Source: Verrucomicrobiia bacterium (GTDB taxonomy: Bacteria > Verrucomicrobiota > Verrucomicrobiia > Verrucomicrobiales > DEV007). Taken from it: a stretch of 64,000 nt of DNA. Position 1 is the first letter of the stretch, and each line of letters starts with the position of its first letter. The notes beneath the pieces are model-generated. The model searched no databases. It saw only the letters and a program-made list of their open reading frames with translations, and was not told the origin of the DNA. Shown one piece after another: positions 1 to 64,000 of the stretch. The position numbers and the translations under genes were made by a program. Location: positions 1 through 64,000 of the forward strand of contig JAGRPB010000003.1 in NCBI GenBank assembly GCA_020439945.1. The letters run 5' to 3'.

Positions 1-250
1 CTGATAGGCCGCGAGCCCATCCCCAACCAAAAAATCTTTCCAGACGCAGACCATGCGGCCACGTCACATATCCAGTATTAGACACCGTTTCCAGCGCTTA
101 TCCCAGAGTCAGGGGCAGGTTGCTCACGTGTTACTCACCCGTTCGCCACTAGGAATCTTCAAAGCAAGCTCCAAAGATTCCCCGTTCGACTTGCATGTCT
201 TATCCACGCCGCCAGCGTTCGTTCTGAGCCAGAATCAAACTCTCCGTATA
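1..250 (-). rRNA. 16S rRNA gene, 5' end only (partial)
   Basis: Read on the minus strand, bases 250 to about 160 give the standard 5' end of bacterial 16S rRNA, including AGAGTTTGATTCTGGCTCAG and the verrucomicrobial-looking GTGGATAAGACATGCAAGTC. The gene continues off the left edge, so only helices up to about V2 are present. From about base 115 down to 1 the text changes character: it contains ACTCTGGGATAAGCGCTGG and GGTTGGGGATGGGCTCGCGG, which I know from actinobacterial (Microbacteriaceae-type) 16S rather than from Verrucomicrobia. The change falls at the universally conserved GGCGAACGGGTGAGTAACACG. That it is a 16S gene is certain; the exact 5' end is approximate to a few bases. Confidence 0.95.
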
Positions 251-438
251 AAAGTCGGATCTACCGTCGGGACCGAAATCCCGAAGTAGAAAATTGACGG
301 ATCTCAATCTCCACTGCCGAAGCAGCTTTGACAGATCTCCTGCGCATCATCTCGATGCGCAGCGCACAATTTAGCCTTTTCTTCTTTGCTGATTTTTGCC
401 CTCCTCGCCCGAAAGCGAGTCCTGCAAATTCAGCTGCT

Positions 439-451
439 CTTTAAAAGATCA
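439..451 (-). promoter_or_regulatory. boxA-like rRNA antitermination site
   Basis: On the minus strand this reads TGATCTTTTAAAG, about 190 bases before the 16S start. It resembles the E. coli boxA consensus TGCTCTTTAACA, to which the NusB/NusE antitermination complex binds in rRNA leaders. The position in the leader fits. The core is close to palindromic, so the plus strand also carries TGCTCTTTAAA, which is actually closer to consensus but on the wrong strand. Sequence match only; weak. Confidence 0.35.
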
Positions 452-541
452 CCAATATCAGGGGACAAAAAAGCCGATCACAAGGACATTGCGATCGACC
501 TATCCGGTCTCCGACACCCGACGTTTCCGGCCGGTTTTGGG

Positions 542-569
542 AGATTACGCCCAAACCGATTCTGCGCAA
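542..569 (-). promoter_or_regulatory. candidate rRNA promoter (-35/-10)
   Basis: On the minus strand TTGCGC (564-569) and TAATCT (542-547) are separated by 16 bases, upstream of the boxA-like site. The elements only partly match sigma-70 consensus and no UP element was demonstrated, so this is a candidate only. Confidence 0.25.
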
Positions 570-1226
570 CTGCTTTTCGCCAAGTTTTTTCAAAAAAGTC
601 GATTTTCACTCCAGCCCGGAGCCAAAACCCACTTGGAGTCCCTGAGCAACTCTTGCCGAGTCGGCTGATACTCAATCAGTTGCCAATCTCGACCCCTGAC
701 GAGGCGCACCTCGATGTTTTTTGACTAGGGCGACACCCGCTTGCCTCCTTTCCATCGGCGGGAGCGAAATCCGAGACTCTCGGAACCGAATCGAGCGCCT
801 CCGCACCGCTCACCAATCTCTCCGGAGACCTCCAGACTGACCCCGCCTTCAAGTATCGAGCCATTCCAGCCAACTTGGCGGGCCGATCCTCCGCCCCTGG
901 ACGCCGAGGCGCAGCGTCCCTCGCGGAAAGCTGAGTTCCGCCACTCGCAAAATGAGAGCTGTGTCCTCCCGATTCCGGTCATTCGTTCGGCGACAAAAAG
1001 CACATTTTACGGAGCAGGTTTCATGCCGAGATTGAAATGGGCCTTCGGCTCCGCCAAAGACCGAGACGACCTTGCGCCAGAATATTTCTTGCACTCCCCC
1101 GTCAGCGCCACATTAATCATCTCAGGTCACGACGGGTCTTGTGAGAGGTGTTTGGCTTCTCCGTCCTCGCAGCAGGAACGGGACAGGTGCTCGGCGTCGG
1201 CTCCCAGGAAATCAGCCGCTTTTAAA

Positions 1227-2504
1227 ATGCTCAAGAAGCTCAAGAACAGAACATCGAATCCCATCCGCGTCGGACTGGTCGGCGCCGGAGCCATGGGAAA
1301 AGGAATTGCCTGGCAAGTCTCCCACACCCCGGGGATGCGCCTCATGTTTATCGGTGACCTCAATCTCGAGGTCGCCAGAGAGACGGCTAAACAGATTGGG
1401 AAAGAGCCTGTCGAGACCGATGGCGAGACGATCCCGGAGACGACCGAGGACCAGGTTCTCATCACCACCAATTCACTGGCGCTGCTCAAAAAGAACGACC
1501 AGTTGAAGATGGAGGCCTTCGCCGAAGCGACCAACGCGATCGCCCACGCCTGCGAATACTGCCTGGCGGCGATCGAGGGCGGCATGCACGTCATTCTCAT
1601 GAATGCGGAGGTCGACATCGTCTACGGCAAGCTGCTTCAGCACGAAGCGGCCAAGCACAAGGTCATCGTGACCAGCGATGCCGGCGATCAGCACGGCGTG
1701 CTCGCGACGATGATCGACGAGATCAAGCTCTGGGGATTCGACATCGTTCAAGCCGGGAACATCAAGGGTTTCCTCAATTACTATGCCACGCCGGAATCGA
1801 TCCGGCCCGAGGCGGAAAAGCGGAATCTCAGCGCGGTCCAGTGCTGCGCCTACACCGACGGCACCAAGCTGAACATCGAGATGGCGCTGCTCTGCAACGC
1901 GCTCGGACTGACCCCGTTCAAGGACGGCATGGAAGGTCCGCGCTGTGCGGATGCAAAGGAGGTCCTCGATCTCTTCGACTTCGACGCCTACGAGGGCAAA
2001 GGCCGTGTCGACTACATCCTCGGTGCGGAACCCGGTGGCGGCGTTTACGTGGTCGGCCATTCGGATTCCGACTTCCAGCGACCCTACCTCCATTACTACA
2101 AGCTTCTCAGCAAGGGGAACTACTACCTCTTCTACCGTCCGTATCACCTCTGTCACCTGGAGACCACCACGGCAATCGCCCGTGCGGTGCTCGACGGCGA
2201 GGCGGTGCTGACACCCGACGCCGGCTACATCGCCGACGTCTACGCCTACGCGAAATCGGATCTCAAGGCGGGACAAAAAGTCGAGCACGGGATCGGCGGC
2301 GCCGAGTGCTACGGCCTCATCCGCACCACCGCGGACGCCTCCGGAATCAACCACTTGCCGATCTCCTACCTCGAAGGCGAGGGAGACCAATTGCCTGTGA
2401 TAAAGCGTGACATCGCCAAGGACGAGCCCGTCACCTTCGACGATGTCGAGTTTCCCGACATCCAGTTCCATCACTTGCTGAAGCGTCAGTCCGAACTCGG
2501 CTGA
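1227..2504 (+). CDS. SAF-domain homoserine-dehydrogenase-like NAD(P) oxidoreductase (COG4091-type)
   Basis: 425 aa. The N-terminus has a Rossmann dinucleotide-binding motif, VGLVGAGAMGKGIA, near residue 15, followed by a homoserine-dehydrogenase-like NAD-binding domain. The C-terminal 80 residues resemble an SAF domain, as in the COG4091 family of predicted homoserine dehydrogenases. Members usually lack proof of homoserine activity, and some sit in surface-polysaccharide loci, so the substrate is unknown. The frame is open back to 741, but residues upstream of the ATG at 1227 look non-coding, and homology-like sequence begins only after it. The next gene starts 18 bases downstream and encodes a flavoenzyme, so the two probably act in one pathway. 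Confidence 0.8.
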   Translation: MLKKLKNRTSNPIRVGLVGAGAMGKGIAWQVSHTPGMRLMFIGDLNLEVARETAKQIGKEPVETDGETIPETTEDQVLITTNSLALLKKNDQLKMEAFAEATNAIAHACEYCLAAIEGGMHVILMNAEVDIVYGKLLQHEAAKHKVIVTSDAGDQHGVLATMIDEIKLWGFDIVQAGNIKGFLNYYATPESIRPEAEKRNLSAVQCCAYTDGTKLNIEMALLCNALGLTPFKDGMEGPRCADAKEVLDLFDFDAYEGKGRVDYILGAEPGGGVYVVGHSDSDFQRPYLHYYKLLSKGNYYLFYRPYHLCHLETTTAIARAVLDGEAVLTPDAGYIADVYAYAKSDLKAGQKVEHGIGGAECYGLIRTTADASGINHLPISYLEGEGDQLPVIKRDIAKDEPVTFDDVEFPDIQFHHLLKRQSELG

Positions 2505-2522
2505 GCGAAACCGAACGGAACT

Positions 2523-3974
2523 GTGGCAGCGCAAACCTCCGAGACTACCGGAACGTCGTCGGCTTCCGGCACTACCGCTTCTGTATCCACCGAGAAGGCG
2601 GAGGTCGCCGTGCTCGGTGGCGGTCCCTGCGGACTCTACGCCGCCCTTACCCTGGCCAAGGCCGGCAAAAAGGTGACCCTTCTTGAGAAAGAAGAAGTCA
2701 CCGGTGGTCTCGCCCGCGGTCACAAGCGTGGGGAGAACTTCTACGATCTCGGCGTGCACATGCTGCACGCCTTCGACCAGGGCGTCTTCGAGACCATCAA
2801 GGAAATCATGGGCGACGAGCGCATCGAGGTGCCGCTCAATGCCAGGATCAAGTGGGCGGGTTCGTTCTATCGTTACCCACTCCAGTTCGGCGACATGGTG
2901 AAAGGCATGAACCCTTTCATCCTCGCTCACTGCTGCATCGGCCTGCTGGCTTATCAATCGTGGTACAAGATGCGCCCCAAGGATCCAAAGGACGCCGAGG
3001 AAGCACTCATCCAGCTTTACGGCAAACCGCTCTATAAGTTTTTCTTCAAGGAATTCACCACCCGCTACTGGGGATTCCCGCCCACCCAGCTTTCCGCAAC
3101 CTTCATCACCACCAAGATGCCGCGCCTCAGCGCCGTCGACGTGATCAAGAAGATGCTGGCGAAGTTCGGCATCAAGGATAAGAGCGTCCACGCCGTCGAG
3201 AGCGCCCTGAGCGAGGAAACGCTGCACTATTCCCGGAAGGGCGCCGAAGCCATGCCGCGCCTGGTGGCGGAAGAGATCAACCGTCTCGGTTGCCGCGTGA
3301 TTCCCAATGCCATCGTTAGAGGAGTGACACTCGACGACGCCGGCAAACGCGCCACCGGAGTCAGTTACCGCGATTCGGAAACCGGCGAGGAGCGCTCCAT
3401 CGAGTGCGATCACGTTATCTCGACGATCCCGATCAAGGACTTCCTCGGCGCCTTCGGCGATCATGCCCCGGAAGACGTTCGTGCATCGGCCGAGTATCTC
3501 AAGACCAAGGCCGTCACCATCTACGGCCTGCTCGTCAAAAAAGAGAAAGCCATCGACGCGCTCTACATCTATTATCGCGACAAGGCCTTTCATCGGGTCG
3601 GCGAACCCAAGAACGCCGGACTTCTCGTCAATCCGCCCGACCACACCGTGCTCATCGTCGAAACCACCTGCGAAGTCGGCGATGCCAAGTGGAACGGCGA
3701 CGAAAGCGCGCGCCAGGCGATTTTTGCTGACCTTGAAAAGGAAGGCATCTGCAAGCCGGACGAAATTGTCGAAGTCAATCTGCTGCGCACTCCCCACGGC
3801 TATCCCATCTTCGGCCTCGGCTTCGAGCCTCATCTCGTCAAAGTGATCGACTTTGTCGACGCTTTGGAAAACGTCCAGACGACCGGCCGCCAGGGAGGCT
3901 TCTGCTATCCCAATATGCACAAGGCCATGCGCATGGGCGCCGACGCGGCGGATCGCATCCTCGCGGAAAACTGA
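2523..3974 (+). CDS. FAD-dependent amine-oxidase/UDP-galactopyranose-mutase-like oxidoreductase
   Basis: 483 aa, GTG start. A nucleotide-binding motif, VAVLGGGPCGLYAAL, with the acidic end LLEKEE marks an FAD Rossmann fold at about residues 27-62. The next stretch (GGLARGHKRGENFYDLGVHMLH) is typical of the protoporphyrinogen-oxidase/UGM-like branch of NAD(P)-binding Rossmann proteins, and the C-terminus ends with a GG-containing flavin-contact segment. Such enzymes act on sugar nucleotides, carotenoids or porphyrins; the sequence does not settle which. It lies 18 bases after the SAF-domain dehydrogenase, and the pair looks co-transcribed. A cytosolic role in nucleotide-sugar or lipid-linked sugar metabolism is an inference from this pairing. 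The first 25 residues are Ser/Thr-rich and may be a spacer or part of an incorrectly early start. Confidence 0.7.
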   Translation: MAAQTSETTGTSSASGTTASVSTEKAEVAVLGGGPCGLYAALTLAKAGKKVTLLEKEEVTGGLARGHKRGENFYDLGVHMLHAFDQGVFETIKEIMGDERIEVPLNARIKWAGSFYRYPLQFGDMVKGMNPFILAHCCIGLLAYQSWYKMRPKDPKDAEEALIQLYGKPLYKFFFKEFTTRYWGFPPTQLSATFITTKMPRLSAVDVIKKMLAKFGIKDKSVHAVESALSEETLHYSRKGAEAMPRLVAEEINRLGCRVIPNAIVRGVTLDDAGKRATGVSYRDSETGEERSIECDHVISTIPIKDFLGAFGDHAPEDVRASAEYLKTKAVTIYGLLVKKEKAIDALYIYYRDKAFHRVGEPKNAGLLVNPPDHTVLIVETTCEVGDAKWNGDESARQAIFADLEKEGICKPDEIVEVNLLRTPHGYPIFGLGFEPHLVKVIDFVDALENVQTTGRQGGFCYPNMHKAMRMGADAADRILAEN

Positions 3975-3995
3975 GAACCGCCTGAGGACGAGTAG

Positions 3996-4030
3996 TCAAC
4001 AGGGTCAGGTCGACGAACCAACCCTGTTAA
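3996..4030. repeat. dispersed ACCCTGTT repeat, copy 1 (inverted pair)
   Basis: AACAGGGT (3998-4005) and ACCCTGTT (4021-4028) form a perfect 8-base inverted repeat between the convergent genes ending at 3974 and 4044. The arms and the flanking GACCTGACCCTGTTGA (minus strand) match units found at 11.8, 25.8 and 59.9 kb. It could also serve as a bidirectional terminator, although there is no clear T-tract. Confidence 0.6.
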
Positions 4031-4043
4031 GCCCTCGTTCGAG

Positions 4044-5810
4044 TCAGTCCCTCTCCGGATCCCGGGCCAACTCTCCAAGCAGGGTGCTCAACCAGGGGAA
4101 GAGCTGCTTTTTCCGGCTCACGATTCCGTCGAGCTTGTAGAGTTTCTCTTTTCTCCGCGGGTAGTGAACCTTGCGCAGGACTTCCTCCGGAGCCTCGATC
4201 AGTAGCAGGCTGTCGTTGCGCGTCACGTCGGTCACCATGAGGCAGGCGATGTCGAGATCGTGCGCGTCGATGATGCGTTTCAACTCCGCCTGGAGCGCTT
4301 CGCGAACGGGGAAAAACTGATTCATTCCGACCTCTTCGATCTGGGAAATGCTGACCCGGTAGCCGCTTTCCTCGTATTCCTTGCGATCCGAATCGATCAC
4401 GTCGCCCGGCTCGCTGGAGCGCAGAACGGAACCCGCGGCGAAGAATTCCTCGGTAAACTTGTCGACCTCGATTCCCGCCAGTTCGCTGAGCCAGCCGAGT
4501 ATCGAACGATCCTCCTCTGTCGCGGTCGGCGACGTGAGATTCAGGGTGTCGGAAATGATGCCCGCGCAGAGGCAGGTCGCGATCGGTGGCGAAGGCTCCA
4601 GGCCGTGGCTGCGAAAGGCGCGAGCCACGATCGTACAAGTCGAACCGACCGGCTTATTGATGAACTGGACCGGCTCACGCGTCACCAGGTTGCCGCTCAA
4701 CCGGTGGTGATCGATCACCTCGATGATCTCGGCTTCGTCCGCGCCGGTCACGGCCTGGGAGAATTCATTGTGATCCACCAGCACCAGTCGCGGTTTCTGG
4801 GGCGCCACCAGGTCCGTCCGCGAGAACACGCCCAACAGCCGGCCCGTCCCGGAATCGGTCACCGGAAAAAGCGTCTGATGCAATCCCTGGATCCGGTCAC
4901 GGAGGACGTGCAATGGAACATCGGGATCGAAGGTCACGAAATCCTCGCTCACCGCATGCCGGATCGGACGAGAGCCGCGGATCAACTGCGTCGTACTGGC
5001 CGTGTCGCGCGGCGTTACCAGGATCGTCACGCCTTTTGCCCGCGCCGCGTTGAGAATCGCTTCGGCCGGTCGGAACCCACTGGTCACGACCAGGCATTTC
5101 ACCCCGGCCTCCACCGCCAGCAATTGCACACCGGCCCGGTCTCCGGTGATGATGAGAAGGCGCTCCGCGTCGAAAGCGCCGATGCGATCCTCCATCACCG
5201 GTTCGCTGGAGCCGGCCACCATCATGAGATACTCGTGATCCTCGTCGTCACGGTCTGGCGGCGCGCAGACCACCTCCCCATCGAGCGCGCGATTCATGCT
5301 GGTGATGTTGGTCTTCACCGCCCTCACCGCCTCGCCTTCGATCGCAGTCGGGATGAGTAGCTGCAACAGGTCCAGCAGAGAAAGCAGACCGAGAATCTCT
5401 CCGTCGTCATCCACCACCGGCAGGCTGCGGAATCCACCATCTGCCATGCGATGGTAAGCGCCGAAAATCGTTTCCGAGGGGTGAGTGGTGACGACGTCCG
5501 TCCGGCAAACGTCAATGGCCCGCGGTCTGAGATCGGTGATCAGCCTCGGCCGCGAAAGACCCGCCTGTTTCAGCACCCACTCGGTCCGCGAATTGGGCGT
5601 GCCGCAACAGGCCGCCACCGCCTCGGGCAGACGCGTCTGGCTGAGCAGATTCGCGTAGGCGATCGCCGAGCAGATCGCGTCGGTATCCGGGTTCTTATGC
5701 CCCATCACCCAGACGGGTTTGGCGGGGCTGGAGGAAACGGTTGGGGTAGTCTGACTCACGGGAGGCGGTTGAAACTCAAAGGGGGAGCCGCTGAGGAGCG
5801 CAAGCGGCAT
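4044..5810 (-). CDS. family II (DHH) inorganic pyrophosphatase with CBS and DRTGG insert
   Basis: 588 aa. The DHH-family metal ligands are visible: GHKNPDTDAICSA near residues 37-48, VDHNEFSQA near 335 and VIDHHR near 355, with the DHHA2 domain at the C-terminus. Between the first and second blocks sits a regulatory insert: a first CBS motif (about residues 95-150), a DRTGG-like domain (GDRAGVQLLAVEAG, about 215-320) and a second CBS stretch. This is the architecture of nucleotide-regulated, Mn/Co-dependent CBS-pyrophosphatases, where adenine nucleotides bound by CBS tune hydrolysis of PPi to phosphate. The protein is cytosolic. The first 30 residues before PVWVMGHKN are Pro/Ser-rich and may be non-native, with a later start possible. 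Downstream genes on this strand are unrelated. Confidence 0.88.
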   Translation of the reverse strand: MPLALLSGSPFEFQPPPVSQTTPTVSSSPAKPVWVMGHKNPDTDAICSAIAYANLLSQTRLPEAVAACCGTPNSRTEWVLKQAGLSRPRLITDLRPRAIDVCRTDVVTTHPSETIFGAYHRMADGGFRSLPVVDDDGEILGLLSLLDLLQLLIPTAIEGEAVRAVKTNITSMNRALDGEVVCAPPDRDDEDHEYLMMVAGSSEPVMEDRIGAFDAERLLIITGDRAGVQLLAVEAGVKCLVVTSGFRPAEAILNAARAKGVTILVTPRDTASTTQLIRGSRPIRHAVSEDFVTFDPDVPLHVLRDRIQGLHQTLFPVTDSGTGRLLGVFSRTDLVAPQKPRLVLVDHNEFSQAVTGADEAEIIEVIDHHRLSGNLVTREPVQFINKPVGSTCTIVARAFRSHGLEPSPPIATCLCAGIISDTLNLTSPTATEEDRSILGWLSELAGIEVDKFTEEFFAAGSVLRSSEPGDVIDSDRKEYEESGYRVSISQIEEVGMNQFFPVREALQAELKRIIDAHDLDIACLMVTDVTRNDSLLLIEAPEEVLRKVHYPRRKEKLYKLDGIVSRKKQLFPWLSTLLGELARDPERD

Positions 5811-5906
5811 GCCAAATTCCCGCGCCGCCGCGGGGAATCAAACGAATTCGGCGTCACCGGGAACCGCCAACCCGAAAAAACGAATCAAAGAGGGACCGGA
5901 GCGGGC

Positions 5907-7367
5907 TCAGGCCAGGATATCGTGCTGCACCTTCGCGTCGCCGATCACGCCGATGAGGCGGTGGTTGAGACCCTGGAATGGGTAGGTGAACTGGTGGGCG
6001 TCCAGCCCGAGCTGGTGCAGCACGGTGGCCTGGAGATCGTGGACCGACATCTTGTTTTCCGCGACGCGGTAGCCGAATTCGTCGGTCTCGCCATAGCTGC
6101 CAGGTTTGATGCCGCCGCCCGCCATCCAGAGGGTGAAGCAGTGCGGATGGTGATCACGGCCGAGGAATTTGCTCCCATTGCGCTCCTCGTTCATCGAGGT
6201 GCGACCGAATTCTCCGGACCAGACCACCAGTGTGTCGTCGAGCAGGCCGCGCTGTTTGAGATCCTTCAACAGGGCCGCGATGGGTTGATCGATGTCGCGC
6301 GTCTTGTCCTTCAAGCCGATCGAAATGTCATTCGCCGGTCCGGTGCCGTGGAAGTCCCATCCGTAGTCGAAAAGCTGCACGTAGCGCACGCCTTGCTCGA
6401 CCAGTCGGCGGGCGAGCAGGCAGTTGTTGGCGAAGTTCTCCTCCCCCGGTTTGGTACCGTACATTTCATGAACCCACTCGGGTTCCTGCTTGATGTCCAT
6501 AACCTCCGGGACCGCGATTTGCATACGGTAGGCCAGTTCGTACTGGGCGATTCGACTGAGCGTTTCGGGATCTCCGACCTCGCGCATTTCGCGTTCGTTG
6601 AGTTTGCGGAGCGCATCGAGACCGCGTCGCCGGGATTCGCGGCTGAGTCCGTCCGGGTTGTTCACGTAGAGGACCGGATCGCCGTCGCTCCGACATTGCA
6701 CCCCCTGATAGAGCGCCGGCAGGAATCCGCTGCCCCAGAGCGCCTTTCCGCCGCTGGGATTGGTGCCACCGCTCAGGAGGACCACGAAACCGGGCAGATT
6801 CTCGCTCGGGCTCCCCAGACCGTAGGTGACCCACGATCCCATCGACGGGTAACCGAAGCGCGCTTCGCCGCAGTAGAGGAAAAGCTGGGCCGGCGCGTGA
6901 TTGAACTGGGTGGTGTACATCGACTTCACCACGCAGACATCGTCGACCACCGACTTGAACTGCGGAAGCAGCTCGGTCACCCAGGTGCCGGTTTCGCCGC
7001 AGCGTTCGAAATTCCAAGGCGTTCCCAGCAACTTGGGACGCCCCTTGATGAACGCGAAACGCTCGCCCTCGATCAGGCTCTCCGGGCACGGTTCGCCGCT
7101 GTGCTTCTTCAGTTCCGGTTTCCAATCGAAGAGATCGTGCTGAGGCGGGCTACCGGCCATGTGGAGGTAGATGACCCGCTTCGCCTTGACCGGCAGCGGC
7201 GGAATCTTCGGGGCCAGCGGATTGTCGAGCGCGGACGGCGGGGCCGGTGTCGAAGCCCCCAGCGACGCGAGCCGATTCAGCGCGATGGTGCCGAGTCCGA
7301 TCGTTCCGCCACGAAGCATCTGGCGTCGCGTGGCAAACTGGGCGGAAGCTTGGAGAATCGGATTCAT
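5907..7367 (-). CDS. DUF1501 exported protein (sulfatase-superfamily fold)
   Basis: 486 aa. The N-terminus carries a twin-arginine-type signal (TRRQMLRGGTIGLGTIAL, about residues 13-30). The body has the DUF1501 hallmarks: VIYLHMAGSPPQHDLFDWKP, an LLARRLVEQGVRYVQLFD block, VVWSGEFGRT and GRDHHP near the C-terminus. DUF1501 proteins belong to the alkaline phosphatase/sulfatase superfamily, but their activity is unknown. In Planctomycetes and Verrucomicrobia they are regularly encoded next to DUF1549/DUF1553 cytochromes, and here they form one minus-strand unit with the genes at 7389 and 8177 (gap of 21 bases). The protein is probably periplasmic and may work with the cytochrome-like partner on polysaccharide-derived substrates; that function is inference. 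Confidence 0.9.
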   Translation of the reverse strand: MNPILQASAQFATRRQMLRGGTIGLGTIALNRLASLGASTPAPPSALDNPLAPKIPPLPVKAKRVIYLHMAGSPPQHDLFDWKPELKKHSGEPCPESLIEGERFAFIKGRPKLLGTPWNFERCGETGTWVTELLPQFKSVVDDVCVVKSMYTTQFNHAPAQLFLYCGEARFGYPSMGSWVTYGLGSPSENLPGFVVLLSGGTNPSGGKALWGSGFLPALYQGVQCRSDGDPVLYVNNPDGLSRESRRRGLDALRKLNEREMREVGDPETLSRIAQYELAYRMQIAVPEVMDIKQEPEWVHEMYGTKPGEENFANNCLLARRLVEQGVRYVQLFDYGWDFHGTGPANDISIGLKDKTRDIDQPIAALLKDLKQRGLLDDTLVVWSGEFGRTSMNEERNGSKFLGRDHHPHCFTLWMAGGGIKPGSYGETDEFGYRVAENKMSVHDLQATVLHQLGLDAHQFTYPFQGLNHRLIGVIGDAKVQHDILA

Positions 7368-7388
7368 GGGAGGAAGGGAGTTGGGAAA

Positions 7389-8174
7389 TCAGGATTCCGG
7401 GCGGAATCGACCGACGATCAACGGGCGCTCGTTCGTGGTGTGAATTTGGGATCTCGCGGAAGTCGACCAGGTATAGCCCAGCAGGCGTCCGGTAATATCG
7501 GCGAGCAAGCGGAGATCGCCGCGACCCAATCCGTCATCGTCGCTGCCATCGGCGTTGGCGCCGTGACGCGAATCTCCCGAGCCGTGCGGCGAACGCGATG
7601 AATCGATCACACTCACATGCCACTCGAAAAGTCGCGGCGTATCCCAACGAAGGGGACGATCGACGAGTTCTTTCGGCCGAGGCCATGGAAGCGGCTTCGC
7701 GGTATCAAGTTCGTTCACCCGACGGGGCGGGCCATCGACGAGCATGACGTGACCGGTGGGAATCGCCTTGCCGGACCGGTAATCGATGACCAAAAAATCT
7801 CCGGGCCGGATCGCGTCGACTCGGTCGATTCGCTCGAACCTGCCAGAGTCACGCACCGCGGCAAACCATTCGTCCGCCTCCGGAGCCGCCTCGCCGAACA
7901 AAGCCTCGGCGGCCGCGTCATCGAGCCCATAGTTTTTTCGCAACAGGAGCGCTGTGAAAGACGAGCAGACACTGCGATTCGACGGGGCCGCTTCGTCCGC
8001 CCAGGCGATCCGGCTGGGAGAGGCGCTGTAGAGGTTCGTCTCCGGCGTGATCGCCGCCAACAAGGCCCGCGCGGTGGCGAGATGCGCGGGAACCAACTCG
8101 ACTTTCGGCTTCCCTTCTTCGGCGGAAACCGCGACCAGGCCACCAAGAATTACGGCGGCAATTTCGGAAAACAT
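7389..8174 (-). CDS. small exported protein, possible NlpC/P60- or CHAP-like fold
   Basis: 261 aa from the ATG at 8174, two bases after the stop of the upstream cytochrome gene, so translation is probably coupled. The first 20 residues (MFSEIAAVILGGLVAVSAEE) look like a signal peptide. A cysteine in RSVCSSFTALLL (about residue 72) and a later GHVMLVD histidine within a beta-rich block (FLVIDYRSGKAIPTGHVMLVDG) suggest a papain-like NlpC/P60 or CHAP arrangement of Cys then His. That assignment is tentative. The second half is Asp/Ser-rich with no recognised domain. Its place between DUF1553 and DUF1501 genes suggests a role in the same envelope system. Confidence 0.65.
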   Translation of the reverse strand: MFSEIAAVILGGLVAVSAEEGKPKVELVPAHLATARALLAAITPETNLYSASPSRIAWADEAAPSNRSVCSSFTALLLRKNYGLDDAAAEALFGEAAPEADEWFAAVRDSGRFERIDRVDAIRPGDFLVIDYRSGKAIPTGHVMLVDGPPRRVNELDTAKPLPWPRPKELVDRPLRWDTPRLFEWHVSVIDSSRSPHGSGDSRHGANADGSDDDGLGRGDLRLLADITGRLLGYTWSTSARSQIHTTNERPLIVGRFRPES

Positions 8175-8176
8175 CT

Positions 8177-11100
8177 TCACGATTTCGTCAGCACGGAGTC
8201 GAGATTGAGGAGAATATTTGCTACCGAGGTCCACGCGGCCAGCTCGGCGACATCGACACCCTCGGGCACGGCTTCGACCTCGCCGGTGGCCAGTTTTTTC
8301 GCTTCCTCCAACTGAGCACGATAGTGGGCCAGTTCTTCCGCCAGCAGGGCGTTCACGGTCTGCGTTTCTTCCGGATTCGGCGGACGCATCTGGACGAGAC
8401 GCAGCCCGTAATCGATCCGCGAGGCATCGTCCCCGCCGCCTTCGGCCAGAATCCGGCGGGCCAGCGCCTGGGCGATCTCGACATAGACCGGGTCGTTCAG
8501 CGTCACGAAGGCCTGTAGCGGGGTGTTCGTCCGAATGCGGCGCACGTTGCACACTTCGCGACTGGGCGCGTCGAAGGTCGCCATGCTCGGATACGGAACG
8601 CTTCGCCGCCAGAAGGTGTAGAGCCCCCGGCGATAGCGATCCTCGCCTTCGCTGGTCTTCCAATTCCGGTCAGCCCCGTTGAAGGCGGCGCGCCACATGC
8701 CCGGAGGCTGTGGCGGGTAAACGGACGGTCCGCCAACCTTTTTCGCCAGAAGCCCGCTCAGCGCCAGCGCCTGGTCACGCACCTGCTCGGCATCGAGACG
8801 AAATCGCGGGCCACGAGCCAGCAGCACATTCAGCGGATCGTTTTCAAACTGTTCCGGCGACGCTGAGGAATCCTGCCGATAGGTCGCCGACATCACGATG
8901 GTTTTCAGCAGCGCCTTCTGATCCCATCCGTTTTCCCGATACTCGACCGCCAGCCAGTCGAGCAACTGCGGATGACTCGGAAAGGTGCCCTGCGAACCGA
9001 AATCCTCCTCCGTCTCGACGAGCCCGAGGCCAAACAACTGCGCCCAGAGGCGGTTCACCGCCACCCGCGCCGTGAGCGGATTGGCCGGGTCCATCAGCCA
9101 CTCAGCGACACCGATCCGGTTTTCCGGCGCGTCTTTCGGAAACGGATGAAACGCCGCCGGCACGCCGTGGATCACCTTGTCGCCGAGGTCCATGAAATTT
9201 CCGCGCACCTGGATTCGCGTCTCGCGATGCTGCGCCGCGGGCAGCTCGGCCATCACCGGCACGGTCGGCGTCTTGATCGCGTCGCGCTTCTTCTGGAGAG
9301 AAGCAATCTCGGTCCTGATCTTCGACAGCGAGGGCGCGACACCCCGGAAATAGTCCGCCAGTTTCTTGGCTTCGGCCTCGGTTCTCTCGCTCTCGCCTTT
9401 GTCCACCAGACGGAGAATATCCGGCGGCAACTGTCCCCGCTTTGGCAGCGAGGGATCGCTAGTCAGGGAAATCCGGAATCGACCGAGCGTCAGCTGGCCG
9501 CCGTAGTTGTAATCGTGATTCAGAGTAACCGTCAGCTTGTCCCCGGCGGCCACTTCCACCGGCGCACCAAGCACAAAAACCGCTTCGTTCGGTTCGTTCT
9601 GTCGGGGTGTCACATCCCATCCGGCCAGATTTCGAGACACGGCGCCGGCCGCCGCGCTGACGGGATACTTGTCCGTCGAAAAATCGGCCGTTGCGGTCGC
9701 GAAATGCAGTTGCCGCTCGCCACTGAGCGCCCACTCGGCATTCTTTTCTGGAGCGCGTTGTCCGGTTTCCTCCCAGACCAATCTCCGTGCGCCGTCGAGC
9801 AGTTGAATCGTGTAGCCCTCGATCCGCGATGCGGTCCCTCCGTCGGTACGATTCCACAGCACAATCCGGTCGATCGGCACCTCGGAACCGAGGTCGACTT
9901 CCCACCAAGGGTTGGTTTCCTCCGCGGTATGAGTGGTCTTGTGTGCGCTGAAATTGCCATCCGTGATCCCGTCAATCGCATTCGAAGCCGGTCCTTCATA
10001 TCCGGTTGAAATCTGTTTCGCCGTTCCCTTCCGGGCCACGTTTTCCTTGCCGCTGAACACTTCGACCTCGGCGAGGTGGAGAAACTTCTTTTTACCCGGT
10101 AGCGTCACCCGGACGACGCGACCCTTCGGCGCGCGTTCGCCGGTGTCCAGCTGGGCGGCGAAACGATTGAGGAAAAAGCGTCCCTCCGGCGAACGCCCCG
10201 CGCCTCCGGCCGGATTCCGTGGGTCGGGAATCGTTTCGAGACGGAAACCGGTGATCGATCCCGAGAAACCGGGAGCGACCGAGAGTTGATAGGTGTCGTT
10301 TTTCGGAGAAGGCCCGCTGACGAACAGACTGCCGTCCGCTTCGGGAGTGATCGTGGCGCCTTTCAGCGAGGCCCGCTTGTCGAAGGACAAGGTCCGCCAG
10401 TCGCTCTTCCCACGGTACTGGGCTTCCCAGGCCCGGCGTTCCTCCGCCAGCGCGTTCGCATCGACCGCTTCCAGTTGCTGGTGCAGTTCATCGATCTGGG
10501 ACTGCAAGGCGATTCGCTTCTCGATTTCCGGCGTTCCCGGCACCGCGATGGTCGGCGCGTCATCGTTGGTGTCGGCATCGGCGGTCTGATTGAAGAAGTC
10601 GTAGAATCGATAGTATTCCGCCTGCGTGATCGGGTCGTACTTGTGGGTGTGGCATTCCGCGCAGCGCATCGTCAGCCCCATCCACACCTGGATCGTCGTG
10701 TTGACCCGATCTTTCACCGCCGCGACCCGAAACTCCTCGTTGTCCGTGCCGCCCTCCGTGTTGTTCATCGTGCTCCGGTGGAACGCGGTCGCGATCCGGT
10801 CCTCGACCGAGGCATCCGGCAAAAGGTCGCCCGCCAACTGCTTCAGTGTGAACTGATCGTAGGGAAGGTTGCGGTTCAGCGCATCGATCACCCAGTCGCG
10901 GTAGGCCCAGATGGTGCGCAGGTTGTCACTGGCGTAACCCATCGAATCAGCGTAACGCGCCAGATCCAGCCACGGCGCCGCCCAGCGCTCGCCGTAGGAA
11001 GGACGCTTCAGCAATTCATCGATCTTTTCCGACCAGAGGACGTCCCGGTCCGGTCCCGAGGCAGACGCTTTTTCCCAGGCGGAAACAAAAGCCCGCACTT

Positions 11101-11686
11101 CCTGAGGCTGCGGGGGCAGACCGGTGAGATCCAACGTTAGCCGGCGCAGCAGGATTTCCGGCGATGCCTCCGGGCGCGAATGCAGTCCTTCCTTCTCAAG
11201 CCGCGCCATCACGAAATGATCGATCGCGTTTTTCGCCCAATCGACTCCGGCATCGGCCGGTGGTTCCGGTCGGGTCGGTGGCACGAACGCCCAGTGTCGC
11301 TCGTATTTCGCTCCGGAATTGATCCACGCCTCCAACAGGGAAATCTCTTCCGCCTTCAGTTCATGTCCAGATTTTGGCGGCGGCATGAGCTCGTCAGGAT
11401 CCGCACTCTTGATCCGCGCCACCACTTCGCTCGCGTTCGCCTTTCCCGGATCGATCGCGCGATAGCCGCCCAGGTCCTCCGTCGCCCCTTCAAACGTATC
11501 GAGCCTGAGATCGGCCTTTCGTTTGTCCTCATCCGGTCCGTGACAGCGAACGCAATTCGTCGTCAGGATCGGTTTGATGTCCCGATTGAAATCGACCGAA
11601 TCCGCGGCCAGAGCGGTCGCGAACGGAAGCGAAACAACCACGGCCGCGCCTCGAAGCCACGGCATTCTGGAAGAAAAACGAAACAT
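8177..11686 (-). CDS. PSCyt1-DUF1549-discoidin-DUF1553 exported cytochrome-like protein
   Basis: 1169 aa from the ATG at 11686, chosen because it gives a good signal peptide ([20 protein letters not shown]) and the upstream frame does not look coding. After cleavage comes a planctomycete-type cytochrome c segment with haem motif CVRCH (about residue 43) and [10 protein letters not shown]. Then DUF1549 follows (about 130-340), then a discoidin (F5/8 type C)-like carbohydrate-binding insert at about 550-635 ([27 protein letters not shown]), and DUF1553 at about 860-1140. The family is abundant in PVC bacteria and is always exported; its enzymatic role is unknown. The discoidin insert points to a glycan substrate. 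It is the first gene of a three-gene minus-strand unit with the genes at 7389 and 5907. Confidence 0.88.
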
Positions 11687-11790
11687 GGAGGCAGGAAAAC
11701 ACAGGACAGCGCAGGCAAGACCCGCTGTCCCGACCAGCAAACTATCCCAGAAATCGCATTTTTAGGCAACGGCGCGGAAACGCCCCGTAA

Positions 11791-11850
11791 TGAACCCGGT
11801 TGAGTCACGGACCTGACCCTGTTGAGTCCGAAACCTGACCCTCTTCATTC
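11791..11850. repeat. dispersed ACCCTGTT repeat, copy 2 (three tandem units)
   Basis: Three imperfect units of about 20 bases follow each other: one around ACCCGGTTGAGTC, one around TGACCCTGTTGAGTC and one around TGACCCTCTTCATTC. They fill the space between the divergent genes starting at 11686 (minus) and 11925 (plus). The second and third units match the elements at 4.0, 25.8 and 59.9 kb. Confidence 0.65.
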
Positions 11851-11924
11851 CGCAATTCGACCGGGATACGCCCCGCCTTGCGGTGGGGGGGCGTCGGCCT
11901 TAGGATACCGGCCGGATTTTTATC

Positions 11925-12845
11925 ATGGGCATTTACGATCGCGACTATACCCGGGACGAGGACAGCTACGGTCTGGGCGGAAGCCAACGGCGAAAGGCGT
12001 CCGGCCCGGGGTCGTGGTCGGTGGTGACCTGGCTGATCGTGATCAATGTGGCGGTTCACCTCGCCGAAGTGCTGATCCTCGATCACGGGCGCATCGGCAC
12101 CGCGAGTCGCGCGGAGGTTTTTTCCGGCGAGGTCTATCTCTTGCTCACCTATCAATTCGTTCACGCGGACTTTTTCCACCTGCTCTTCAACATGCTGGTG
12201 CTGTTTTTCTGGGGTTACCAGGTGCAGCGGATGATCGGGACCTGGTCCTTTCTCGGCCTGTATTTCGGCGCGGGCCTTTTCGGCGGACTTGCCCAGATTC
12301 TCTATTCGCCCAGTCCCATCCTCGGCGCCTCGGCCGCGGTGGTCGGTGTGGTCTTCGGACTGATCACGTTGATGCCGCGGCAGGTGGTGAACCTGTTGCT
12401 CTTTTTCGTGATTCCGATCCGGACGGCGATGTGGAAAATCGGCGCGGTGATCGTGGCGATCGAACTCACCATGATGCTGGCGCAGGATGTCTTCGGGATG
12501 ACGTTCGCCGGCAACGGCATCGCGAACGTGGCTCACCTCGGCGGCGCTTTCTTCGGGTGGTTCTGGATAGCCTGGGTGATGCCCTGGCAACGCGACCGCG
12601 ATGCGGGTCAGGCGAAGACGAAACGCTGGACCCAGCGATTCGGCACCAAGCGCGTGGTCGATGCGGAGGTGGTGAAGGCCGGGGAAGCGAAGCCGAAGGA
12701 ACCGAAGCCTTTTGTCTCCGCCGAGATCGATGCCATCCTCGACAAGATCAGTCAGCACGGCATTCACAGCCTGACCGACGAGGAAAAGAAGTTTCTCGAA
12801 AAACAGAGCAAGAAACTGTCGCGCCGCGTCGACGGGAAGGGATGA
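11925..12845 (+). CDS. rhomboid-family intramembrane serine protease
   Basis: 306 aa with about six membrane segments between residues 33 and 218. The rhomboid signature is complete: HxxxN as HLLFN (His85, Asn89), the catalytic serine in GASA (Ser136), and the catalytic histidine in NVAHLGG (His204). Rhomboids cleave membrane-anchored substrates inside the inner membrane; the substrate is unknown. After the last helix comes a charged cytosolic tail of about 85 residues ending in a short predicted helix (LTDEEKKFLEKQSKK). This DEEKKFLEK tail resembles C-terminal segments seen in other bacterial rhomboid-like proteins. The stop overlaps the next start by ATGA, so the two are co-translated. Confidence 0.92.
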   Translation: MGIYDRDYTRDEDSYGLGGSQRRKASGPGSWSVVTWLIVINVAVHLAEVLILDHGRIGTASRAEVFSGEVYLLLTYQFVHADFFHLLFNMLVLFFWGYQVQRMIGTWSFLGLYFGAGLFGGLAQILYSPSPILGASAAVVGVVFGLITLMPRQVVNLLLFFVIPIRTAMWKIGAVIVAIELTMMLAQDVFGMTFAGNGIANVAHLGGAFFGWFWIAWVMPWQRDRDAGQAKTKRWTQRFGTKRVVDAEVVKAGEAKPKEPKPFVSAEIDAILDKISQHGIHSLTDEEKKFLEKQSKKLSRRVDGKG

Positions 12846-13267
12846 AAACCGGCCCGCGTCAGATCGCCCTGGGCTTGGTGATCGCTGTCGTCTTTGTCGG
12901 CGCTCTCTTCGGTGCCGCCTGGCTGGGAATCGCGGCGGCCAAGCGTTCGCTGCCGGACGGTGTCCTGAACGCCGGGGGCCCGACCATGGGACAGGTGCTC
13001 ACGCTCGATACCACCAGGGAGCCGCTCTACCTGGCGCCATCGGTGCAGGGATTGCGCGATTTTTTCTTCGCCTTTCAATCGCCCGAAGCGAGGCGCGACG
13101 GCGACGCGGAGGCGCGGGATCTGCGCCGGGTGTTTGAAAGCCTGGAGGTGAAGATCCTGAGCCGGGATGCCGACGCTTACGAGATCGAGGTGCTGGATGG
13201 TCCCCTGGCCGGCGTGAAGGCCTGGGTGCATCGGAGCCAGATGCCTCCACCTTCCCCGGCACCGTGA
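12842..13267 (+). CDS. small single-pass membrane protein of unknown function
   Basis: 141 aa. The start codon overlaps the rhomboid stop (ATGA). Residues 7-30 (ALGLVIAVVFVGALFGAAWLGIAA) form one hydrophobic segment, a signal anchor or signal peptide, and the rest is a soluble, probably periplasmic domain ending in a Pro-rich tail. The domain contains VEVLDGPLAGVKAWVHRSQM, which looks like an SH3-type or KOW-like beta barrel, but I do not recognise a family. Co-translation with the rhomboid suggests it could be a partner or substrate; that is inference. Confidence 0.7.
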   Translation: MKTGPRQIALGLVIAVVFVGALFGAAWLGIAAAKRSLPDGVLNAGGPTMGQVLTLDTTREPLYLAPSVQGLRDFFFAFQSPEARRDGDAEARDLRRVFESLEVKILSRDADAYEIEVLDGPLAGVKAWVHRSQMPPPSPAP

Positions 13268-13354
13268 TTGAAATGACGTCGGAGAAACCGAATCCCTGCT
13301 GGTGATCGGTCCACGTTCGGGTATCGTTGGCGCCTTTTCCCCCGAATCTTCCGC

Positions 13355-13939
13355 ATGCGAGTGATAGCCGGCAGCGCGGGCGGTCTGTCCCTGACCGTGC
13401 CCAACTCCGTGACGCGTCCCACGACCGATCGCGTTCGCGAGGCATTGTTTTCCAGTCTCGGGGAACGGGTCATCGAGGCGCGAATCCTGGATCTCTATGC
13501 CGGCAGTGGCGCCCTCGGCATCGAGGCGCTCAGCCGCGGCGCTGGCTCCGTCGTCTTCGTGGAGGAAAACGAGCGGGCCGCCCAGACCATTCGCGACAAT
13601 CTGGAGCGAACCCGGCTCCCGGCCGAGGTGCGGCGGATGAAGGTCTCCGCCTTTCTCAACGGTCTCGCGACCGGGGAGAACCGCGATCGCTTCGACCTCG
13701 TTTTTGCCGACCCGCCCTACGCTCGCGACGACCAGACCCGCGCGGAAATCGCGGACCTGCTTGCGTCGGAAGCGCTCGTTCGCAGCCTCGCGTCCGACGG
13801 GCTTTTCGTGCTCGAGGGCATGGACGGCGCGGCGTTGCCCCTGAATGCGAAGACGGCCCGGTGGACCGTGCTTCGCGAACGCCGCTACGGTGGCACCCGC
13901 CTCTTTTTTCTTTCGCCACTTTCAGGATCGCCGGAATGA
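13355..13939 (+). CDS. rsmD: 16S rRNA (guanine(966)-N2)-methyltransferase RsmD
   Basis: 194 aa, the usual family length. The N-terminal MRVIAGSAGGLSL and the RPTTDRVREALFSSL block are the RsmD signature. The SAM-binding loop is LDLYAGSGALGIEALSRG (about residue 45), and the catalytic motif is DPPY at about residue 122. It methylates guanine 966 of 16S rRNA in the 30S subunit. Its stop overlaps the start of waaA by ATGA, so the two are probably co-transcribed. Confidence 0.95.
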   Translation: MRVIAGSAGGLSLTVPNSVTRPTTDRVREALFSSLGERVIEARILDLYAGSGALGIEALSRGAGSVVFVEENERAAQTIRDNLERTRLPAEVRRMKVSAFLNGLATGENRDRFDLVFADPPYARDDQTRAEIADLLASEALVRSLASDGLFVLEGMDGAALPLNAKTARWTVLRERRYGGTRLFFLSPLSGSPE

Positions 13940-15291
13940 ATCGCTCTCTCGTCTACGTCATCTACAATCTGCTGCTGCCTCTGGCGCTCCTGGTCGGATT
14001 TCCGCGGTTCGTGATGAAAGGGCTCCAGCGTGGAGGGCTGGCGCGGAATTTCCGGCAACGGCTCGGTCTCTACCAACCCGAGGTGAAACGGCGACTCGCC
14101 CGCGAACGGAACCTGTGGATCCACGCCGTGAGCGTCGGCGAGGTGCTGGTGGCGGTGAAACTGATTCACGAGCTGCGCCGCCAGGATCCCGGGGTGGGCA
14201 TCGTGCTCTCGACGACCACGACGACCGGATTCCGCGTCGCGGAAGAGAAAACCAAAGACGCCGCCGACGCTGTCACCGTGATTCACAATCCGGTCGATCT
14301 GCCCTGGATCACCGCCGCCGCGCTTCGCCGCATCCGGCCCGAGCGGCTGGTGCTGGTGGAGGCCGAAGTGTGGCCGAACCTCGTGCTTCAGGCCCGCCGG
14401 CGCGGCATTCCCGTGGTGCTGGTGAATGCGCGGCTCTCCGACCGTTCCGAGCGGCGGTTCCGGAAATTCGGCGCCCTGACGGCTCCGGTCTTTTCGCTCA
14501 TTGATCGGGTCGGGGCGCCATTCGAGATCGACGTGGATCGCTGGGCCGGGCTCGGTGTTTCACTGGACCGCATCGAGCTCACCGGCAGCGTGAAATTCGA
14601 TGAGACCCAGGGCGAGAGACCGGATTTCCAGGTTGCCGAACTGAGGAACTGGCTCGATCAGAACGGCTTTCCCGCGAAGGCTCGGATCCTGCTCGCCGGC
14701 AGCACCCATGCCGGGGAAGAGGCTCTGATCGGCCGGGTTTTTCTGCGACTTCGAGAACGCTTCCCCGATCTTGCCTACGTCGTCGTCCCGCGACATGCCG
14801 AACGGGCCGCCACGGTGGAGACCGACCTCCGCGAGGCGGGGTTCGCGCCCGTGTTGAAACAGCCGGTGCGCGCCACGAACCCCGAGAGTGCGAGCCCCGA
14901 AAACGGTTATCCCTGCTGGATCGCCAATACGACCGGCGAACTGCGGGCCTGGTATTACCTCTCCGATTTCGTGGTCGTCGGCAAAAGCCTCCTGGGCCTG
15001 GGAGGACAGAATCCCGTCGAACCCGTCGTCGCCGAAAGGCCCACCATCGTCGGACCACACATGGAAAACTTTCGTCCCATCGTCGCGGACCTGGTTCAGG
15101 CGGGCGGATTGATCCAACTGGAAGAGGGCACCGAGGCGCATCTCGTAGCGGCACTGGAGCACCTGCTCTGCGATCCCGACGCCGCCGCCAATCTGGCGAA
15201 TCACGGCGGCGCTGCCCTGGCACGACACCGCGGAGCCGCGGCCCGGACGGCGACGCTCATACTCGGATCGCGGAGCGGTTTTTCGGCCTGA
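13936..15291 (+). CDS. waaA: 3-deoxy-D-manno-octulosonic acid (Kdo) transferase
   Basis: 451 aa. The ATG overlaps the rsmD stop. An N-terminal hydrophobic segment (VYVIYNLLLPLALLVGFPRF) anchors the protein at the inner membrane. GT30 features follow: LWIHAVSVGEVLVA (residues about 57-70), LSTTTTTGFRVA, EAEVWPNLV and, in the C-terminal half, GGQNPVEPV and GPHMENF. It adds Kdo from CMP-Kdo to lipid A precursor, so the organism makes LPS. It also contains NARLSDRSERR and LAGSTHAGEE, both typical. A short non-coding stretch and tRNA-Glu follow. Confidence 0.95.
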   Translation: MNRSLVYVIYNLLLPLALLVGFPRFVMKGLQRGGLARNFRQRLGLYQPEVKRRLARERNLWIHAVSVGEVLVAVKLIHELRRQDPGVGIVLSTTTTTGFRVAEEKTKDAADAVTVIHNPVDLPWITAAALRRIRPERLVLVEAEVWPNLVLQARRRGIPVVLVNARLSDRSERRFRKFGALTAPVFSLIDRVGAPFEIDVDRWAGLGVSLDRIELTGSVKFDETQGERPDFQVAELRNWLDQNGFPAKARILLAGSTHAGEEALIGRVFLRLRERFPDLAYVVVPRHAERAATVETDLREAGFAPVLKQPVRATNPESASPENGYPCWIANTTGELRAWYYLSDFVVVGKSLLGLGGQNPVEPVVAERPTIVGPHMENFRPIVADLVQAGGLIQLEEGTEAHLVAALEHLLCDPDAAANLANHGGAALARHRGAAARTATLILGSRSGFSA

Positions 15292-15411
15292 AAAAACCCG
15301 AGAAATTTGACTTGAAACCGGTTCAGAATCCGGGAAGGTATGCGCCCGGTCAGCCTAACAAGGCTGACCACGATCTCCGTCGCAGTCACTTCAGATGACT
15401 GATTTGAATGC

Positions 15412-15486
15412 GACCCGTTCGTCTAGCGGTTAGGACTCCGCCCTTTCACGGCGGCAACACGGGTTCGAGTCCCGTACGGGTCGCCA
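15412..15486 (+). tRNA. tRNA-Glu (UUC anticodon), CCA encoded
   Basis: A 75-base cloverleaf folds well: acceptor arm GACCCGT (15412-15418) pairs with ACGGGTC (15476-15482), the anticodon stem CCGCC/GGCGG encloses loop CTTTCAC with anticodon TTC, and the T-arm carries GGTTCGAGTCCC. The 3' CCA (15484-15486) is encoded. A terminator follows directly. The tRNA marks the left border of the low-G+C island, a common integration position. Confidence 0.96.
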
Positions 15487-15489
15487 ATT

Positions 15490-15518
15490 AAAAAGCCGTC
15501 ACGCAGTGACGCTTTTTA
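15490..15518 (+). terminator. Rho-independent terminator after tRNA-Glu
   Basis: CGTCAC and GTGACG pair around GCA, extended by GC/GC, with an A-tract before and CTTTTT after. It lies four bases past the CCA end of the tRNA. Confidence 0.9.
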
Positions 15519-15665
15519 TGGTGTCCTGCAGCGAAAGGGTCCTCAGGTGACCCGATCATAGGTAGATTGCTGCTTTCGCCATCCCGTAGTCTGTTGTTGT
15601 GATCGATAGCGACGATGACCCTCAGGGGCGGATCGCACCGTCTTGCCTGGGTAAGGAGACCCTCC

Positions 15666-15891
15666 AATGATTGAGGATGGCAGGAGGAATCCGGGTCGAC
15701 GTCGGCTTCCCAGGCCGCCAGCTTCTCTTAAAGTTCTTTCACCTTGTCTAGCCGGGTCGTGAAAGAGACTATTTTGTTCGCCTTGGTCGGTTGCGAGCCT
15801 GAAAAGATGCTCCACCATGTCGTCCTGCACCTACTTCCAATCGCTTTCATCCGACGGCGATTGTGATCCACCCGCCAGCAGAAAACGCGAT
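15666..15891 (-). pseudogene. decayed 3' end of a sulfatase gene
   Basis: On the minus strand this aligns over about 220 bases with the 3' end of the intact sulfatase at 22678-24108, sharing blocks such as CACCATGTCGTCCTGCAC and CCACCCGCCAGCAGAA. Identity is moderate by eye, with small indels and a lost stop, so it is not a recent copy. Translated, MQDDMVEHLFRLATDQGE matches VQDDMVELLFNLRADEGE of the intact protein. The matching region begins and ends abruptly, and nothing else of the gene remains. It is either the remnant of a sulfatase paralog disrupted by island entry, or a passenger fragment. Confidence 0.75.
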
Positions 15892-16016
15892 CTGCCCTAC
15901 CTCAAACACTGGGCCGATGGTGACAAGGACACGGGTGGGAGAATAAGTAAGCCTTTACCAGTCATTCCAAAAGGCCGAGAAAGGATTCAAAAAAAACTTC
16001 TCAACTCCTTCTAACC

Positions 16017-17066
16017 ATGTCTTTTCGGCTCTCAAACACAATTGTCCACAAAGCCTTCCTCTCATTTGCTTTGCTCACATCAACTGCCCCGACGATTCTG
16101 GCATTTCCATTCTCGACTTGGGACACAAATCGGGATGGAAAAATCGATATCAACCGGGAATCTCCTCCCGCCAATATTCGCAGAACCCTTAAGGAATACG
16201 ATACCGACAACGACGGGTTCCTCAGCAAAAAAGAGTATACCCACCTCCTTGACTCTACAATTCCAAACACCATTCAACCCGAATTCAACCTTCCATACTC
16301 GAACGAACAAGAAATCCAAAGACTTGATATCTACCGCTCGAAACAAAACCGTAAACCACGCCCCCTACTTATCTTCATTCACGGAGGCGCTTGGAACTTG
16401 GGAGACAAGGCCTCGGCCATTACATGGAATCTCCCAACCGTGGCAGAAAAAAGCGGCTATGTTCTTGCCTCGGTTAACTTCCGCTCTATACAGTCAGCGC
16501 CGTGGCCTGGACCGGCCGCGGACATAATGTCCGCAATAAATTGGTTGTCAACGAACGGGGAATCCTATGGCTACGATGGCTCGCACATCACCCTGTTTGG
16601 AGTTTCATCAGGAGCACACTTGGCCGCCTTTTTATCCCATCAGGCTCAAATACCCCAGAAAACGCCCAATCCTATTGCCTCAACAATCTTGGTTTCGGGG
16701 GCATTTGACCTGAACGCCTACATCGAGGAAACAGAAGATCTTGATCATGAAAAAAACACGTCTCCACTCTACCAGTTCTTTCGCCTTCCCCCTAGACGTT
16801 CAGCGCCTCTCCTCCGAGGCGCCTCTCCTCAGAACATTCCTCCCCAGTCTAACTTTTCCTCGCTCGTGGTTCACGGCGATCAAGACGCTCTTGTTTCTCC
16901 CCAACAGTCCATCCGTTACTCCGATTTTCTGCGACACCACGAACTTGACGCCGATCTAAAAATCCTACCAGGGATCGGCCACACCGTAATCTCCTCCGAT
17001 TCGTTCGTTAGTCTTATTATAGGATTCCTTATCCGCCAACGTAAGTCAGCAGGTCAAATAGAATAG
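16017..17066 (+). CDS. exported alpha/beta-hydrolase (esterase-like) with two EF-hand motifs
   Basis: 349 aa. An N-terminal hydrophobic segment (FLSFALLTSTAPTILAF, about residues 14-30) suggests export. Two EF-hand calcium loops follow closely: DTNRDGKIDINR (about 36-47) and DTDNDGFLSKKE (about 61-72). The rest is an alpha/beta hydrolase of the BD-FAE/carboxylesterase type: oxyanion HGG (about 121), nucleophile GVSSG (Ser198), aspartate in HGDQDALVS and histidine in GIGHTVI. It probably removes or transfers ester-linked groups outside the cytoplasm. It lies 42 bases ahead of the MBOAT gene on the same strand, so it is likely the first member of the island operon. Role as an editing esterase for the acylation system is inference. 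Confidence 0.85.
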   Translation: MSFRLSNTIVHKAFLSFALLTSTAPTILAFPFSTWDTNRDGKIDINRESPPANIRRTLKEYDTDNDGFLSKKEYTHLLDSTIPNTIQPEFNLPYSNEQEIQRLDIYRSKQNRKPRPLLIFIHGGAWNLGDKASAITWNLPTVAEKSGYVLASVNFRSIQSAPWPGPAADIMSAINWLSTNGESYGYDGSHITLFGVSSGAHLAAFLSHQAQIPQKTPNPIASTILVSGAFDLNAYIEETEDLDHEKNTSPLYQFFRLPPRRSAPLLRGASPQNIPPQSNFSSLVVHGDQDALVSPQQSIRYSDFLRHHELDADLKILPGIGHTVISSDSFVSLIIGFLIRQRKSAGQIE

Positions 17067-17108
17067 AAAGAGGAAAAGACCCAAGGATCACTCAATCTCC
17101 CCTCCGAA

Positions 17109-18593
17109 ATGCTTTTTAATTCACTCCAATTTCTTCTGTTCTTCCTGCCCGTTACTTTACTGATTTTCCATTTTGGACCCAGTCGACATTTTAAAATCAT
17201 AACACTTCTTGGATCATCTCTTGTCTTCTATGCCTATTGGGACGTTTCCTACCTCTTCCTACTAGTTTCTTCGATCCTATTTAATTTTGGAGTTGCCAAA
17301 TTCCTGAGCCGCCACCGGTCGAAAGGCCTCCTATGGTTCGGCATCTTGGCCAACTTGGCCTGCCTTGGATACTACAAGTACTGGGGTCTATTTCTGGGCA
17401 CGATTAACAGCATCACCTCTTTCGACTTCAAGATTGCATCAATCACGCTCCCACTCGCAATCTCATTTTTCACTTTTCAACAGATATCGCTACTCATCGA
17501 TTCATACCATCAACGAACAAAGCCAGCGAACCTGTTAAACTACGCCACCTATGTGTCATTTTTCCCCCAACTTATTGCCGGCCCCATTGTCCGCTTCACC
17601 GATCTCGGTGTTCAATTGGCCACGGCTACCCTTCGCCCAAACCGTGAATCCCTAATTTCCGGATTCACCATTCTGATTATCGGACTATTCAAAAAAACCG
17701 CCATTGCCGACTATTTTGGCGGATTGAGCCGCCCAATTTTTTCTTTCATCGACTCAGGCTACACCCCTGGAGCCGGAGAAGCCTGGTGGGCCAACGCCAC
17801 TTACGCCGTTCAACTTTACTTCGATTTTTCCGGCTATTCTGATATTGCAATTGGCCTCGCTCTTCTTTTCGGTTTACGTCTGCCAATCAATTTTCTCTCC
17901 CCTTACAAGGCTACCAGCATTGCGGATTTCTGGAAGACTTGGCACATCACTCTCACGGCGTTCTTTACTCAGTATCTCTATTTACCGATTGCTCTTCGAA
18001 CGAGGATTCACTCGCTGCTTGGACACTCTCTCCTCACAATATTCGTCATGTCACTCGTGGGCCTCTGGCACGGGGCCAGTTGGAATTTCTTAATCTGGGG
18101 ATTTATCCACGGTGCGTATCTAACGGTGTCGCGTTTGTTGCCCAAACCCGCCAATAGGGTTACGTCCGCAGCGCTTAAACAAACGCTCATTCTCCTCGGG
18201 CGTGCGAAGGTGTTTGCTCTCCTGGTTCTTTCCTATCCTTTCTTTCGCATCGACCAATTCTCCCGGGCCAAGGAAACCCTTTTTTCCATGTTTGGATTTT
18301 ATCCTTCTCGATCAGAGAGCCGATTTTTCCCGAGCCCAGAAACACCCCTGGAAGTTGCTATCTCACCACTCCAAGTCATCTTTTTCGGGCTCGCCTTACT
18401 TATCTTGTGGTACGGACCTTCTTCGTCGTTTCTCGCGGGTTACAACGAAAAATCCGATAGACCTTTGCCACCGTTTGCATCGGACAACATTCGCCTTGCG
18501 ATCGCTTCAATCGTCCTCGGAATCCTGCTTGCAATTTCCATCATCAACATAATCGTGGGCGCTGAAAGTGAATTTCTCTATTTCCAGTTTTAG
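17109..18593 (+). CDS. AlgI-type MBOAT O-acyltransferase
   Basis: 494 aa and strongly hydrophobic with about 11-12 membrane segments. MBOAT/AlgI landmarks are present: FFPQLIAGPIVRF (about residues 155-167), LYFDFSGYSDIAIG, DFWKTWHITLTAFFTQYLYLP, and the catalytic-histidine motif MSLVGLWHGASWNFLIWG (His about 321). AlgI and DltB both use an inner-membrane MBOAT to pass an acyl group across the membrane to a glycan. This protein is closer in its motifs to AlgI (polysaccharide O-acetylation) than to DltB. A plausible SD (AGAGGAAAAG, ending about 30 bases upstream) is distant. The next gene overlaps its end by 26 bases. Confidence 0.93.
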   Translation: MLFNSLQFLLFFLPVTLLIFHFGPSRHFKIITLLGSSLVFYAYWDVSYLFLLVSSILFNFGVAKFLSRHRSKGLLWFGILANLACLGYYKYWGLFLGTINSITSFDFKIASITLPLAISFFTFQQISLLIDSYHQRTKPANLLNYATYVSFFPQLIAGPIVRFTDLGVQLATATLRPNRESLISGFTILIIGLFKKTAIADYFGGLSRPIFSFIDSGYTPGAGEAWWANATYAVQLYFDFSGYSDIAIGLALLFGLRLPINFLSPYKATSIADFWKTWHITLTAFFTQYLYLPIALRTRIHSLLGHSLLTIFVMSLVGLWHGASWNFLIWGFIHGAYLTVSRLLPKPANRVTSAALKQTLILLGRAKVFALLVLSYPFFRIDQFSRAKETLFSMFGFYPSRSESRFFPSPETPLEVAISPLQVIFFGLALLILWYGPSSSFLAGYNEKSDRPLPPFASDNIRLAIASIVLGILLAISIINIIVGAESEFLYFQF

Positions 18594-19509
18594 GCTCCTT
18601 CTTTTTGGCCTCGGAACCGGCTTTTCCCTCACGATCGCGCTTTTTTTCGGGTCGTCGGAATTCGTCGTCCGAAAAAAGGTAATCCCTAATGAAAATTTTC
18701 TGGATCACCTCAAGCTTCTCCAAGCGGGAGTTCCGAAAGCGATTGTCTTAGGAGATTCCTACCTCGCCAATGGATTTATTGGCGCTCCCGGCTACCTGAA
18801 TCTTGCCTACCCAGCAAATAATATTCACGATATCAAATACGAATTCGACAAGATTCGCGATCTTTCTCGCCTGCAAGTCGTAGTCCTGCAGGCAAGCCCC
18901 GCGCTTTTAAAAACTAACGAAAGTTCACGAAGCTCCCGCGCATTGGACAACGTGGGTTATCACTTACACGAATATCTTGGCTTCTATTCTCTGCTCCCGA
19001 ATTTCCGCCCCTACCTCATCAACTATCTAAAGATGGCTGCTAGGGGAAAACGATTCTCGAGGAAGACGGAATTAAACGAATTTGGCGCCCAGATCCACGA
19101 TTCCGTCATGTCGCCCAGTTCTCTCGGTTTCTCTCTAGAAGTTCAGCAGGCTGTCGCTAGAACCGTCCCCCGCAGGTCTCGAGATCAAAATTCGAAAGCC
19201 TACCGCGAATTCGTCGAAAGACTGGCAGAGGAAAGTATTTCTGTCTACCTTGTCGTTCCCCCGACTTCAGAATATTACCTCGAACAAGCCGGCGAAATGA
19301 GTGGCTATGCCGAATGTTCGGCATTTTTCCGTCAACTTTCCAGTCAAACTGGCTTCCCTTTACTCGATTACTCGGGTTCGTTTACCGACCCCCTTCTCTA
19401 CCATTCGTGCGATCATCTCAACCGAGAAGGAGCAGTTCGTTTTACAGACGACTTAATTGCCACCATCGAGAAGAGCCAATCGCTAGTAGAGAATCCTTAT
19501 CATGAGTGA
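18568..19509 (+). CDS. membrane-anchored SGNH-like protein (DltD/AlgJ-class)
   Basis: 313 aa, GTG start inside the MBOAT gene (26-base overlap). Residues 8-28 form one signal-anchor helix, so the body should lie outside the cytoplasm. It carries an SGNH block I, VLGDSYLANG (Ser64), and a C-terminal block V-like DHLNREGA. The usual Asp three residues before the His is Ser here (HSCDHLN), with an Asp directly before the His, so catalytic competence needs testing. This is the same type of partner as DltD with DltB or AlgJ/AlgX with AlgI, which accept the acyl group and move it to the polymer. An 8-base overlap joins it to the adenylation gene. Confidence 0.75.
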   Translation: MNFSISSFRLLLFGLGTGFSLTIALFFGSSEFVVRKKVIPNENFLDHLKLLQAGVPKAIVLGDSYLANGFIGAPGYLNLAYPANNIHDIKYEFDKIRDLSRLQVVVLQASPALLKTNESSRSSRALDNVGYHLHEYLGFYSLLPNFRPYLINYLKMAARGKRFSRKTELNEFGAQIHDSVMSPSSLGFSLEVQQAVARTVPRRSRDQNSKAYREFVERLAEESISVYLVVPPTSEYYLEQAGEMSGYAECSAFFRQLSSQTGFPLLDYSGSFTDPLLYHSCDHLNREGAVRFTDDLIATIEKSQSLVENPYHE

Positions 19510-21118
19510 TCCCCATTGCCTTTCCCAGCGACTTCGGGATTCATTTGACCGTAACTCCCAAGCGCCTTCGATTCTCGCCAACGGTTCCTCGTGGTCCTAC
19601 GCCGATCTGTCATCTCTCGCAGACGCCGTCAGGAAACCGCTTCTCGACTTACCCCAAGCCCCGGTCGCCATTTTTGCCGATCGTTCCTTTTCGGCATTCG
19701 CGTCGATCGTTGGAACGTCAATCTCCGGGCGGCCCTTCGTCCCCCTGAATCCAGCATTTCCAGACGAGCGCAATGCCGAGATCATACGAAGAGGATATGC
19801 ACGATATGCACTGGTTGAAAAATCACTGCTTCCAAAGTTCTACCAGCTTCTAAGAACACTATCTGACGTCGACTTCGATCACTCAAAGCCGGGCGAAATT
19901 CGATCACTTTCGCTTGGAATTGATCTCGAACTTTGTCGTATCCCCACTTCCGCGGAAAGAGACGCCGGAGGGAGTCCCCATGAACTTTCGGACTCCGCAT
20001 ACATCTTATTTACCTCCGGAAGCACAGGCAAGCCCAAGGGAATCTCAGTCTCTCGAGCCAACCTCTCCGCCTATCTCGATCATGCGGTCGAAGCTTTCCC
20101 CGTCGGTGTCGGAAACCGGGCCTCTCAGATGTTCGACCTTACCTTCGATCTGAGTATCCACGACATTTTCGTTACCTTTCTCAGCGGAGGTGCGTTGGTG
20201 GTTCCCACCAAGGTCGATAGATTTTCACCAAGCACCTTCATCAATCGACACCAGATCACTCATTGGTTCTCAGTTCCATCAGTTCTTACCATCCTTGACA
20301 AACTCCGTGCCCTTAAACCGGGCAGTTTTCCTTCAGTAAAACAAAGTCTATTCTGCGGTGAAGCCCTGCCCTCCGGTCTCGCCGACAAGTGGAGGGCCTC
20401 AGCTCCAAACTCGTCTGTGTTCAATCTTTACGGCCCCACCGAAGCCACGATCGCCGTTTCCTCGTTTGAGATAACATCATCTTCGATGGACAATTCTCCC
20501 GGCGTCATTCCCATCGGCCAACCTTTCCCGAATCATCAATTTTTGCTCAGGACGAACCAAACTGAAGCGTTGTCAGAAACTATTGGTGAACTTGTAATCA
20601 CGGGTCCTCAAGTCACTGCCGGCTATCTCGACGACGTCCAACGCTCCTCCCAATCCTTTGTTCAGACACAGATCTCGTCTTTTCAATCATATCGTACCGG
20701 CGATCTCGCGAGCGAGGATACCGAAGGATACTTTCACTTCCACGGAAGAATCGATTCACAGATTCAATTACGCGGCCATCGGGTCGAGATTCTCGAAGTC
20801 GAGTGCGCCCTGAAGGACGCCGTTGAGAGCGCTCATAATATCGTTGTTCTACCTGAATTCGGCGAAGATGGTTTGGCTTCCGACCTCATTGCGGTTTTTG
20901 AAACTTCCGAAGGCCTATCGGAAGATCAATTTTCCTTAGCCCGCCTCAGGGAACTCCTGGGTGACACTCTTCCCGAATACATGCTTCCTTCGAAGACCGT
21001 TGTCATCGATTCCTTCCCCCTGAACTCAAACGGTAAAATTGATCGAGGTAAACTCTCCAACATGATCAGCGATCACTATGAAGACAAGGCGCGAGAAAAT
21101 TCAGGATTTCATTCTTGA
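19502..21118 (+). CDS. DltA-like amino-acid-adenylating enzyme
   Basis: 538 aa, with all core adenylation motifs: A3 FTSGSTGKPKG (about 168-178), A4 FDLSIHDIF, A5 NLYGPTEATI (about 307), A7 YRTGDLA (about 396), A8 GRIDSQIQLRGHRVE and A10 lysine in NSNGKIDR (about 510). The pocket segment LFCGEALP matches FCGE of DltA, whose cysteine is reported to help select D-alanine over L-alanine; FDLS at A4 is also DltA-like. There is no fused carrier or condensation domain, so it should activate a small amino acid and load the carrier encoded by the next gene, which overlaps it by 41 bases. Cytosolic. Substrate (D-Ala, Gly or another) is inferred, not shown. Confidence 0.88.
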   Translation: MSDPHCLSQRLRDSFDRNSQAPSILANGSSWSYADLSSLADAVRKPLLDLPQAPVAIFADRSFSAFASIVGTSISGRPFVPLNPAFPDERNAEIIRRGYARYALVEKSLLPKFYQLLRTLSDVDFDHSKPGEIRSLSLGIDLELCRIPTSAERDAGGSPHELSDSAYILFTSGSTGKPKGISVSRANLSAYLDHAVEAFPVGVGNRASQMFDLTFDLSIHDIFVTFLSGGALVVPTKVDRFSPSTFINRHQITHWFSVPSVLTILDKLRALKPGSFPSVKQSLFCGEALPSGLADKWRASAPNSSVFNLYGPTEATIAVSSFEITSSSMDNSPGVIPIGQPFPNHQFLLRTNQTEALSETIGELVITGPQVTAGYLDDVQRSSQSFVQTQISSFQSYRTGDLASEDTEGYFHFHGRIDSQIQLRGHRVEILEVECALKDAVESAHNIVVLPEFGEDGLASDLIAVFETSEGLSEDQFSLARLRELLGDTLPEYMLPSKTVVIDSFPLNSNGKIDRGKLSNMISDHYEDKARENSGFHS

Positions 21119-21869
21119 TTCGATGGCGAGCAGACCTGATCTGCCGACCGACCAAAACCTTTCACTCCTCGACTCGGGGCTGTTCGATTCGTTTTCCTTC
21201 ATTCAATTATTGAATCAGATTGAAAGGGAGTTTTCAGTCACGATCGATTTTGCATCCTACCCTCCGGAGGAGTTAACCTCATTACAGGGACTGGCCACTA
21301 TCGTAGAAGAAGCGGTAGTCGATTTTGTGGAAGGCAACTCCGGTTCCGGTCCCGACTCGAATTCATCCGTCCCAAGAGAAACCTTTCTCCTTGAACCCTC
21401 TCACCCTAATTGGCCAGAACTTGCTGACCTGTTTCGGAATATGTATGAGGAGTTCCGCGAGCTGGGACTGCAGCTTCCTCTGCGCCAAGGTGGAGAATCG
21501 ACGTGGTTGAGCAACCTTGAGAAATCATCTTCCGCTCTCTCCCCTGTTGTCGGGATTTGCGATGGAAACGACGAACTCGTCGGGTTTGCGCAGGGCGCCG
21601 TTAAGTTCTTACCCGCTTACCTGGAAGGACAAACAGCTGGCGAAGTGCTATATCTTTACGTTGCCCCGGATGCCCGAAACCTTGGATTGGGCCGTGCTCT
21701 GGCCAACTCCCTCATTTCAAAACTCTGGGATGGGAAGGTGCACTCCGTCGAACTAAAGGTCATTTCGGGCAATATTGCGGCTCAGGCGTTCTGGAAATCA
21801 CTGGGATTCAGGGAAGAAATCATCCAATACAGAATGTTGGAGCGCGAAAGCAATCCACTGACCGAATAG
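21078..21869 (+). CDS. acyl-carrier (DltC-like) domain fused to GNAT acetyltransferase
   Basis: 263 aa. Residues 1-85 form a four-helix carrier domain with LLDSGLFDSFSFIQLL; Ser38 in FDSF is the likely phosphopantetheine site. After a Gly/Ser-rich linker (about 86-100) comes a GNAT fold: VLYLYVAPDARNLGLGRALA holds the acetyl-CoA loop RNLGLG, and the C-terminal AAQAFWKSLGF block is also typical. DltC is normally a stand-alone carrier of about 80 residues, so the fusion is unusual. A simple reading is that the amino acid loaded on Ser38 is N-acetylated while bound, giving an acyl donor for the MBOAT; this is inference. The gene overlaps the adenylation gene by 41 bases and closes the operon. 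Confidence 0.85.
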   Translation: MKTRREKIQDFILDSMASRPDLPTDQNLSLLDSGLFDSFSFIQLLNQIEREFSVTIDFASYPPEELTSLQGLATIVEEAVVDFVEGNSGSGPDSNSSVPRETFLLEPSHPNWPELADLFRNMYEEFRELGLQLPLRQGGESTWLSNLEKSSSALSPVVGICDGNDELVGFAQGAVKFLPAYLEGQTAGEVLYLYVAPDARNLGLGRALANSLISKLWDGKVHSVELKVISGNIAAQAFWKSLGFREEIIQYRMLERESNPLTE

Positions 21870-21929
21870 TGATTTTTTCCTTGATGCACTACTATCTGGT
21901 TCCGAGAGAGCATTCATTTGGGCGGCTAT

Positions 21930-22637
21930 GGAAGAAGGCAGCAGCCAAGCGTCAAAGATGGGATTACCGGATGCTGGCCGAGTCTCTACGGCGAGAAGGA
22001 TTCACTGACAGCCAAAGGCGGACCTTTCGCGTCTACCGGGAGGAAGGGCGCCAAGTGCATATACAAAAGAAGCGCCAGGGCGGCGCTCTGGCGGGCAAGA
22101 AACCCGGGCCTTCGAACCACCACAATGATCGCTGATCGATGGGCTTCATGAGCGACCGAATCGCTGGCGGTCTTCGGATCCAGACGTTGAACGTTTTCGA
22201 TGATCACACGCGGGAGTGCCTTGCCATTTAGGTCGATACTTCGTGAGTGGGCATCAAGTCTTCCGCGCTTTGGATCGGTAGGTGGGCGAACAAGGACATC
22301 CGAAGCGGATCACTACCGACAACGGACCCGAGTTCACCTGCAGAATTCTGGACCGATGGGCCTATGAGCACTTCGCTGACCTACAGTTCATCCAGCCGGG
22401 CAAGCCTTTCCAGAATCCTTCGTCGAGAGCTTCAACAAAACCATGCGCATCGAGTGCCTCAACGAACCTTGGTTTCTGGACCTTGAAGGTGCCCAGGAAC
22501 TCCTCGAAACCTGGCGGATTGATTACAACACCGAACGGCCACACAGTTCACTCAAGGGAGTGACTCCGGGGGAGTTCACGGTCGCTGCTCAGACTCCGCT
22601 CCGGGCCTCATTCGGTGCGAGCCTCCCGAGCGCTTGA
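21930..22637 (+). pseudogene. decayed IS3-family transposase (orfB) relic
   Basis: Pieces of an IS3 orfB product appear in order but in different frames: an HTH_21-like block (KRQRWDYRMLAESLRREGF), LNVFDDHTREC with the first catalytic Asp, ITTDNGPEFTC with the second, FVESFNKTMRIECLN with the Glu, and the C-terminal DYNTERPHSSL. In-frame stops occur at 22133-22135 and in the codon after CLAI (about 22229), and at least two frameshifts follow, so it is inactive. No orfA and no terminal inverted repeats were recognised. It marks the right side of the island, just before the intact sulfatase. Confidence 0.88.
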
Positions 22638-22677
22638 CGCCCCCCGCTCCTCTCTCGAGGGAACACCGGCAAATTCC

Positions 22678-24108
22678 TCAATGAATCAAAATCGGAGGCG
22701 GAACCCGATCCACCTCCGCCTCCCACGCGGCCAGCTTTTCCTTCAGCTCCTTCACCTTGTCGAGCCGGTCGTAGTAGAGATTTTCGCGCTCTCCTTCATC
22801 GGCCCGGAGGTTGAAAAGCAGCTCCACCATGTCGTCCTGCACATACTTCCACTCGCCCTGCCGGATCGCTTTCATCCGGCGGCGGGTCCGGTCCACCCGC
22901 CAGCAGAAGACGCGATTCAGGACCGGTTCCTGGTCTCCACGGAGAATGGGAAGCAGGTCGATGCCGTCCATGGGGTGATCCTTGAACTGCGGAACTCCCG
23001 CCGCCGCAAGGATGGTGGCAGTCAGGTCCATGGTGATCGCGGGTTGCGCCGACACCTCGCCGGCGGGCAGCCCACCGTCCGGCCAACGCATCAGGCAGGG
23101 AACACGGATTCCGCCTTCCCAAAGCGTTGTCTTGTGATTGAAAAACGGCCCGTTGTCGGAGAAGCGCTCGCCGCCGTTGTCGCTGGAGAAAATGATGAGC
23201 GTGTTGTCGAGAATCCCCTTCTCCTCCAAGGCGGCGAACATTTCTCCGACGCCCTGGTCGATGGACGCCATCATCTTCGCATAACCCGCCCGGGTGCCAT
23301 CGTTCTTGTTCTCATTCGTGTAGGTCTGGGTCGGATCTCCCGGGACGTGGTAGGGATGGTGCACGGCGTTGTAGGGCACGTAGAGGAAAAAGGGGCTGTC
23401 GGATTCCTCCCGGATATAGCGCACGGCCCGCTCGTTGATGAGGTCGGTGATGTAGCCCTCGGCCGTGGTCATCTCCTTCTTCTCGTAGAGCTGCTTCATG
23501 CCGCCGAGGTAGTAATATTTGTAGTAGTCGCATTGCCCACCGATGATGCCCCAGAACTCGTCGAAACCGTGTTCGATCGGGTTGTATTCCGGCTTGAATC
23601 CCAAGTGCCACTTCCCGTAGATGGCGGTGCCGTAGCCGTGGTTTTTCAAAAGCGGAGTCAGGTGGTAGTCCTGCGGAGCCAGCCCCATCGTGAAGGGCTC
23701 CTCCACCTCGACCAGCTTCCCGTCGACGCGCTTGGCCTCCTCCGAGGTTAGGCCGATCGCCCACTCGATTCCCGTGCGTTGTTGCCAGAGTCCGGTCAGG
23801 AAAGCAGCCCGCGTGGGGGAACACACCGGTGCGCTCGCGTAGCAGTCGGTCAACCGCACACCCTCACTCGCGATGCGATCAATGTGGGGCGTCTCGATGT
23901 CCTTCGATCCCATGCAACCGAGATCGGCCCAGCCCATGTCGTCAACGAGCAGGAAAATGATGTTGGGACGATCTTCCTTCTTCTCCTGTCCGTTCGCGGC
24001 CGGAGCGTGACTGAGCACCAAGAGGGGCACCGCCACTGCCGCGAGGCTCGCGGGTCGAATCGAAAATAGATGGAGCAGAAGAAACCGGGTCGCGCGCGTG
24101 ATCGTCAT
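22678..24108 (-). CDS. exported type I sulfatase (formylglycine-dependent)
   Basis: 476 aa with a signal peptide (SLAAVAVPLLVLSHAPAANG, residues 21-40). The sulfatase signature is complete: NIIFLLVDDMGW metal ligands (about 50-60), the formylglycine site CSPTR (Cys96), GKWHLG (about 165), and FSSDNGG (about 309) with the later metal ligands. It hydrolyses sulfate esters, probably of sulfated polysaccharides, outside the inner membrane, after Cys96 has been converted to formylglycine. Divergent from the gene at 24291. A decayed paralog end lies at 15666-15891. The kinase gene at 31277 carries an FGE-like domain, but whether that domain matures this sulfatase is unknown. Nothing looks broken. 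Confidence 0.93.
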   Translation of the reverse strand: MTITRATRFLLLHLFSIRPASLAAVAVPLLVLSHAPAANGQEKKEDRPNIIFLLVDDMGWADLGCMGSKDIETPHIDRIASEGVRLTDCYASAPVCSPTRAAFLTGLWQQRTGIEWAIGLTSEEAKRVDGKLVEVEEPFTMGLAPQDYHLTPLLKNHGYGTAIYGKWHLGFKPEYNPIEHGFDEFWGIIGGQCDYYKYYYLGGMKQLYEKKEMTTAEGYITDLINERAVRYIREESDSPFFLYVPYNAVHHPYHVPGDPTQTYTNENKNDGTRAGYAKMMASIDQGVGEMFAALEEKGILDNTLIIFSSDNGGERFSDNGPFFNHKTTLWEGGIRVPCLMRWPDGGLPAGEVSAQPAITMDLTATILAAAGVPQFKDHPMDGIDLLPILRGDQEPVLNRVFCWRVDRTRRRMKAIRQGEWKYVQDDMVELLFNLRADEGERENLYYDRLDKVKELKEKLAAWEAEVDRVPPPILIH

Positions 24109-24290
24109 CCCTCATCCCTAGCGCAACGACTCCGACGAGGGAAGCTCGGAGAGGGACCGCCCCGCCACGGAGGTTCAGCAAGGCGACGGCTGCCCTCGAA
24201 CGGCGGCATCAGCCTTGATGCCACCCGGAACCGGGCGCTAGCATGTGAATCCTGCCGCCATCCCCCACCCCGTTCCCGGTATCCCTTCCC

Positions 24291-25652
24291 ATGAAACGCA
24301 TCCTCACTTTCCCCTTTTTCCTCGCCTTTCTCCTCGCGTTACCCACCCACGCCGAGGAGACCACCGGCCTCGTTGATCCCGGCGCGGTCAAAGCCCTGCT
24401 GCACGATTACCAGGCGGCCTTCGGTCATCCGGCCACCGGGCTCCTCTATCACAACCGGCTCGACGGTCCCCGGGGCGAGGCCGTCCTCAGTTCGCCGGAA
24501 GAGATCGCCCGCGGCGAGGTCGGGGGAAAATCGATGCCGTGGGGTTATGGGAGCGGCATCCAGGACATCGCGCTCGAGAACGGCCAGGTCCTCTTCGCCC
24601 TCTGCGAAGCCCACGACGCGACCGGCGACGAGGTTCTCGCCGCGGAAGCCAGGAAACTCTTCGCGGCCCTGCAAATCCTGGCCCGGATCAGCCCGGAACC
24701 CGGCTTCGTCCCGCGAGGACCGCATCCCGACGGGAAGAGCTATTACCGGGATTCCTCCCGCGATCAGCACGCCGCCTACATCGAGGCTCTCTGGCGCTAC
24801 GGTCGCAGTTCCCTGGCCACTCCCGAGGACCAGGCCTTCATCGCTGAAACCCTCCACGCCATCGCCGCTCGCATGGAGCGCCACGACTGGCGCATCCTGA
24901 ACGAGGACGGCAGCGCCCAGGCCCACGTCGGATTCGGCTGGAAACAGTTCACCACCGTCGGCGCCATCTCCCTGCTCAGTTCCCTCGCCCAGGTCGCCGA
25001 CGCCACCGGCGATCCTCATTGGCGAGAACTTTACGACCACTACAGCGCGGAACGGGACGGCGAACGCTGGACCCGGTGGCTTCATCCCGACGCGGTGGAA
25101 ACCGGGCCGCCGCTCACCCTCTACGCCAACCAGTTCTCCCAGGCGCTCACCGCCCTGCGACGCCTCGAATCCGACCCGGGTCGCCAGCGGCAACTCGCCG
25201 AATTCCAACGCCGCTGGGCCGAACGCGCCCTCGACGCCAACGTCTTCGATCCCGAAAAATGGCGCCGCCTCGACTGGGCCGGCGATCGCGACGAGGCCGC
25301 CACCCGCGCCCTCATTGAGCCCCTCGGACTCGAGCTGGATCGCCCCGTCAGCGTCCTCGAACTCTACGACACCTACGACCGCCGTTGGTGGGCCGAACCC
25401 GGCAACCCAACCCACGGCGTCATGCAGAAGCTCTGCTACGGACTCTGCACCGTCGCCCTTCACGGCGCCCTGCTCTCCGAGGATCCCGCGCTCCGCGCTC
25501 GCGTCCGCCCCACCGTCGCCAGGATGGTGAAGGAATTCTCCGAGAACCAGCAGCACTACCGCGGCGGCGAAAACTTCAACCGCACCGTCATCCTCGGGCT
25601 CCTGGCGCTGGATGACGAAAAGGCAAACACGACGGCCCCTAACCAGCAGTGA
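24291..25652 (+). CDS. exported alpha-toroid-like protein of unknown function
   Basis: 453 aa with a clear signal peptide (MKRILTFPFFLAFLLALPTHA). The rest is helical and rich in Trp, Tyr and His, with repeated helix pairs, as in (alpha/alpha)6 barrels of glycan hydrolases and lyases. It shares the block GFVPRGPHPDGKSYYRDSSRDQ, followed by LWRYGRS, with the protein at 35476 (GFVARGFSSDGKSHY, LWRYWRS), so the two are paralogs. No catalytic residues can be assigned. It is divergent from the sulfatase, which suggests a role in degrading the same glycan. Codon use matches the high-G+C surroundings. Confidence 0.75.
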   Translation: MKRILTFPFFLAFLLALPTHAEETTGLVDPGAVKALLHDYQAAFGHPATGLLYHNRLDGPRGEAVLSSPEEIARGEVGGKSMPWGYGSGIQDIALENGQVLFALCEAHDATGDEVLAAEARKLFAALQILARISPEPGFVPRGPHPDGKSYYRDSSRDQHAAYIEALWRYGRSSLATPEDQAFIAETLHAIAARMERHDWRILNEDGSAQAHVGFGWKQFTTVGAISLLSSLAQVADATGDPHWRELYDHYSAERDGERWTRWLHPDAVETGPPLTLYANQFSQALTALRRLESDPGRQRQLAEFQRRWAERALDANVFDPEKWRRLDWAGDRDEAATRALIEPLGLELDRPVSVLELYDTYDRRWWAEPGNPTHGVMQKLCYGLCTVALHGALLSEDPALRARVRPTVARMVKEFSENQQHYRGGENFNRTVILGLLALDDEKANTTAPNQQ

Positions 25653-25810
25653 AACCGTCATCGTTTTTTGATTCGAACGACACGGTTTCCTCCGCCGACC
25701 GAGCGAGGATCGGCAAATACCCGCTCCCAAAATCGGCAGCCATCCTCCCGACATTCCGGAGGCAACTCCGAAAAAAAGGAGTCGCCTTCCCGACATCCCG
25801 TCCGCCATCG

Positions 25811-25866
25811 AAGAGGGTACAGGGCGGGACCAAAGAGGGTTGGGTCAGTCACTCAACAGGGTTGAA
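25811..25866. repeat. dispersed ACCCTGTT repeat, copy 3
   Basis: Read on the minus strand: TTCAACCCTGTTGAGTGAC, then CCAACCCTCTTTGGTC, then a third weaker unit ACCCTCTT. It lies between converging genes and supplies the last codons and stop of the DUF2071 gene. It matches copies at 4.0, 11.8 and 59.9 kb. Confidence 0.65.
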
Positions 25867-26740
25867 TGTCGCCTATCTTCAAAAACGTCGAAGTCCTCTC
25901 ACATCTGCCCGGGGCGAGGCTTAGACCGTGGGTTGAGGGTTGAATGGTCCTGACGGATTGAACTCGCGGCGGCGCAGACGTTAGGAGCGCCGCCTTGTTC
26001 GCTTTTGGTATTTCGGAGGTCATTGTCGGCTCCGAGTGCCATTCGTGCGGAATGTCCCGCATCAGAAGCGCATGGTCCAACTCGAGGCTACCAGCCGGGA
26101 AAATCGAGTGATCATCGTAGTAAGCCGAGCGAACGCAATGAACGCTCAATGGAGAGACTCGCCAATCGGAAACATTCAGTAAGAGCCCATCGAGCGCGCA
26201 GGAGTCAGGCCTGGTCGAATACCCGATGCAACCTGCCTCGAAAAACTCGGACGAATCATTCAGTGACGGGAAGACGGATGCATCGGGAAAATCTTCAGTC
26301 TCGCTGGCTTCAAGCTCGATGAGCGGCTGTTCAATGTCGTCTGCAACTATGCGCATCGAAATCTGTCCGTCACGATCCTCCACTATGAACTCCGAATGAT
26401 GGTGAACACCGGGAAAGATCCGCCCTCCAGCAAATGCATTCATCCGGGAGTCAGTGTCTCGCCGTGGGACGAAAACACCCTGCTGGGTCTCCCCGTAATC
26501 GTCCTCCCATTCGACGGCGATGCGGTGAGCGGAATTCTCGCTGGAAATACCAGTAAAGCTCGGAAACCCCTTGGGTCGAATGCCCTCCAATCGGATGAGG
26601 CAGATACCAGCAATCGCATGCCCGCCAACCAACTTCGGCCGGAATCTTGTAGGCAATACGAGGCGAGCAACATCAGGCGCAACCCTGTAGTTCAGCAGGA
26701 TACGCCGACGAATCGTGCCTGTGATCGCGGGTATCTTCAT
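25853..26740 (-). CDS. DUF2071 family protein (acetoacetate-decarboxylase-like fold)
   Basis: 295 aa. The N-terminus (ILLNYRVAPDVARLVLP, then RPKLVGGHAIAGICLIRL) is the DUF2071 signature, with HHSEFIVEDRDG and the C-terminal LDHALLMRDIPHEWHSEP also present. The function of the family is unknown. Family members usually end soon after HEWHSEP; here about 50 extra residues follow with no family-like character, and the frame ends inside repeat copy 3, so the tail may have been created by a lost stop or insertion of the repeat. Codon use is somewhat less G+C-rich than the neighbours. Confidence 0.75.
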   Translation of the reverse strand: MKIPAITGTIRRRILLNYRVAPDVARLVLPTRFRPKLVGGHAIAGICLIRLEGIRPKGFPSFTGISSENSAHRIAVEWEDDYGETQQGVFVPRRDTDSRMNAFAGGRIFPGVHHHSEFIVEDRDGQISMRIVADDIEQPLIELEASETEDFPDASVFPSLNDSSEFFEAGCIGYSTRPDSCALDGLLLNVSDWRVSPLSVHCVRSAYYDDHSIFPAGSLELDHALLMRDIPHEWHSEPTMTSEIPKANKAALLTSAPPRVQSVRTIQPSTHGLSLAPGRCERTSTFLKIGDIQPC

Positions 26741-26888
26741 TTTCTGGAGAACACGTAGCTACTACCTTCCGACTCAATTCGGAGGATGCCTAGGCTTAGC
26801 GGGTCAGGGCGCAAGCTTCAAGACGGAAAGGGTCGCGGAGACCTAAACCTCGGGGAGAAGCGAGCCGAAAGTTTTCGCCCCTCTTTCG

Positions 26889-27995
26889 TCAGCCTTCGAA
26901 CTGACCCGGCTTCAGGTACGGCTTCAACGATTCGAAGCGCCATTCTATTTCGGCGATCTCTTCATCGTTAAGGGTAAGATCGCGGAGGATGGGTTTTTCG
27001 GGGGTGATGCCGTTGGGGCCGTATTCTCGGGAGAGCCTGTTTCGCCAGACGCCGCGCAGGTTCAGCAGGTGCAGGCTGTAGCCGCGGAGGTCGCCGGGGA
27101 GGACACGGGAGAGGTTCAGCATCAGGGTCAGCTTGGCGTAGGCGTCCTTGAGTTTTTCGGGATCGGAACCGCTGCGCATGAGTTTCCAGATCTGGGCGAG
27201 GAGGTCGGCGTAGGCGCTGCGCTCGGTGACGAGGCCCTCGGTCCCGAGGCGGGATTCGTAGAGCCAGCCGAAGGCGCCTCGGGCGCTGAATACGCTGCGA
27301 ATGTGGGGCGAGGCGAGCAACGCGCGAGTGCGGCCGATGACGTCGCCGGATTCTTCTTTCACGTAGCCGAAATTCGGGAATTCCCGGGCCAGTTCGATCA
27401 GCAGTTCGGTGGAGGGCGAGACACCGCCGCGCCGAGCGGTGGTCTGGATCATGACAGGTCGGTCGGTGATGACCTCGGCGAGGGCGCGCCAGTATTGGCG
27501 GAGATCGTCCTGGGTCTTACCGGTGTCGGGCGGCCGCGAGATGACGGCCACGGACGGGAGCTGCTTCGCGTGGCGGGCGTAGACGAGCATGTCGTCGGTG
27601 TCGGTGCCCTGCACGCCGAGACAGAGCGCGGTGGTCGTGAGCTTCTCGGCGGTGGCGGCGAGGACTTCCATGCCCTCGAGTTTCTCGTCGCGGGTCAGGA
27701 GATCGACGCTGTCGTTCGACTGCGGCCAGATCATGCCGGGGCTTTCGCACCAATCGACGAAGCGCGCGGACCGGGCGAGCGTCTCGTAATCGACGGCGCC
27801 AGTCTCGGTGTAGGGCGTGGAGAGAATGGGGAACGGCCCACGAAATCGGGGATAGTCGGGGCTGCGGAGTTTCACCGGCACCTGTTCGGCGCTCCGGGCG
27901 CGGACGATCGACCAGGGCAACGCCGCACTCGCCGCGGCACCGGCCAACGAAGTCTTCAACAGGCCGCGTCTGGATAGGAAATGATTTCTGTTCAT
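26889..27995 (-). CDS. Tat-exported dihydrodipicolinate-synthase-like protein
   Basis: 368 aa from the ATG at 27995, which gives a twin-arginine signal (LSRRGLLKTSLAGAAASAAL). The body is a DHDPS/NAL-type TIM barrel: FPILSTPYTETGAVDY near residue 55 and YVKEESGD with the Schiff-base lysine (Lys213). The usual tyrosine-bearing YNxPxR block is replaced by VMIQTTARRG (181-190), so the classical DHDPS proton relay is missing. DHDPS-like aldolases are normally cytosolic; exported forms occur in PVC bacteria and their substrates are unknown. A role in cleaving a keto-acid sugar in the periplasm is only a guess. Confidence 0.82.
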   Translation of the reverse strand: MNRNHFLSRRGLLKTSLAGAAASAALPWSIVRARSAEQVPVKLRSPDYPRFRGPFPILSTPYTETGAVDYETLARSARFVDWCESPGMIWPQSNDSVDLLTRDEKLEGMEVLAATAEKLTTTALCLGVQGTDTDDMLVYARHAKQLPSVAVISRPPDTGKTQDDLRQYWRALAEVITDRPVMIQTTARRGGVSPSTELLIELAREFPNFGYVKEESGDVIGRTRALLASPHIRSVFSARGAFGWLYESRLGTEGLVTERSAYADLLAQIWKLMRSGSDPEKLKDAYAKLTLMLNLSRVLPGDLRGYSLHLLNLRGVWRNRLSREYGPNGITPEKPILRDLTLNDEEIAEIEWRFESLKPYLKPGQFEG

Positions 27996-28110
27996 GGGAA
28001 TTCTGAGGACGAACGCCCCCAAGATTAGCGTGATTCCATTTTGAAAGCGAGATCCTGGCTTTGGCACGTAGGTCTTGACGCCAATGAAGAGAGTCGATTA
28101 GCAATTTCCA

Positions 28111-29733
28111 ATGCAAATGAATGGGCGCTTGAACCTTACTCGCCATGTGGGTGCTCTGTCGTTAGGATTTTTCGCGACGCTGGGCGCGCTTGTGTTTGGG
28201 GAAGAGGAGCTCCCCGAGCCCCGCAAGCTCCTCTTTTTCGATCTCTGGAAGCTCGACGCCTGGAACCAAATCGAGTTGCTCCCCGGCGAACCGCGCTGGA
28301 TTCCCGAGGCGACCTATGTCGATCCCGCCGGCCCGACCCGGGGGGTGCATTTCCCGACCGTCTGGCACGACGAGGAAACGGGGAAATGGCGAATGGTTCA
28401 TTCGCTGAACTGGAGTCCCTTCACGCTGATGGCCGCCGAGAGCGACGACGGCATCGCGTGGCATCCGCTCGTTGTTCCGGATGCGCGGCCGACGGGCGAA
28501 AAGCTCGCCCCGCACCATGTTTTCACCCTGCCCTCGGGTGCCGGCAGTGGCGCCTATCGTGATCCGCGGGAAACCGACGGGTGGCGTTGGCGGATCTTCG
28601 CCCGGCAGGACGGTGACCCGGTGATCGAGCGCGCACTGGCCGACCCGAATCACCGGTGGCACGAGGAGGCGAAAGCTGTCTCTGCGGGCGGCGAGAAGAA
28701 ACCCTACCTCAGCGAGGCCGTCACGCTGGTCTCGCACGACGGGCTTCACTGGGAACTCAAGACGGGCGGTGCCTGGGATTGGGGACGTGATGACTGGTTT
28801 CCGGAGCCCCCGGTGTTCGCCTTCTGGAATGAGAAGGCGAAGCGCCATGTGATGACGGTTCGACCGGGCTGGGGCGACCGGCGACAATGCCTTCGGTTTT
28901 CGGAGAATCTGCAAGAGTGGAGTGATCCGGAGCTGCAGTTCCAACCGGACCCGCTCGACACGGAAGGCCCCCTGGGCATGTACGGGCTGCCGGTCATCCC
29001 CGTCGGCAACGGCGCCGGCTATGTCGGGCTGCTCTGGATCTTTCACAACGGCAGCAGCGAGCCGGTGAACAGCTACAACCAGTTTTTCGGAACCATGGAC
29101 GCCCAACTGGCCTACAGCTACGACGGCATCCGGTTCGTCCGGGGACCGCGGGAGCCGTTCATCAGACTGAATCCCATGCCGGAACCCGGATGCACTCAGG
29201 TTCGCCCGTGCAGCCTGGTGGAGACGGAGACCGAAATCCGAATCTACTCCGAGGCCCACCGGGGCGAGCACGGCCGCGAACGCAGCGAGCAGAAGCAGGC
29301 CGGGGACGAGCCCCTCGGCGCGATGATCCTGCACACGCTCCGCAAGGACGGCTGGATGTTCCTCCGGTCGCGCGGGGACTGGGGATCGATCCAGACGAAG
29401 CCCTTCGTCCTGTGGTCGCCGGAGATCCGCCTGAACGCGAACGCCGCCTTCGGCGAGGTGCGGTATCAGCTGACCGACGAAAAAAGCCAGCCGATCGAGG
29501 GCTTCACCTTCGACGATTGCGTGCCGTTGCGCGGCGCGGACGAAATGGCATTCCCACTGACATGGCAAGGCGCCGACTCCTCGAAAGTGCTTCGCCGTCC
29601 CGTGCGCCTGGAGGTCCGGTTCCGAAACGCGAATCTCTACGCCTTCGAGATGGCGCATCATTTCCTCGACGCCCAGGATGCCCGCCTGCTCAAGGACGGA
29701 AAAGCCATCGATTTCCGGTTGTTCGATTTCTGA
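28111..29733 (+). CDS. exported beta-propeller protein, glycosidase-like (GH32/43/62-type fold)
   Basis: 540 aa with an N-terminal hydrophobic segment (VGALSLGFFATLGALVFG). Regularly spaced motifs such as GVHFPTVWHDEETGKWRMV, AYRDPRETDGWRWRIFA, WFPEPPVFAFWNEKAKRH and TMDAQLAYSYDGIRF fit a five-bladed propeller as in GH32/GH43 enzymes. Acidic residues occur at propeller positions (RDP; EPP), but no family can be named with confidence. The C-terminal 110 residues form a beta-sandwich (LNANAAFGEVRYQL). An NCS2 permease follows 59 bases downstream. It is most likely an exported carbohydrate-active enzyme. Confidence 0.7.
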   Translation: MQMNGRLNLTRHVGALSLGFFATLGALVFGEEELPEPRKLLFFDLWKLDAWNQIELLPGEPRWIPEATYVDPAGPTRGVHFPTVWHDEETGKWRMVHSLNWSPFTLMAAESDDGIAWHPLVVPDARPTGEKLAPHHVFTLPSGAGSGAYRDPRETDGWRWRIFARQDGDPVIERALADPNHRWHEEAKAVSAGGEKKPYLSEAVTLVSHDGLHWELKTGGAWDWGRDDWFPEPPVFAFWNEKAKRHVMTVRPGWGDRRQCLRFSENLQEWSDPELQFQPDPLDTEGPLGMYGLPVIPVGNGAGYVGLLWIFHNGSSEPVNSYNQFFGTMDAQLAYSYDGIRFVRGPREPFIRLNPMPEPGCTQVRPCSLVETETEIRIYSEAHRGEHGRERSEQKQAGDEPLGAMILHTLRKDGWMFLRSRGDWGSIQTKPFVLWSPEIRLNANAAFGEVRYQLTDEKSQPIEGFTFDDCVPLRGADEMAFPLTWQGADSSKVLRRPVRLEVRFRNANLYAFEMAHHFLDAQDARLLKDGKAIDFRLFDF

Positions 29734-29792
29734 GTCAACAAAGTGCCTTGCCGAGCGGGGGAACCTTCGCCACGGTGCCGAACATCGCACCC

Positions 29793-31118
29793 ATGTTCCG
29801 GCTCGCAGAAAACGGCACCACGATCACCCGCGAGTTACTCGCCGGGGTGACGACTTTCGCGGCGATGGCCTACATCCTGGTCGTGAATCCCGACATGCTG
29901 GCGATCACGGGAATGGATCGCGGCGCGCTTCTCACCGCCACGGCGTTGGCGGCGGCGACCGGCTCGATCCTGATGGCCGTCCTGACCAATTACCCGGTGG
30001 CTCTCGCGCCCGGCATGGGGCTGAATGCCTTCTTCACTTTCACCATCTGTGGCCAGCTGGAAATCCCGTGGCAGGGGGCGCTGGCGATGGTGTTCTGGAC
30101 CGGGATCCTGTTTCTCCTGCTGTCACTGACGAAGTTCCGCGAAGAGGTGGTCCGGGCGATTCCGGAACCTTTGAAGATCGGGATCCAGGCGGGAATCGGC
30201 CTGTTTATCATCGTGATCGGCCTGAAGAACCTCGGAATTTTTGCCAATCCCGCGCCGAGTTTCTTCGCTCTCCGATTGGAGAGTCTCTCGGAGGTGGCGA
30301 TGACGCCGCTGATCCTCGCGGTCCTCGGCTGCGTGTTCGCGGGGATCCTGATGCGGAAACACGTCCCCGGCGCCCTCCTTATCGCCATTTTGGCCGTCAC
30401 GATCCTCGGGCATTTTGTCGCCTCGAACGGCACACCGATCACGCCAATCCCATCGGGATTACTGTCGCTTCCCCCTTCTCCGGCACCGCTGCTTTTCGAG
30501 GCCGATTGGCTTTTTCCGTTCCGCCATTGGGGCGTCTCGTGGATTCCACTGTTGACGTTGTTTTTCGTGGATCTGTTCGACAGCGTCGGCACGCTGATTG
30601 GCGTGTCCCGTCGAGCCGGATTGGTCGACAAAGACGGGAACCTGCCCCGGATGCCTCGCGCACTCGCCGCGGATGCGAGTGCGACCGCGCTGGGCGCCTG
30701 CTTCGGATCCTCGACCACCACGGCCTACATCGAGTCGGCCACCGGAGTCGAAGCGGGCGGACGCACGGGCCTGACTGCCATCGCGACCGCGAGCTGTTTT
30801 CTCCTCGCTCTCTTTTTCTACCCGGTCATCTCGATCGTTCCCCCCGCCGCCGTGGCTCCGGCGCTCCTGATCGTCGGAGCCCTGATGCTGAAAAGCCTGC
30901 GGGATCTTTCATTTCGCGAATGGCAGGGAGTGATCGGTGCCGTGACGATCGTGCTGTTGATCCCCCTGAACTTTCAGATTGCCGAGGGGATCGCGGTCGG
31001 CTGCATCGTCTACACGATCCTGATGCTGTTCAGCGGCCGATGGCGGGAGATTCACTGGTTGCTGGGAACGCTCAGTGTGTTGTTCACCATCAAACTCATC
31101 GCCGACCTGGCGGGCTGA
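29793..31118 (+). CDS. NCS2-type nucleobase permease (AzgA-like)
   Basis: 441 aa with about 12-14 membrane segments. ATG at 29793 chosen: the frame is open upstream, but only because of the overlapping gene before it. ITRELLAGVTTFAAMAYILVVNP at the N-terminus, ALAPGMGLNAFFTFTICG (about 65-85) and FVDLFDSVGTLIGVS (about 255-270) are AzgA (adenine/guanine/hypoxanthine) landmarks, as is GSSTTTAYIESATGVEAGGRTG (about 305-325). It imports purine bases by proton symport at the inner membrane. No purine riboswitch fits in the 59-base gap upstream. Confidence 0.93.
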   Translation: MFRLAENGTTITRELLAGVTTFAAMAYILVVNPDMLAITGMDRGALLTATALAAATGSILMAVLTNYPVALAPGMGLNAFFTFTICGQLEIPWQGALAMVFWTGILFLLLSLTKFREEVVRAIPEPLKIGIQAGIGLFIIVIGLKNLGIFANPAPSFFALRLESLSEVAMTPLILAVLGCVFAGILMRKHVPGALLIAILAVTILGHFVASNGTPITPIPSGLLSLPPSPAPLLFEADWLFPFRHWGVSWIPLLTLFFVDLFDSVGTLIGVSRRAGLVDKDGNLPRMPRALAADASATALGACFGSSTTTAYIESATGVEAGGRTGLTAIATASCFLLALFFYPVISIVPPAAVAPALLIVGALMLKSLRDLSFREWQGVIGAVTIVLLIPLNFQIAEGIAVGCIVYTILMLFSGRWREIHWLLGTLSVLFTIKLIADLAG

Positions 31119-31276
31119 TACCAAACCGGAACCACCTCGATCGGCCGGTCCGCTTTTGGCTTCAGGGAAGAACCGCGACCGAGCGAGGGTCACGACATCG
31201 AATCGGGAGGTTGACCACTTTTCCTCACCCGTTCCACGATCCATGTCGGCGCACGCGTTGCCGCAGAGCGAACCCC

Positions 31277-34200
31277 TCATGGCCCGACGGGTGCCAGTAC
31301 CACACGGAAGCCATAGTGGGTGCGAATGACATCGGCCTCGGTCACCGTACGGGCAGAAGACTCCAGATTCCTGGCCTGAATCCACGATCCGCCGCGAAGG
31401 ATTCGTTTCTTTCCCTCCGGCAGGTCGACCTCGTCGCGGCACCATTCCCAGACATTGCCTCCCAGGTCGCAGATGCCGAAGTCATTCGGTTCGAAGCTCA
31501 TCACCGGGGCCGTTTTCAGGAAGCGATCCTTGAATCCTTTGATGATCACATTGCCGGGAGGGATTTCATGTTCTTCCCCCGCGTAGTTGCCGACATTGTT
31601 CGGAGGAGGCCAGGTTCCGCCCCATGGATAGACTCCAGGCAATTTCAATTGCTTGGCGACCGGGGATTCAGCGGCGTTTTCGCGATCACCGATTCCCACG
31701 GCACAACTCCATTCGTGATCGCCGGGTAGCCGGTATTCGAGTCCGGGCTCGAGAACTCCGTCCTCACTCTCGGTCCTGGTCAACCAGCGACAGAAGGCAT
31801 CGGCCTGTCCCCAGGTGATATGGGTGACGGGATGGTCCTCTCTGGCATCGTTGTTCTTCCTCAACTTTCCGATTTGGTCGTTCGCTTTCAGGAAAGCCTC
31901 GAAATCCTTGATCCGGGTCTCGAATCGACAGAATAGCACGAGATCCGCCCTCCCCTCCGCTTGCCCCAAAACGGGCACGGGAACGAACGGCATGTCCAGC
32001 GAGTTGACGAAAGGAAGGTTTCGGGTGAAGCGCTCGAGAAAGGCGGAATCACTCTCCGGGGCCTGAGATGGTGAGGTTGAGGAAGTGGCGTTCCCGTCGT
32101 CAGTCGGAGAGGCGGCGGTGGAGTGCATCAGCGTCGCAGGCTCAGCCTTCGGTTCGATCCAGAACACCCCTTTCCAGGAAGCCGTGTCCTTGAAAGAGAT
32201 GGTGTCGGCGGCCCTGCCGATCCCGTTGAACAGGTCGAGTCCGGCGTAACCCGGGCTTTGCGGTCGTTCCACGTGCCAGGCTCTCCAGCTTCCGTCTATC
32301 ATCCTCGCCGCACAGACCGGTCCACGCAGCCGAACTCGATCAGCCTGCGTGATGTCATCCGGCAGGCGCAGACGCCCCTGCGAACCGGGGCCCAGGCAAA
32401 TCACTTCACCCGCGTCACTCAGGCATACAAGATGCGTCCAACCCGCTTCAATCGCCCGCACCGGTGGCAAGTCTTCCGGAATGGCGATCGCCGTCGGACT
32501 CTCCTTCCCCCAGGTGACGACCTTGCCATTCCGCTTCAACGCAAAGGCAAAAGTCGGGTTATCCCCGGCGGCCCAGGTGGTCGCCACCGAAACGATGTCG
32601 TTCAACTGCTCGGGAGGAGCGGGGCCATTCGCTCCCAGCGTCTTTCCCCAGGCAACCACGCGGTTGTCTTGGGTGACCGCGACCACATCCTTGAAGCTGG
32701 CGGAAATGAAGCGAATCGGAGGCAGGTTTTCGGGCATCTCCGGGTCTTCCGGAATGGCGGTGACGGTCCCATCACGGAAGAGCACATAGGTCTTGGGACC
32801 AGTGATGGAGATCTGGGCGACCTCTTTCAGTTGATCTATCCTGGGGTCGTTGGAAATGACTTCGCCATTGCTGCGAATGGCAGCCCAGTAGTCCCTGTGG
32901 TATTCGACGTCGATGAAATCGTCGAAGGCTTCCGTCGGCGCGAGATCGAAGACCTTGCCTCTGGTATCGTATCCGGAACCATGGAGTTTTCCCGGCGATG
33001 AAGTCAACGCGGGAAAGGCGTTCGGCAGCGAACCCAGAATCGTGTTCGCGGTTTCGACCATGAAGGGGAGTCCCTGTGCCGCGAAGCTTTCTCGTGACTG
33101 GCTCACTTCGAGCGCCACATTTTCCTTGCCGTCATTCCGAAGCGATTGTTCGAGTCGGCCCAATTCACCATCGATCATCGAGAGCGCCGCGTCGGCCCGA
33201 TCGGCCAACTCGTCCTGCTTCTTGAGAACGGCGGCGGCATAGATCTCCCGCAACTCGACGAGTTGTTCCGGAGCACCCGCCGGAAGGGGAACGGACAAAG
33301 GACGCGAGGGGAACCCATCCAGGAGTTTGATCTCCGACTCGATGGCCTGTTTCAGGATCGTGGCTTCATTGGATCCGGAAGGATCGAGCCCCGCCAATTC
33401 GCTATTCAGGGCATTCTTGTAGTAAAGGTTGGTGTTCTCGATCCCCAGGTTCTTGAAATACGATTCTTCATAGGGAGCCAGCAGCTCGGAAACGAGGCGC
33501 GCCGCCTCGGAAGGTACAGCAGGGCGTTCGGGAGCCCGGTCGGCTGCCGGAGTGATCGGCGCCACCGGCGGGGATGACAGACCGGCGGAGGGGGCGGCCT
33601 GGGCAATCATCACCGGTTCCGGGGACGGTCCGGGTTCAGGAGGAAGTGAAACCGAAACATCGTCCGACCTGGTTGGAGAGGCTTCCGCGGAAGTGACCGC
33701 CTCCTTTCTCTCGTCGTGGTTTGGCGTGCCGTCGGCCGGGGGATCGGTGTCGCCTGCCCGCAGAGTAGTCGAAGGCCGTTCATCCTCCATCATGAGAAAT
33801 CCGAACAACCCGATCAAACAAGCCGTCAGCGTCCCAAAAATGATGGCGGGAGCGCGGCTGGTTTGGCGCTTGGCGGGCTCGATGGAAACCACGCGTTTCC
33901 CAGTATTGGCACTTCGACCGGCGAACTGGAGCTGCACTTTTCGAACCGAAGCCCCGAGGTCGTCGACCTTTCCCGGCTCCGTCGTCGTGCGGATGTGATC
34001 GAGAGCTTGCCAGAATTGCGCCACATTCTGGTAGCGCGCCTCTCGGTCGGGCTCCATCGCCCTGGCGATGACGGCGTCGAGTCGGGAATCGAGCCCCGGT
34101 TTCGCCTGTGACACCGGCGGGAAACTTCCTCGCGGCACCGATCCGGTCAGCATCTCGTAAGCCATCACTCCCAGGGCGTAGATGTCGGCGCGGTGATCCC

Positions 34201-34831
34201 CCTGCCTGCCTTTTTCAAGCTGTTCCGGGGCAATGTAATCGGGGCTGCCCATGGTGACTCCTTCGTCGGAGCCGGGAAGGCGGCGCTCGCCGGGTGCCAT
34301 GATCCGCGCGAGCCCGAAGTCGGCCACCTTCACCTGTCCTTCGACGTCGAGCATGATATTCCCCGGCTTGATATCCCGGTGGACCACCTGTCGCCGGTGG
34401 GCATAGTTGAGCGCATCGCAAATCTGTGTGAGCACGGGGATGACGTGTTCGGAAGACAGGGAACCATCCCGGATCAGTCGCGCCAGATCGGTCCCTTCCA
34501 CGTACTCCATCACGATGTAGAGCAAGCCGTCATCGGTTTCACCGAAATCGTGAACCGTGACAATTCGCGAATGCTTCATTTTCGCCATCGCCCGGGCTTC
34601 GATCAGGAAGCGCTCAGCGAACTCGGCATCGCCGGTCAGTTCCGCGGGCAGGATCTTGATGGCGACCAGACGATCGAGCTTGGGTTGCCGCGCCTTGTAA
34701 ACGGCGCCCATACCTCCCTGCCCGATCAGTTCGAGGATTTCGAACTGGGGCAATGCTTCCTGTAACGCCTCGATGCCGGGGGGCGTGAATCCACCATCAT
34801 TGCTGTCAGTGCCAGGAGAAGGTGTGTTCAT
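31277..34831 (-). CDS. Ser/Thr protein kinase - TM - RCC1-like - FGE-sulfatase fusion
   Basis: 1184 aa. Residues 30-285 are a PknB-type kinase: glycine loop IGQGGMGAVYKA, Lys59, HRDIKPGN (Asp153), DFGLA (Asp171). One membrane helix (about 328-348) follows, then a low-complexity Pro/Ser linker and a coiled stretch. The middle (about 640-870) has RCC1-like beta-propeller repeats (VVAWGKTLG, KVVTWGKES). The C-terminus (about 960-1184) is an FGE-sulfatase/SUMF1-like domain with HPVTHITWGQADAFCRWL, GNVWEWCRDE and ILRGGSW. The kinase should face the cytosol and the rest the periplasm. Such fusions occur in PVC bacteria; the FGE-like domain is not proven to act on sulfatases and may bind ligands. 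No partner gene is adjacent. Confidence 0.88.
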   Translation of the reverse strand: MNTPSPGTDSNDGGFTPPGIEALQEALPQFEILELIGQGGMGAVYKARQPKLDRLVAIKILPAELTGDAEFAERFLIEARAMAKMKHSRIVTVHDFGETDDGLLYIVMEYVEGTDLARLIRDGSLSSEHVIPVLTQICDALNYAHRRQVVHRDIKPGNIMLDVEGQVKVADFGLARIMAPGERRLPGSDEGVTMGSPDYIAPEQLEKGRQGDHRADIYALGVMAYEMLTGSVPRGSFPPVSQAKPGLDSRLDAVIARAMEPDREARYQNVAQFWQALDHIRTTTEPGKVDDLGASVRKVQLQFAGRSANTGKRVVSIEPAKRQTSRAPAIIFGTLTACLIGLFGFLMMEDERPSTTLRAGDTDPPADGTPNHDERKEAVTSAEASPTRSDDVSVSLPPEPGPSPEPVMIAQAAPSAGLSSPPVAPITPAADRAPERPAVPSEAARLVSELLAPYEESYFKNLGIENTNLYYKNALNSELAGLDPSGSNEATILKQAIESEIKLLDGFPSRPLSVPLPAGAPEQLVELREIYAAAVLKKQDELADRADAALSMIDGELGRLEQSLRNDGKENVALEVSQSRESFAAQGLPFMVETANTILGSLPNAFPALTSSPGKLHGSGYDTRGKVFDLAPTEAFDDFIDVEYHRDYWAAIRSNGEVISNDPRIDQLKEVAQISITGPKTYVLFRDGTVTAIPEDPEMPENLPPIRFISASFKDVVAVTQDNRVVAWGKTLGANGPAPPEQLNDIVSVATTWAAGDNPTFAFALKRNGKVVTWGKESPTAIAIPEDLPPVRAIEAGWTHLVCLSDAGEVICLGPGSQGRLRLPDDITQADRVRLRGPVCAARMIDGSWRAWHVERPQSPGYAGLDLFNGIGRAADTISFKDTASWKGVFWIEPKAEPATLMHSTAASPTDDGNATSSTSPSQAPESDSAFLERFTRNLPFVNSLDMPFVPVPVLGQAEGRADLVLFCRFETRIKDFEAFLKANDQIGKLRKNNDAREDHPVTHITWGQADAFCRWLTRTESEDGVLEPGLEYRLPGDHEWSCAVGIGDRENAAESPVAKQLKLPGVYPWGGTWPPPNNVGNYAGEEHEIPPGNVIIKGFKDRFLKTAPVMSFEPNDFGICDLGGNVWEWCRDEVDLPEGKKRILRGGSWIQARNLESSARTVTEADVIRTHYGFRVVLAPVGP

Positions 34832-35171
34832 GGATGCAGGGTGTGCTCCGCGGATTTTCAGTTGGGCTAAGACGTCACTCTCGGCGGAATGAGGACGTCC
34901 ACCCGCGAGACCGGTGGCCGGAAGACGGATCGGATCTCACCAGGAATAAACAAAATCGAAAAAACACGCGGGAACATCGATGTGAACAATACCGAAAGCC
35001 TGTTCATAGAATGCGGCGGTTCAGTTCCATGATCGTAGTCATAACAAATACCTATACATCTGCCTTTGACAATTTCTCCTGCGCCGCCCGGCTCAAAAAG
35101 GGGACACCCGCCACGTCGTGACGCGCGGGCTGGACGATGGCGCTATGCTTCCATGAATGAGATTCTGATCG
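34832..35171. other. intergenic region between divergent genes
   Basis: 340 bases between the kinase gene (minus) and the small gene at 35172 (plus). TTGACA occurs on the plus strand at 35067-35072 and TTGTCA on the minus strand at almost the same place, but neither has a good -10 at the right spacing. Part of it (34950-35070) is A/T-rich. No coding potential or RNA structure is recognised. Confidence 0.5.
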
Positions 35172-35462
35172 ATGAAACCCTACCTTGTTTTGATCCATGG
35201 AAACGCGACGAGCGAAGCCACCGAGCAAGAATGGTCCCGGTTCTTCTCCGAAGCGAGGGACAGCGGCCTTTTCCGCGGTGGCAGCGAGATCGGGAAAAGG
35301 ACGATTCTCGGGAACCACCAATCCGCGAAATCCACTGACCACCTCGTCGGCTACCTGCGCTTTGACGCAACGGAGAGACAGAAGATCGTGGACCTGTTAG
35401 CCAGGCATCCGGTGGTGCTGCACGGAGGTTCCGTGGAACTATGCGAGCTGCCCGAGTCCTGA
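35172..35462 (+). CDS. small YCII-related domain protein
   Basis: 96 aa. The pattern MKPYLVLIHGN at the start, an alpha-helix, a basic loop and HPVVLHGGSVELCELPE at the end matches YCII-related/DGPF small proteins, ferredoxin-like folds of unclear function sometimes tied to sigma factors or stress. Only 13 bases separate it from the next gene, so co-transcription is likely. The GG near the C-terminus is conserved in the family; otherwise little can be said. Confidence 0.65.
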   Translation: MKPYLVLIHGNATSEATEQEWSRFFSEARDSGLFRGGSEIGKRTILGNHQSAKSTDHLVGYLRFDATERQKIVDLLARHPVVLHGGSVELCELPES

Positions 35463-35475
35463 TAGTCTGTCATCC

Positions 35476-36786
35476 ATGATTCCTTGTCACCATCCCGGAC
35501 GAACTCTGGGCGGATTCCTGCTCGTCCTCACCACTTCCCTTTCCCAAGGAGAACCCGGAGCGTCGCCCCCGGTTGATGTCGCGGTTGCCCAGGCGCACTC
35601 GGAAATCTGGCGGCGCTTCATCGATGAGCACGGGATCATGCTTGATTTCACCGACCTCGACGGATCGACAAACCTGCCCACGCCCGAAGAATGCCGCGAC
35701 GGCAAACCCAATGCGCTCGGCTGGTGGTCGCCCATCGAGAACGGCGCCATGTTCAACGGGCTCTATCTCGATGCGGCCATCCTCCGTTGGGAAAAGACGC
35801 GATCGGACGACGACCTGGCCAAAGCCCGGCGGCTGATGGAGGGGCTGCTCGCCCTGAATTCGACCAGCGAGGTAAAAGGATTCGTCGCTCGCGGTTTCAG
35901 TTCCGACGGGAAATCACACTACGCCATGGGTTCGGACGACCAGACCACGCCCTGGCTGGTGGGCTTGTGGCGATACTGGCGGTCGGGAGCGGCGACGGAT
36001 GAGGAGAAGCAACGTATCGAGCGCCACCTCGCGGAAACCGTGGAGGCAATCCTCCGACTCGACTGGCGCATGCCGGCGGAACCACCTTTCGGCACGCGTG
36101 GCTCGTTCGACGGGTTCGATTTCAATCACGCCGCTCGCCAACTCTTCGCCCTGCGGATGATGGAGGACCTCACGGGCGATGAGAAATGGGCGCGAGCCTA
36201 CCGGAACGAACGCGATCGCCGAGGTGGCGAGGAGAATCAATCCAAGCTCGCCGCCTGCCGCGGCGGGATGAAATTCTTTTACGCAAAAACCCACAACTGG
36301 ACTTCCTGCACCGCCGTCTACGCCCTGCGCGGACTCTGGGAAATGGAAACCGATCCCGAGGCGAAAGCGGCCTATGCCGAGGGGCTCGCCGCCAGCGCGA
36401 GACTCGCCGCGGAAAGTCTCGAACTGGCCGACCATTTCGATCCGGAAGACCCCTCCGAGTTCCGTATCGACTGGCGGACGTCGATGTTGCCTCTGTGGAA
36501 ACCCCAGGAGACCCCGCGGGAAGCCGTCGATCTGGCATCGGCCCAAGTGCGGGCATTTCTCAAGGTCTCACCTCGTCGGAAACTCGAAACCGCCTACGTC
36601 CGCGAACCGACGGCCGCCGCCTGGATCGTGACACTTTGCCCCGACCCGGAAGTGGTCCGTCCGCATCTTGCCGAGATCGACGCGGTGATCCGTCGTTTCG
36701 ATTACTCGCAACTCTATTACAGCACTTTCTTCTGGGTCGAGGGCGCCTGGTGGCGGTTGCGAGAGCTGAGACAACTGGCCGACTAG
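35476..36786 (+). CDS. exported alpha-toroid-like protein, paralog of the one at 24291
   Basis: 436 aa with a signal peptide (about residues 10-27, TLGGFLLVLTTSLSQGEPG). Helix pairs with DGSTNLPTPEECR, WWSPIENGAMFNGLYLDA, DGKSHYAMGSDDQTTPWLVG and YYSTFFWVEGAWWRLRE fit an (alpha/alpha)6 barrel. It shares the GFVxRGxxxDGKSxY block with the protein at 24291. Function unknown; an exported glycan-active or glycan-binding role is likely. Its stop TAG (36784-36786) overlaps the TAG of the convergent dps gene in the palindrome CTAG. Confidence 0.75.
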   Translation: MIPCHHPGRTLGGFLLVLTTSLSQGEPGASPPVDVAVAQAHSEIWRRFIDEHGIMLDFTDLDGSTNLPTPEECRDGKPNALGWWSPIENGAMFNGLYLDAAILRWEKTRSDDDLAKARRLMEGLLALNSTSEVKGFVARGFSSDGKSHYAMGSDDQTTPWLVGLWRYWRSGAATDEEKQRIERHLAETVEAILRLDWRMPAEPPFGTRGSFDGFDFNHAARQLFALRMMEDLTGDEKWARAYRNERDRRGGEENQSKLAACRGGMKFFYAKTHNWTSCTAVYALRGLWEMETDPEAKAAYAEGLAASARLAAESLELADHFDPEDPSEFRIDWRTSMLPLWKPQETPREAVDLASAQVRAFLKVSPRRKLETAYVREPTAAAWIVTLCPDPEVVRPHLAEIDAVIRRFDYSQLYYSTFFWVEGAWWRLRELRQLAD

Positions 36787-37232
36787 CCCAGGTAGCTTTT
36801 CAGCATCCAGATCGTCTTTTCGTGGACCTGGATGCGGGCGATCATGAGGTCCTCGGTCTGGGAATCATCGGCATCGCCGGCCAGATCGCGGGCCTTGGCC
36901 AGGGTGGCGACGAGCTTCTGGTTCACGTTGATCAGATGCTGGACCATTTCTTCAGCGCTGGCATCTTCGGCGATCTCGTCGATTCCCGCCATCTGCGCGA
37001 GATTCCCGAGCCCGCCCGGCGCCAGGGAGCCGAGAGCCCGGATGCGTTCGGCGATTTCATCGACGGCGGTGAAGAGTTCGGTGTATTGCTGCTCAAAGGC
37101 GGTGTGCAGGGCGAAAAAGCCGGGACCGCGGACGTTCCAGTGGCAGATGTGGGTCTGGCCGAGGAGTGCGTAACTGTCAGCGACCGCTTGGCGCAGGGCA
37201 TCAATAACGGAAGTAGAGGAGGTGTCGGACAT
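36783..37232 (-). CDS. dps: Dps-family DNA-protection / mini-ferritin protein
   Basis: 149 aa. The Dps signature HICHWNVRGPGFFALHTAFEQQY (about residues 27-50) holds the ferroxidase ligands (His and Asp/Glu) shared between subunits, followed by AVDEIAERIRALG. Dps forms a 12-subunit shell that oxidises and stores Fe(II) using H2O2 and may bind DNA. No Lys-rich N-terminal tail is present, so DNA binding is less sure. No oxidative-stress operator was identified in the 100 bases upstream. Convergent with the previous gene, sharing CTAG at the stops. Confidence 0.93.
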   Translation of the reverse strand: MSDTSSTSVIDALRQAVADSYALLGQTHICHWNVRGPGFFALHTAFEQQYTELFTAVDEIAERIRALGSLAPGGLGNLAQMAGIDEIAEDASAEEMVQHLINVNQKLVATLAKARDLAGDADDSQTEDLMIARIQVHEKTIWMLKSYLG

Positions 37233-37333
37233 GGTTCGATTGGGGGTGGTTTTTGAGTGATTACGTCTGAAAAGTGGGATGGGAGATCAGACGTCATCGA
37301 CCCTGTCGGATTACGGAATATTTTTCTTTTCCG

Positions 37334-39544
37334 TCAGGGCAGATCCTTTCGGAATTGATCGCGGAAAAGCCCGATCTTATCGATTGGAATGGGTTGGAAA
37401 GCTGGCAAAGCGGTCTTCAATCCAGCTCCGGGTTTCAGTCCGAAATGCCCCCCTTTTTCGTCGACGAATCCGAGGTCGACCGGTTTTTCCTCCGTGCCCG
37501 ACAGCGCCTGGAATCCCTTGATGCCTTCCGCCAATTGTTTGCCGTCCGCTTCCCCGTTCCGGGATACGGCGAGATTGTTGTCGATGTCGAGTTTGTCGAT
37601 CAGCTTGCGGACATTGGCGTCGAGATTGGCTACCTCTTTCCCACAATCGACAAAGACATTGTTCCGGATCACGTTGTGCAGCGGTTCACGCGGCGAGTCG
37701 CTCATGATCTTCGCCAGGCTTGGATAGCGCTCACTCCACGGCGGCTTGCGATAGTTCAGTTTCTCCGCCTTTTCTTCCAGGTTCCAACCGGCGGAGTTGG
37801 GATCGTTCCACTGCTTCCAGGTCATGCCCCGGGAGTCGAGATGCAGGCCGATGGGACAATCGACGACCAGGTTGTTGATCACCCGGTTGTCGCGCCCTCC
37901 GCCGATCATGATCGCCCGGCCGGCACGCAGGAAAACGTTGCCCTCGATGGTGTCTCCACTGTCACAGTCATCGAGGTAGACACCCATCGTGTTGGTCGCG
38001 TCTTCATTACCGGCGCCGAGATCGTGAATGTAGTTGTGACGAAGCACGTTGCCCTGGCTGGTCCAGTCGCGGCCGGTGTAGAAAGCTCCCGAATCGCCGG
38101 TCTCCATGACGACGCGAAAGATCTCGTTGTCTTCGAACAAGTGCTCGTTGCCCCCGTAAAGCACGGCGTTGTGGGGAGCATCGTGGATGCGGTTGTGCCG
38201 AACGATCTGCCCGCAACCGTAGGCGCCGATGCCGGGCGCGTAGGTACGCTGAAAGCGTCCGTAGTGGTGGATGTGGTTGTTTTCCGCCACGTTATCGGCG
38301 GGCGTGAGCGTCTGGCGATCGCCGCCGCTCAGGGTGAGCCCGGCGGCACCGAGGTTGAACAGGTCGCAGGAACGTATCGTGTTCCTGCCGCCGCCGCTGA
38401 CCGAGATCCCGCTGCCGGCGAGATTTGCCACGGTGCAACCGGCGATCTCAACGTTCTCGGTGTCGCGTAGCACGATGCCCGGCCCGTGACCGTATTCGAA
38501 ATCCAGGCCCTCGAACCGGACATGTTTCGTCCCTTTCGCCTCAACCAGCGGTTTCGTCAGAGAGGCGAGAACGATTTTCGCGTCCGGCCAGCTCGCCTGG
38601 GGATAAAAATACAGGCGTTTCCGGATTCGATCGAGATACCACTCACCGGGCGCGTCGAGTTCGTCGAGCGTGTTGAGAGCGAAGAATCGCCGCTCCTTGC
38701 CACCCCAGGTGCCGCCGCCGATGCCATAACTGTGCGGCGCCGCGAGGCGGATGATCTTTTTCCCACGATCATAACCAGCGATGCGGATCACCTCATAGCT
38801 CCAATCGTGCGTCCAGTAGCCGAACAACCAGACACCATCGTCGAGACGCCATCGCGCCGGCCGATCGTCGTCGAACTCGAAGGCGCCGGCGTGTGATTTC
38901 TGCTTTTCCGGATCGGCCGCCGCCGGGTCGGGTTTTCCGGAATCGATCGCTTTGGAAAAACGCGCCCAGTCATCGCCGTCTGATTCATCCAGATTCGGCC
39001 AGCGAGCCAGCGTCATCGGCTCCCCATTCACGTAGAGCCACGGCGCTGCGGGAGCGCCATGATAGGCATCCCGGAATGGAGGGAGGGCCTCCGAAACGAG
39101 ATCGGACAGATCCATCACCAGGATCCGGTCTCTTACCGATTCATCGAGCCGGCTCAGCACCTCGGGATCGGACACTTTCGAGAACCGGGACGGCGAAAGG
39201 GAAAGGCCACCCTGCAAGGTCACGTCACCGGTGCCATCACGCCGATACACGACGGGAGCCCCCTCGGTGCCACCATCTTCCGGGCCGAGTTCGAATGTCG
39301 CGTCCAGGGGATAGATGCCCGGCGCCAAGTGAACGACCACCGGCTCCGTCGGCGAAATTTTTCCCAATTTCCTCGCTTCCCGGATGGCGTCGCGCGCGCC
39401 AGACAGCGAGGGAAATGGCTTCGCGGCCGTTCCATCAGCCTCGGATGTACCACCTTCCGAAACATGGATGTCCCAGTCGCCTCGTGCGCCGCCGGTGGCG
39501 TTCGTCACGGCCAGCAGAATCAGGAAAAAACGGACCAATTTCAT
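37334..39544 (-). CDS. exported right-handed parallel beta-helix protein
   Basis: 736 aa with a signal peptide (MKLVRFFLILLAVTNATGGARG). The N-terminus (DIHVSEGGTSEADGTAAKPF, then SLSGARDAIREARKLG) is typical of pectate-lyase-like beta-helix proteins, and the central part (about 350-600) shows repeated coils such as NVEIAGCTVANLAGSGISV and NHIHHYG with NRIHDAPHNAVLYGG. It is probably a polysaccharide lyase, hydrolase or epimerase, with the specific family unknown. It follows the quinoprotein gene on the same strand (gap of 111 bases), so these exported enzymes may be co-expressed. Confidence 0.82.
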   Translation of the reverse strand: MKLVRFFLILLAVTNATGGARGDWDIHVSEGGTSEADGTAAKPFPSLSGARDAIREARKLGKISPTEPVVVHLAPGIYPLDATFELGPEDGGTEGAPVVYRRDGTGDVTLQGGLSLSPSRFSKVSDPEVLSRLDESVRDRILVMDLSDLVSEALPPFRDAYHGAPAAPWLYVNGEPMTLARWPNLDESDGDDWARFSKAIDSGKPDPAAADPEKQKSHAGAFEFDDDRPARWRLDDGVWLFGYWTHDWSYEVIRIAGYDRGKKIIRLAAPHSYGIGGGTWGGKERRFFALNTLDELDAPGEWYLDRIRKRLYFYPQASWPDAKIVLASLTKPLVEAKGTKHVRFEGLDFEYGHGPGIVLRDTENVEIAGCTVANLAGSGISVSGGGRNTIRSCDLFNLGAAGLTLSGGDRQTLTPADNVAENNHIHHYGRFQRTYAPGIGAYGCGQIVRHNRIHDAPHNAVLYGGNEHLFEDNEIFRVVMETGDSGAFYTGRDWTSQGNVLRHNYIHDLGAGNEDATNTMGVYLDDCDSGDTIEGNVFLRAGRAIMIGGGRDNRVINNLVVDCPIGLHLDSRGMTWKQWNDPNSAGWNLEEKAEKLNYRKPPWSERYPSLAKIMSDSPREPLHNVIRNNVFVDCGKEVANLDANVRKLIDKLDIDNNLAVSRNGEADGKQLAEGIKGFQALSGTEEKPVDLGFVDEKGGHFGLKPGAGLKTALPAFQPIPIDKIGLFRDQFRKDLP

Positions 39545-39655
39545 TTTGGCTCACCTTCGCAGGCTTTGCCCTGTCCGCATGGGGCTTTATTCCGCCAGAC
39601 AGTCCGCGCAAGGAATGGAACCGAAGAAACGCAAAGGCGACTCGCTGCGATCTCC

Positions 39656-41773
39656 TCACTTCTCCGGCAGGGCAAACGCCACCAGGCTGCCGCCCCTGGG
39701 CCGACCGGACTTGCCGCCGCCGGCGGAAATGACGACATATTGCCGACCATCGACCGTATAGGTGCTGGGCGTGGCATTTCCTCCGAAGGGAAGCTTCGCT
39801 TGCCACAGGATCTCGCCAGTTTCCTTGTCAAAGGCTCGGAAGGTCTCGTCCGCTGTCGCGCCGATGAAGATCAGGCCGCCGGCGGTGACCAACGGGCCGC
39901 CATAGTTCTCAGTTCCGGTCGGCGGAATGCCACGGGCGGTCAGCTCGGGGTACTCGCCCAGCACGACCTTCCACTTGATCTCGCCCGTGTTGAGATCGAC
40001 CGCGTTGAGGGTGCCCCACGGCGGCTTGATGGCGGGGTAACCTTCGTTATCGAGCCAACGCCGAAATCCACCGAAGGCATAGCGCGAGCCGTTGTCCTGG
40101 TTTTCGGCCTTCTTGTGAACGTCATCGGAATCCGCGGCGGTTTTCTCCTCCTGTTTCGGAGCGGTCGGCGGTTCGATGTCGCTCAGCAGGTAGTCGATGA
40201 TGGCGTCGCGCCGGGCTTCAGGCATGGTCGCGTAGCCGGGCATCCGGCCGCCGCCCTGGCGGGTGATCAATTCGATCTCCTCGCGCTTCTTGCGATCTCC
40301 GATGCCGATGAGCGGCGGAAACTGCATGGCCGCGTTGCCCTTGCGATCGATCCCGTGACAGGCGGCGCAATAGACGAGGAAATCCTTCTCGCCGCGCACC
40401 ATGGGTGACCCGTCGGCGTGTTGGGTTTCGATCATCTGGAGCAACCAGGGCATCTCGTTGACGTTCACGTAATAGATGCCGTCGGGATCAGCCGCGCCGC
40501 CGCCCCATTCCATCCCGCCGTCGAAGCCGGGAAACATGACGGTTTCGTTGAGACCCGGTGCGGGGAAGGGGCCGACATTCGGCGAAAGCCGGATGCGATC
40601 GAGCGTCTGCTGCTGCGCCTCGGGTGAGATGTTGGAGACGTCCGCCTCGGTGTAGCGCTGCCGCATCAGGGGCACCGGCTTGGTGGGGAATGGCTGAGTT
40701 GGCCACGCCTCTTCACCCACGAGATCGGACTGCGGGGCGGGCCGCTCCTCGATGGGCCAGAGGGGCTCGCCGGTTACGCGATTGAAGACGAAAAGGCGAC
40801 CATGCTTGCTCCCCTGCGCCACGGCATCGATTTTCCTGCCATCATGCGTCACGGTCAGCAGCACCGGCGGACAGGGCAGGTCCTTGTCGAGCAGATCGTG
40901 ATGCACGATCTGGAAATGCCAGAGCCGCTCGCCGGTGGCGGCATTCAGGGCGACGATGCTGTTGGCGAACAGGTTCTGCCCGTGTCGGTTGCCACCGTAA
41001 AAATCGGGCTCGGCCGTTTTCGTGGCCGCGTAGACGATTCCGCGTTCCTCATCGAGCGATTGTCCGCACCAGGGCATGAGACCGGTGGCGGTTTTCCAGG
41101 CTTCCTTGGGCCAGGTGTCGTAGCCTACTTCGCCAGGCCTCGGGATCAGGTGAAAAATCCATCGCAACTCTCCCGTGCGCACATCCAGGGCGCGAAGCGC
41201 GCCCTTCCCTCCCACGCCGCCGAGTATGAGCAGGTCGCGGTAGATGACGCCCGGCGTGTTCAGTCCGGATTCCAGATTGACGGAGCCGTTTTCTCCGAAG
41301 GCGCGAATCGTTTCGCCGGTCGCGGGATCGATCGCGAACAGGTAGCCGCCCACCCCGGTGAAGATCCGCTTTTCTTGGCCGTCTTCGTTTTCCCAATAAA
41401 CCAAGCCGCGCTGCCGCGCTCTTCCCGGGCCGGTGTGTTCCTTCGCGGGATCCCAGGTCCAGATTTCTTCACCGGTCGCGGCGTTCAGGGCCACGACCTT
41501 GCGGGTCTGGGTCGGGGTGTAGAGGACGCCGTCGATGATGAGATTGTTCGCCTGATACTCCGCCTGCTCCCCGGTTTCGTAAGTCCAGGCCACTTTCAGC
41601 GAGGTCACATTCGCCCGATCGATCTGGTCCAGCGAGGAATAGAGATTTCGCTGCTTTCCCCCTAGATAGATGGGCCAGTCCGCGTCTCCTTCCGCGTGGG
41701 CCAAAGGAGCGATGGCGGCGAGCAGAATCGACCAGAAGACGGGAGTGGTTTTTGAGAAGAAGGATTTCATCAT
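39656..41773 (-). CDS. PQQ-dependent dehydrogenase with internal cytochrome c domain
   Basis: 705 aa from the ATG at 41773 (ATGATG; either could start), giving a signal peptide (FWSILLAAIAPLAHA). The eight-bladed PQQ propeller starts with DWPIYLGGKQRNLYSSL; tryptophan-docking repeats (ALNAATGEEIWTWDPAKEH, ALDVRTGELRWIF, ALNAATGERLWHF) recur. A c-type haem motif CAACH at about residue 467 lies inside the propeller order, with further blades after it (ALNAVDLNTGEIKWKV; FRAFDKETGEILWQ), as in PVC quinoprotein glucose-dehydrogenase-like enzymes. It would oxidise a sugar or alcohol in the periplasm and pass electrons to a cytochrome. No PQQ biosynthesis genes are in the window. Confidence 0.9.
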   Translation of the reverse strand: MMKSFFSKTTPVFWSILLAAIAPLAHAEGDADWPIYLGGKQRNLYSSLDQIDRANVTSLKVAWTYETGEQAEYQANNLIIDGVLYTPTQTRKVVALNAATGEEIWTWDPAKEHTGPGRARQRGLVYWENEDGQEKRIFTGVGGYLFAIDPATGETIRAFGENGSVNLESGLNTPGVIYRDLLILGGVGGKGALRALDVRTGELRWIFHLIPRPGEVGYDTWPKEAWKTATGLMPWCGQSLDEERGIVYAATKTAEPDFYGGNRHGQNLFANSIVALNAATGERLWHFQIVHHDLLDKDLPCPPVLLTVTHDGRKIDAVAQGSKHGRLFVFNRVTGEPLWPIEERPAPQSDLVGEEAWPTQPFPTKPVPLMRQRYTEADVSNISPEAQQQTLDRIRLSPNVGPFPAPGLNETVMFPGFDGGMEWGGGAADPDGIYYVNVNEMPWLLQMIETQHADGSPMVRGEKDFLVYCAACHGIDRKGNAAMQFPPLIGIGDRKKREEIELITRQGGGRMPGYATMPEARRDAIIDYLLSDIEPPTAPKQEEKTAADSDDVHKKAENQDNGSRYAFGGFRRWLDNEGYPAIKPPWGTLNAVDLNTGEIKWKVVLGEYPELTARGIPPTGTENYGGPLVTAGGLIFIGATADETFRAFDKETGEILWQAKLPFGGNATPSTYTVDGRQYVVISAGGGKSGRPRGGSLVAFALPEK

Positions 41774-41841
41774 GCCAAGGCTCGTCACCCTTTCACGGCT
41801 CGCCGGAAAAGTCAGGTCCGCAATACCGCGGAGGCGATGGT

Positions 41842-42537
41842 TCAAAAGAAAAACAACAACCCGGTCACCAACTGGTGCCGGTGGTTCCAGCCATCGCCGA
41901 AGGTGTAAGCCTGCCACCGGTAGCCCAGTTTCGCCACCACGCCCTCGCTGACCTGCCAGCGCATGCCGGTGGTGAACCAGTTGTAGTTGAATCCGTCGTC
42001 GGTGAGTTCGTAGAAGAATTCCTCCTCCACGAAAGGGCGCGCCCTGAGGCTGGTGAATTCCCACGGCGCGATCAACCGGGTCTCGTTGCGGTAGCGAAAC
42101 CGATCGTTGGCCCCACTCCCGCCCTCGAAGGTGCGGTATTCGATCCGGTGACGATTCGCGAACGACCAGTCACCGAGCTTGGTCTGGTAGCTCAGGATCG
42201 CCGAGGGCCGGTATTCGTCCCGCCAATCTCCGCCCACTCCAGCGTCCTCCAACCAGGCGTGTCGGTAGCCGATTTCCGCCGCCCAACCGCTGTCCTCACC
42301 GAGTTCACGCCCCAGGTTCAGATCCAGGTAGCCGAAAAAGAAGTCGTCGAAACCCTCGCGCGAGGTGAGCAGATTCCGGGACGACAGATACCACGGCCCC
42401 TCTCCCAGCGGCAGTTTGAAAATGAGATTGTGCGCCGAGCCGGTGTCGGTCTCCGCCCGCGCCGTGACGGAGAACGTCAATGCCAGTGCGGCGACCGCGA
42501 GCCAGAGTCGCCTTTCCTTTCCTTCCTCCTTGCGCAT
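41842..42537 (-). CDS. DUF2490-type outer-membrane beta-barrel protein
   Basis: 231 aa from the ATG at 42537, chosen because upstream codons would run into the next gene. A signal peptide (LWLAVAALALTFSVTARA) precedes alternating amphipathic strands ending in VTGLLFFF, with a C-terminal aromatic residue as in outer-membrane barrels. The pattern (WYLSSRNLLTSREGF, RHRIEYRTF, RYRNETRL, YRWQAYTFGDGWNHRHQLVTGL) fits DUF2490. Function unknown. It lies 53 bases from the GH99-like gene and 68 from the quinoprotein gene on the same strand, so the set may form one unit for handling a carbohydrate. Confidence 0.8.
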   Translation of the reverse strand: MRKEEGKERRLWLAVAALALTFSVTARAETDTGSAHNLIFKLPLGEGPWYLSSRNLLTSREGFDDFFFGYLDLNLGRELGEDSGWAAEIGYRHAWLEDAGVGGDWRDEYRPSAILSYQTKLGDWSFANRHRIEYRTFEGGSGANDRFRYRNETRLIAPWEFTSLRARPFVEEEFFYELTDDGFNYNWFTTGMRWQVSEGVVAKLGYRWQAYTFGDGWNHRHQLVTGLLFFF

Positions 42538-42590
42538 GTTGGCACGAGGTTCGTCCGGCAATGCGATCGAGCAACGGACGCCAACACGTC

Positions 42591-44591
42591 TCATTCCGGA
42601 GATCCGGCCTTCCTCGTTTCCATAAAATCGAGCATCAGAGGAAACGCGGGCTCGGGCATGCCGCCGTGATCGAAACCGCCCAGCTCGCGCAGGGAACAAT
42701 CTGGGTGACCGACCACCCGCATCATTCGCCAGAAGTAGGCGGTTTCCTCGTAGCGTCCCATGATCTCCCGTTCACGATCTCCGGTGATCAGCAGCATCGG
42801 CGGAGCGTCCTTCCGCACGTGGAAGAGGGGCGCGAATCGGTCGACGGTCGGTTGGGTGCCCGGAATGCCCTGCTCCTTTCGCACGGTGAAATGCGTGATG
42901 GAGTGGCCGCTGAAAGGAACCAGGCCCGCAATCGAATCGGCATCGATCCCGAATTCGGCGAGGTAGCTTTTGTCGAGCCCGACCATCGAGGCGAGATAAC
43001 CGCCGGCGGAGTGGCCGCTGACAAAAATGCGCGCTGGATCGCCCCCATATTCCTCGATGTGGTGAAACACCCACGCCACCGTCGCCGCCGCGTCCTCAAG
43101 ATACTCCGGAGATTCGACCAGCGGACTGAGCCGGTAGTTGGCGCTGACGACACCGACGCCGCGATTGAGCAGGGGAATCGGCACCGACTTCTGGCCATTG
43201 GAAATGCCTCCGCCGTGAAACCAGATCACCGTCGCGAAGCCCTTCCGGGCAGCCGGCGTGTAGACATCGAGCCGACAACGGGTCTTCATGTAGTCGGTCG
43301 CGCCCTCCTCCTCGGCCCGATAGGCGATATCGGTGTGCAGCCGGTAATCCCCGCTCATCGCCCGCGGCGGTCCGTCGAAAAACGCGGCCGGGTGATCGTT
43401 TTCCAGCTCCGCTTTGGCTTCCATCAAAGCCTTCGCAGCTTCCGTTGACTTGCCGGAAAAAAGCCAGTCCGAGGACTGCGCCAGTTTCGCGGGATCGGCG
43501 CCGCGCTTTCTCAGCTGATAAAGCAGGATGGGCAACCTGAGATCGGATGCCTGGAAACCGTCGCCGATTCTTCGTTGAATCTCTTCGAGGTAGCGATAAC
43601 CCCAGCTCCAGGTCGGTTCCAACATCGTTCCCTCGCCATAGTCATTGAAGGTCACCAGTTGCACCAGCGGAACCTTGCTCTTGAGAGCCAGGTCGAGGGT
43701 CTCGGACAGCGTCTTCCCTTCACGGGGATCGATGCGGCCATAGCTATCGTGAACGCCGAGTTGGCCGTAGACGTCCGAGAATCCCGGGTAGACCGCGCCC
43801 ATGATCGTTTCTCCGGAGCCAATTCGCGAATAGAGCTCGTCGAGCGCGCCTTGCCAGGTCTCGGGCGCGACCGTCTTTCCTCCGCTCACCGGCGGCCAGC
43901 CGAAGGCGCCGTCGAGCCCGGTTTCCTTTGGAGTTTGGGGAAGCCCGAGAATGAGGGGATCCTTCGTCAGCCCGTCGCGCAATGCCTTCCATTGATCCGC
44001 CGAGAAAAATTGGGGCCCAAATACTGGCAGCACCGGCCGGCCGTCCACCTTCACGTAGGCATCGTCGCCAAACCAGTGCTCGTCCATCCACGCGAAGACC
44101 TGCTTCGCATGTTCGACCGCGTTCGTGTCAGTCAGCGTTCCGCTCTCGACCATGTGCTTGATCGACTGGTCCTCGTAGCAGATCGAGAATTTGAGCCCGG
44201 CCTTTTTCAGTACCGGGATCAGTGCCTGCGTATTGCGGTGAATCGAGGCGTAATCATTGAAATCCTCGGTCCCGTACCAATCGATGACCACGCCGTCGAT
44301 GCCGGCGAATTTCAGGAGCAGCGCATGGCATTCGAGGGTGTCGGGATCGGAAGAGTCATAGAGCCCGATCAGTGGGTAGTCACGCGAGGCCGCCTCGCGC
44401 TTTCCATCCCAGCGAAAAATGTCGGGATCTTTCCTGTCCATCGTCCAATGCCATCCCCAGCCGCCACTGACCGGCTTCGAGGCATACCAGGGCATGTAAT
44501 GGGCGAGAACCGTGGACCGATCATCGTCGGCACTTCGGGCGCCCCCGACCAGGAGGAAGCCTAGCAGAATTGAAAGGAGAGACAATTTCAT
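42591..44591 (-). CDS. GH71/GH99-like glycosidase fused to an alpha/beta-hydrolase esterase
   Basis: 666 aa with a signal peptide (LSILLGFLLVGGARS). Residues about 25-360 form a GH99/GH71-like barrel: AHYMPWYASKP near residue 30, GWGWHW, GVVIDWYG and TFNDYGEGTMLEPTW. GH99 enzymes are endo-alpha-mannosidases or -mannanases. After about residue 400 a BD-FAE-type alpha/beta hydrolase begins: VIWFHGGG (about 460), VSGHSAGG (about 528, nucleophile Ser), ITGDRER and FDHGG (His). One exported chain would thus cut a glycan backbone and remove esters from it. Each half occurs separately in other proteins; the fusion suggests an acylated polysaccharide substrate. Confidence 0.87.
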   Translation of the reverse strand: MKLSLLSILLGFLLVGGARSADDDRSTVLAHYMPWYASKPVSGGWGWHWTMDRKDPDIFRWDGKREAASRDYPLIGLYDSSDPDTLECHALLLKFAGIDGVVIDWYGTEDFNDYASIHRNTQALIPVLKKAGLKFSICYEDQSIKHMVESGTLTDTNAVEHAKQVFAWMDEHWFGDDAYVKVDGRPVLPVFGPQFFSADQWKALRDGLTKDPLILGLPQTPKETGLDGAFGWPPVSGGKTVAPETWQGALDELYSRIGSGETIMGAVYPGFSDVYGQLGVHDSYGRIDPREGKTLSETLDLALKSKVPLVQLVTFNDYGEGTMLEPTWSWGYRYLEEIQRRIGDGFQASDLRLPILLYQLRKRGADPAKLAQSSDWLFSGKSTEAAKALMEAKAELENDHPAAFFDGPPRAMSGDYRLHTDIAYRAEEEGATDYMKTRCRLDVYTPAARKGFATVIWFHGGGISNGQKSVPIPLLNRGVGVVSANYRLSPLVESPEYLEDAAATVAWVFHHIEEYGGDPARIFVSGHSAGGYLASMVGLDKSYLAEFGIDADSIAGLVPFSGHSITHFTVRKEQGIPGTQPTVDRFAPLFHVRKDAPPMLLITGDREREIMGRYEETAYFWRMMRVVGHPDCSLRELGGFDHGGMPEPAFPLMLDFMETRKAGSPE

Positions 44592-44642
44592 GATTTCGCA
44601 GAGGAACGATTATCCCTCATGACCGCCCCACGAAAAGACGAA

Positions 44643-44672
44643 AACGGCGCGAGCATGGCTGCTCGCGCCGTT
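44643..44672 (-). terminator. strong Rho-independent terminator
   Basis: A perfect 13-base inverted repeat, AACGGCGCGAGCA and its complement, closes around a 4-base loop. On the minus strand it is followed by TTTTCGTCTTTTCG. It lies after the stop of the DUF1501 gene at 44717 and before the GH99-like gene, separating the two minus-strand units. Confidence 0.85.
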
Positions 44673-44716
44673 CGACAAATACGTTGGCGGAAAAATGACC
44701 TCCCGGTGATGTCGTC

Positions 44717-46015
44717 TCACGCGAACAACTTCGTGATCGGCGTTCCGTAATCGGTGATCGGCACCGGCCGGGAACCATCAAGCAACTCCTTCGAGGGATC
44801 GATCCCCATGGCGGCGTGAACGGTGGCGTGAAAATCCGGGATCGACACGGGATTCTCAAGAATCTCCTTGCTCAGCTCGTCGGTCACTCCGTAGGCGCCC
44901 TGGTGATTCAGACCACCACCCGCGAGAACGAGACTGAAACAGGCACCCTGGTGACCGCGACCACCTCGACCGTCGAACTCGGCCGGACGACCGAACTCGG
45001 TGCCGACGACGATGAGAGTCTTGTCGAGAATTCCCTGCGTCTCCAGATCGGTGATCAGGGCCGAAAGAGCCACGTCGAGTTCCTTGATCAAGACGTGCTG
45101 ATTGAGTTGCCCTTCGTTGTGCGTATCCCAGCCGGTTCCGTTGATGAAGTTCAGGTTGTGCGAGACCTCGATGAAACGCACCCCAGCCTGCACGAGGCGG
45201 CGGGCCAGTAGGCAACGCTGCCCGAATTCACCACCGTAGGCGTTGCGGAGACTGGCCGGTTCCTGCTTGAGGTTGAAGTGGCGCATGAATTCCGGACCAG
45301 CCAACCTCAAGGCTTCACTCTGCGCCTCGCGATACTGCGCCACAACGGACTCGCCGGAGACTTGCTGCTGCAACGGCCGCAGCAACTCCTGGCGACGCGC
45401 GGCGCGGGCGGCATCGACGTCATCGGGACGCGTGAATCCCGCCGGACCACTTTCCGTGTCGACCAGATAGACGAAGCCCGCCTTCGCCCCGAGGAATCCC
45501 GGGCCGCGGCTGACATTCGGATAGCCGATCAGCATGTAGGCCGGCACATCGGAACTGGCCGCGCCGAGTTCGTGGGCGACGATGGAACCGATCGACGGAT
45601 AGGTCACGCTGCCGCTGATCATGCGCCCGGTGTGGACGAGGTTGGTGGCAAAGGCGTGTTCGTTGATGACGTGGTGATTGACCGTCCGAACGACCGTGAG
45701 GCGCTCCGCGAGATTGGCGGTGCGCTTCAGGTGCTCGGTGAATTCCACGCCCGGAACGGCGGTGGGCACCTTCGCATAATCGGAGCCCGCAACCTTCGGC
45801 GACGCCTTGGGATTGCCCTGTTTCTTCGGGTCAAAGGTATCGATTTGAGCCATCCCGCCACCGAGCCAGATGAAGATGCAGTGCTCGGCTTTGCCCTTCG
45901 GCATCGAGACGGTGGACGTGTTGGCCAGCAGCGACGCGGGTGGCATCGACGAAGCCCCGGCCGCTCCGGCGGCGAGCAATCCGGAGGTTTGCTTGAGGAA
46001 ATTTCGACGGTTCAT
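44717..46015 (-). CDS. DUF1501 exported protein
   Basis: 432 aa. A Tat-like start ([20 protein letters not shown]) precedes DUF1501 motifs: [19 protein letters not shown] (about residue 46), [45 protein letters not shown] and [12 protein letters not shown]. The family shares the alkaline phosphatase/sulfatase fold and has no assigned reaction. It follows the LamG-DUF1549/DUF1553 gene by 49 bases on the same strand, mirroring the pair at 5907/8177. A strong terminator ends this unit. Confidence 0.92.
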
Positions 46016-46064
46016 GATGACTGATGAGGGTTAGGACTGAGAGTAAAATTGAGATGATCACTGA

Positions 46065-49000
46065 TCAGGGGGTGTAAACCCACTCAGGAGCGTTGAGCAT
46101 GGCCCAGAGGACATCTTCGAAATTCTGGCGCCATTCTGGCCTGATGGCATTCGTCGGAGGATCTCCGGCGCGAGACTGGGCTTCTTTTTCCTGGGCCAGC
46201 AGATTCGCGGGACCATCAAGGTGATTCGACCAACTGACGAATTTCACGGGCACCCGCGGGCCGGACTCGGTGTCGGTTTCCCGATCCGCTTCGGGAATGA
46301 TCCGCTGTTCGTAACCTTTACTGAGAAGACGGACGTAGCGTTCCTTCTCCTCGGCCGACGGATGACGGGTGAGCAGACGCAGGAAGAGGCGATCCACGAG
46401 CTTGTCCACCGGCTCATTTTCCAACGCCAGCGCGGTGAGGCCGTGATCGTCGCTGAGGCGGGTGAGCCACATGCCCATGGTGCCATTGGCAAGGATGGCG
46501 GGCTGGAGGACGTTCGACTCGGAATCCCGAATGCTGACCGGATCCTGACGGGCGCCGCGCCAGCCAAAGGTTTCCATGACGCTTGCCACGGCCTGAATGC
46601 GGGGCAGTGAAAGGCTGGGGCGGTCGCGCTCGTTGGAGGTCGAAGCGAGCATCCAGGCACGGCGCGGTTTGCCGAGAGTGATGGAATTACTCAGGGTCCG
46701 AACGCTATCCAAGTCGAGACTGACTTCCTCGACGTGGAATGGCTTGCCGGTGGCGCTGAACAGGGAATCAACGATCTGCTCGGCACTGAGGCGGCGCGGC
46801 GCGGGCGCGATGTATAGGGGGCTGGTCGTGGTGGCCTCGAGATCGTTGGCGCGCTGGTAGGCGTGCGAGTTCAGCACCAGGCGCGCGACCGCTTTCATGT
46901 CGTAGCCGGATTCGACAAAACGCCGGCCCAACCACTGGAGCAGCTCGGGATGGGACGGCTCGGCCTTTTCCCAATCGGACAGGTTTTCCACGATGCCGCG
47001 ACCCATGAGACGCTGCCAGATGCGATTGACGATGACCTGGGCGAAACGCTCGTTCTGCGGCGCAGTGATCAGGGCGGCCAACTTGTCCCGGGGATCTTCG
47101 GGATGCTCCGCGAGCGTGGCGGCGACCTCCTCGTCACAGTAGCGCTCGAACGGCCAGGCTGGCTTTACGGTCGAGCCGGGAGCCAGGGTGACTTCGATGA
47201 GCGGCTTGCGCCCGCCTTTGCCGTGGATGCGGTCCATCGGCACGCTGCTGGTGGTGGGCACATCGATGGGCTTCTCCTTCAGCATCGCGGCGAGTTGGAA
47301 GAGGTCTTCCTGCTTCGACACATTCGACGGGGCATCGTGACAACGGGCACACTTCATTTCCACGCCGAGCAGGGCGGAGCTGACGATGATGCCTTTCGCC
47401 GCCATGGGGACGTCGTTCTGGGAAGCCGTTCCGAATCCGGCAGGACCACCGAACCTTTCACTTCCTTCCATCCGCAACAATTCAGTCACCATGAGATCGG
47501 CCGGCTTGTTGTCGATCAGCGACTCGTAGAGCCACCAGCGGAACGGACCTGTATTGTTCAGCGTGGGGTTAATGATGTTGGGATTCTCGGCGAGTATATC
47601 CTGCCAGTAGCCCATCCAACGATCGGCCCAACGGGAATCATCGAGGAGGCGATCGATCACTTCGACCCGGCGGGTCTTGGCATCGGCGGCGAGGAAGGTC
47701 TGAATCTCCGCCTCGCTCGGAGGCACGCCCACGGTGTCGAGATACACGCGGCGGAGGAATTCGAGGTCACCCGCCAGCGGGGTGAGGGTGAAGTTGGTCA
47801 CCTTGAACTGCGGCCATGCGGCGCCTTCCTCGATCCACTTGGTCAGGGTGGCGATCTCCTTTTCCGTCAACGGCTCACCCTTGGGCGGCATGATGTCGTC
47901 ACCGGCTTCGTCCGGCGTCACACGCCAGATCAGCGAGCTGCCAGCCACATCGTGGGGAGCGATGGTGGGGCCGTCGGACTCACCGCCCTTGAGCATGGAA
48001 TCGTGACGATCGATCCGCAGTTCGCCCTTGGCTTTGCCACCTCGGTGACAGTCGTAGCAGCGGGCTTCCAGGATGGGCTGGACGTCTTCGAAGTAATCGA
48101 CCGTGCCGCTGTGGCTTTCTTCCGATTCGGCGGCGACCTTGGCAATGCGGGCATCGATGAAATGATCGATCTCATTGTTGGCGGGATACCCCTCGGGCAC
48201 GGCGGGCACGGCCACGGGCTTGACCTCGGCGAGCCACTTTTCCGCCGCCTCGCGGCGCTTGGCCCAGTAGGCGGCATGCTCGGTGCGCTTGGCGGCCCGG
48301 GCCTTGGCATCCGTGCCGGCGAGCCACTCGCGGCGCTCCGCTTCGTAGGCGGCCCAGCCTTCGTCGGTGTAGGCGATCTTGTCGTCGCCCGGCGTCAGCA
48401 GCTGCCAGGATTCCTCGCCTTCGGGTGAAATGGCGACCACGGTTTCACCCAGTTCGGGGCGCAGCTTACTGGTTCCGGAAATCGCACCGATCATGGTTTC
48501 GAGAATCACGAAATGATCGCCGCCTTCCGTTTCCCACTCGACCCATTTCTCGCGGTTGCCGGGAGGCGCAAAACGGAAGTCGGGACCGAGATCGAGATAT
48601 TCGTCCTGAGAGGAAACCTTGCCGTGCCCCCCGGTGTCGCCGGGACGAAACGCCGTTTCCACCACTTTCTTGCCATCGATGAACAGCCGGGCGGCCCCAC
48701 GACCGCGCAGGAGCAGGCGATGTTTTCCTTTCGGAAACGTGACCATCGCGGAGGCCCGCAACTGGTGCGGATTGGCCCGGTCACCACGCACACCGGTGGA
48801 AACGTATTTCTGCGGTTCGGCGAAAAACCCGAACGCCTTCTCGCGATAGGTCTCGGTGACCTCGGGCTCATCGGGCCAGCTGTTGGCTTCGGGCACGCCT
48901 TTCTCACTGATCTGCACCAGCACTTCGCCAGCGGGCACCATCTCGGGAGTCACCGGGGGCGGAGGAGGATTGTAGCTGTAGCGAGCCGCCACATCCTCGG

Positions 49001-49778
49001 CGGAGAGCGACGCACGACGAATGACCAGATTGTCCATCCAGCCGGAAAACGAGGTGCCCGTGGAGCGATTGTAGCCCGTGCCAATGACTAGATCGTCGGC
49101 GTCCGTCACCGGAGGCAGATCCGTCGCGCCACCCATGTCCCAGGTGCCCTTGGTGGGCTTGCCGTCAATGTAAGCCCGAAGGCTGTCGGACTTGCCGAAG
49201 GTGTAAACCACCGCCACGTGATGCCAGCCCGAGGAGGGCACCACCGCGCTGCTCCACCAGCGATGCCAGTCGCGTTTCTTCGTTTCCGGATTCTCGCTGG
49301 TGAAAAGGAAACCGAGCTGGGCGCCGCCACCTTCGCCCTTGAGCCGAATCGCGTAGTTCTGGTTCATTTCGCCGAGATTTTCGCCCAGCTTTCCGTGACG
49401 TCCTTTGCCGAGCAGATAGACCATGCTGCCCTTGCCGATCGATTTCACCTTCACCCACGATTCCATGGAAAAGGTATCGCCCTTCCGGAAGCGGATATCG
49501 GTATCGCCACCTTTTTCCTGATCCTTGACCACCACCCACGCGTCGCGTCCGGGAAAAAAGGCGGCCTGGTTGGTTTCCTCGAAATCGGGATAACGCGGCG
49601 CCCGCGGTCCGGCGACTTCGTTGTCGGAGAGCTTGGCTTTGCCCTGCCATTCGCCGGGTTCCTTCGCGCCGTCGAAGCGCCATTCGAGGACCACGGCGTC
49701 ATCGGCCGTTTTTCCGGAAAGCGGGAGACCGAGAGACAAGGCAATCAGGCTGAACCGTAAGAGAGACGATCGGGTCAT
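46065..49778 (-). CDS. LamG-cytochrome-DUF1549-DUF1553 exported protein
   Basis: 1237 aa with a signal peptide (SLIALSLGLPLSGKTA). Domains in order: a LamG/concanavalin-like domain (about 30-250; GWHHVAVVYTFGKSDSLRAYIDG), a beta-rich sensor-like segment (about 290-440; FPKGKHRLLLRGRGAARLFI), a PSCyt1 cytochrome segment with CYDCH (about 574) and IMPPKGEPLTEKE, DUF1549 (about 690-880; LRRVYLDTVGVPPSE, CARCHDAPSN) and DUF1553 (about 960-1180; RFAQVIVNRIWQRLMGRGIV). Two CxxCH motifs suggest haem binding. The enzymatic role is unknown. It differs from the relative at 8177 in carrying LamG rather than discoidin, so the binding module varies while the core stays the same. Confidence 0.88.
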   Translation of the reverse strand: MTRSSLLRFSLIALSLGLPLSGKTADDAVVLEWRFDGAKEPGEWQGKAKLSDNEVAGPRAPRYPDFEETNQAAFFPGRDAWVVVKDQEKGGDTDIRFRKGDTFSMESWVKVKSIGKGSMVYLLGKGRHGKLGENLGEMNQNYAIRLKGEGGGAQLGFLFTSENPETKKRDWHRWWSSAVVPSSGWHHVAVVYTFGKSDSLRAYIDGKPTKGTWDMGGATDLPPVTDADDLVIGTGYNRSTGTSFSGWMDNLVIRRASLSAEDVAARYSYNPPPPPVTPEMVPAGEVLVQISEKGVPEANSWPDEPEVTETYREKAFGFFAEPQKYVSTGVRGDRANPHQLRASAMVTFPKGKHRLLLRGRGAARLFIDGKKVVETAFRPGDTGGHGKVSSQDEYLDLGPDFRFAPPGNREKWVEWETEGGDHFVILETMIGAISGTSKLRPELGETVVAISPEGEESWQLLTPGDDKIAYTDEGWAAYEAERREWLAGTDAKARAAKRTEHAAYWAKRREAAEKWLAEVKPVAVPAVPEGYPANNEIDHFIDARIAKVAAESEESHSGTVDYFEDVQPILEARCYDCHRGGKAKGELRIDRHDSMLKGGESDGPTIAPHDVAGSSLIWRVTPDEAGDDIMPPKGEPLTEKEIATLTKWIEEGAAWPQFKVTNFTLTPLAGDLEFLRRVYLDTVGVPPSEAEIQTFLAADAKTRRVEVIDRLLDDSRWADRWMGYWQDILAENPNIINPTLNNTGPFRWWLYESLIDNKPADLMVTELLRMEGSERFGGPAGFGTASQNDVPMAAKGIIVSSALLGVEMKCARCHDAPSNVSKQEDLFQLAAMLKEKPIDVPTTSSVPMDRIHGKGGRKPLIEVTLAPGSTVKPAWPFERYCDEEVAATLAEHPEDPRDKLAALITAPQNERFAQVIVNRIWQRLMGRGIVENLSDWEKAEPSHPELLQWLGRRFVESGYDMKAVARLVLNSHAYQRANDLEATTTSPLYIAPAPRRLSAEQIVDSLFSATGKPFHVEEVSLDLDSVRTLSNSITLGKPRRAWMLASTSNERDRPSLSLPRIQAVASVMETFGWRGARQDPVSIRDSESNVLQPAILANGTMGMWLTRLSDDHGLTALALENEPVDKLVDRLFLRLLTRHPSAEEKERYVRLLSKGYEQRIIPEADRETDTESGPRVPVKFVSWSNHLDGPANLLAQEKEAQSRAGDPPTNAIRPEWRQNFEDVLWAMLNAPEWVYTP

Positions 49779-49864
49779 GGGGAAATTCTAGCCCGGAAAC
49801 CGGCAATCGCGCACGTTCCGAGACGTACCACTTTCGGGGTGGCCGCATCGCGCCTCCCTCTTCG

Positions 49865-50500
49865 TCAGTTCTCGACGCGGATGATGCCCCGCCGGATCGC
49901 CTCGGCCGTCGCCTGGGCGCGATCGTTGACGTTCAGCTTCTGGAACACATTGCTGATGTGGCGTTTGACGGTGTCCTCGGCGATTCCGAGATCGGCGGCG
50001 ATTTCCTTGTTGGCACGGCCCTGGGCGACGCGGGCGAGGATCTCGCGTTCCCGCGTCGTGATGGTCGGGCCAAGTTGCAGATCGGCGAGGTGCTCGGCGA
50101 GACCGGCGGGAAGGTAGCGCTCGCCCGCCGCCACGGCCCGCAGGGCGGCGATCAACTCGTCTCGTTCGGCGGATTTCTGCAAATACCCGGCGGCACCCGC
50201 ATCGAGAGCGGCCTGGATCTCGTCGTCGCGGGCGAAGGTGGAAAAGATCAGCACCCGCGCCGTAGGATCGATTTCCCGAAGCCGCTCGGTGGTCTCGATG
50301 CCGTTCAGTCCCGGCAGTTGCAGGTCCATCACCACGACCCGGGGCGAGCACTTTGGGTAGATTTCCAGGGCCTCGTCCCCGCGCTCCGCCTCGGCGACGA
50401 CTTCGAGGTCGTCCTCGAGATTGAGTGACACCGCCAGTCCGCTGCGAACCACAAAGTGATCGTCGACGAGCAGGAGGGTGATGGGCGAATCGGCACTCAT
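49865..50500 (-). CDS. NarL/LuxR-type response regulator
   Basis: 211 aa. The receiver domain has LLVDDHF acidic residues, phospho-acceptor Asp59 (VVVMDLQLPG) and the conserved Lys in QKSAERDEL. The C-terminal LuxR helix-turn-helix (TTREREILARVAQGRANKEI then AEDTVKRHISNVFQKL) binds DNA. It forms a two-component system with the histidine kinase directly upstream, sharing ATGA at the stop/start. The targets are unknown; the DUF1553/DUF1501 genes lie downstream on the same strand. Confidence 0.95.
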   Translation of the reverse strand: MSADSPITLLLVDDHFVVRSGLAVSLNLEDDLEVVAEAERGDEALEIYPKCSPRVVVMDLQLPGLNGIETTERLREIDPTARVLIFSTFARDDEIQAALDAGAAGYLQKSAERDELIAALRAVAAGERYLPAGLAEHLADLQLGPTITTREREILARVAQGRANKEIAADLGIAEDTVKRHISNVFQKLNVNDRAQATAEAIRRGIIRVEN

Positions 50501-52605
50501 GTGGGACGGCCTACCAACGCGTCTTTGTCCGCGACCGGCAAGCGGACTTCCAGCGTGGTTCCACCGCCGGGCGCGCTACGCCAGTCGACGGTTGCCCCGA
50601 TGCGGGCGCACCGTTCGCGGATTCCCATGCAACCGAAATGGCCGGATTTCCCGCGGGTCTCGCCCTCGGTGTCGAAGCCTCGACCGTCATCGACGACTTT
50701 CATCACGGTCGCTTCGTCGTCACCGTCGAGAATGAGATCGATCCGGCTGGCCTGGGCGTGTTTCAAGGCATTCGCCACCGCCTCGCGCGCGATCATTTTC
50801 AGGTGGTGCACGGTTCGTGGAGGCAGGTTGGAAAGCGGCGTCGGCGACGCGGCCTCGAACCGGATTTCCGGACCCAGGTCGGCCGGTTGTCGGGCGGCCA
50901 ACTCGCCGAGAGCGCCTTCGAGACTGAGGCTCTCGTCGTCGCCGTCATCGCGCAGATCCGATACCAGGTTTCGCGTCTCGGTCTGGATGCGCGAGACGAG
51001 ACTCCGCGAGCCTTCGAGCAATCCCCGGAGTTTCCCCTCGCCGCCTGTCGCCACCGCGGCATCGAGCCGGAGCGAGAGGCCCGCAAGCTCCTGCTCCAGG
51101 GTGTCGTGGAATTCGCGAGCGATGCGCTGGCGCTCCTCAAGGGCGGCCTCGTGTTCGATGCGATGGCGCAGCGCGACGGTCTGGTGAATCACCTGTCGCC
51201 GCAGCAGTATGATCCAGAGTGCCGCCAAGGTCATCGCCACGAGAAGCACGACCAGCACTGTTCCCAGCCGTCGCGCCGTCCACCAACTGGGCGCTCCCAG
51301 CACCTCGATGTCGTTCGCATTTCGCACCCGCAGCGAAACCGAAGCGGGCGTCGACCGATATTCCGAACCACGGATTGACTCCACTTGGCAGATGCCGGTG
51401 ACGCGCAGCTGGGTGCCGGTGAGCATCGCCTCGGGCAGCGACGGTACGCGGGCCTGGACGGTCTGGCGACCGACCTGCAGGACGAGCACGCCGCCCGACT
51501 CGGTGCGATAGCGATCGACCAGCGCCGCTTCGATCGAGACGAGATTGCCATCCTCGGCACCATCCATCAATTCGCTGAAACTGACCGGCAAGGGAGCCAC
51601 ATCACCAGCGGCTCCCGGTTCGAGAACCAGGATCTCGGCATCGGCCAGCGAGGCGCTGAAACGATCCATCTGTGGGAACCCCATCACCTCGACCCGGTCA
51701 CCGATCGCCGGTGCGGAAATGTCCGGCTTCAATCTCACCGCGACAGCGGAGGCTTCGTCACGCAGGAAAATCTCGCCCCGTGGAAAGGCCGCCAGCACCG
51801 TCCCCCGGACCCGCACGCGATGCCCTCCCTGTCCGTCGACGTCGAAATTGAGCAACTGTTCCGGCGAAAGGAGTGAGGTCGTTTCCGGTTCCCGACCCGG
51901 CTGAAGCCGCGTGAACGCCGTCCAGTCGGCGCAGCGGAGATAGGGCGCCACGAGTTGCCGGCGCGCATTGATGTGCCCGGCGGCGAGCCCGGCCACCCGC
52001 ACCCTGCTGTCGATCCAATCCTCGTCGCCGGACGGCGGTTGTTCCACCTGCACCTCGACGATCCGGGATCCCAGCGCGACGCGAACGAGGCTGGCGCCCT
52101 CCTCCTCGGGCACGATGGTGCGTACGACCCCTTCGATGGCGACTCGCTGGTAGTGAAACCGGCCCGACATGAGATCATCGAAGGTGACCGGCCGCGCTTC
52201 GGGAACGCCCGGGTGACCGAGCACCTCGAAGGTCGCATCCTCGATCCCCGGCAAGTAGAGGCCGGGCTGGGTTTTTCCCCGGACGCGAACCTCGTCGCCC
52301 GGTTGCGGAGGTATCGCCTGACCAGGCCTGAAAAAGGTGCCGGCGGTTTCGTCCTGAATGAAGATAGTGCCAGGCGCATCGGCAAATGTGACGACCGCGG
52401 TCAGGTCGACCATTTTCCCTTCATCTGCCTCTTCGGCGCTGAGAGAACGCACCTCGGCTGCCGTGTGCAGCTGGGCTCGAACAACCGGCGGAACGCTCCA
52501 AAGCAAAGCCATCCCGGCAATCGCCGAAATGTGTCCGGAAGTCCTACAGCCGAGGTTTGGCATGGCGTCAGCATGCGTTGCCCGGAGAAGCGGCGCAAAC
52601 CTCAT
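50497..52605 (-). CDS. NarX-type sensor histidine kinase with OB-fold-like sensor region
   Basis: 702 aa. A signal segment (ISAIAGMALLWSVPPVVRA) precedes about 410 residues of repeated beta-rich modules (GTIFIQDETAGTFF, GDEVRVRGKTQPG, HRVRVRGTVLAAFPRGEIFL, GDRVEVMGFPQ), which look like OB-fold domains of the exported type. One membrane helix (VLVVLLVAMTLAALWIILL, about 447-465) follows. The HisKA_3 box ERQRIAREFHDTLEQELAGL (His about 500) and an HATPase_c domain (DDGRGFD, GCMGIRERC) complete it. An alternative start lies 14 codons in (MPNLG). The sensor with repeated OB-like modules is unusual for a NarX-type kinase; the ligand is unknown. Confidence 0.9.
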   Translation of the reverse strand: MRFAPLLRATHADAMPNLGCRTSGHISAIAGMALLWSVPPVVRAQLHTAAEVRSLSAEEADEGKMVDLTAVVTFADAPGTIFIQDETAGTFFRPGQAIPPQPGDEVRVRGKTQPGLYLPGIEDATFEVLGHPGVPEARPVTFDDLMSGRFHYQRVAIEGVVRTIVPEEEGASLVRVALGSRIVEVQVEQPPSGDEDWIDSRVRVAGLAAGHINARRQLVAPYLRCADWTAFTRLQPGREPETTSLLSPEQLLNFDVDGQGGHRVRVRGTVLAAFPRGEIFLRDEASAVAVRLKPDISAPAIGDRVEVMGFPQMDRFSASLADAEILVLEPGAAGDVAPLPVSFSELMDGAEDGNLVSIEAALVDRYRTESGGVLVLQVGRQTVQARVPSLPEAMLTGTQLRVTGICQVESIRGSEYRSTPASVSLRVRNANDIEVLGAPSWWTARRLGTVLVVLLVAMTLAALWIILLRRQVIHQTVALRHRIEHEAALEERQRIAREFHDTLEQELAGLSLRLDAAVATGGEGKLRGLLEGSRSLVSRIQTETRNLVSDLRDDGDDESLSLEGALGELAARQPADLGPEIRFEAASPTPLSNLPPRTVHHLKMIAREAVANALKHAQASRIDLILDGDDEATVMKVVDDGRGFDTEGETRGKSGHFGCMGIRERCARIGATVDWRSAPGGGTTLEVRLPVADKDALVGRPT

Positions 52606-52613
52606 CGCTTGGA

Positions 52614-53951
52614 TCAGGAAACATTCCCGAACAGATCATCGTCTTTCTCGTCACCCGGAGCTGCCTTGCTTTCTTCGACGGGAGGCTCGGGAGTTTCCTC
52701 CTCGGTGACCGGATCGGGCAATGCCTTGGGACTGGCACTTTCGCCCTCCTCCTCAAGCTCCAGCGCCGGAATTGCCGGAATGTGGCCGCCGATGATGCCC
52801 TGCATGTCACCGTAGAGACCGACCGTGTTTTTGATGACCCGCTCGATTTGTTTTTCGCGCTCGTTCCACTGCCGTTCCATGGCCCGGCGTTCTCGAGCCA
52901 GTTGATCCTGCATCGCGGTGAAGCCCTCGACGATGCCCTCGATCTTCTGTTTGAACTCGGTCCCGGCGAGGTACTGGTAGAGCAGTTCCATCTTGGCACT
53001 CTTGCCGATGGAAGCGGAGCGCTCCCGGTCGAGCGCGATCAATTGCTCGCGCAGTGCCGCCGCCAGGGGCAGAGCCGAGGCCGGATCGGACACCCACACG
53101 CCGTCGACCTGGCCGAATCGCTCGACGCTTTCCGGCAGGGCCACCGACATCAGAATCGCGAGTGTCGCCCGGGTATCGATCATGTCCTGCTTGAGTTTTC
53201 CGATCCAATCGCCGCCCCAGGCCTTGGTGTTCTTGATCTCCCACAGCAGGACGCCGCAGTCGGTGCCGAGCGGAGTCCGGACCGTGTGAACCAGATCGGC
53301 GCCGCGGATGCCTTTGGGAACCGGCGCGATGTGATCGAGCGGAAAAAACGAGCGCAGCCGATTTTCGAACTCCTGCTCCATCACCTCGCCCTGGGTCTCC
53401 ATTGAGCCCTGCTCCGCCTTTCGCCGCATCTCGTCGAGGGCCGTTTTCAGGTCCGCGATCGTCTTGTCCTTCTCCAGTTCCTTCAACCGGCGCTGTTCGT
53501 CCGCCTGCTTCATCACCTCGGAGCGAATCCGTTCGCGCTCGGCGTCCAGCTTGCGCTCGAGCTCCAGCGCCGCTTCCTCGCGCGCCTTCTCCAGCTCACG
53601 CTTTTCCTTTCGCAGGGCCAGTTCCTGTTCGCGAAAATGTTTCAGGTCGGTGTCGCGCTGGTGCAACGTTTCCTGGAGATCGCGCATCTGGAGGGCGTAG
53701 CGTTCCTCCAGGGCCTTTGCCGCCTTGGCTTGGGCGTCGGCGAGCTTGGTCTTCAATTCCGACGCGACCCGTTCCTCCAGCTTCTCCTCCCGCGCGGCGA
53801 TCTCCTCCAACTTGCGTTTCGCCTCCGCCTCGCGCCGGGTGATCTCCGCCTGCAACTCCGCCTTGAGATGCTCGCGAATCTGCCCGGTGAGGGCGTCCGA
53901 GATCTCGAATTCGTGCCCGCAATTCGGGCAGGTGATTTGGCCGGTATCCAT
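52614..53951 (-). CDS. DUF2130 coiled-coil protein with nuclease-like core
   Basis: 445 aa. The N-terminus has a short zinc-ribbon-like motif (CPNCGHEF) and then a long charged coiled coil (about 25-200). Residues about 210-350 contain the DUF2130 core: VHTVRTPLGTDCGVLLWEIKNTKAW with GDWIGKLKQDMIDTRATLAILMS, in which D-x(n)-ExK (DCGVLLWEIK) resembles a PD-(D/E)XK nuclease active site. The C-terminal 60 residues are acidic and disordered. Function unknown; a DNA-end or structured-DNA role like RmuC is inference. The gene lies nine bases upstream of the kinase start on the same strand, so they may be co-transcribed. Confidence 0.85.
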   Translation of the reverse strand: MDTGQITCPNCGHEFEISDALTGQIREHLKAELQAEITRREAEAKRKLEEIAAREEKLEERVASELKTKLADAQAKAAKALEERYALQMRDLQETLHQRDTDLKHFREQELALRKEKRELEKAREEAALELERKLDAERERIRSEVMKQADEQRRLKELEKDKTIADLKTALDEMRRKAEQGSMETQGEVMEQEFENRLRSFFPLDHIAPVPKGIRGADLVHTVRTPLGTDCGVLLWEIKNTKAWGGDWIGKLKQDMIDTRATLAILMSVALPESVERFGQVDGVWVSDPASALPLAAALREQLIALDRERSASIGKSAKMELLYQYLAGTEFKQKIEGIVEGFTAMQDQLARERRAMERQWNEREKQIERVIKNTVGLYGDMQGIIGGHIPAIPALELEEEGESASPKALPDPVTEEETPEPPVEESKAAPGDEKDDDLFGNVS

Positions 53952-54033
53952 GGATGGGTCTCCTGAGGCTCTCGCAAAGCGCGGCTATCGCAAAGCGTTT
54001 TTCTTTTCCGCTTTCGGCGGCGAGAATTCAACG

Positions 54034-54381
54034 ATGAACGACGAATCCGCGGATCGCGGGAATCTTTTTGCCGATATTCCGGCGCATCTGCCCGAAGAAT
54101 CTGTGGAAATCCTGGCGAGCGGCTCGGGTCCGGTTCGGATCGAGCGAATCGTGTCGCGCGGACATCGGTCGCCCGACGATTTCTGGTACGACCAGGCCGA
54201 AGCCGAGTGGGTCGTCCTGCTCTCCGGGTCCGCCATTCTCCGCCTCGACGATCTGGAAAGCGAAGCGATCTCACTGGTACCCGGCGACTGGATTCATCTG
54301 CCCGCGCACCGCCGTCACCGGGTCGAATCCACCCAACCGGAGATCGACACGGTCTGGCTGGCCGTTTTCTTCGGTGAATAA
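54034..54381 (+). CDS. single-domain cupin protein
   Basis: 115 aa from the ATG at 54034; the frame is open upstream but lacks cupin character there. GHRSPDDFWYDQAEAEWVVLLSGSAIL gives the first cupin motif and PGDWIHLPAHRRHRVE the second, with His and Glu ligands suited to a metal. Small cupins of this kind (WxxxxxxEWVxLLxGxAxL) are widespread and unassigned. Divergent from DUF2130. Confidence 0.8.
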   Translation: MNDESADRGNLFADIPAHLPEESVEILASGSGPVRIERIVSRGHRSPDDFWYDQAEAEWVVLLSGSAILRLDDLESEAISLVPGDWIHLPAHRRHRVESTQPEIDTVWLAVFFGE

Positions 54382-54443
54382 CGGCGGCTCCGCCCCTCAC
54401 GAGCGTCCTTGAATTTCCCCGCGGTTGCCCGGAGACTCCCCCC

Positions 54444-55967
54444 ATGAAATGCTCGACCACGTGGCCCCTGTTCCCCGCCTTCCTCGGATTGATGATGGCG
54501 GCCGGACCGCTCTCGCCACCGCCGATTTTTTCCCAGGAAGCGACGAAGGAAAAACCTGCCGCCGAAACGGAGAAGACGGAGGCGCCGAAAAAGAAGAAGG
54601 CGAAAGAAGACGAGGACATCGAGGCACTCACCGATGACTCAGGATTCGATCCCGAGGCCTTCGAGCAGATCGAGCTGTTCACCCGCGTCCTCGAAATCGT
54701 CCGTCAGAACTACGTCGATCCCGAGAAGGTCACCTACGAAAAACTGATCAACAGCGCCCTGACCGGCATGCTGGCCGACCTCGATCCGCACTGCCAGTTC
54801 ATGCAGCCAAAGGTCTTCGAGCAACTCCAGCAGAACACCGGCAGCACCTACGAAGGCGTCGGCATCACCATCTCAATCCGCAGCGAGACGCTCTCCATCG
54901 TCACCGTTCGCGAAGACGGCCCCGCCGCCCGGGCCGGCGTGCTGCCCGGCGACCAGATTCTCAAGATCAACAACATCCTCGCCGAAGATGTCGGGCTGAC
55001 CGAGGCCGTCCAGATGCTCAAGGGCAAGCCCGGAGAAAAACTCAAGCTGACCCTCCGGCGTCCCGCCACCAAGGAACTCATCGAAGTCGAGATGGTCCGG
55101 GAAATCATCAAACAGTCTACCGTCAAAGACATCACCCTGTTGGATCCCAAGCTGACCACTCCCTACAAGATCGGTTACGCCCGCATCCTCCAGTTCAGCG
55201 AACCGACCGCCGACGAACTCGCCGACGCGCTCGACGACCTGGAGCAACAGGGCATGGAGGCCTTCGTCCTCGACATGCGCAACAACCCCGGCGGCCTGCT
55301 CAATGTCGCCATCGACGTCATCGGCGAATTCGTTCCCGCCGGAGAACTGGTCCTGACCACCGAGGGCAAACCCGGTTCCGGTGAGATTCGTCCCTACCGC
55401 ACCCTCGCCGCCCGCAAGCGGCGCGAGCGCGAATATCCCGTCGCCATCCTCATGAACTACGCCAGCGCCAGCGGCGCCGAAGTCGTCGCCGGAGCCCTCC
55501 AGGACATGCGCCGGGCCATCGTGGTCGGCGAAACGTCCTTCGGCAAGGGTTCCGTCCAGTCCATCCTCCCACTCACCGGCACCGACGGCAAAGCCATCCG
55601 CCTGACGACCGCGAAATACTACACCCCGAGCCACCGCACCATCCACGAAAACGGCGTGATTCCCAATATTGTCGCCAGCCTGACTCCGAATGAGGAGGAA
55701 CAGCTCGTTCGCTGGTTCAATCGTGAGGGGCTCAGTCCCGATCAACGCAAGAAGATCGAGAATTTCCAGGACCTGCAATTGATGCGTGCCGTCGACGCCA
55801 TGAAAGGCGCGCTCGTCTACGCCAAAAAAGAGAACGGGGAGGAAAAACCCGAAGCCAAACCTGCCGGGGAAAAGCCGAAACCCGAGGCGGACAAACCGGA
55901 GTCCAAATCCGGGGGCGAAGAGAAGCCCGCCAAGCCCGAAGAGTCGGGCGAGAAAAAGGCGGAATAA
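54444..55967 (+). CDS. C-terminal processing peptidase (S41 family)
   Basis: 507 aa with a signal peptide (residues about 8-28). A PDZ domain (about 125-205; YEGVGITISIRSETL, GDQILKINNI) precedes the S41 protease core with the Ser in NYASASGAEVVAGAL (about 338) and the Lys in GKGSVQ (about 363). It degrades or processes periplasmic proteins by recognising nonpolar C-termini. The C-terminal tail of about 45 residues is a Lys/Glu/Pro-rich low-complexity extension (KPEADKPESKS), as in several PVC homologs. tsaD follows 28 bases later. Confidence 0.94.
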   Translation: MKCSTTWPLFPAFLGLMMAAGPLSPPPIFSQEATKEKPAAETEKTEAPKKKKAKEDEDIEALTDDSGFDPEAFEQIELFTRVLEIVRQNYVDPEKVTYEKLINSALTGMLADLDPHCQFMQPKVFEQLQQNTGSTYEGVGITISIRSETLSIVTVREDGPAARAGVLPGDQILKINNILAEDVGLTEAVQMLKGKPGEKLKLTLRRPATKELIEVEMVREIIKQSTVKDITLLDPKLTTPYKIGYARILQFSEPTADELADALDDLEQQGMEAFVLDMRNNPGGLLNVAIDVIGEFVPAGELVLTTEGKPGSGEIRPYRTLAARKRREREYPVAILMNYASASGAEVVAGALQDMRRAIVVGETSFGKGSVQSILPLTGTDGKAIRLTTAKYYTPSHRTIHENGVIPNIVASLTPNEEEQLVRWFNREGLSPDQRKKIENFQDLQLMRAVDAMKGALVYAKKENGEEKPEAKPAGEKPKPEADKPESKSGGEEKPAKPEESGEKKAE

Positions 55968-55995
55968 CCACCTGTTTTCCTCCCCCAACTCAGCC

Positions 55996-57033
55996 GTGGC
56001 GACCGACCGTTCCGACGCGCTTGTTCTCGCGATCGAGACTTCGTGTGACGAGACCGCCGTCGCCATCGCCAGAGCGAACGGCGACATTGTCGCCAGTGAA
56101 ATCTCCTCACAGATCGCGCTGCACCAGCCCTACGGCGGTGTGGTGCCCGAGCTGGCGTCGCGGAATCACAACCTGACCCTGCGTCCGCTCATCGAGCATA
56201 CCCTGCGATCGGCGGGGATCGAACTCGAAGAAATCGCCGCCATCGCCGCCACAGCCGGCCCGGGGCTCGCCAGTTCGCTTTTGATCGGGAACACCACCGC
56301 CAAGGCGCTCGCCCTCGCCCTCGGCAAACCCTTCTACGCCATCAATCACCTCGAGGGTCACCTGCTCTCACCCTTCATCGGCGGCGGTTCGGACATCGTG
56401 CCCTCCAACCTCGCCCTCGTCGTCAGTGGTGGTCACACCCTGATCGTTCACCTCCGTGGTGCGGGTGACTACGAAGTGCTGGGTTCCACCAAAGACGACG
56501 CGGCCGGCGAGGCTTTTGACAAGGTCGGAAAGATGCTCGGTCTCCCCTATCCCGGTGGCCCGGAGATCGATCGCCGTGCCCGCGGAGGCAATCCCGCCGC
56601 CTTCGATTTCCCCCGCAGCATGATCGACAGCGGCGATTTCCAGTTCAGCTTCAGCGGTCTGAAAACCTCGGTCTTTTACCAACTGAAAAAGCTGCCCGAA
56701 CCTCTCGACGAAGCCACCATCAACGACCTCTGCGCCTCCTTCCAGGAAGCCGTCATCGAAGTACTGGTCGCCAAGACCATCACCGCCGCCGAAAGAACCA
56801 ACGAACGTATCGTGTCTCTCAGCGGCGGGGTCAGTTGCAATCGTCGTCTCCGCGAAGCCATGAGCGCCGCCTGCGAATACGCCGGTCTCGACCTCCGCAT
56901 CGCCGCTCCCGAATACACCACCGACAATGCCGCCATGATCGCCTGGGCCGCCGCCATCAAACAGGGTCAAGCCGCCGACCCAACCCCCTTGGATCAGGAC
57001 ATCAATCCGAATTTGAAGCTGGTGGGAAAGTAG
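55996..57033 (+). CDS. tsaD: tRNA N6-threonylcarbamoyladenosine transferase TsaD
   Basis: 345 aa with a GTG start. LVLAIETSCDETAVAI at the N-terminus, the metal-binding NHLEGH (His at about residues 115 and 119), VSGGHT and STKDDAAGEAFDKVGKMLGLPYPGG are diagnostic. With TsaB, TsaE and TsaC it makes t6A37 in ANN-decoding tRNAs. It lies 28 bases after the peptidase gene and may share its transcript. Convergent with the oxidoreductase gene at 57086. Confidence 0.96.
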   Translation: MATDRSDALVLAIETSCDETAVAIARANGDIVASEISSQIALHQPYGGVVPELASRNHNLTLRPLIEHTLRSAGIELEEIAAIAATAGPGLASSLLIGNTTAKALALALGKPFYAINHLEGHLLSPFIGGGSDIVPSNLALVVSGGHTLIVHLRGAGDYEVLGSTKDDAAGEAFDKVGKMLGLPYPGGPEIDRRARGGNPAAFDFPRSMIDSGDFQFSFSGLKTSVFYQLKKLPEPLDEATINDLCASFQEAVIEVLVAKTITAAERTNERIVSLSGGVSCNRRLREAMSAACEYAGLDLRIAAPEYTTDNAAMIAWAAAIKQGQAADPTPLDQDINPNLKLVGK

Positions 57034-57085
57034 TCGGCCGTTGGCTCTTCGCTTTTGGCTTTTGGCGTTTCCACTCACCCCACCC

Positions 57086-58417
57086 TCAATACCAGACCTC
57101 ATACGGCTTCGTCACACCAGGCACGGCGACCGGGTAGCGACCTTCGGCGTCGGGCTTGACGGGTGGCTCGGAGTTGAAATCGACGAGGTCGTCGGGGACG
57201 AGCTTCATGTTGCTGGCCATGGCGTCTTCCCAGGTCACTTCCTGGCCGGAATAGTTGGTCATGCGGCCAAGAATGGCGGTCATGGTGGCGTTGGCGCCGT
57301 GTTCGGCCTCGTTGTAGGGCAGGTCTTTGCGGATCGCTTCGAAAAACGGGAAGTGTTCCAGTTGATGGCCATCCTCTCCTTTCCGCAGGCGGATCGAGTG
57401 CGCGTTCGGGCCGGTGATGGAGAACTCACGCGCCTCCAGAGCGGCTTCACCAAGCGTGCCGCGCACGTGCTCGCTCACGCTCCGCCAGCAACCGGGGATC
57501 TGGCGAGCCTGGCTCCACATGCGGGTGCCGTCGGCGTATTCGTACTCCACGAAGTGATGATCGAAGATCTGGCCGTTGATGTCCTTGTTGCGGACCTCGC
57601 GGCCGCCCATTCCCTGGGCCCTCACGGGAGTGGCGCCTTTGATCCAGTTGCCGACATCGAGGTTGTGGACGTGTTGCTCGACGTTGTGATCGCCCGACAG
57701 CCAGGTGAAATAATACCAGTTCCGAATCTGGTACTGGAGTTCCGTCTCGCCCGGCATGCGCTCCTTGCCGGCGCGGGCAGAGCCGTCCCAGAAAACGCGC
57801 AGATAGTGCAGGTCTCCCAGCGCACCGTCCTGGATACGTTTCACGATTTCCACGTAGGCAGGTTGATGACGCCGTTGCAGGCCGACACCCACCTTGAGAT
57901 TCTTTTCCTTGGCCACTTTGGCGGCTTCGAGAACGCGCTTGATGCCTGCCACGTCGGTCGCGACCGGTTTTTCCATGAAGACGTGCTTCCCCTGACGCAC
58001 CGCTTCCTCAAAATGCTGGGCTCGGAACCCGGGCGAGGTGGCGAGAATGACGACGTCGCACTCGCCAATCACTGTCTTGTAGTCTTCGAAACCGGTGAAG
58101 ATCTTGTCCGGAGTCACCTTAATGCGATCCTGTTTCTGCTTTTTCAGGATCTCGACGGCTTGTTCTCCCTGGGAACGCTCCACGTCGCAGACCGCCACCA
58201 GATCGACGCCGTCATCGGCATTCATCGCCTGGGCGGCGGCACCGGTGCCGCGTCCTCCGCAACCGACGAGTCCCAGCTTGATCCGGTTCTCCGGCGCGGC
58301 GTGGACATTGGCGGGAATCCAGGCATGAGCCAAGGCGGCGACGGAAGCGGCCGAGGCGCCAGCTCGTACAAAATGGCGACGGGAGAGGGAGTCGTTCGAT
58401 GAGGGGATCTCGTTCAT
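57086..58417 (-). CDS. Tat-exported Gfo/Idh/MocA oxidoreductase
   Basis: 443 aa. The twin-arginine signal is SLSRRHFVRAGASAASVAAL (about residues 10-29). IKLGLVGCGGRGTGAA gives the NAD(P) loop, and EKPVATD carries the conserved lysine of the family; the C-terminal dimer domain follows (GLQRRHQPAYVEIV; WLSGDHNVEQHVHNLD). Exported Gfo/Idh/MocA proteins are common in PVC bacteria, where their cofactor supply and substrates are unclear; some of this family act as glycan-cleaving enzymes with tightly held NAD. The sequence alone does not tell which applies. Confidence 0.92.
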   Translation of the reverse strand: MNEIPSSNDSLSRRHFVRAGASAASVAALAHAWIPANVHAAPENRIKLGLVGCGGRGTGAAAQAMNADDGVDLVAVCDVERSQGEQAVEILKKQKQDRIKVTPDKIFTGFEDYKTVIGECDVVILATSPGFRAQHFEEAVRQGKHVFMEKPVATDVAGIKRVLEAAKVAKEKNLKVGVGLQRRHQPAYVEIVKRIQDGALGDLHYLRVFWDGSARAGKERMPGETELQYQIRNWYYFTWLSGDHNVEQHVHNLDVGNWIKGATPVRAQGMGGREVRNKDINGQIFDHHFVEYEYADGTRMWSQARQIPGCWRSVSEHVRGTLGEAALEAREFSITGPNAHSIRLRKGEDGHQLEHFPFFEAIRKDLPYNEAEHGANATMTAILGRMTNYSGQEVTWEDAMASNMKLVPDDLVDFNSEPPVKPDAEGRYPVAVPGVTKPYEVWY

Positions 58418-58488
58418 GGGCCGATCCTAGCCACCGCGGCGAGGCGGTGGCGAGAAAGATCGCGACACGATGACGGGATTCGCCAAAC

Positions 58489-58704
58489 TCAATCGCGATC
58501 GCCGGAATCGTCCCCTTCCGATTTCCACCAGTCGGCGGACTTTTCCCAGGTATCGGAGCGTTCCGTTTTGCCAGGTTCGATCTCCGAATCGCCGACCACT
58601 GAACGAACTGAGTCAGGTTCCGGCAAGGGATGCGCCGAGCGCCAGCGGAGATAGAACAGCGCTCCCAGCATGGCGAGAATCATCAGCCCGACGATCGCCG
58701 CCAT
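58489..58704 (-). CDS. small single-pass membrane protein, start uncertain
   Basis: 71 aa from the ATG at 58704. The N-terminal half is one membrane helix (MAAIVGLMILAMLGALFYL), and the rest is acidic with a WWKSEGDD tail. The same frame continues upstream for about 45 codons and reads like a signal peptide with an AWAH cleavage region (CGFGIFVSAPAAWAHRRAAG), but I find no ATG, GTG or TTG there before it enters the ArsR gene. Either the start is unusual, the ancestral start is lost, or only the short form is real. Confidence 0.45.
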   Translation of the reverse strand: MAAIVGLMILAMLGALFYLRWRSAHPLPEPDSVRSVVGDSEIEPGKTERSDTWEKSADWWKSEGDDSGDRD

Positions 58705-58834
58705 GGTGATCCCGTAGGCGTGACTACTGGCCGAACCCTCGAGATCGAATCCGAAACCGGCCGCTCGCCGATGTGCCCACGCCGCGGGAGCGCTGACGAA
58801 AATACCGAAGCCGCAGAGCGTTCCCGTGAGGAGG

Positions 58835-59164
58835 CTAGATCTGGTAGAAAACCTCCGCGCTGGCGCGAGCCGATCGATTGAGCTTGTCGCAAACCAGCTC
58901 GCACAGATCGTAGACCATCTTTTCCTTGATGGAGTAGAAGACCTGGTTGCCACGCTGCTCACGAAACAGCAGGTCGGCTTCGTAGAGTGTCTTGAGCTGC
59001 TTGGACACATTGGCCTGCGAGGTTTCCAGTTGTTCGACGAGATCGTTGACCGAGTAAGGCTGGTCTTTCAACAGTTGCAGGATCGCCAGTCGGGTGGGCT
59101 CGGAGAACACGCGGAACATTTCCGCGACCCGGATCAGGCTTTCCCGATTTGGTTTCTGGGACAT
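58835..59164 (-). CDS. ArsR/SmtB-family transcriptional repressor
   Basis: 109 aa from the ATG at 59164; upstream codons lack family character. A winged helix-turn-helix covers residues 14-78 (VFSEPTRLAILQLL, then SVNDLVEQLETSQANVSKQLKTL). Two cysteines (Cys88, Cys92) in YDLCELVCDKL are the only cysteines, a CxxxC placement that could sense sulfane sulfur, thiols or metal. It is divergent from two YeeE/YedE genes, a context known for sulfur-sensing ArsR proteins (BigR/SqrR-like). A palindrome in the shared promoter region is the likely operator. Confidence 0.9.
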   Translation of the reverse strand: MSQKPNRESLIRVAEMFRVFSEPTRLAILQLLKDQPYSVNDLVEQLETSQANVSKQLKTLYEADLLFREQRGNQVFYSIKEKMVYDLCELVCDKLNRSARASAEVFYQI

Positions 59165-59325
59165 TGGGCTGGTGACGTTGAGTCGTGATTGAAGAGGGAT
59201 TCGAGACACGAGAGAAAAACGACTCACTGAAGGAGTGGAGCGGTTCACCGGCCGACCTTGCCCGACCGCCGCGCTTCACGAGGGCATGATGCCAGCGAAA
59301 CCGGATCGGCGCAAGAAATTATTGT

Positions 59326-59354
59326 TTGACTATATCGCCAAATAGCGATATTTC
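59326..59354. promoter_or_regulatory. palindromic ArsR operator overlapping a candidate promoter
   Basis: ATATCGC (59332-59338) and GCGATAT (59345-59351) form a perfect 7-base inverted repeat around six bases. On the plus strand TTGACT (59326-59331) and TATTTC (59349-59354, weak) sit 17 bases apart, so the palindrome would cover the -35/-10 spacer. It lies seven bases before the start of the YeeE gene and about 170 bases before the ArsR start. Confidence 0.7.
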
Positions 59355-59360
59355 TGCTCC

Positions 59361-59912
59361 ATGGCCTCCGAGAAATCCTCTTCCCTTTCCCTTCGCGCCT
59401 CCTCCTGGAGTCCCTACGCGGTGGGCGCCGGCATCGGGCTGCTGAGCTGGCTGGTGTTTCTGGTGGTCAACAAGCCGCTGGGCATGTCCACCGAGATTTC
59501 GAAATTCTCCGGCTGCGCCACCAGCCTCATGACCGGCTGGGAAAAGATGGTGGCCAATCCCTATTGGGCAAAAACGACGCCCGCTTTTGGCTACAGCACC
59601 GTGTTCCTGATTTTCACCGCCATCGGCGCGGGCGTCAGCGCCCTGCTCGGCGGAACCTTTCGCCTGGAAAAAGTGCCGGCGCTCTGGTCGGCGCATCACG
59701 GAAAGGGCACCGCCAAACGCATGGCGGCGGCTTTCGTCGGCGGGATGATCCTCCTCTACGGCGCCCGGTTGGCGGGCGGCTGCACCAGCGGTCACGGCAT
59801 TTCGGGAACGCTGCAACTGGCGGTCTCCAGCTGGATCTTTTTCGCCGTTCTCTTCGCGGCCGGCATTGTCACCGCGCGCCTGCTTTTCCGGAATCCCAAC
59901 ACCGCGGAGTGA
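59361..59912 (+). CDS. YeeE/YedE-type sulfur transporter, first half
   Basis: 183 aa with about four membrane segments. The key motif GGCTSGHGISG (about 138-148) is the conserved cysteine site of the YeeE/YedE (TsuA/PmpA-like) family that brings thiosulfate or sulfane sulfur across the inner membrane. Full-length family members are about 350 aa; here a second gene at 59955 supplies the other half. A second cysteine (GCATSL, about 52) is also present. The 42-base gap to its partner holds a dispersed repeat. Confidence 0.9.
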   Translation: MASEKSSSLSLRASSWSPYAVGAGIGLLSWLVFLVVNKPLGMSTEISKFSGCATSLMTGWEKMVANPYWAKTTPAFGYSTVFLIFTAIGAGVSALLGGTFRLEKVPALWSAHHGKGTAKRMAAAFVGGMILLYGARLAGGCTSGHGISGTLQLAVSSWIFFAVLFAAGIVTARLLFRNPNTAE

Positions 59913-59947
59913 ACCCTGTTCGATCCCGGACCCAACCCTCTTCACTC
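59909..59947. repeat. dispersed ACCCTGTT repeat, copy 4
   Basis: GAACCCTGTTCGATCCCGG and ACCCAACCCTCTTCACTC follow in the same order and spacing as in the copies at 11.8 and 25.8 kb. It begins at the stop codon of the first YeeE/YedE gene and ends a few bases before the second. Confidence 0.65.
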
Positions 59948-59954
59948 CTTTGCC

Positions 59955-60527
59955 ATGAGCCTTCCCATCTCCACCAGTTCCACCGCCGGTCTCGTGTTGG
60001 CCGCGGTCTTCGGCACCCTCTTTGGCGTGCTGCTGAACAAGGGCCGCGTGACGCAGTACGACGTGATCGTGAACCTGTTCCGGTTTCGTGATCTCACCGT
60101 GCTCAAGGTGATGCTCACCGCGATCGTGGTGGGTGGCATCGGGGTCTTCGCGATGATGCATCTCGGCTGGCTGGAAGGCTGGCACATCAAGGACGCCAAC
60201 GTCCTTGCGCTCATTTTAGGCGGCGCCCTGTTCGGCGTCGGGATGGTATTGTATGGCTACTGCCCCGGCACCGGGGTGGCAGCCATCGCCACCGGCAGTC
60301 TCCACGCCTTGGTCGGGTTTTTCGGCATGATCGCCGGAGGCATCGTCTACGCCTTCACCTATCCCTGGCTACAACAGCACGTGCTCGGCGTGGGCGCACT
60401 TGGCAAAGTGCGCCTCGCCGACGTCACCCACATCCCCGACATCGCCTGGTGGGCGGTCCTCGCGGTGGGGGTTGCCCTGCTTTTCCGCTGGCTGGAAAAA
60501 ATCGGTCGGCACGCGACGGTTTCGTGA
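59955..60527 (+). CDS. YeeE/YedE-type sulfur transporter, second half
   Basis: 190 aa with about five membrane segments. YGYCPGTGVAAIATG (about 98-112) is the second conserved cysteine motif of the family. Paired with the gene at 59361 it would form a complete two-subunit sulfur importer (PmpA/PmpB arrangement). Both should be controlled by the divergent ArsR protein. No sulfurtransferase or persulfide dioxygenase gene is next to it, so the imported sulfur's use is not evident here. Confidence 0.92.
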   Translation: MSLPISTSSTAGLVLAAVFGTLFGVLLNKGRVTQYDVIVNLFRFRDLTVLKVMLTAIVVGGIGVFAMMHLGWLEGWHIKDANVLALILGGALFGVGMVLYGYCPGTGVAAIATGSLHALVGFFGMIAGGIVYAFTYPWLQQHVLGVGALGKVRLADVTHIPDIAWWAVLAVGVALLFRWLEKIGRHATVS

Positions 60528-60656
60528 GTCGGAATTCCTCCTCCACCCCAGGATTCCACTCCAAGTCGCGTGTCCGGCCGGCCCAGCCGGAAAGAGACGC
60601 TACCAGTAGCATCCGCGCCCATTGACGGCCATTGGACGGCCCGTTATGGTCGCCGC

Positions 60657-61436
60657 GTGAAACTCATTCGGACTCTTTGTCTCGCCGCGGTCGTCGCGGT
60701 CTTTTTCTGTCCCTGCCTCGATCGGGCCCGTGCCGCCGATGCCGGGGAGAATCAATTTTTCGAACTCCGGACCTACTACACGAATCCCGGAAAACTGGAC
60801 GCGTTGCTGAAGCGATTTCGACAGCACACGCTGACGCTTTTCGAGAAACACGGCATGACCAATGTCGCCTACTGGTTACCGGTCAGTAACGAGGAACAGA
60901 TTCTCGTCTACCTGATGGCCTACCCCAGCCGGGAGGCGCGCGACGCCAGTTGGAAGGCCTTCGGAGCCGATCCGGACTGGAAGGCCGCCTACGCCGAGTC
61001 CACGAAAAACGGAAAACTGGTGCGAAAAGTCGACAGCGTGTTCCTGATGTCGACGGACTACTCGCCCGCGCTGAAAATCGAAGCCCAGGATCCGCCGCGC
61101 CTCTTCGAATTGCGACGTTACACGACGAACGAAGGCAAGCTGCAGAATCTGGACGCCCGTTTCCGCGATCACACGGTCAATCTGTTCGCGAAACACGGGA
61201 TGACCAACCTGCTATACACCCACCTCACTCCCGGACAGGAAGGCTCGGAAAACACCTTGGTCTATCTGCTGGCCCATCCGGACAACAAGGCGCGCGACAC
61301 GGCTTTTGAAGCCTTTCGCCTCGATCCCGAATGGCAGAAAGCGCGGAAGGAATCCGAGGCGGCCGGCCCCCTGCTGATCAAGGACGGCGTGCAGTCGCTG
61401 CTGCTGAAACCGACCGATTTTTCGCCGTTGAAATAA
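60657..61436 (+). CDS. exported tandem NIPSNAP-domain protein
   Basis: 259 aa with a GTG start at 60657, giving a signal peptide (LIRTLCLAAVVAVFFCPCLDRARA). Two NIPSNAP domains follow in tandem: FFELRTYYTNPGKLDALLKRF (about 33-53) and LFELRRYTTNEGKLQNLDARF (about 146-166), each with HGMTN about 20 residues later. The family has a dimeric ferredoxin-like fold; its function is unknown and it is often found in PVC genomes as an exported protein. The frame is open upstream but has no signal character there. Confidence 0.88.
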   Translation: MKLIRTLCLAAVVAVFFCPCLDRARAADAGENQFFELRTYYTNPGKLDALLKRFRQHTLTLFEKHGMTNVAYWLPVSNEEQILVYLMAYPSREARDASWKAFGADPDWKAAYAESTKNGKLVRKVDSVFLMSTDYSPALKIEAQDPPRLFELRRYTTNEGKLQNLDARFRDHTVNLFAKHGMTNLLYTHLTPGQEGSENTLVYLLAHPDNKARDTAFEAFRLDPEWQKARKESEAAGPLLIKDGVQSLLLKPTDFSPLK

Positions 61437-61472
61437 GGGTCGGGGTTCCGGTTTTTCCCGCGAAAAAGCCGC

Positions 61473-61538
61473 GGCGGCACTCGACTTTTCCCGAAGTTGC
61501 GGCATTAGTGCCGCCCGCGAATTTTCCGCGCCTTTTTT
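61473..61538 (+). terminator. stem-loop with T-run before lysC (terminator or attenuator)
   Basis: GGCGGCACT (61473-61481) pairs perfectly with AGTGCCGCC (61507-61515), a second small stem CGCG/CGCG follows, and TTTTTT lies at 61533-61538, eight bases before the lysC start. It fits a terminator for the NIPSNAP gene or a leader attenuator for lysC. No lysine riboswitch-like length or motif is present. Confidence 0.45.
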
Positions 61539-61546
61539 CAAAACCC

Positions 61547-62776
61547 GTGAGCCTCATCGTCCAGAAATACGGCGGCACCTCCGTCGGAACGGCCGAACGC
61601 ATCCGCAACGTGGCGGAGCGTATCCTCGATTACCATCGCCAGGGACACCAGGTCGTGGCGGTGGTCTCGGCGATGGCGGGTGTCACCAATCGGCTGATCG
61701 AACTGGCCTCGGACGTGACGGGACCCGATCACACGCCGACCGAGCGCGAGATGGACGTGCTGCTCGCCACCGGCGAACAGACCACCATCGCGCTCACCGC
61801 CATGGCCATCAACGCGATGGGTGGCAAGGCGGTGTCGCTGACCGGTGCCCAGGCGGGAATTGAGACAGACGGGGTCCACACCAAGGCGCGCATTTCGAAT
61901 ATCACCCCGAGCGAGGTGCATCGCTTTCTCGACGAGGGCAACATCGTCATCCTCGCCGGATTCCAGGGTCGCACGCCGGAGGGGCGCATCACCACGCTCG
62001 GCCGCGGCGGCTCCGACCTGACCGCCATCGCCATGGCCGCGGCGATCGATGCCGATCTCTGCCAGATTTTCACCGATGTCGACGGCGTCTACACCTGCGA
62101 TCCCCGCGTGGTGCCCGTCGCCAAAAAGCTCGACGAGATCAGCTACGATGAACTGTTGGAAATGGCCAGCAGCGGCACGAAAGTGATGCAGTCGCGCTCG
62201 GTCGAGTTTGCCAAGAAATTCGGCGTGCGCTTCGAGGTGCGCAGCAGCCTCAACGACAATCCCGGAACCCTCGTCCGCGAAGAAACCATGAGTATGGAAT
62301 CCGTCGTCATCCGCGGCGTCAGCCTGGAACGCGATCAAGCCAAGGTCACCATCACCGGTGTCGGCGATCACCCCGGCACCGCCAGCAAGATCTTCGGCCC
62401 GGTGGCCGGGGCCAACGTCATCATCGACATGATCGTTCAGAACGTGTCGAAAACCGGGATCACCGACATCTCGTTCACCCTGAACAAGGCCGACCTCGCC
62501 AAGGCGGAAACCGCTCTCAAGCCAGTGCTCGCCGAACTGGGTGAAAGCGTGACCATGGAAGCCGAGGACGGCATCGCCAAGCTCAGCGTGGTCGGTATCG
62601 GGATGCGGTCCCACGCCGGCGTCGCCGCGCAGATGTTCGAGACCTTGTCCGCCGCGGGAGTAAACATCCAGATGATCTCCACGTCAGAGATCAAGATCAC
62701 GGTGACGGTCTCCGAGGACCAGATCGAAACCGCCGCCCAAGCGGTGCATGACGCCTTCGGCCTGGCAAAGGCCTGA
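61547..62776 (+). CDS. lysC: aspartate kinase
   Basis: 409 aa with a GTG start. VQKYGGTSVGTAERI at the N-terminus, VVSAMAGVTNRL and GRGGSDLTAIAMAAAI are aspartokinase signatures. Two ACT domains follow (about 265-405), so lysine or threonine feedback is expected. It phosphorylates aspartate as the first step to lysine, threonine and methionine. The length is that of the monofunctional class. metF nearby also serves methionine synthesis, but on a separate transcript with an unrelated minus-strand gene between them. Confidence 0.96.
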   Translation: MSLIVQKYGGTSVGTAERIRNVAERILDYHRQGHQVVAVVSAMAGVTNRLIELASDVTGPDHTPTEREMDVLLATGEQTTIALTAMAINAMGGKAVSLTGAQAGIETDGVHTKARISNITPSEVHRFLDEGNIVILAGFQGRTPEGRITTLGRGGSDLTAIAMAAAIDADLCQIFTDVDGVYTCDPRVVPVAKKLDEISYDELLEMASSGTKVMQSRSVEFAKKFGVRFEVRSSLNDNPGTLVREETMSMESVVIRGVSLERDQAKVTITGVGDHPGTASKIFGPVAGANVIIDMIVQNVSKTGITDISFTLNKADLAKAETALKPVLAELGESVTMEAEDGIAKLSVVGIGMRSHAGVAAQMFETLSAAGVNIQMISTSEIKITVTVSEDQIETAAQAVHDAFGLAKA

Positions 62777-62843
62777 GCGGATTCGAACGCACGGGAGTTT
62801 CAGAAGTTTTCCCGGCACCCGACCAATTCGAGAAAATTCCGGG

Positions 62844-62905
62844 AATTCGTGGCCATTTGTGTTCTCGGATTTTTCAACACGAATTCTCACGAATGGACAC
62901 GAATT
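62844..62905. repeat. short CACGAATT-type repeat
   Basis: CACGAATT (62878-62885), CACGAATG (62888-62895) and CACGAATT (62898-62905) recur every ten bases, and the inverted unit AATTCGTG lies at 62844-62851. The whole could fold into a hairpin. It sits in the 205-base gap between lysC and the minus-strand gene at 62982. Confidence 0.6.
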
Positions 62906-62981
62906 GGCTTCGCATCCGTTCACAGAAACACCAAGCCTACCTTCCTCCAGAGGAGTAGCCGGCCACGGTTCACTTTCCCGA

Positions 62982-63383
62982 TCAGTTCAGCGAGATCGAT
63001 GCGATCGCTTCGCTGAGGCGGGCCTTCCCGACAAGGTCCAGCGGAGAAGGCGTCGTGTTTCGCGGCGCCAGCAGGCCCTCGTCATAGGCCATCAACTCCA
63101 GCAGATCGCGATCACTCCAGCTGATATCGCTGAAAAGCAGCGCCACGCGAAAAACCGGGCGACCGTCGGTGTCGACTTCCGGTTGGCAGGCGCAGACCAT
63201 GGTTTCCGCGCTCACAAACTCGCTCTGTCGCGAGTTGGGTAGATTCACGTGCAGCCCGAGAGCGAAAGAAGATCCCAACTCAAGCTCATGGCTCGAGATG
63301 GCGATGATTCCGTGTTCGTTCGCCCCAACCACGCGGGTCAGGGGGCATCGGGCAGTTTCCGAGTTGGTTCGGTTTCTTGCCAT
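62982..63383 (-). CDS. possible PilZ-like domain protein
   Basis: 133 aa. The strand pattern with HGIIAISSHELELGSSFALGLHVNLP and, later, FRVALLFSDISWSDRDLLELM resembles PilZ domains, but the RxxxR c-di-GMP motif is not clearly present. No signal or membrane segment. Nothing in the context points to a function. Confidence 0.5.
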   Translation of the reverse strand: MARNRTNSETARCPLTRVVGANEHGIIAISSHELELGSSFALGLHVNLPNSRQSEFVSAETMVCACQPEVDTDGRPVFRVALLFSDISWSDRDLLELMAYDEGLLAPRNTTPSPLDLVGKARLSEAIASISLN

Positions 63384-63592
63384 TTTTTAGGGGGGGTTTA
63401 CGACGGGTGCCTTCGGTTCACATGGCGCAGTCGCGTGAGTACGCTACGCTTCGATCGTCTCTTGTCAACGAATCCGCCGTTCAATTTCGCACCTTCGACC
63501 CGATATTTGATGACGGGAAAAGCCGTTGAATGCCCGGCCGAAGAGTGAAACCGTAGCGGTCTTCGCCAATAGACGAGCCGGCCCCGCCGATC

Positions 63593-64000
63593 ATGCACAT
63601 TCAGGACATTTTCCAGCGCTACCAGACGACGATTTCGTTCGAGTTTTTCCCGCCGAAATCAGAGGCCGCCTCGGAGTCGCTTTACACCACCATCGCGGAG
63701 TTGGAGGCCTACAAACCTTCCTTCGTCAGCGTCACCTATGGCGCCGGCGGCTCGACCCGCGAACTGACGCACGATCTCGTCGTCCGGATCAAGGAAACCA
63801 CCACCCTCGATCCGGTGCCGCACCTCACCTGCGTTTGCCACCAGGAAGACGAGATCCGTTCCATCGTCGAGCGCTACGCCGAAGCCGGCGTCAGCAACAT
63901 CCTCGCGCTCGGCGGCGATCCGCCCCGCGACCGAGCCGACTGGGACCGCTCGCAGGACGCCTTCCGCCACGCCGCCGATCTCGTCGCCTTCATTCGTAAA
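63593..64000 (+). CDS. metF: methylenetetrahydrofolate reductase, 5' part (cut by window edge)
   Basis: 136 codons are present and the frame is open to the right edge. The start MHIQDIFQRYQTTISFEFFPPKSE, then FVSVTYGAGGSTRE, HLTCVC and ILALGGDPP are diagnostic for MetF/MTHFR: the FEFFPPK and TYGAGGST motifs bind FAD and folate. It reduces methylene-THF to methyl-THF for methionine synthesis. The 209 bases upstream were checked by eye for SAM or SAH riboswitch features and none was recognised. Confidence 0.95.
   Translation, partial: MHIQDIFQRYQTTISFEFFPPKSEAASESLYTTIAELEAYKPSFVSVTYGAGGSTRELTHDLVVRIKETTTLDPVPHLTCVCHQEDEIRSIVERYAEAGVSNILALGGDPPRDRADWDRSQDAFRHAADLVAFIRK

Follow-up and report, generated by a model that had tools for sequence, protein, structure and literature searches.

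A five-gene operon on a low-GC island

The stretch of DNA analysed here, 64,000 nucleotides long and referred to as the window, carries at 16017-21869 five intact plus-strand open reading frames that overlap or are closely spaced and that encode an esterase, an MBOAT protein, an SGNH protein, an adenylation enzyme and a carrier protein fused to a GNAT domain (Table 1). Successive overlaps link the SGNH, adenylation and carrier genes, and the esterase gene ends 42 nt upstream of the MBOAT gene. An earlier note had described a five-gene operon with the functional classes of the Dlt system in an LPS-bearing organism, and the intact reading frames, their Pfam domains and the confirmed waaA/KdtA gene uphold that description. 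No glycan-assembly genes lie within the operon, and a promoter scan, in which sites were rarer than in shuffled sequence, was uninformative. The esterase combines BD-FAE and alpha/beta-hydrolase domains (PF20434, 125.6 bits; PF07859, 67.9 bits) with an EF-hand (PF00036, 32 bits), and its hydrophobic N-terminus suggests that it is probably exported; we consider it a candidate for removing the modification made by the other proteins, in an Ape1-like role, or else an unrelated carbohydrate esterase.

Table 1. Features of the operon and its flanks in the window
Feature	Position	Strand	Evidence and remarks
waaA/KdtA	13936..15291		PF04413
tRNA-Glu (TTC)	15412..15486	+	ARAGORN; left edge of low-GC island (GC profile)
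Degenerate direct repeat of sulfatase gene end (22704-22916)	15691..15891		Flanks island on left
Secreted-type esterase	16017..17066	+	EF-hand and BD-FAE/alpha-beta hydrolase (Abhydrolase_3)
MBOAT acyl exporter (putative), C-terminal FLYFQF	17109..18593	+	PF03062, 99 bits
Membrane-anchored SGNH, DltD/PatB-type transferase (putative)	18568..19509	+	GTG start; DltD model 20.7 bits
AlmE-like stand-alone adenylation enzyme	19502..21118	+	AMP-binding (Pfam) 182 bits; TIGR01733 292 bits
Carrier-GNAT fusion	21078..21869	+	PF00550 24.5 bits; PF00583 (Acetyltransf_1) 50.3 bits
Transposase (rve integrase-core) scrap	22282..22563	+	PF00665 23.8 bits, partial, below cut-off of 32.6; right island edge

The GC content of the operon is 0.47-0.51 compared to about 0.62 in its surroundings, and GC3 is 0.51-0.55 for all five genes compared to 0.73-0.82 for most neighbours. 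Given this low GC, the adjoining tRNA-Glu gene and the transposase scrap behind it, the operon is, as judged from composition and borders, a horizontally acquired island. The repeat on the left flank consists of pieces (D1-D3) that are 76-87% identical to the end of the sulfatase gene. We considered a tandem repeat of the tRNA-Glu 3′ end as an att site and found no second copy within the window. The horizontal origin had been overlooked in the earlier note, as had the shuttle motif of the MBOAT and the fact that, among described activating systems, AlmEFG comes closest.

An AlmE-like adenylation enzyme and a carrier fused to GNAT

Comparison of the adenylation enzyme with characterized proteins places it with AlmE of Vibrio cholerae and not with DltA, to which the earlier note had likened it. 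Its pocket code, DLHFLCLIAK, has 7 of 9 positions in common with AlmE (DLHLFCLIA) and 4 of 9 with Bacillus subtilis DltA (DLMTMCTVA), and its scores against structures in the Protein Data Bank are 235 bits for AlmE (4oxi) and 207.5 bits for DltA (3e7w). The enzyme fails the DltA equivalog TIGR01734 (291 bits against a cut-off of 560), and in a phylogenetic tree in which a locus near-identical to 4oxi stands for AlmE it falls, on a long branch, within the AlmE clade and apart from DltA and the NRPS enzymes of the host phylum with 98% SH support. On these sequence criteria the enzyme is AlmE-like and not DltA-like, and D-alanine as default cargo is thus not supported. AlmE activates glycine (PMC12930378), and glycine is the predicted substrate of the window enzyme, with D-alanine as the alternative; DltA delivers free D-alanine and has a cysteine, Cys301, that disfavours L-alanine (PMC4176424), and the window enzyme has Cys at the same code position.

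The fifth gene had been read as a carrier, which its PP-binding domain bears out, while the C-terminal GNAT domain (50 bits) went unnoticed. Residues 1 to about 78 form the carrier with the phosphopantetheine (Ppant) site at Ser38, and a Ser/Gly-rich linker joins them to the GNAT at residues ~100-263, which has an RxxGxG motif. The carrier fails the DltC model (22 bits against a cut-off of 68). In relatives the carrier and the GNAT are separate neighbouring genes, an adjacency seen in more than 10 loci; a search for relatives of the fusion in 388 genomes of the host phylum returned matches confined to the GNAT domain of other proteins. N-acylaminoacylation, which had been proposed before the GNAT was noticed, is likelier now that a GNAT is present. 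The same export route could also carry uncapped cargo, free glycine or D-alanine, to yield a cationic ester that lowers surface charge in the manner of Dlt and AlmEFG. AlmE (PMC12930378) and DltA (PMC4176424) both deliver free amino acids, the shared cysteine is the one by which DltA disfavours L-alanine, and related loci in Omnitrophota and Acidobacteriota have adenylation enzyme, carrier, MBOAT and SGNH with no detected GNAT. We nevertheless regard uncapped cargo as unlikely, because the covalent joining of the GNAT to the carrier and its recurrence as a neighbour of such carriers argue that it acts on the carrier's load.

The MBOAT-SGNH pair and its recurrence in other phyla

At its C-terminus the MBOAT carries FLYFQF, the hexapeptide that serves as acyl shuttle in MBOATs of the PatA/AlgI type, with Tyr491 as shuttle residue, which supports the earlier assignment of this MBOAT to the AlgI type; since the hexapeptide is fused to the MBOAT, DltX would not be needed. 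Conserved residues His279, His321 and His334 are in place, and the adjoining gene encodes an anchored SGNH protein, the arrangement that defines a PatAB/AlgI-type pair (conserved His and C-terminal FxYxxF in an MBOAT next to an anchored SGNH). Protein Data Bank matches of the MBOAT are to DltB only (3e-23), it fails the DltB equivalog TIGR04091 (136 bits against a cut-off of 375), and its structural model has a pLDDT of 70.5 with an uncertain C-terminus. A loop that follows the FWxxWH helix, for which we defined the empirical marker P[LM]GG[NS]R/Q, is missing from 11 of 11 carrier-linked MBOATs and present in 30 of 30 sampled host-family MBOATs, a correlation noticed post hoc in which the carrier-side cases come mostly from one Acidobacteriota clade. 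The loop is also missing in alignments of solved DltB. The window MBOAT is divergent, as two otherwise conserved Arg positions (in FWKTWH and FFTQYLY) are lost.

The SGNH protein has an N-terminal helix, and its residues Ser64, His283 and Gly288 are invariant across 8 relatives; the Asp lies off the usual DxxH place, giving the order S-C-D-H. Its DltD score is just below the curated cut-off of 22.7 bits, and a low-confidence model, too poor for an analysis of triad geometry, gives weak SGNH/DltD fold matches. Among 38 near relatives, SGNH homologues were found in the window only, and searches of plasmids with the SGNH and carrier-GNAT proteins gave no matches. These weak DltB and DltD matches, the same four functional classes and the cysteine in common with DltA would fit a true DltABCD system performing D-alanylation. 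We consider this very improbable: the DltA, DltB and DltC equivalog cut-offs are all failed, the adenylation enzyme lies outside DltA in the tree, the shuttle is on the MBOAT instead of DltX, and the host genome, which is ~90% complete, has no match to PF04464 (TagF-type) polymerases, the one family of teichoic acid synthesis covered by the search.

Genes for adenylation enzyme, carrier, MBOAT and SGNH occur together in three other phyla, Myxococcota, Omnitrophota and Acidobacteriota, and their co-location is therefore not due to chance, a result that answers the co-occurrence check suggested in the earlier note. Glycan clusters surround the genes in two of these lineages: the Myxococcota locus (L096) has the order MBOAT-SGNH-carrier-adenylation-GNAT and adjoins NeuB and glycosyltransferases, and the Omnitrophota locus (L094) has the order adenylation-carrier-MBOAT-SGNH amid glycosyltransferases. 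Eight Acidobacteriota loci have an MBOAT and an adenylation enzyme, mostly with the SGNH gene between them and in several cases with a carrier nearby. No GNAT was detected at the Omnitrophota and Acidobacteriota loci, and L096 is the sole relative with GNAT and MBOAT together, its GNAT only distantly related to that of the window. Several other candidates were set aside. Stand-alone adenylation enzymes of the host phylum (L010, L012, L022) cluster with NRPS enzymes and DltA and show no MBOAT match in adjoining genes; for the adenylation enzymes of highest identity (L045, L046), neither of the two minus-strand neighbours of L045 is an MBOAT or an SGNH (one has no family, one is HAMP); and the Vibrio tubiashii and Solidesulfovibrio neighbourhoods contain ATP-grasp/MFS and AAC(3) genes and no MBOAT.

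Many loci pair adenylation enzyme, carrier and GNAT with no MBOAT, some having an AAC(3)-type N-acyltransferase instead, and the nearest host-family MBOATs belong to exopolysaccharide-type pairs with neither adenylation enzyme nor carrier. Both observations suit a division of labour in which the GNAT transfers the aminoacyl group from the carrier to an amine in the cytoplasm, for instance that of an amino sugar, while MBOAT and SGNH, encoded in the same operon, carry out ordinary O-acetylation fed by acyl-CoA. We hold this to be quite unlikely, given that MBOAT and SGNH accompany adenylation enzyme and carrier in three other phyla, two of them with no detected GNAT, and that the loop shared by the sampled host-family MBOATs is missing from the MBOAT of the window. 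The same adenylation subfamily elsewhere adjoins genes for luciferase-like monooxygenase, AurF, formyltransferase and methyltransferase, as might be expected if adenylation enzyme, carrier and GNAT produced a small metabolite, an N-acyl amino acid or a siderophore-like compound, on which the MBOAT and SGNH act or to which they are unrelated. This reading receives hardly any credence from us, as glycan clusters surround L094 and L096 and the island has no condensation, thioesterase or small-molecule export genes by Pfam.

Proposed pathway and relation to known systems

From the observed gene content, domains, catalytic residues, recurrence and AlmE-clade placement we infer a pathway for O-(N-acyl)aminoacylation of a surface glycan that joins AlmEF-type activation and GNAT N-acylation to a PatAB-type MBOAT-SGNH exporter, and we give this reading, including its reactions, cargo and acceptor, a probability of about 0.55. 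A host PPTase, of which the genome has two family members, would prime the carrier, and the AlmE-like enzyme would use ATP to load the Ppant of Ser38 with a small amino acid, for which glycine is the likeliest candidate. The fused GNAT would then acylate, most likely acetylate, the amino group of the carrier-tethered aminoacyl thioester. At the cytoplasmic face the MBOAT would take the acyl group from the carrier and pass it to its own Tyr491 on the far side, consistent with the acyl-shuttle mechanism shown for PatA and DltX (PMC12148441), and the anchored SGNH would receive it on Ser64 and attach it at a hydroxyl group to a surface polysaccharide or LPS glycan, from which the secreted esterase may take it off. 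More tentatively, and at somewhat less than even odds, the operon and its relatives may represent a class of envelope-acylation machinery of its own, spread over at least four phyla, in which AlmEF-type glycine activation, optional GNAT capping and a carrier-fed MBOAT with built-in shuttle Tyr and SGNH partner decorate exopolysaccharide or LPS with glycyl or N-acylglycyl esters.

If true, this would break the rule that fused-shuttle MBOATs take acyl-CoA and offer a candidate way for Gram-negative glycans to acquire glycine esters. The proposal sets out, in concrete and testable form, how Gram-negative surface polymers could receive aminoacyl esters: the carrier-GNAT fusion makes the capping step assayable in one protein, and the GG[NS]R/Q loop is a candidate marker to separate carrier-fed from acyl-CoA-fed MBOATs.

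The operon looks like a combination of parts of three known systems, one that is repeated in three other phyla and in no described system found; our search of the open literature returned no described system of adenylation enzyme, carrier, GNAT and MBOAT. With Vibrio cholerae AlmEFG, which adds glycine to lipid A, it shares a same-clade stand-alone adenylation enzyme of nearly the same code, a small carrier encoded apart from it and a Gram-negative host, but AlmG is an LPLAT-type transferase (PMC3783018), a type absent by Pfam from the five operon proteins, and the window operon has an MBOAT-SGNH pair and a GNAT on its carrier. DltABCD(X), which adds D-alanine to teichoic acids, likewise unites the adenylation, carrier, MBOAT and SGNH classes in one operon and has a carrier-fed MBOAT, as proposed here, whereas the window operon differs in its adenylation enzyme, its MBOAT-borne shuttle with no DltX gene, its additional GNAT and esterase, and its LPS-bearing host with no detected TagF-type gene. 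Roseobacter fusions such as L040 and L042 have the same adenylation subfamily, a carrier, exopolysaccharide loci and a C-terminal domain that is SGNH-like by eye and has no Pfam match; in contrast to the window operon they are single polypeptides with no GNAT and no MBOAT annotated or recognised nearby. PatAB/Ape1 and AlgI-type pairs resemble it in the FxYxxF shuttle fused to the MBOAT, in the anchored SGNH encoded next and, for the PatAB operon, in an esterase, but have no carrier, evidently since their donor is acyl-CoA (PMC12148441), and the window operon adds adenylation enzyme and carrier and has no GG[NS]R/Q loop. A 2025 account describes fused-shuttle MBOAT-SGNH pairs as acyl-CoA-fed and free of carriers, with carrier feeding assigned to Dlt (PMC12148441); the operon and its relatives would join the fused shuttle with carrier feeding and add activated amino acids, possibly N-capped, to the small acyl groups carried by such exporters.

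An acquired low-GC operon

All five plus-strand reading frames that the earlier note had described as overlapping or closely spaced were found, with a 42-base gap between the hydrolase end and the MBOAT start and overlaps of 26, 8 and 41 bases between genes 2–5. Pfam backs each of the five gene classes, the SGNH class weakly. The last gene does encode the proposed carrier protein but extends further, with a Ser/Gly-rich linker leading into a fused GNAT domain at residues ~100–263 (PF00583, 50 bits) whose RxxGxG motif reads RNLGLG. Expected catalytic residues are kept in the carrier (Ser38), the SGNH protein (Ser64, His283) and the MBOAT (His279, His321, His334, Tyr491). Foldseek matches of the SGNH model to SGNH esterases and DltD (E 0.001–0.02) call for caution at a mean pLDDT of 50; the MBOAT model reaches 70.5, with an unsure C-terminal tail. 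Residues S-C-D stand before SGNH His283, displacing the usual DxxH Asp, which is likewise missing in several Acidobacteriota relatives.

Features of the operon and its surroundings in the window
Feature	Position	Strand	Basis or remark
PSD1-type planctomycete cytochrome protein-like, 1187 aa	8177-11740	-	by eye
WaaA	13936-15291		confirms the earlier note
tRNA-Glu	15412-15486		left of island
Decayed copy of sulfatase gene end	15691-15891		left of island; 76-87% identity to original end
EF-hand/BD-FAE hydrolase, hydrophobic N-terminus	16017-17066	+	ORF, Pfam
MBOAT	17109-18593	+	ORF, Pfam
DltD-like SGNH protein	18568-19509	+	ORF; DltD 20.7 bits, below cut-off 22.7
Adenylation enzyme	19502-21118	+	ORF, Pfam
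Carrier fused to GNAT	21078-21869	+	ORF, Pfam
Partial rve transposase piece	22282-22563		right of island
Sulfatase	22678-24108		PF00884
Original sulfatase gene end	22704-22916		right of island

The operon stretch is an acquired island. Its genes have a GC of 0.47–0.51 and a GC3 of 0.51–0.55, GC3 being 0.73–0.82 in most neighbours, and they form the lowest-GC 6 kb within the window. We found no carrier–GNAT relatives in 388 genomes of the phylum, no SGNH relatives in 38 near genomes, and no comparably close adenylation enzyme in the phylum sample, where the best other match scored 190 bits. The flanking cytochrome-like and sulfatase genes have ordinary GC, and the two sulfatase ends form a degenerate direct repeat around the island, which may have served for insertion or may be what is left of a sulfatase tandem.

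An AlmE-like adenylation enzyme

By sequence, the adenylation enzyme is AlmE-like rather than DltA-like as previously proposed: it misses the DltA equivalog cut-off (291 vs 560 bits) and, among solved structures, matches AlmE (4oxi) at 235 bits and DltA (3e7w) at 207.5 bits, LgrA totals above 4oxi being two-domain sums (better single domain, 164). We scanned the subfamily alignment against 84,980 species genomes and recovered 80 loci, including one from Vibrio metoecus whose enzyme is near-identical to 4oxi; most collection loci reach E ~1e-90 in a separate small search of those loci. In a FastTree phylogeny with long branches, the window enzyme groups with AlmE and the loci, apart from DltA and the phylum's NRPS enzymes (98% local support), but its own position inside that group is unsettled. 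At ten positions, which we take to be the pocket code by GrsA numbering, the window enzyme reads DLHFLCLIAK, exactly as in about half of the loci; AlmE reads DLHLFCLIA and B. subtilis DltA, by eye, DLMTMCTVA (sequence verified against 3e7w). Glycine is the amino acid that AlmE activates; D-alanine can be mis-activated but is not handed to the carrier AlmF (PMC12930378). The Cys at code position 301 corresponds to the residue by which DltA disfavours L-alanine (PMC4176424). The AlmE likeness and this cysteine together lead us to predict glycine as first substrate and D-alanine as second.

Related loci and a shuttle-bearing MBOAT

Co-occurrence of the component families extends beyond the window, with an MBOAT in 10 of the 80 loci for a chance expectation of about half of one across 80 stretches no longer than 18 kb (our estimate from the host family, which has one or two MBOAT genes per ~5-Mb genome). 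Merging related loci leaves three lineages. The Myxococcota locus L096 carries NeuB, MBOAT, an SGNH-like protein (7140-8195, recognised from an alignment and by eye), carrier, adenylation enzyme, GNAT and glycosyltransferase; the Omnitrophota locus L094 carries glycosyltransferases, adenylation enzyme, carrier, MBOAT, a GDSL-like SGNH protein and a gene reading as a glycosyltransferase. In eight Acidobacteriota loci MBOAT and adenylation enzyme lie mostly within a few kb, usually with a GDSL-like protein between them, and in several a carrier gene follows on the opposite strand. A GNAT adjoins the adenylation enzyme–carrier genes in 17 loci by sequence, plus L096 by Pfam, and directly follows the carrier in about ten; the carrier–GNAT fusion occurs in the window only among these loci. 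At L057 a PHB-type esterase directly follows the adenylation enzyme.

Other loci place the same enzyme subfamily in different surroundings. In Bacteroidota and others (L056, 10773-11651; L059, L053, L063, L076, L079), genes for adenylation enzyme, carrier and sometimes GNAT are followed by one for an N-acyltransferase of the AAC(3) type (Antibiotic_NAT), which suggests that the same activation module has a branch forming amides in the cytoplasm. Roseobacter plasmid fusions within exopolysaccharide/sulfotransferase loci (L040:7953-10688, L042:7905-10760) join an AlmE-like enzyme and carrier to a C-terminal domain that has no Pfam match and is SGNH-like by eye. Neighbouring genes for a luciferase-like monooxygenase, AurF N-oxygenase and formyltransferase (L061:7144-8373, L060:10126-11046, L070:6095-7027) probably mark pathways, as yet uncharacterised, that act on a small amino acid bound to the carrier.

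The window MBOAT ends in FLYFQF, an FxYxxF motif whose Tyr bears the acyl group in PatA and which Dlt has on DltX (PMC12148441). Relatives end in FIYFQF (L094), FLYWKF (L096) and VMYALF, LMYALF or MLYRLF (Acidobacteriota), so that Tyr and the last Phe are constant. As judged from this motif, the exporter is of the PatA/AlgI type with a built-in shuttle, in line with the AlgI-type assignment made earlier. In the MBOAT tree it attaches loosely (85/84) to host-family MBOATs without adenylation enzyme; the nearest of these had neither that enzyme nor a carrier in the stretches fetched, and an SGNH-like gene adjoins several by eye. This attachment suggests recruitment of such an MBOAT–SGNH pair. 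P[LM]GG[NS]R/Q (once SLGGNR) follows FWxxWH in all 30 host-family MBOATs read (10 + 20, genomic context looked at for some), in 0 of 11 carrier-linked MBOATs, and not in the aligned region of solved DltB sequences. Its absence is a candidate marker of carrier-linked MBOATs with some support, since it was noticed after the fact and 8 of the 11 belong to one clade.

Proposed mechanism and known systems

Anatomy is the part of the mechanism directly shown. Glycine would be loaded with ATP onto carrier Ser38. Priming of the carrier is possible, as two genes of the PPTase family are present in the genome, one of them next to an adenylation frame of NRPS size. The fused GNAT would N-acylate the carrier-bound glycine, its substrate being the weakest link of the reading; the MBOAT would pass the acyl group to its Tyr491, and from there it would move to SGNH Ser64 and a glycan hydroxyl. 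A polysaccharide acceptor is favoured because L094 and L096 lie in glycan clusters. The operon esterase may take the modification off, much as Ape1 does for PatAB.

The operon is real and more specific than first stated, and is best read from its sequences as a carrier-fed, shuttle-fused MBOAT–SGNH system with AlmE-type activation and a carrier–GNAT fusion. In agreement with the earlier note, which knew no described system of this composition, we found no description of the combination in the open-access literature, a scope that many journals lie outside. All parts are already known individually; unlike in described PatAB/AlgI-type pairs, the carrier and its loading enzyme here share the MBOAT's operon.
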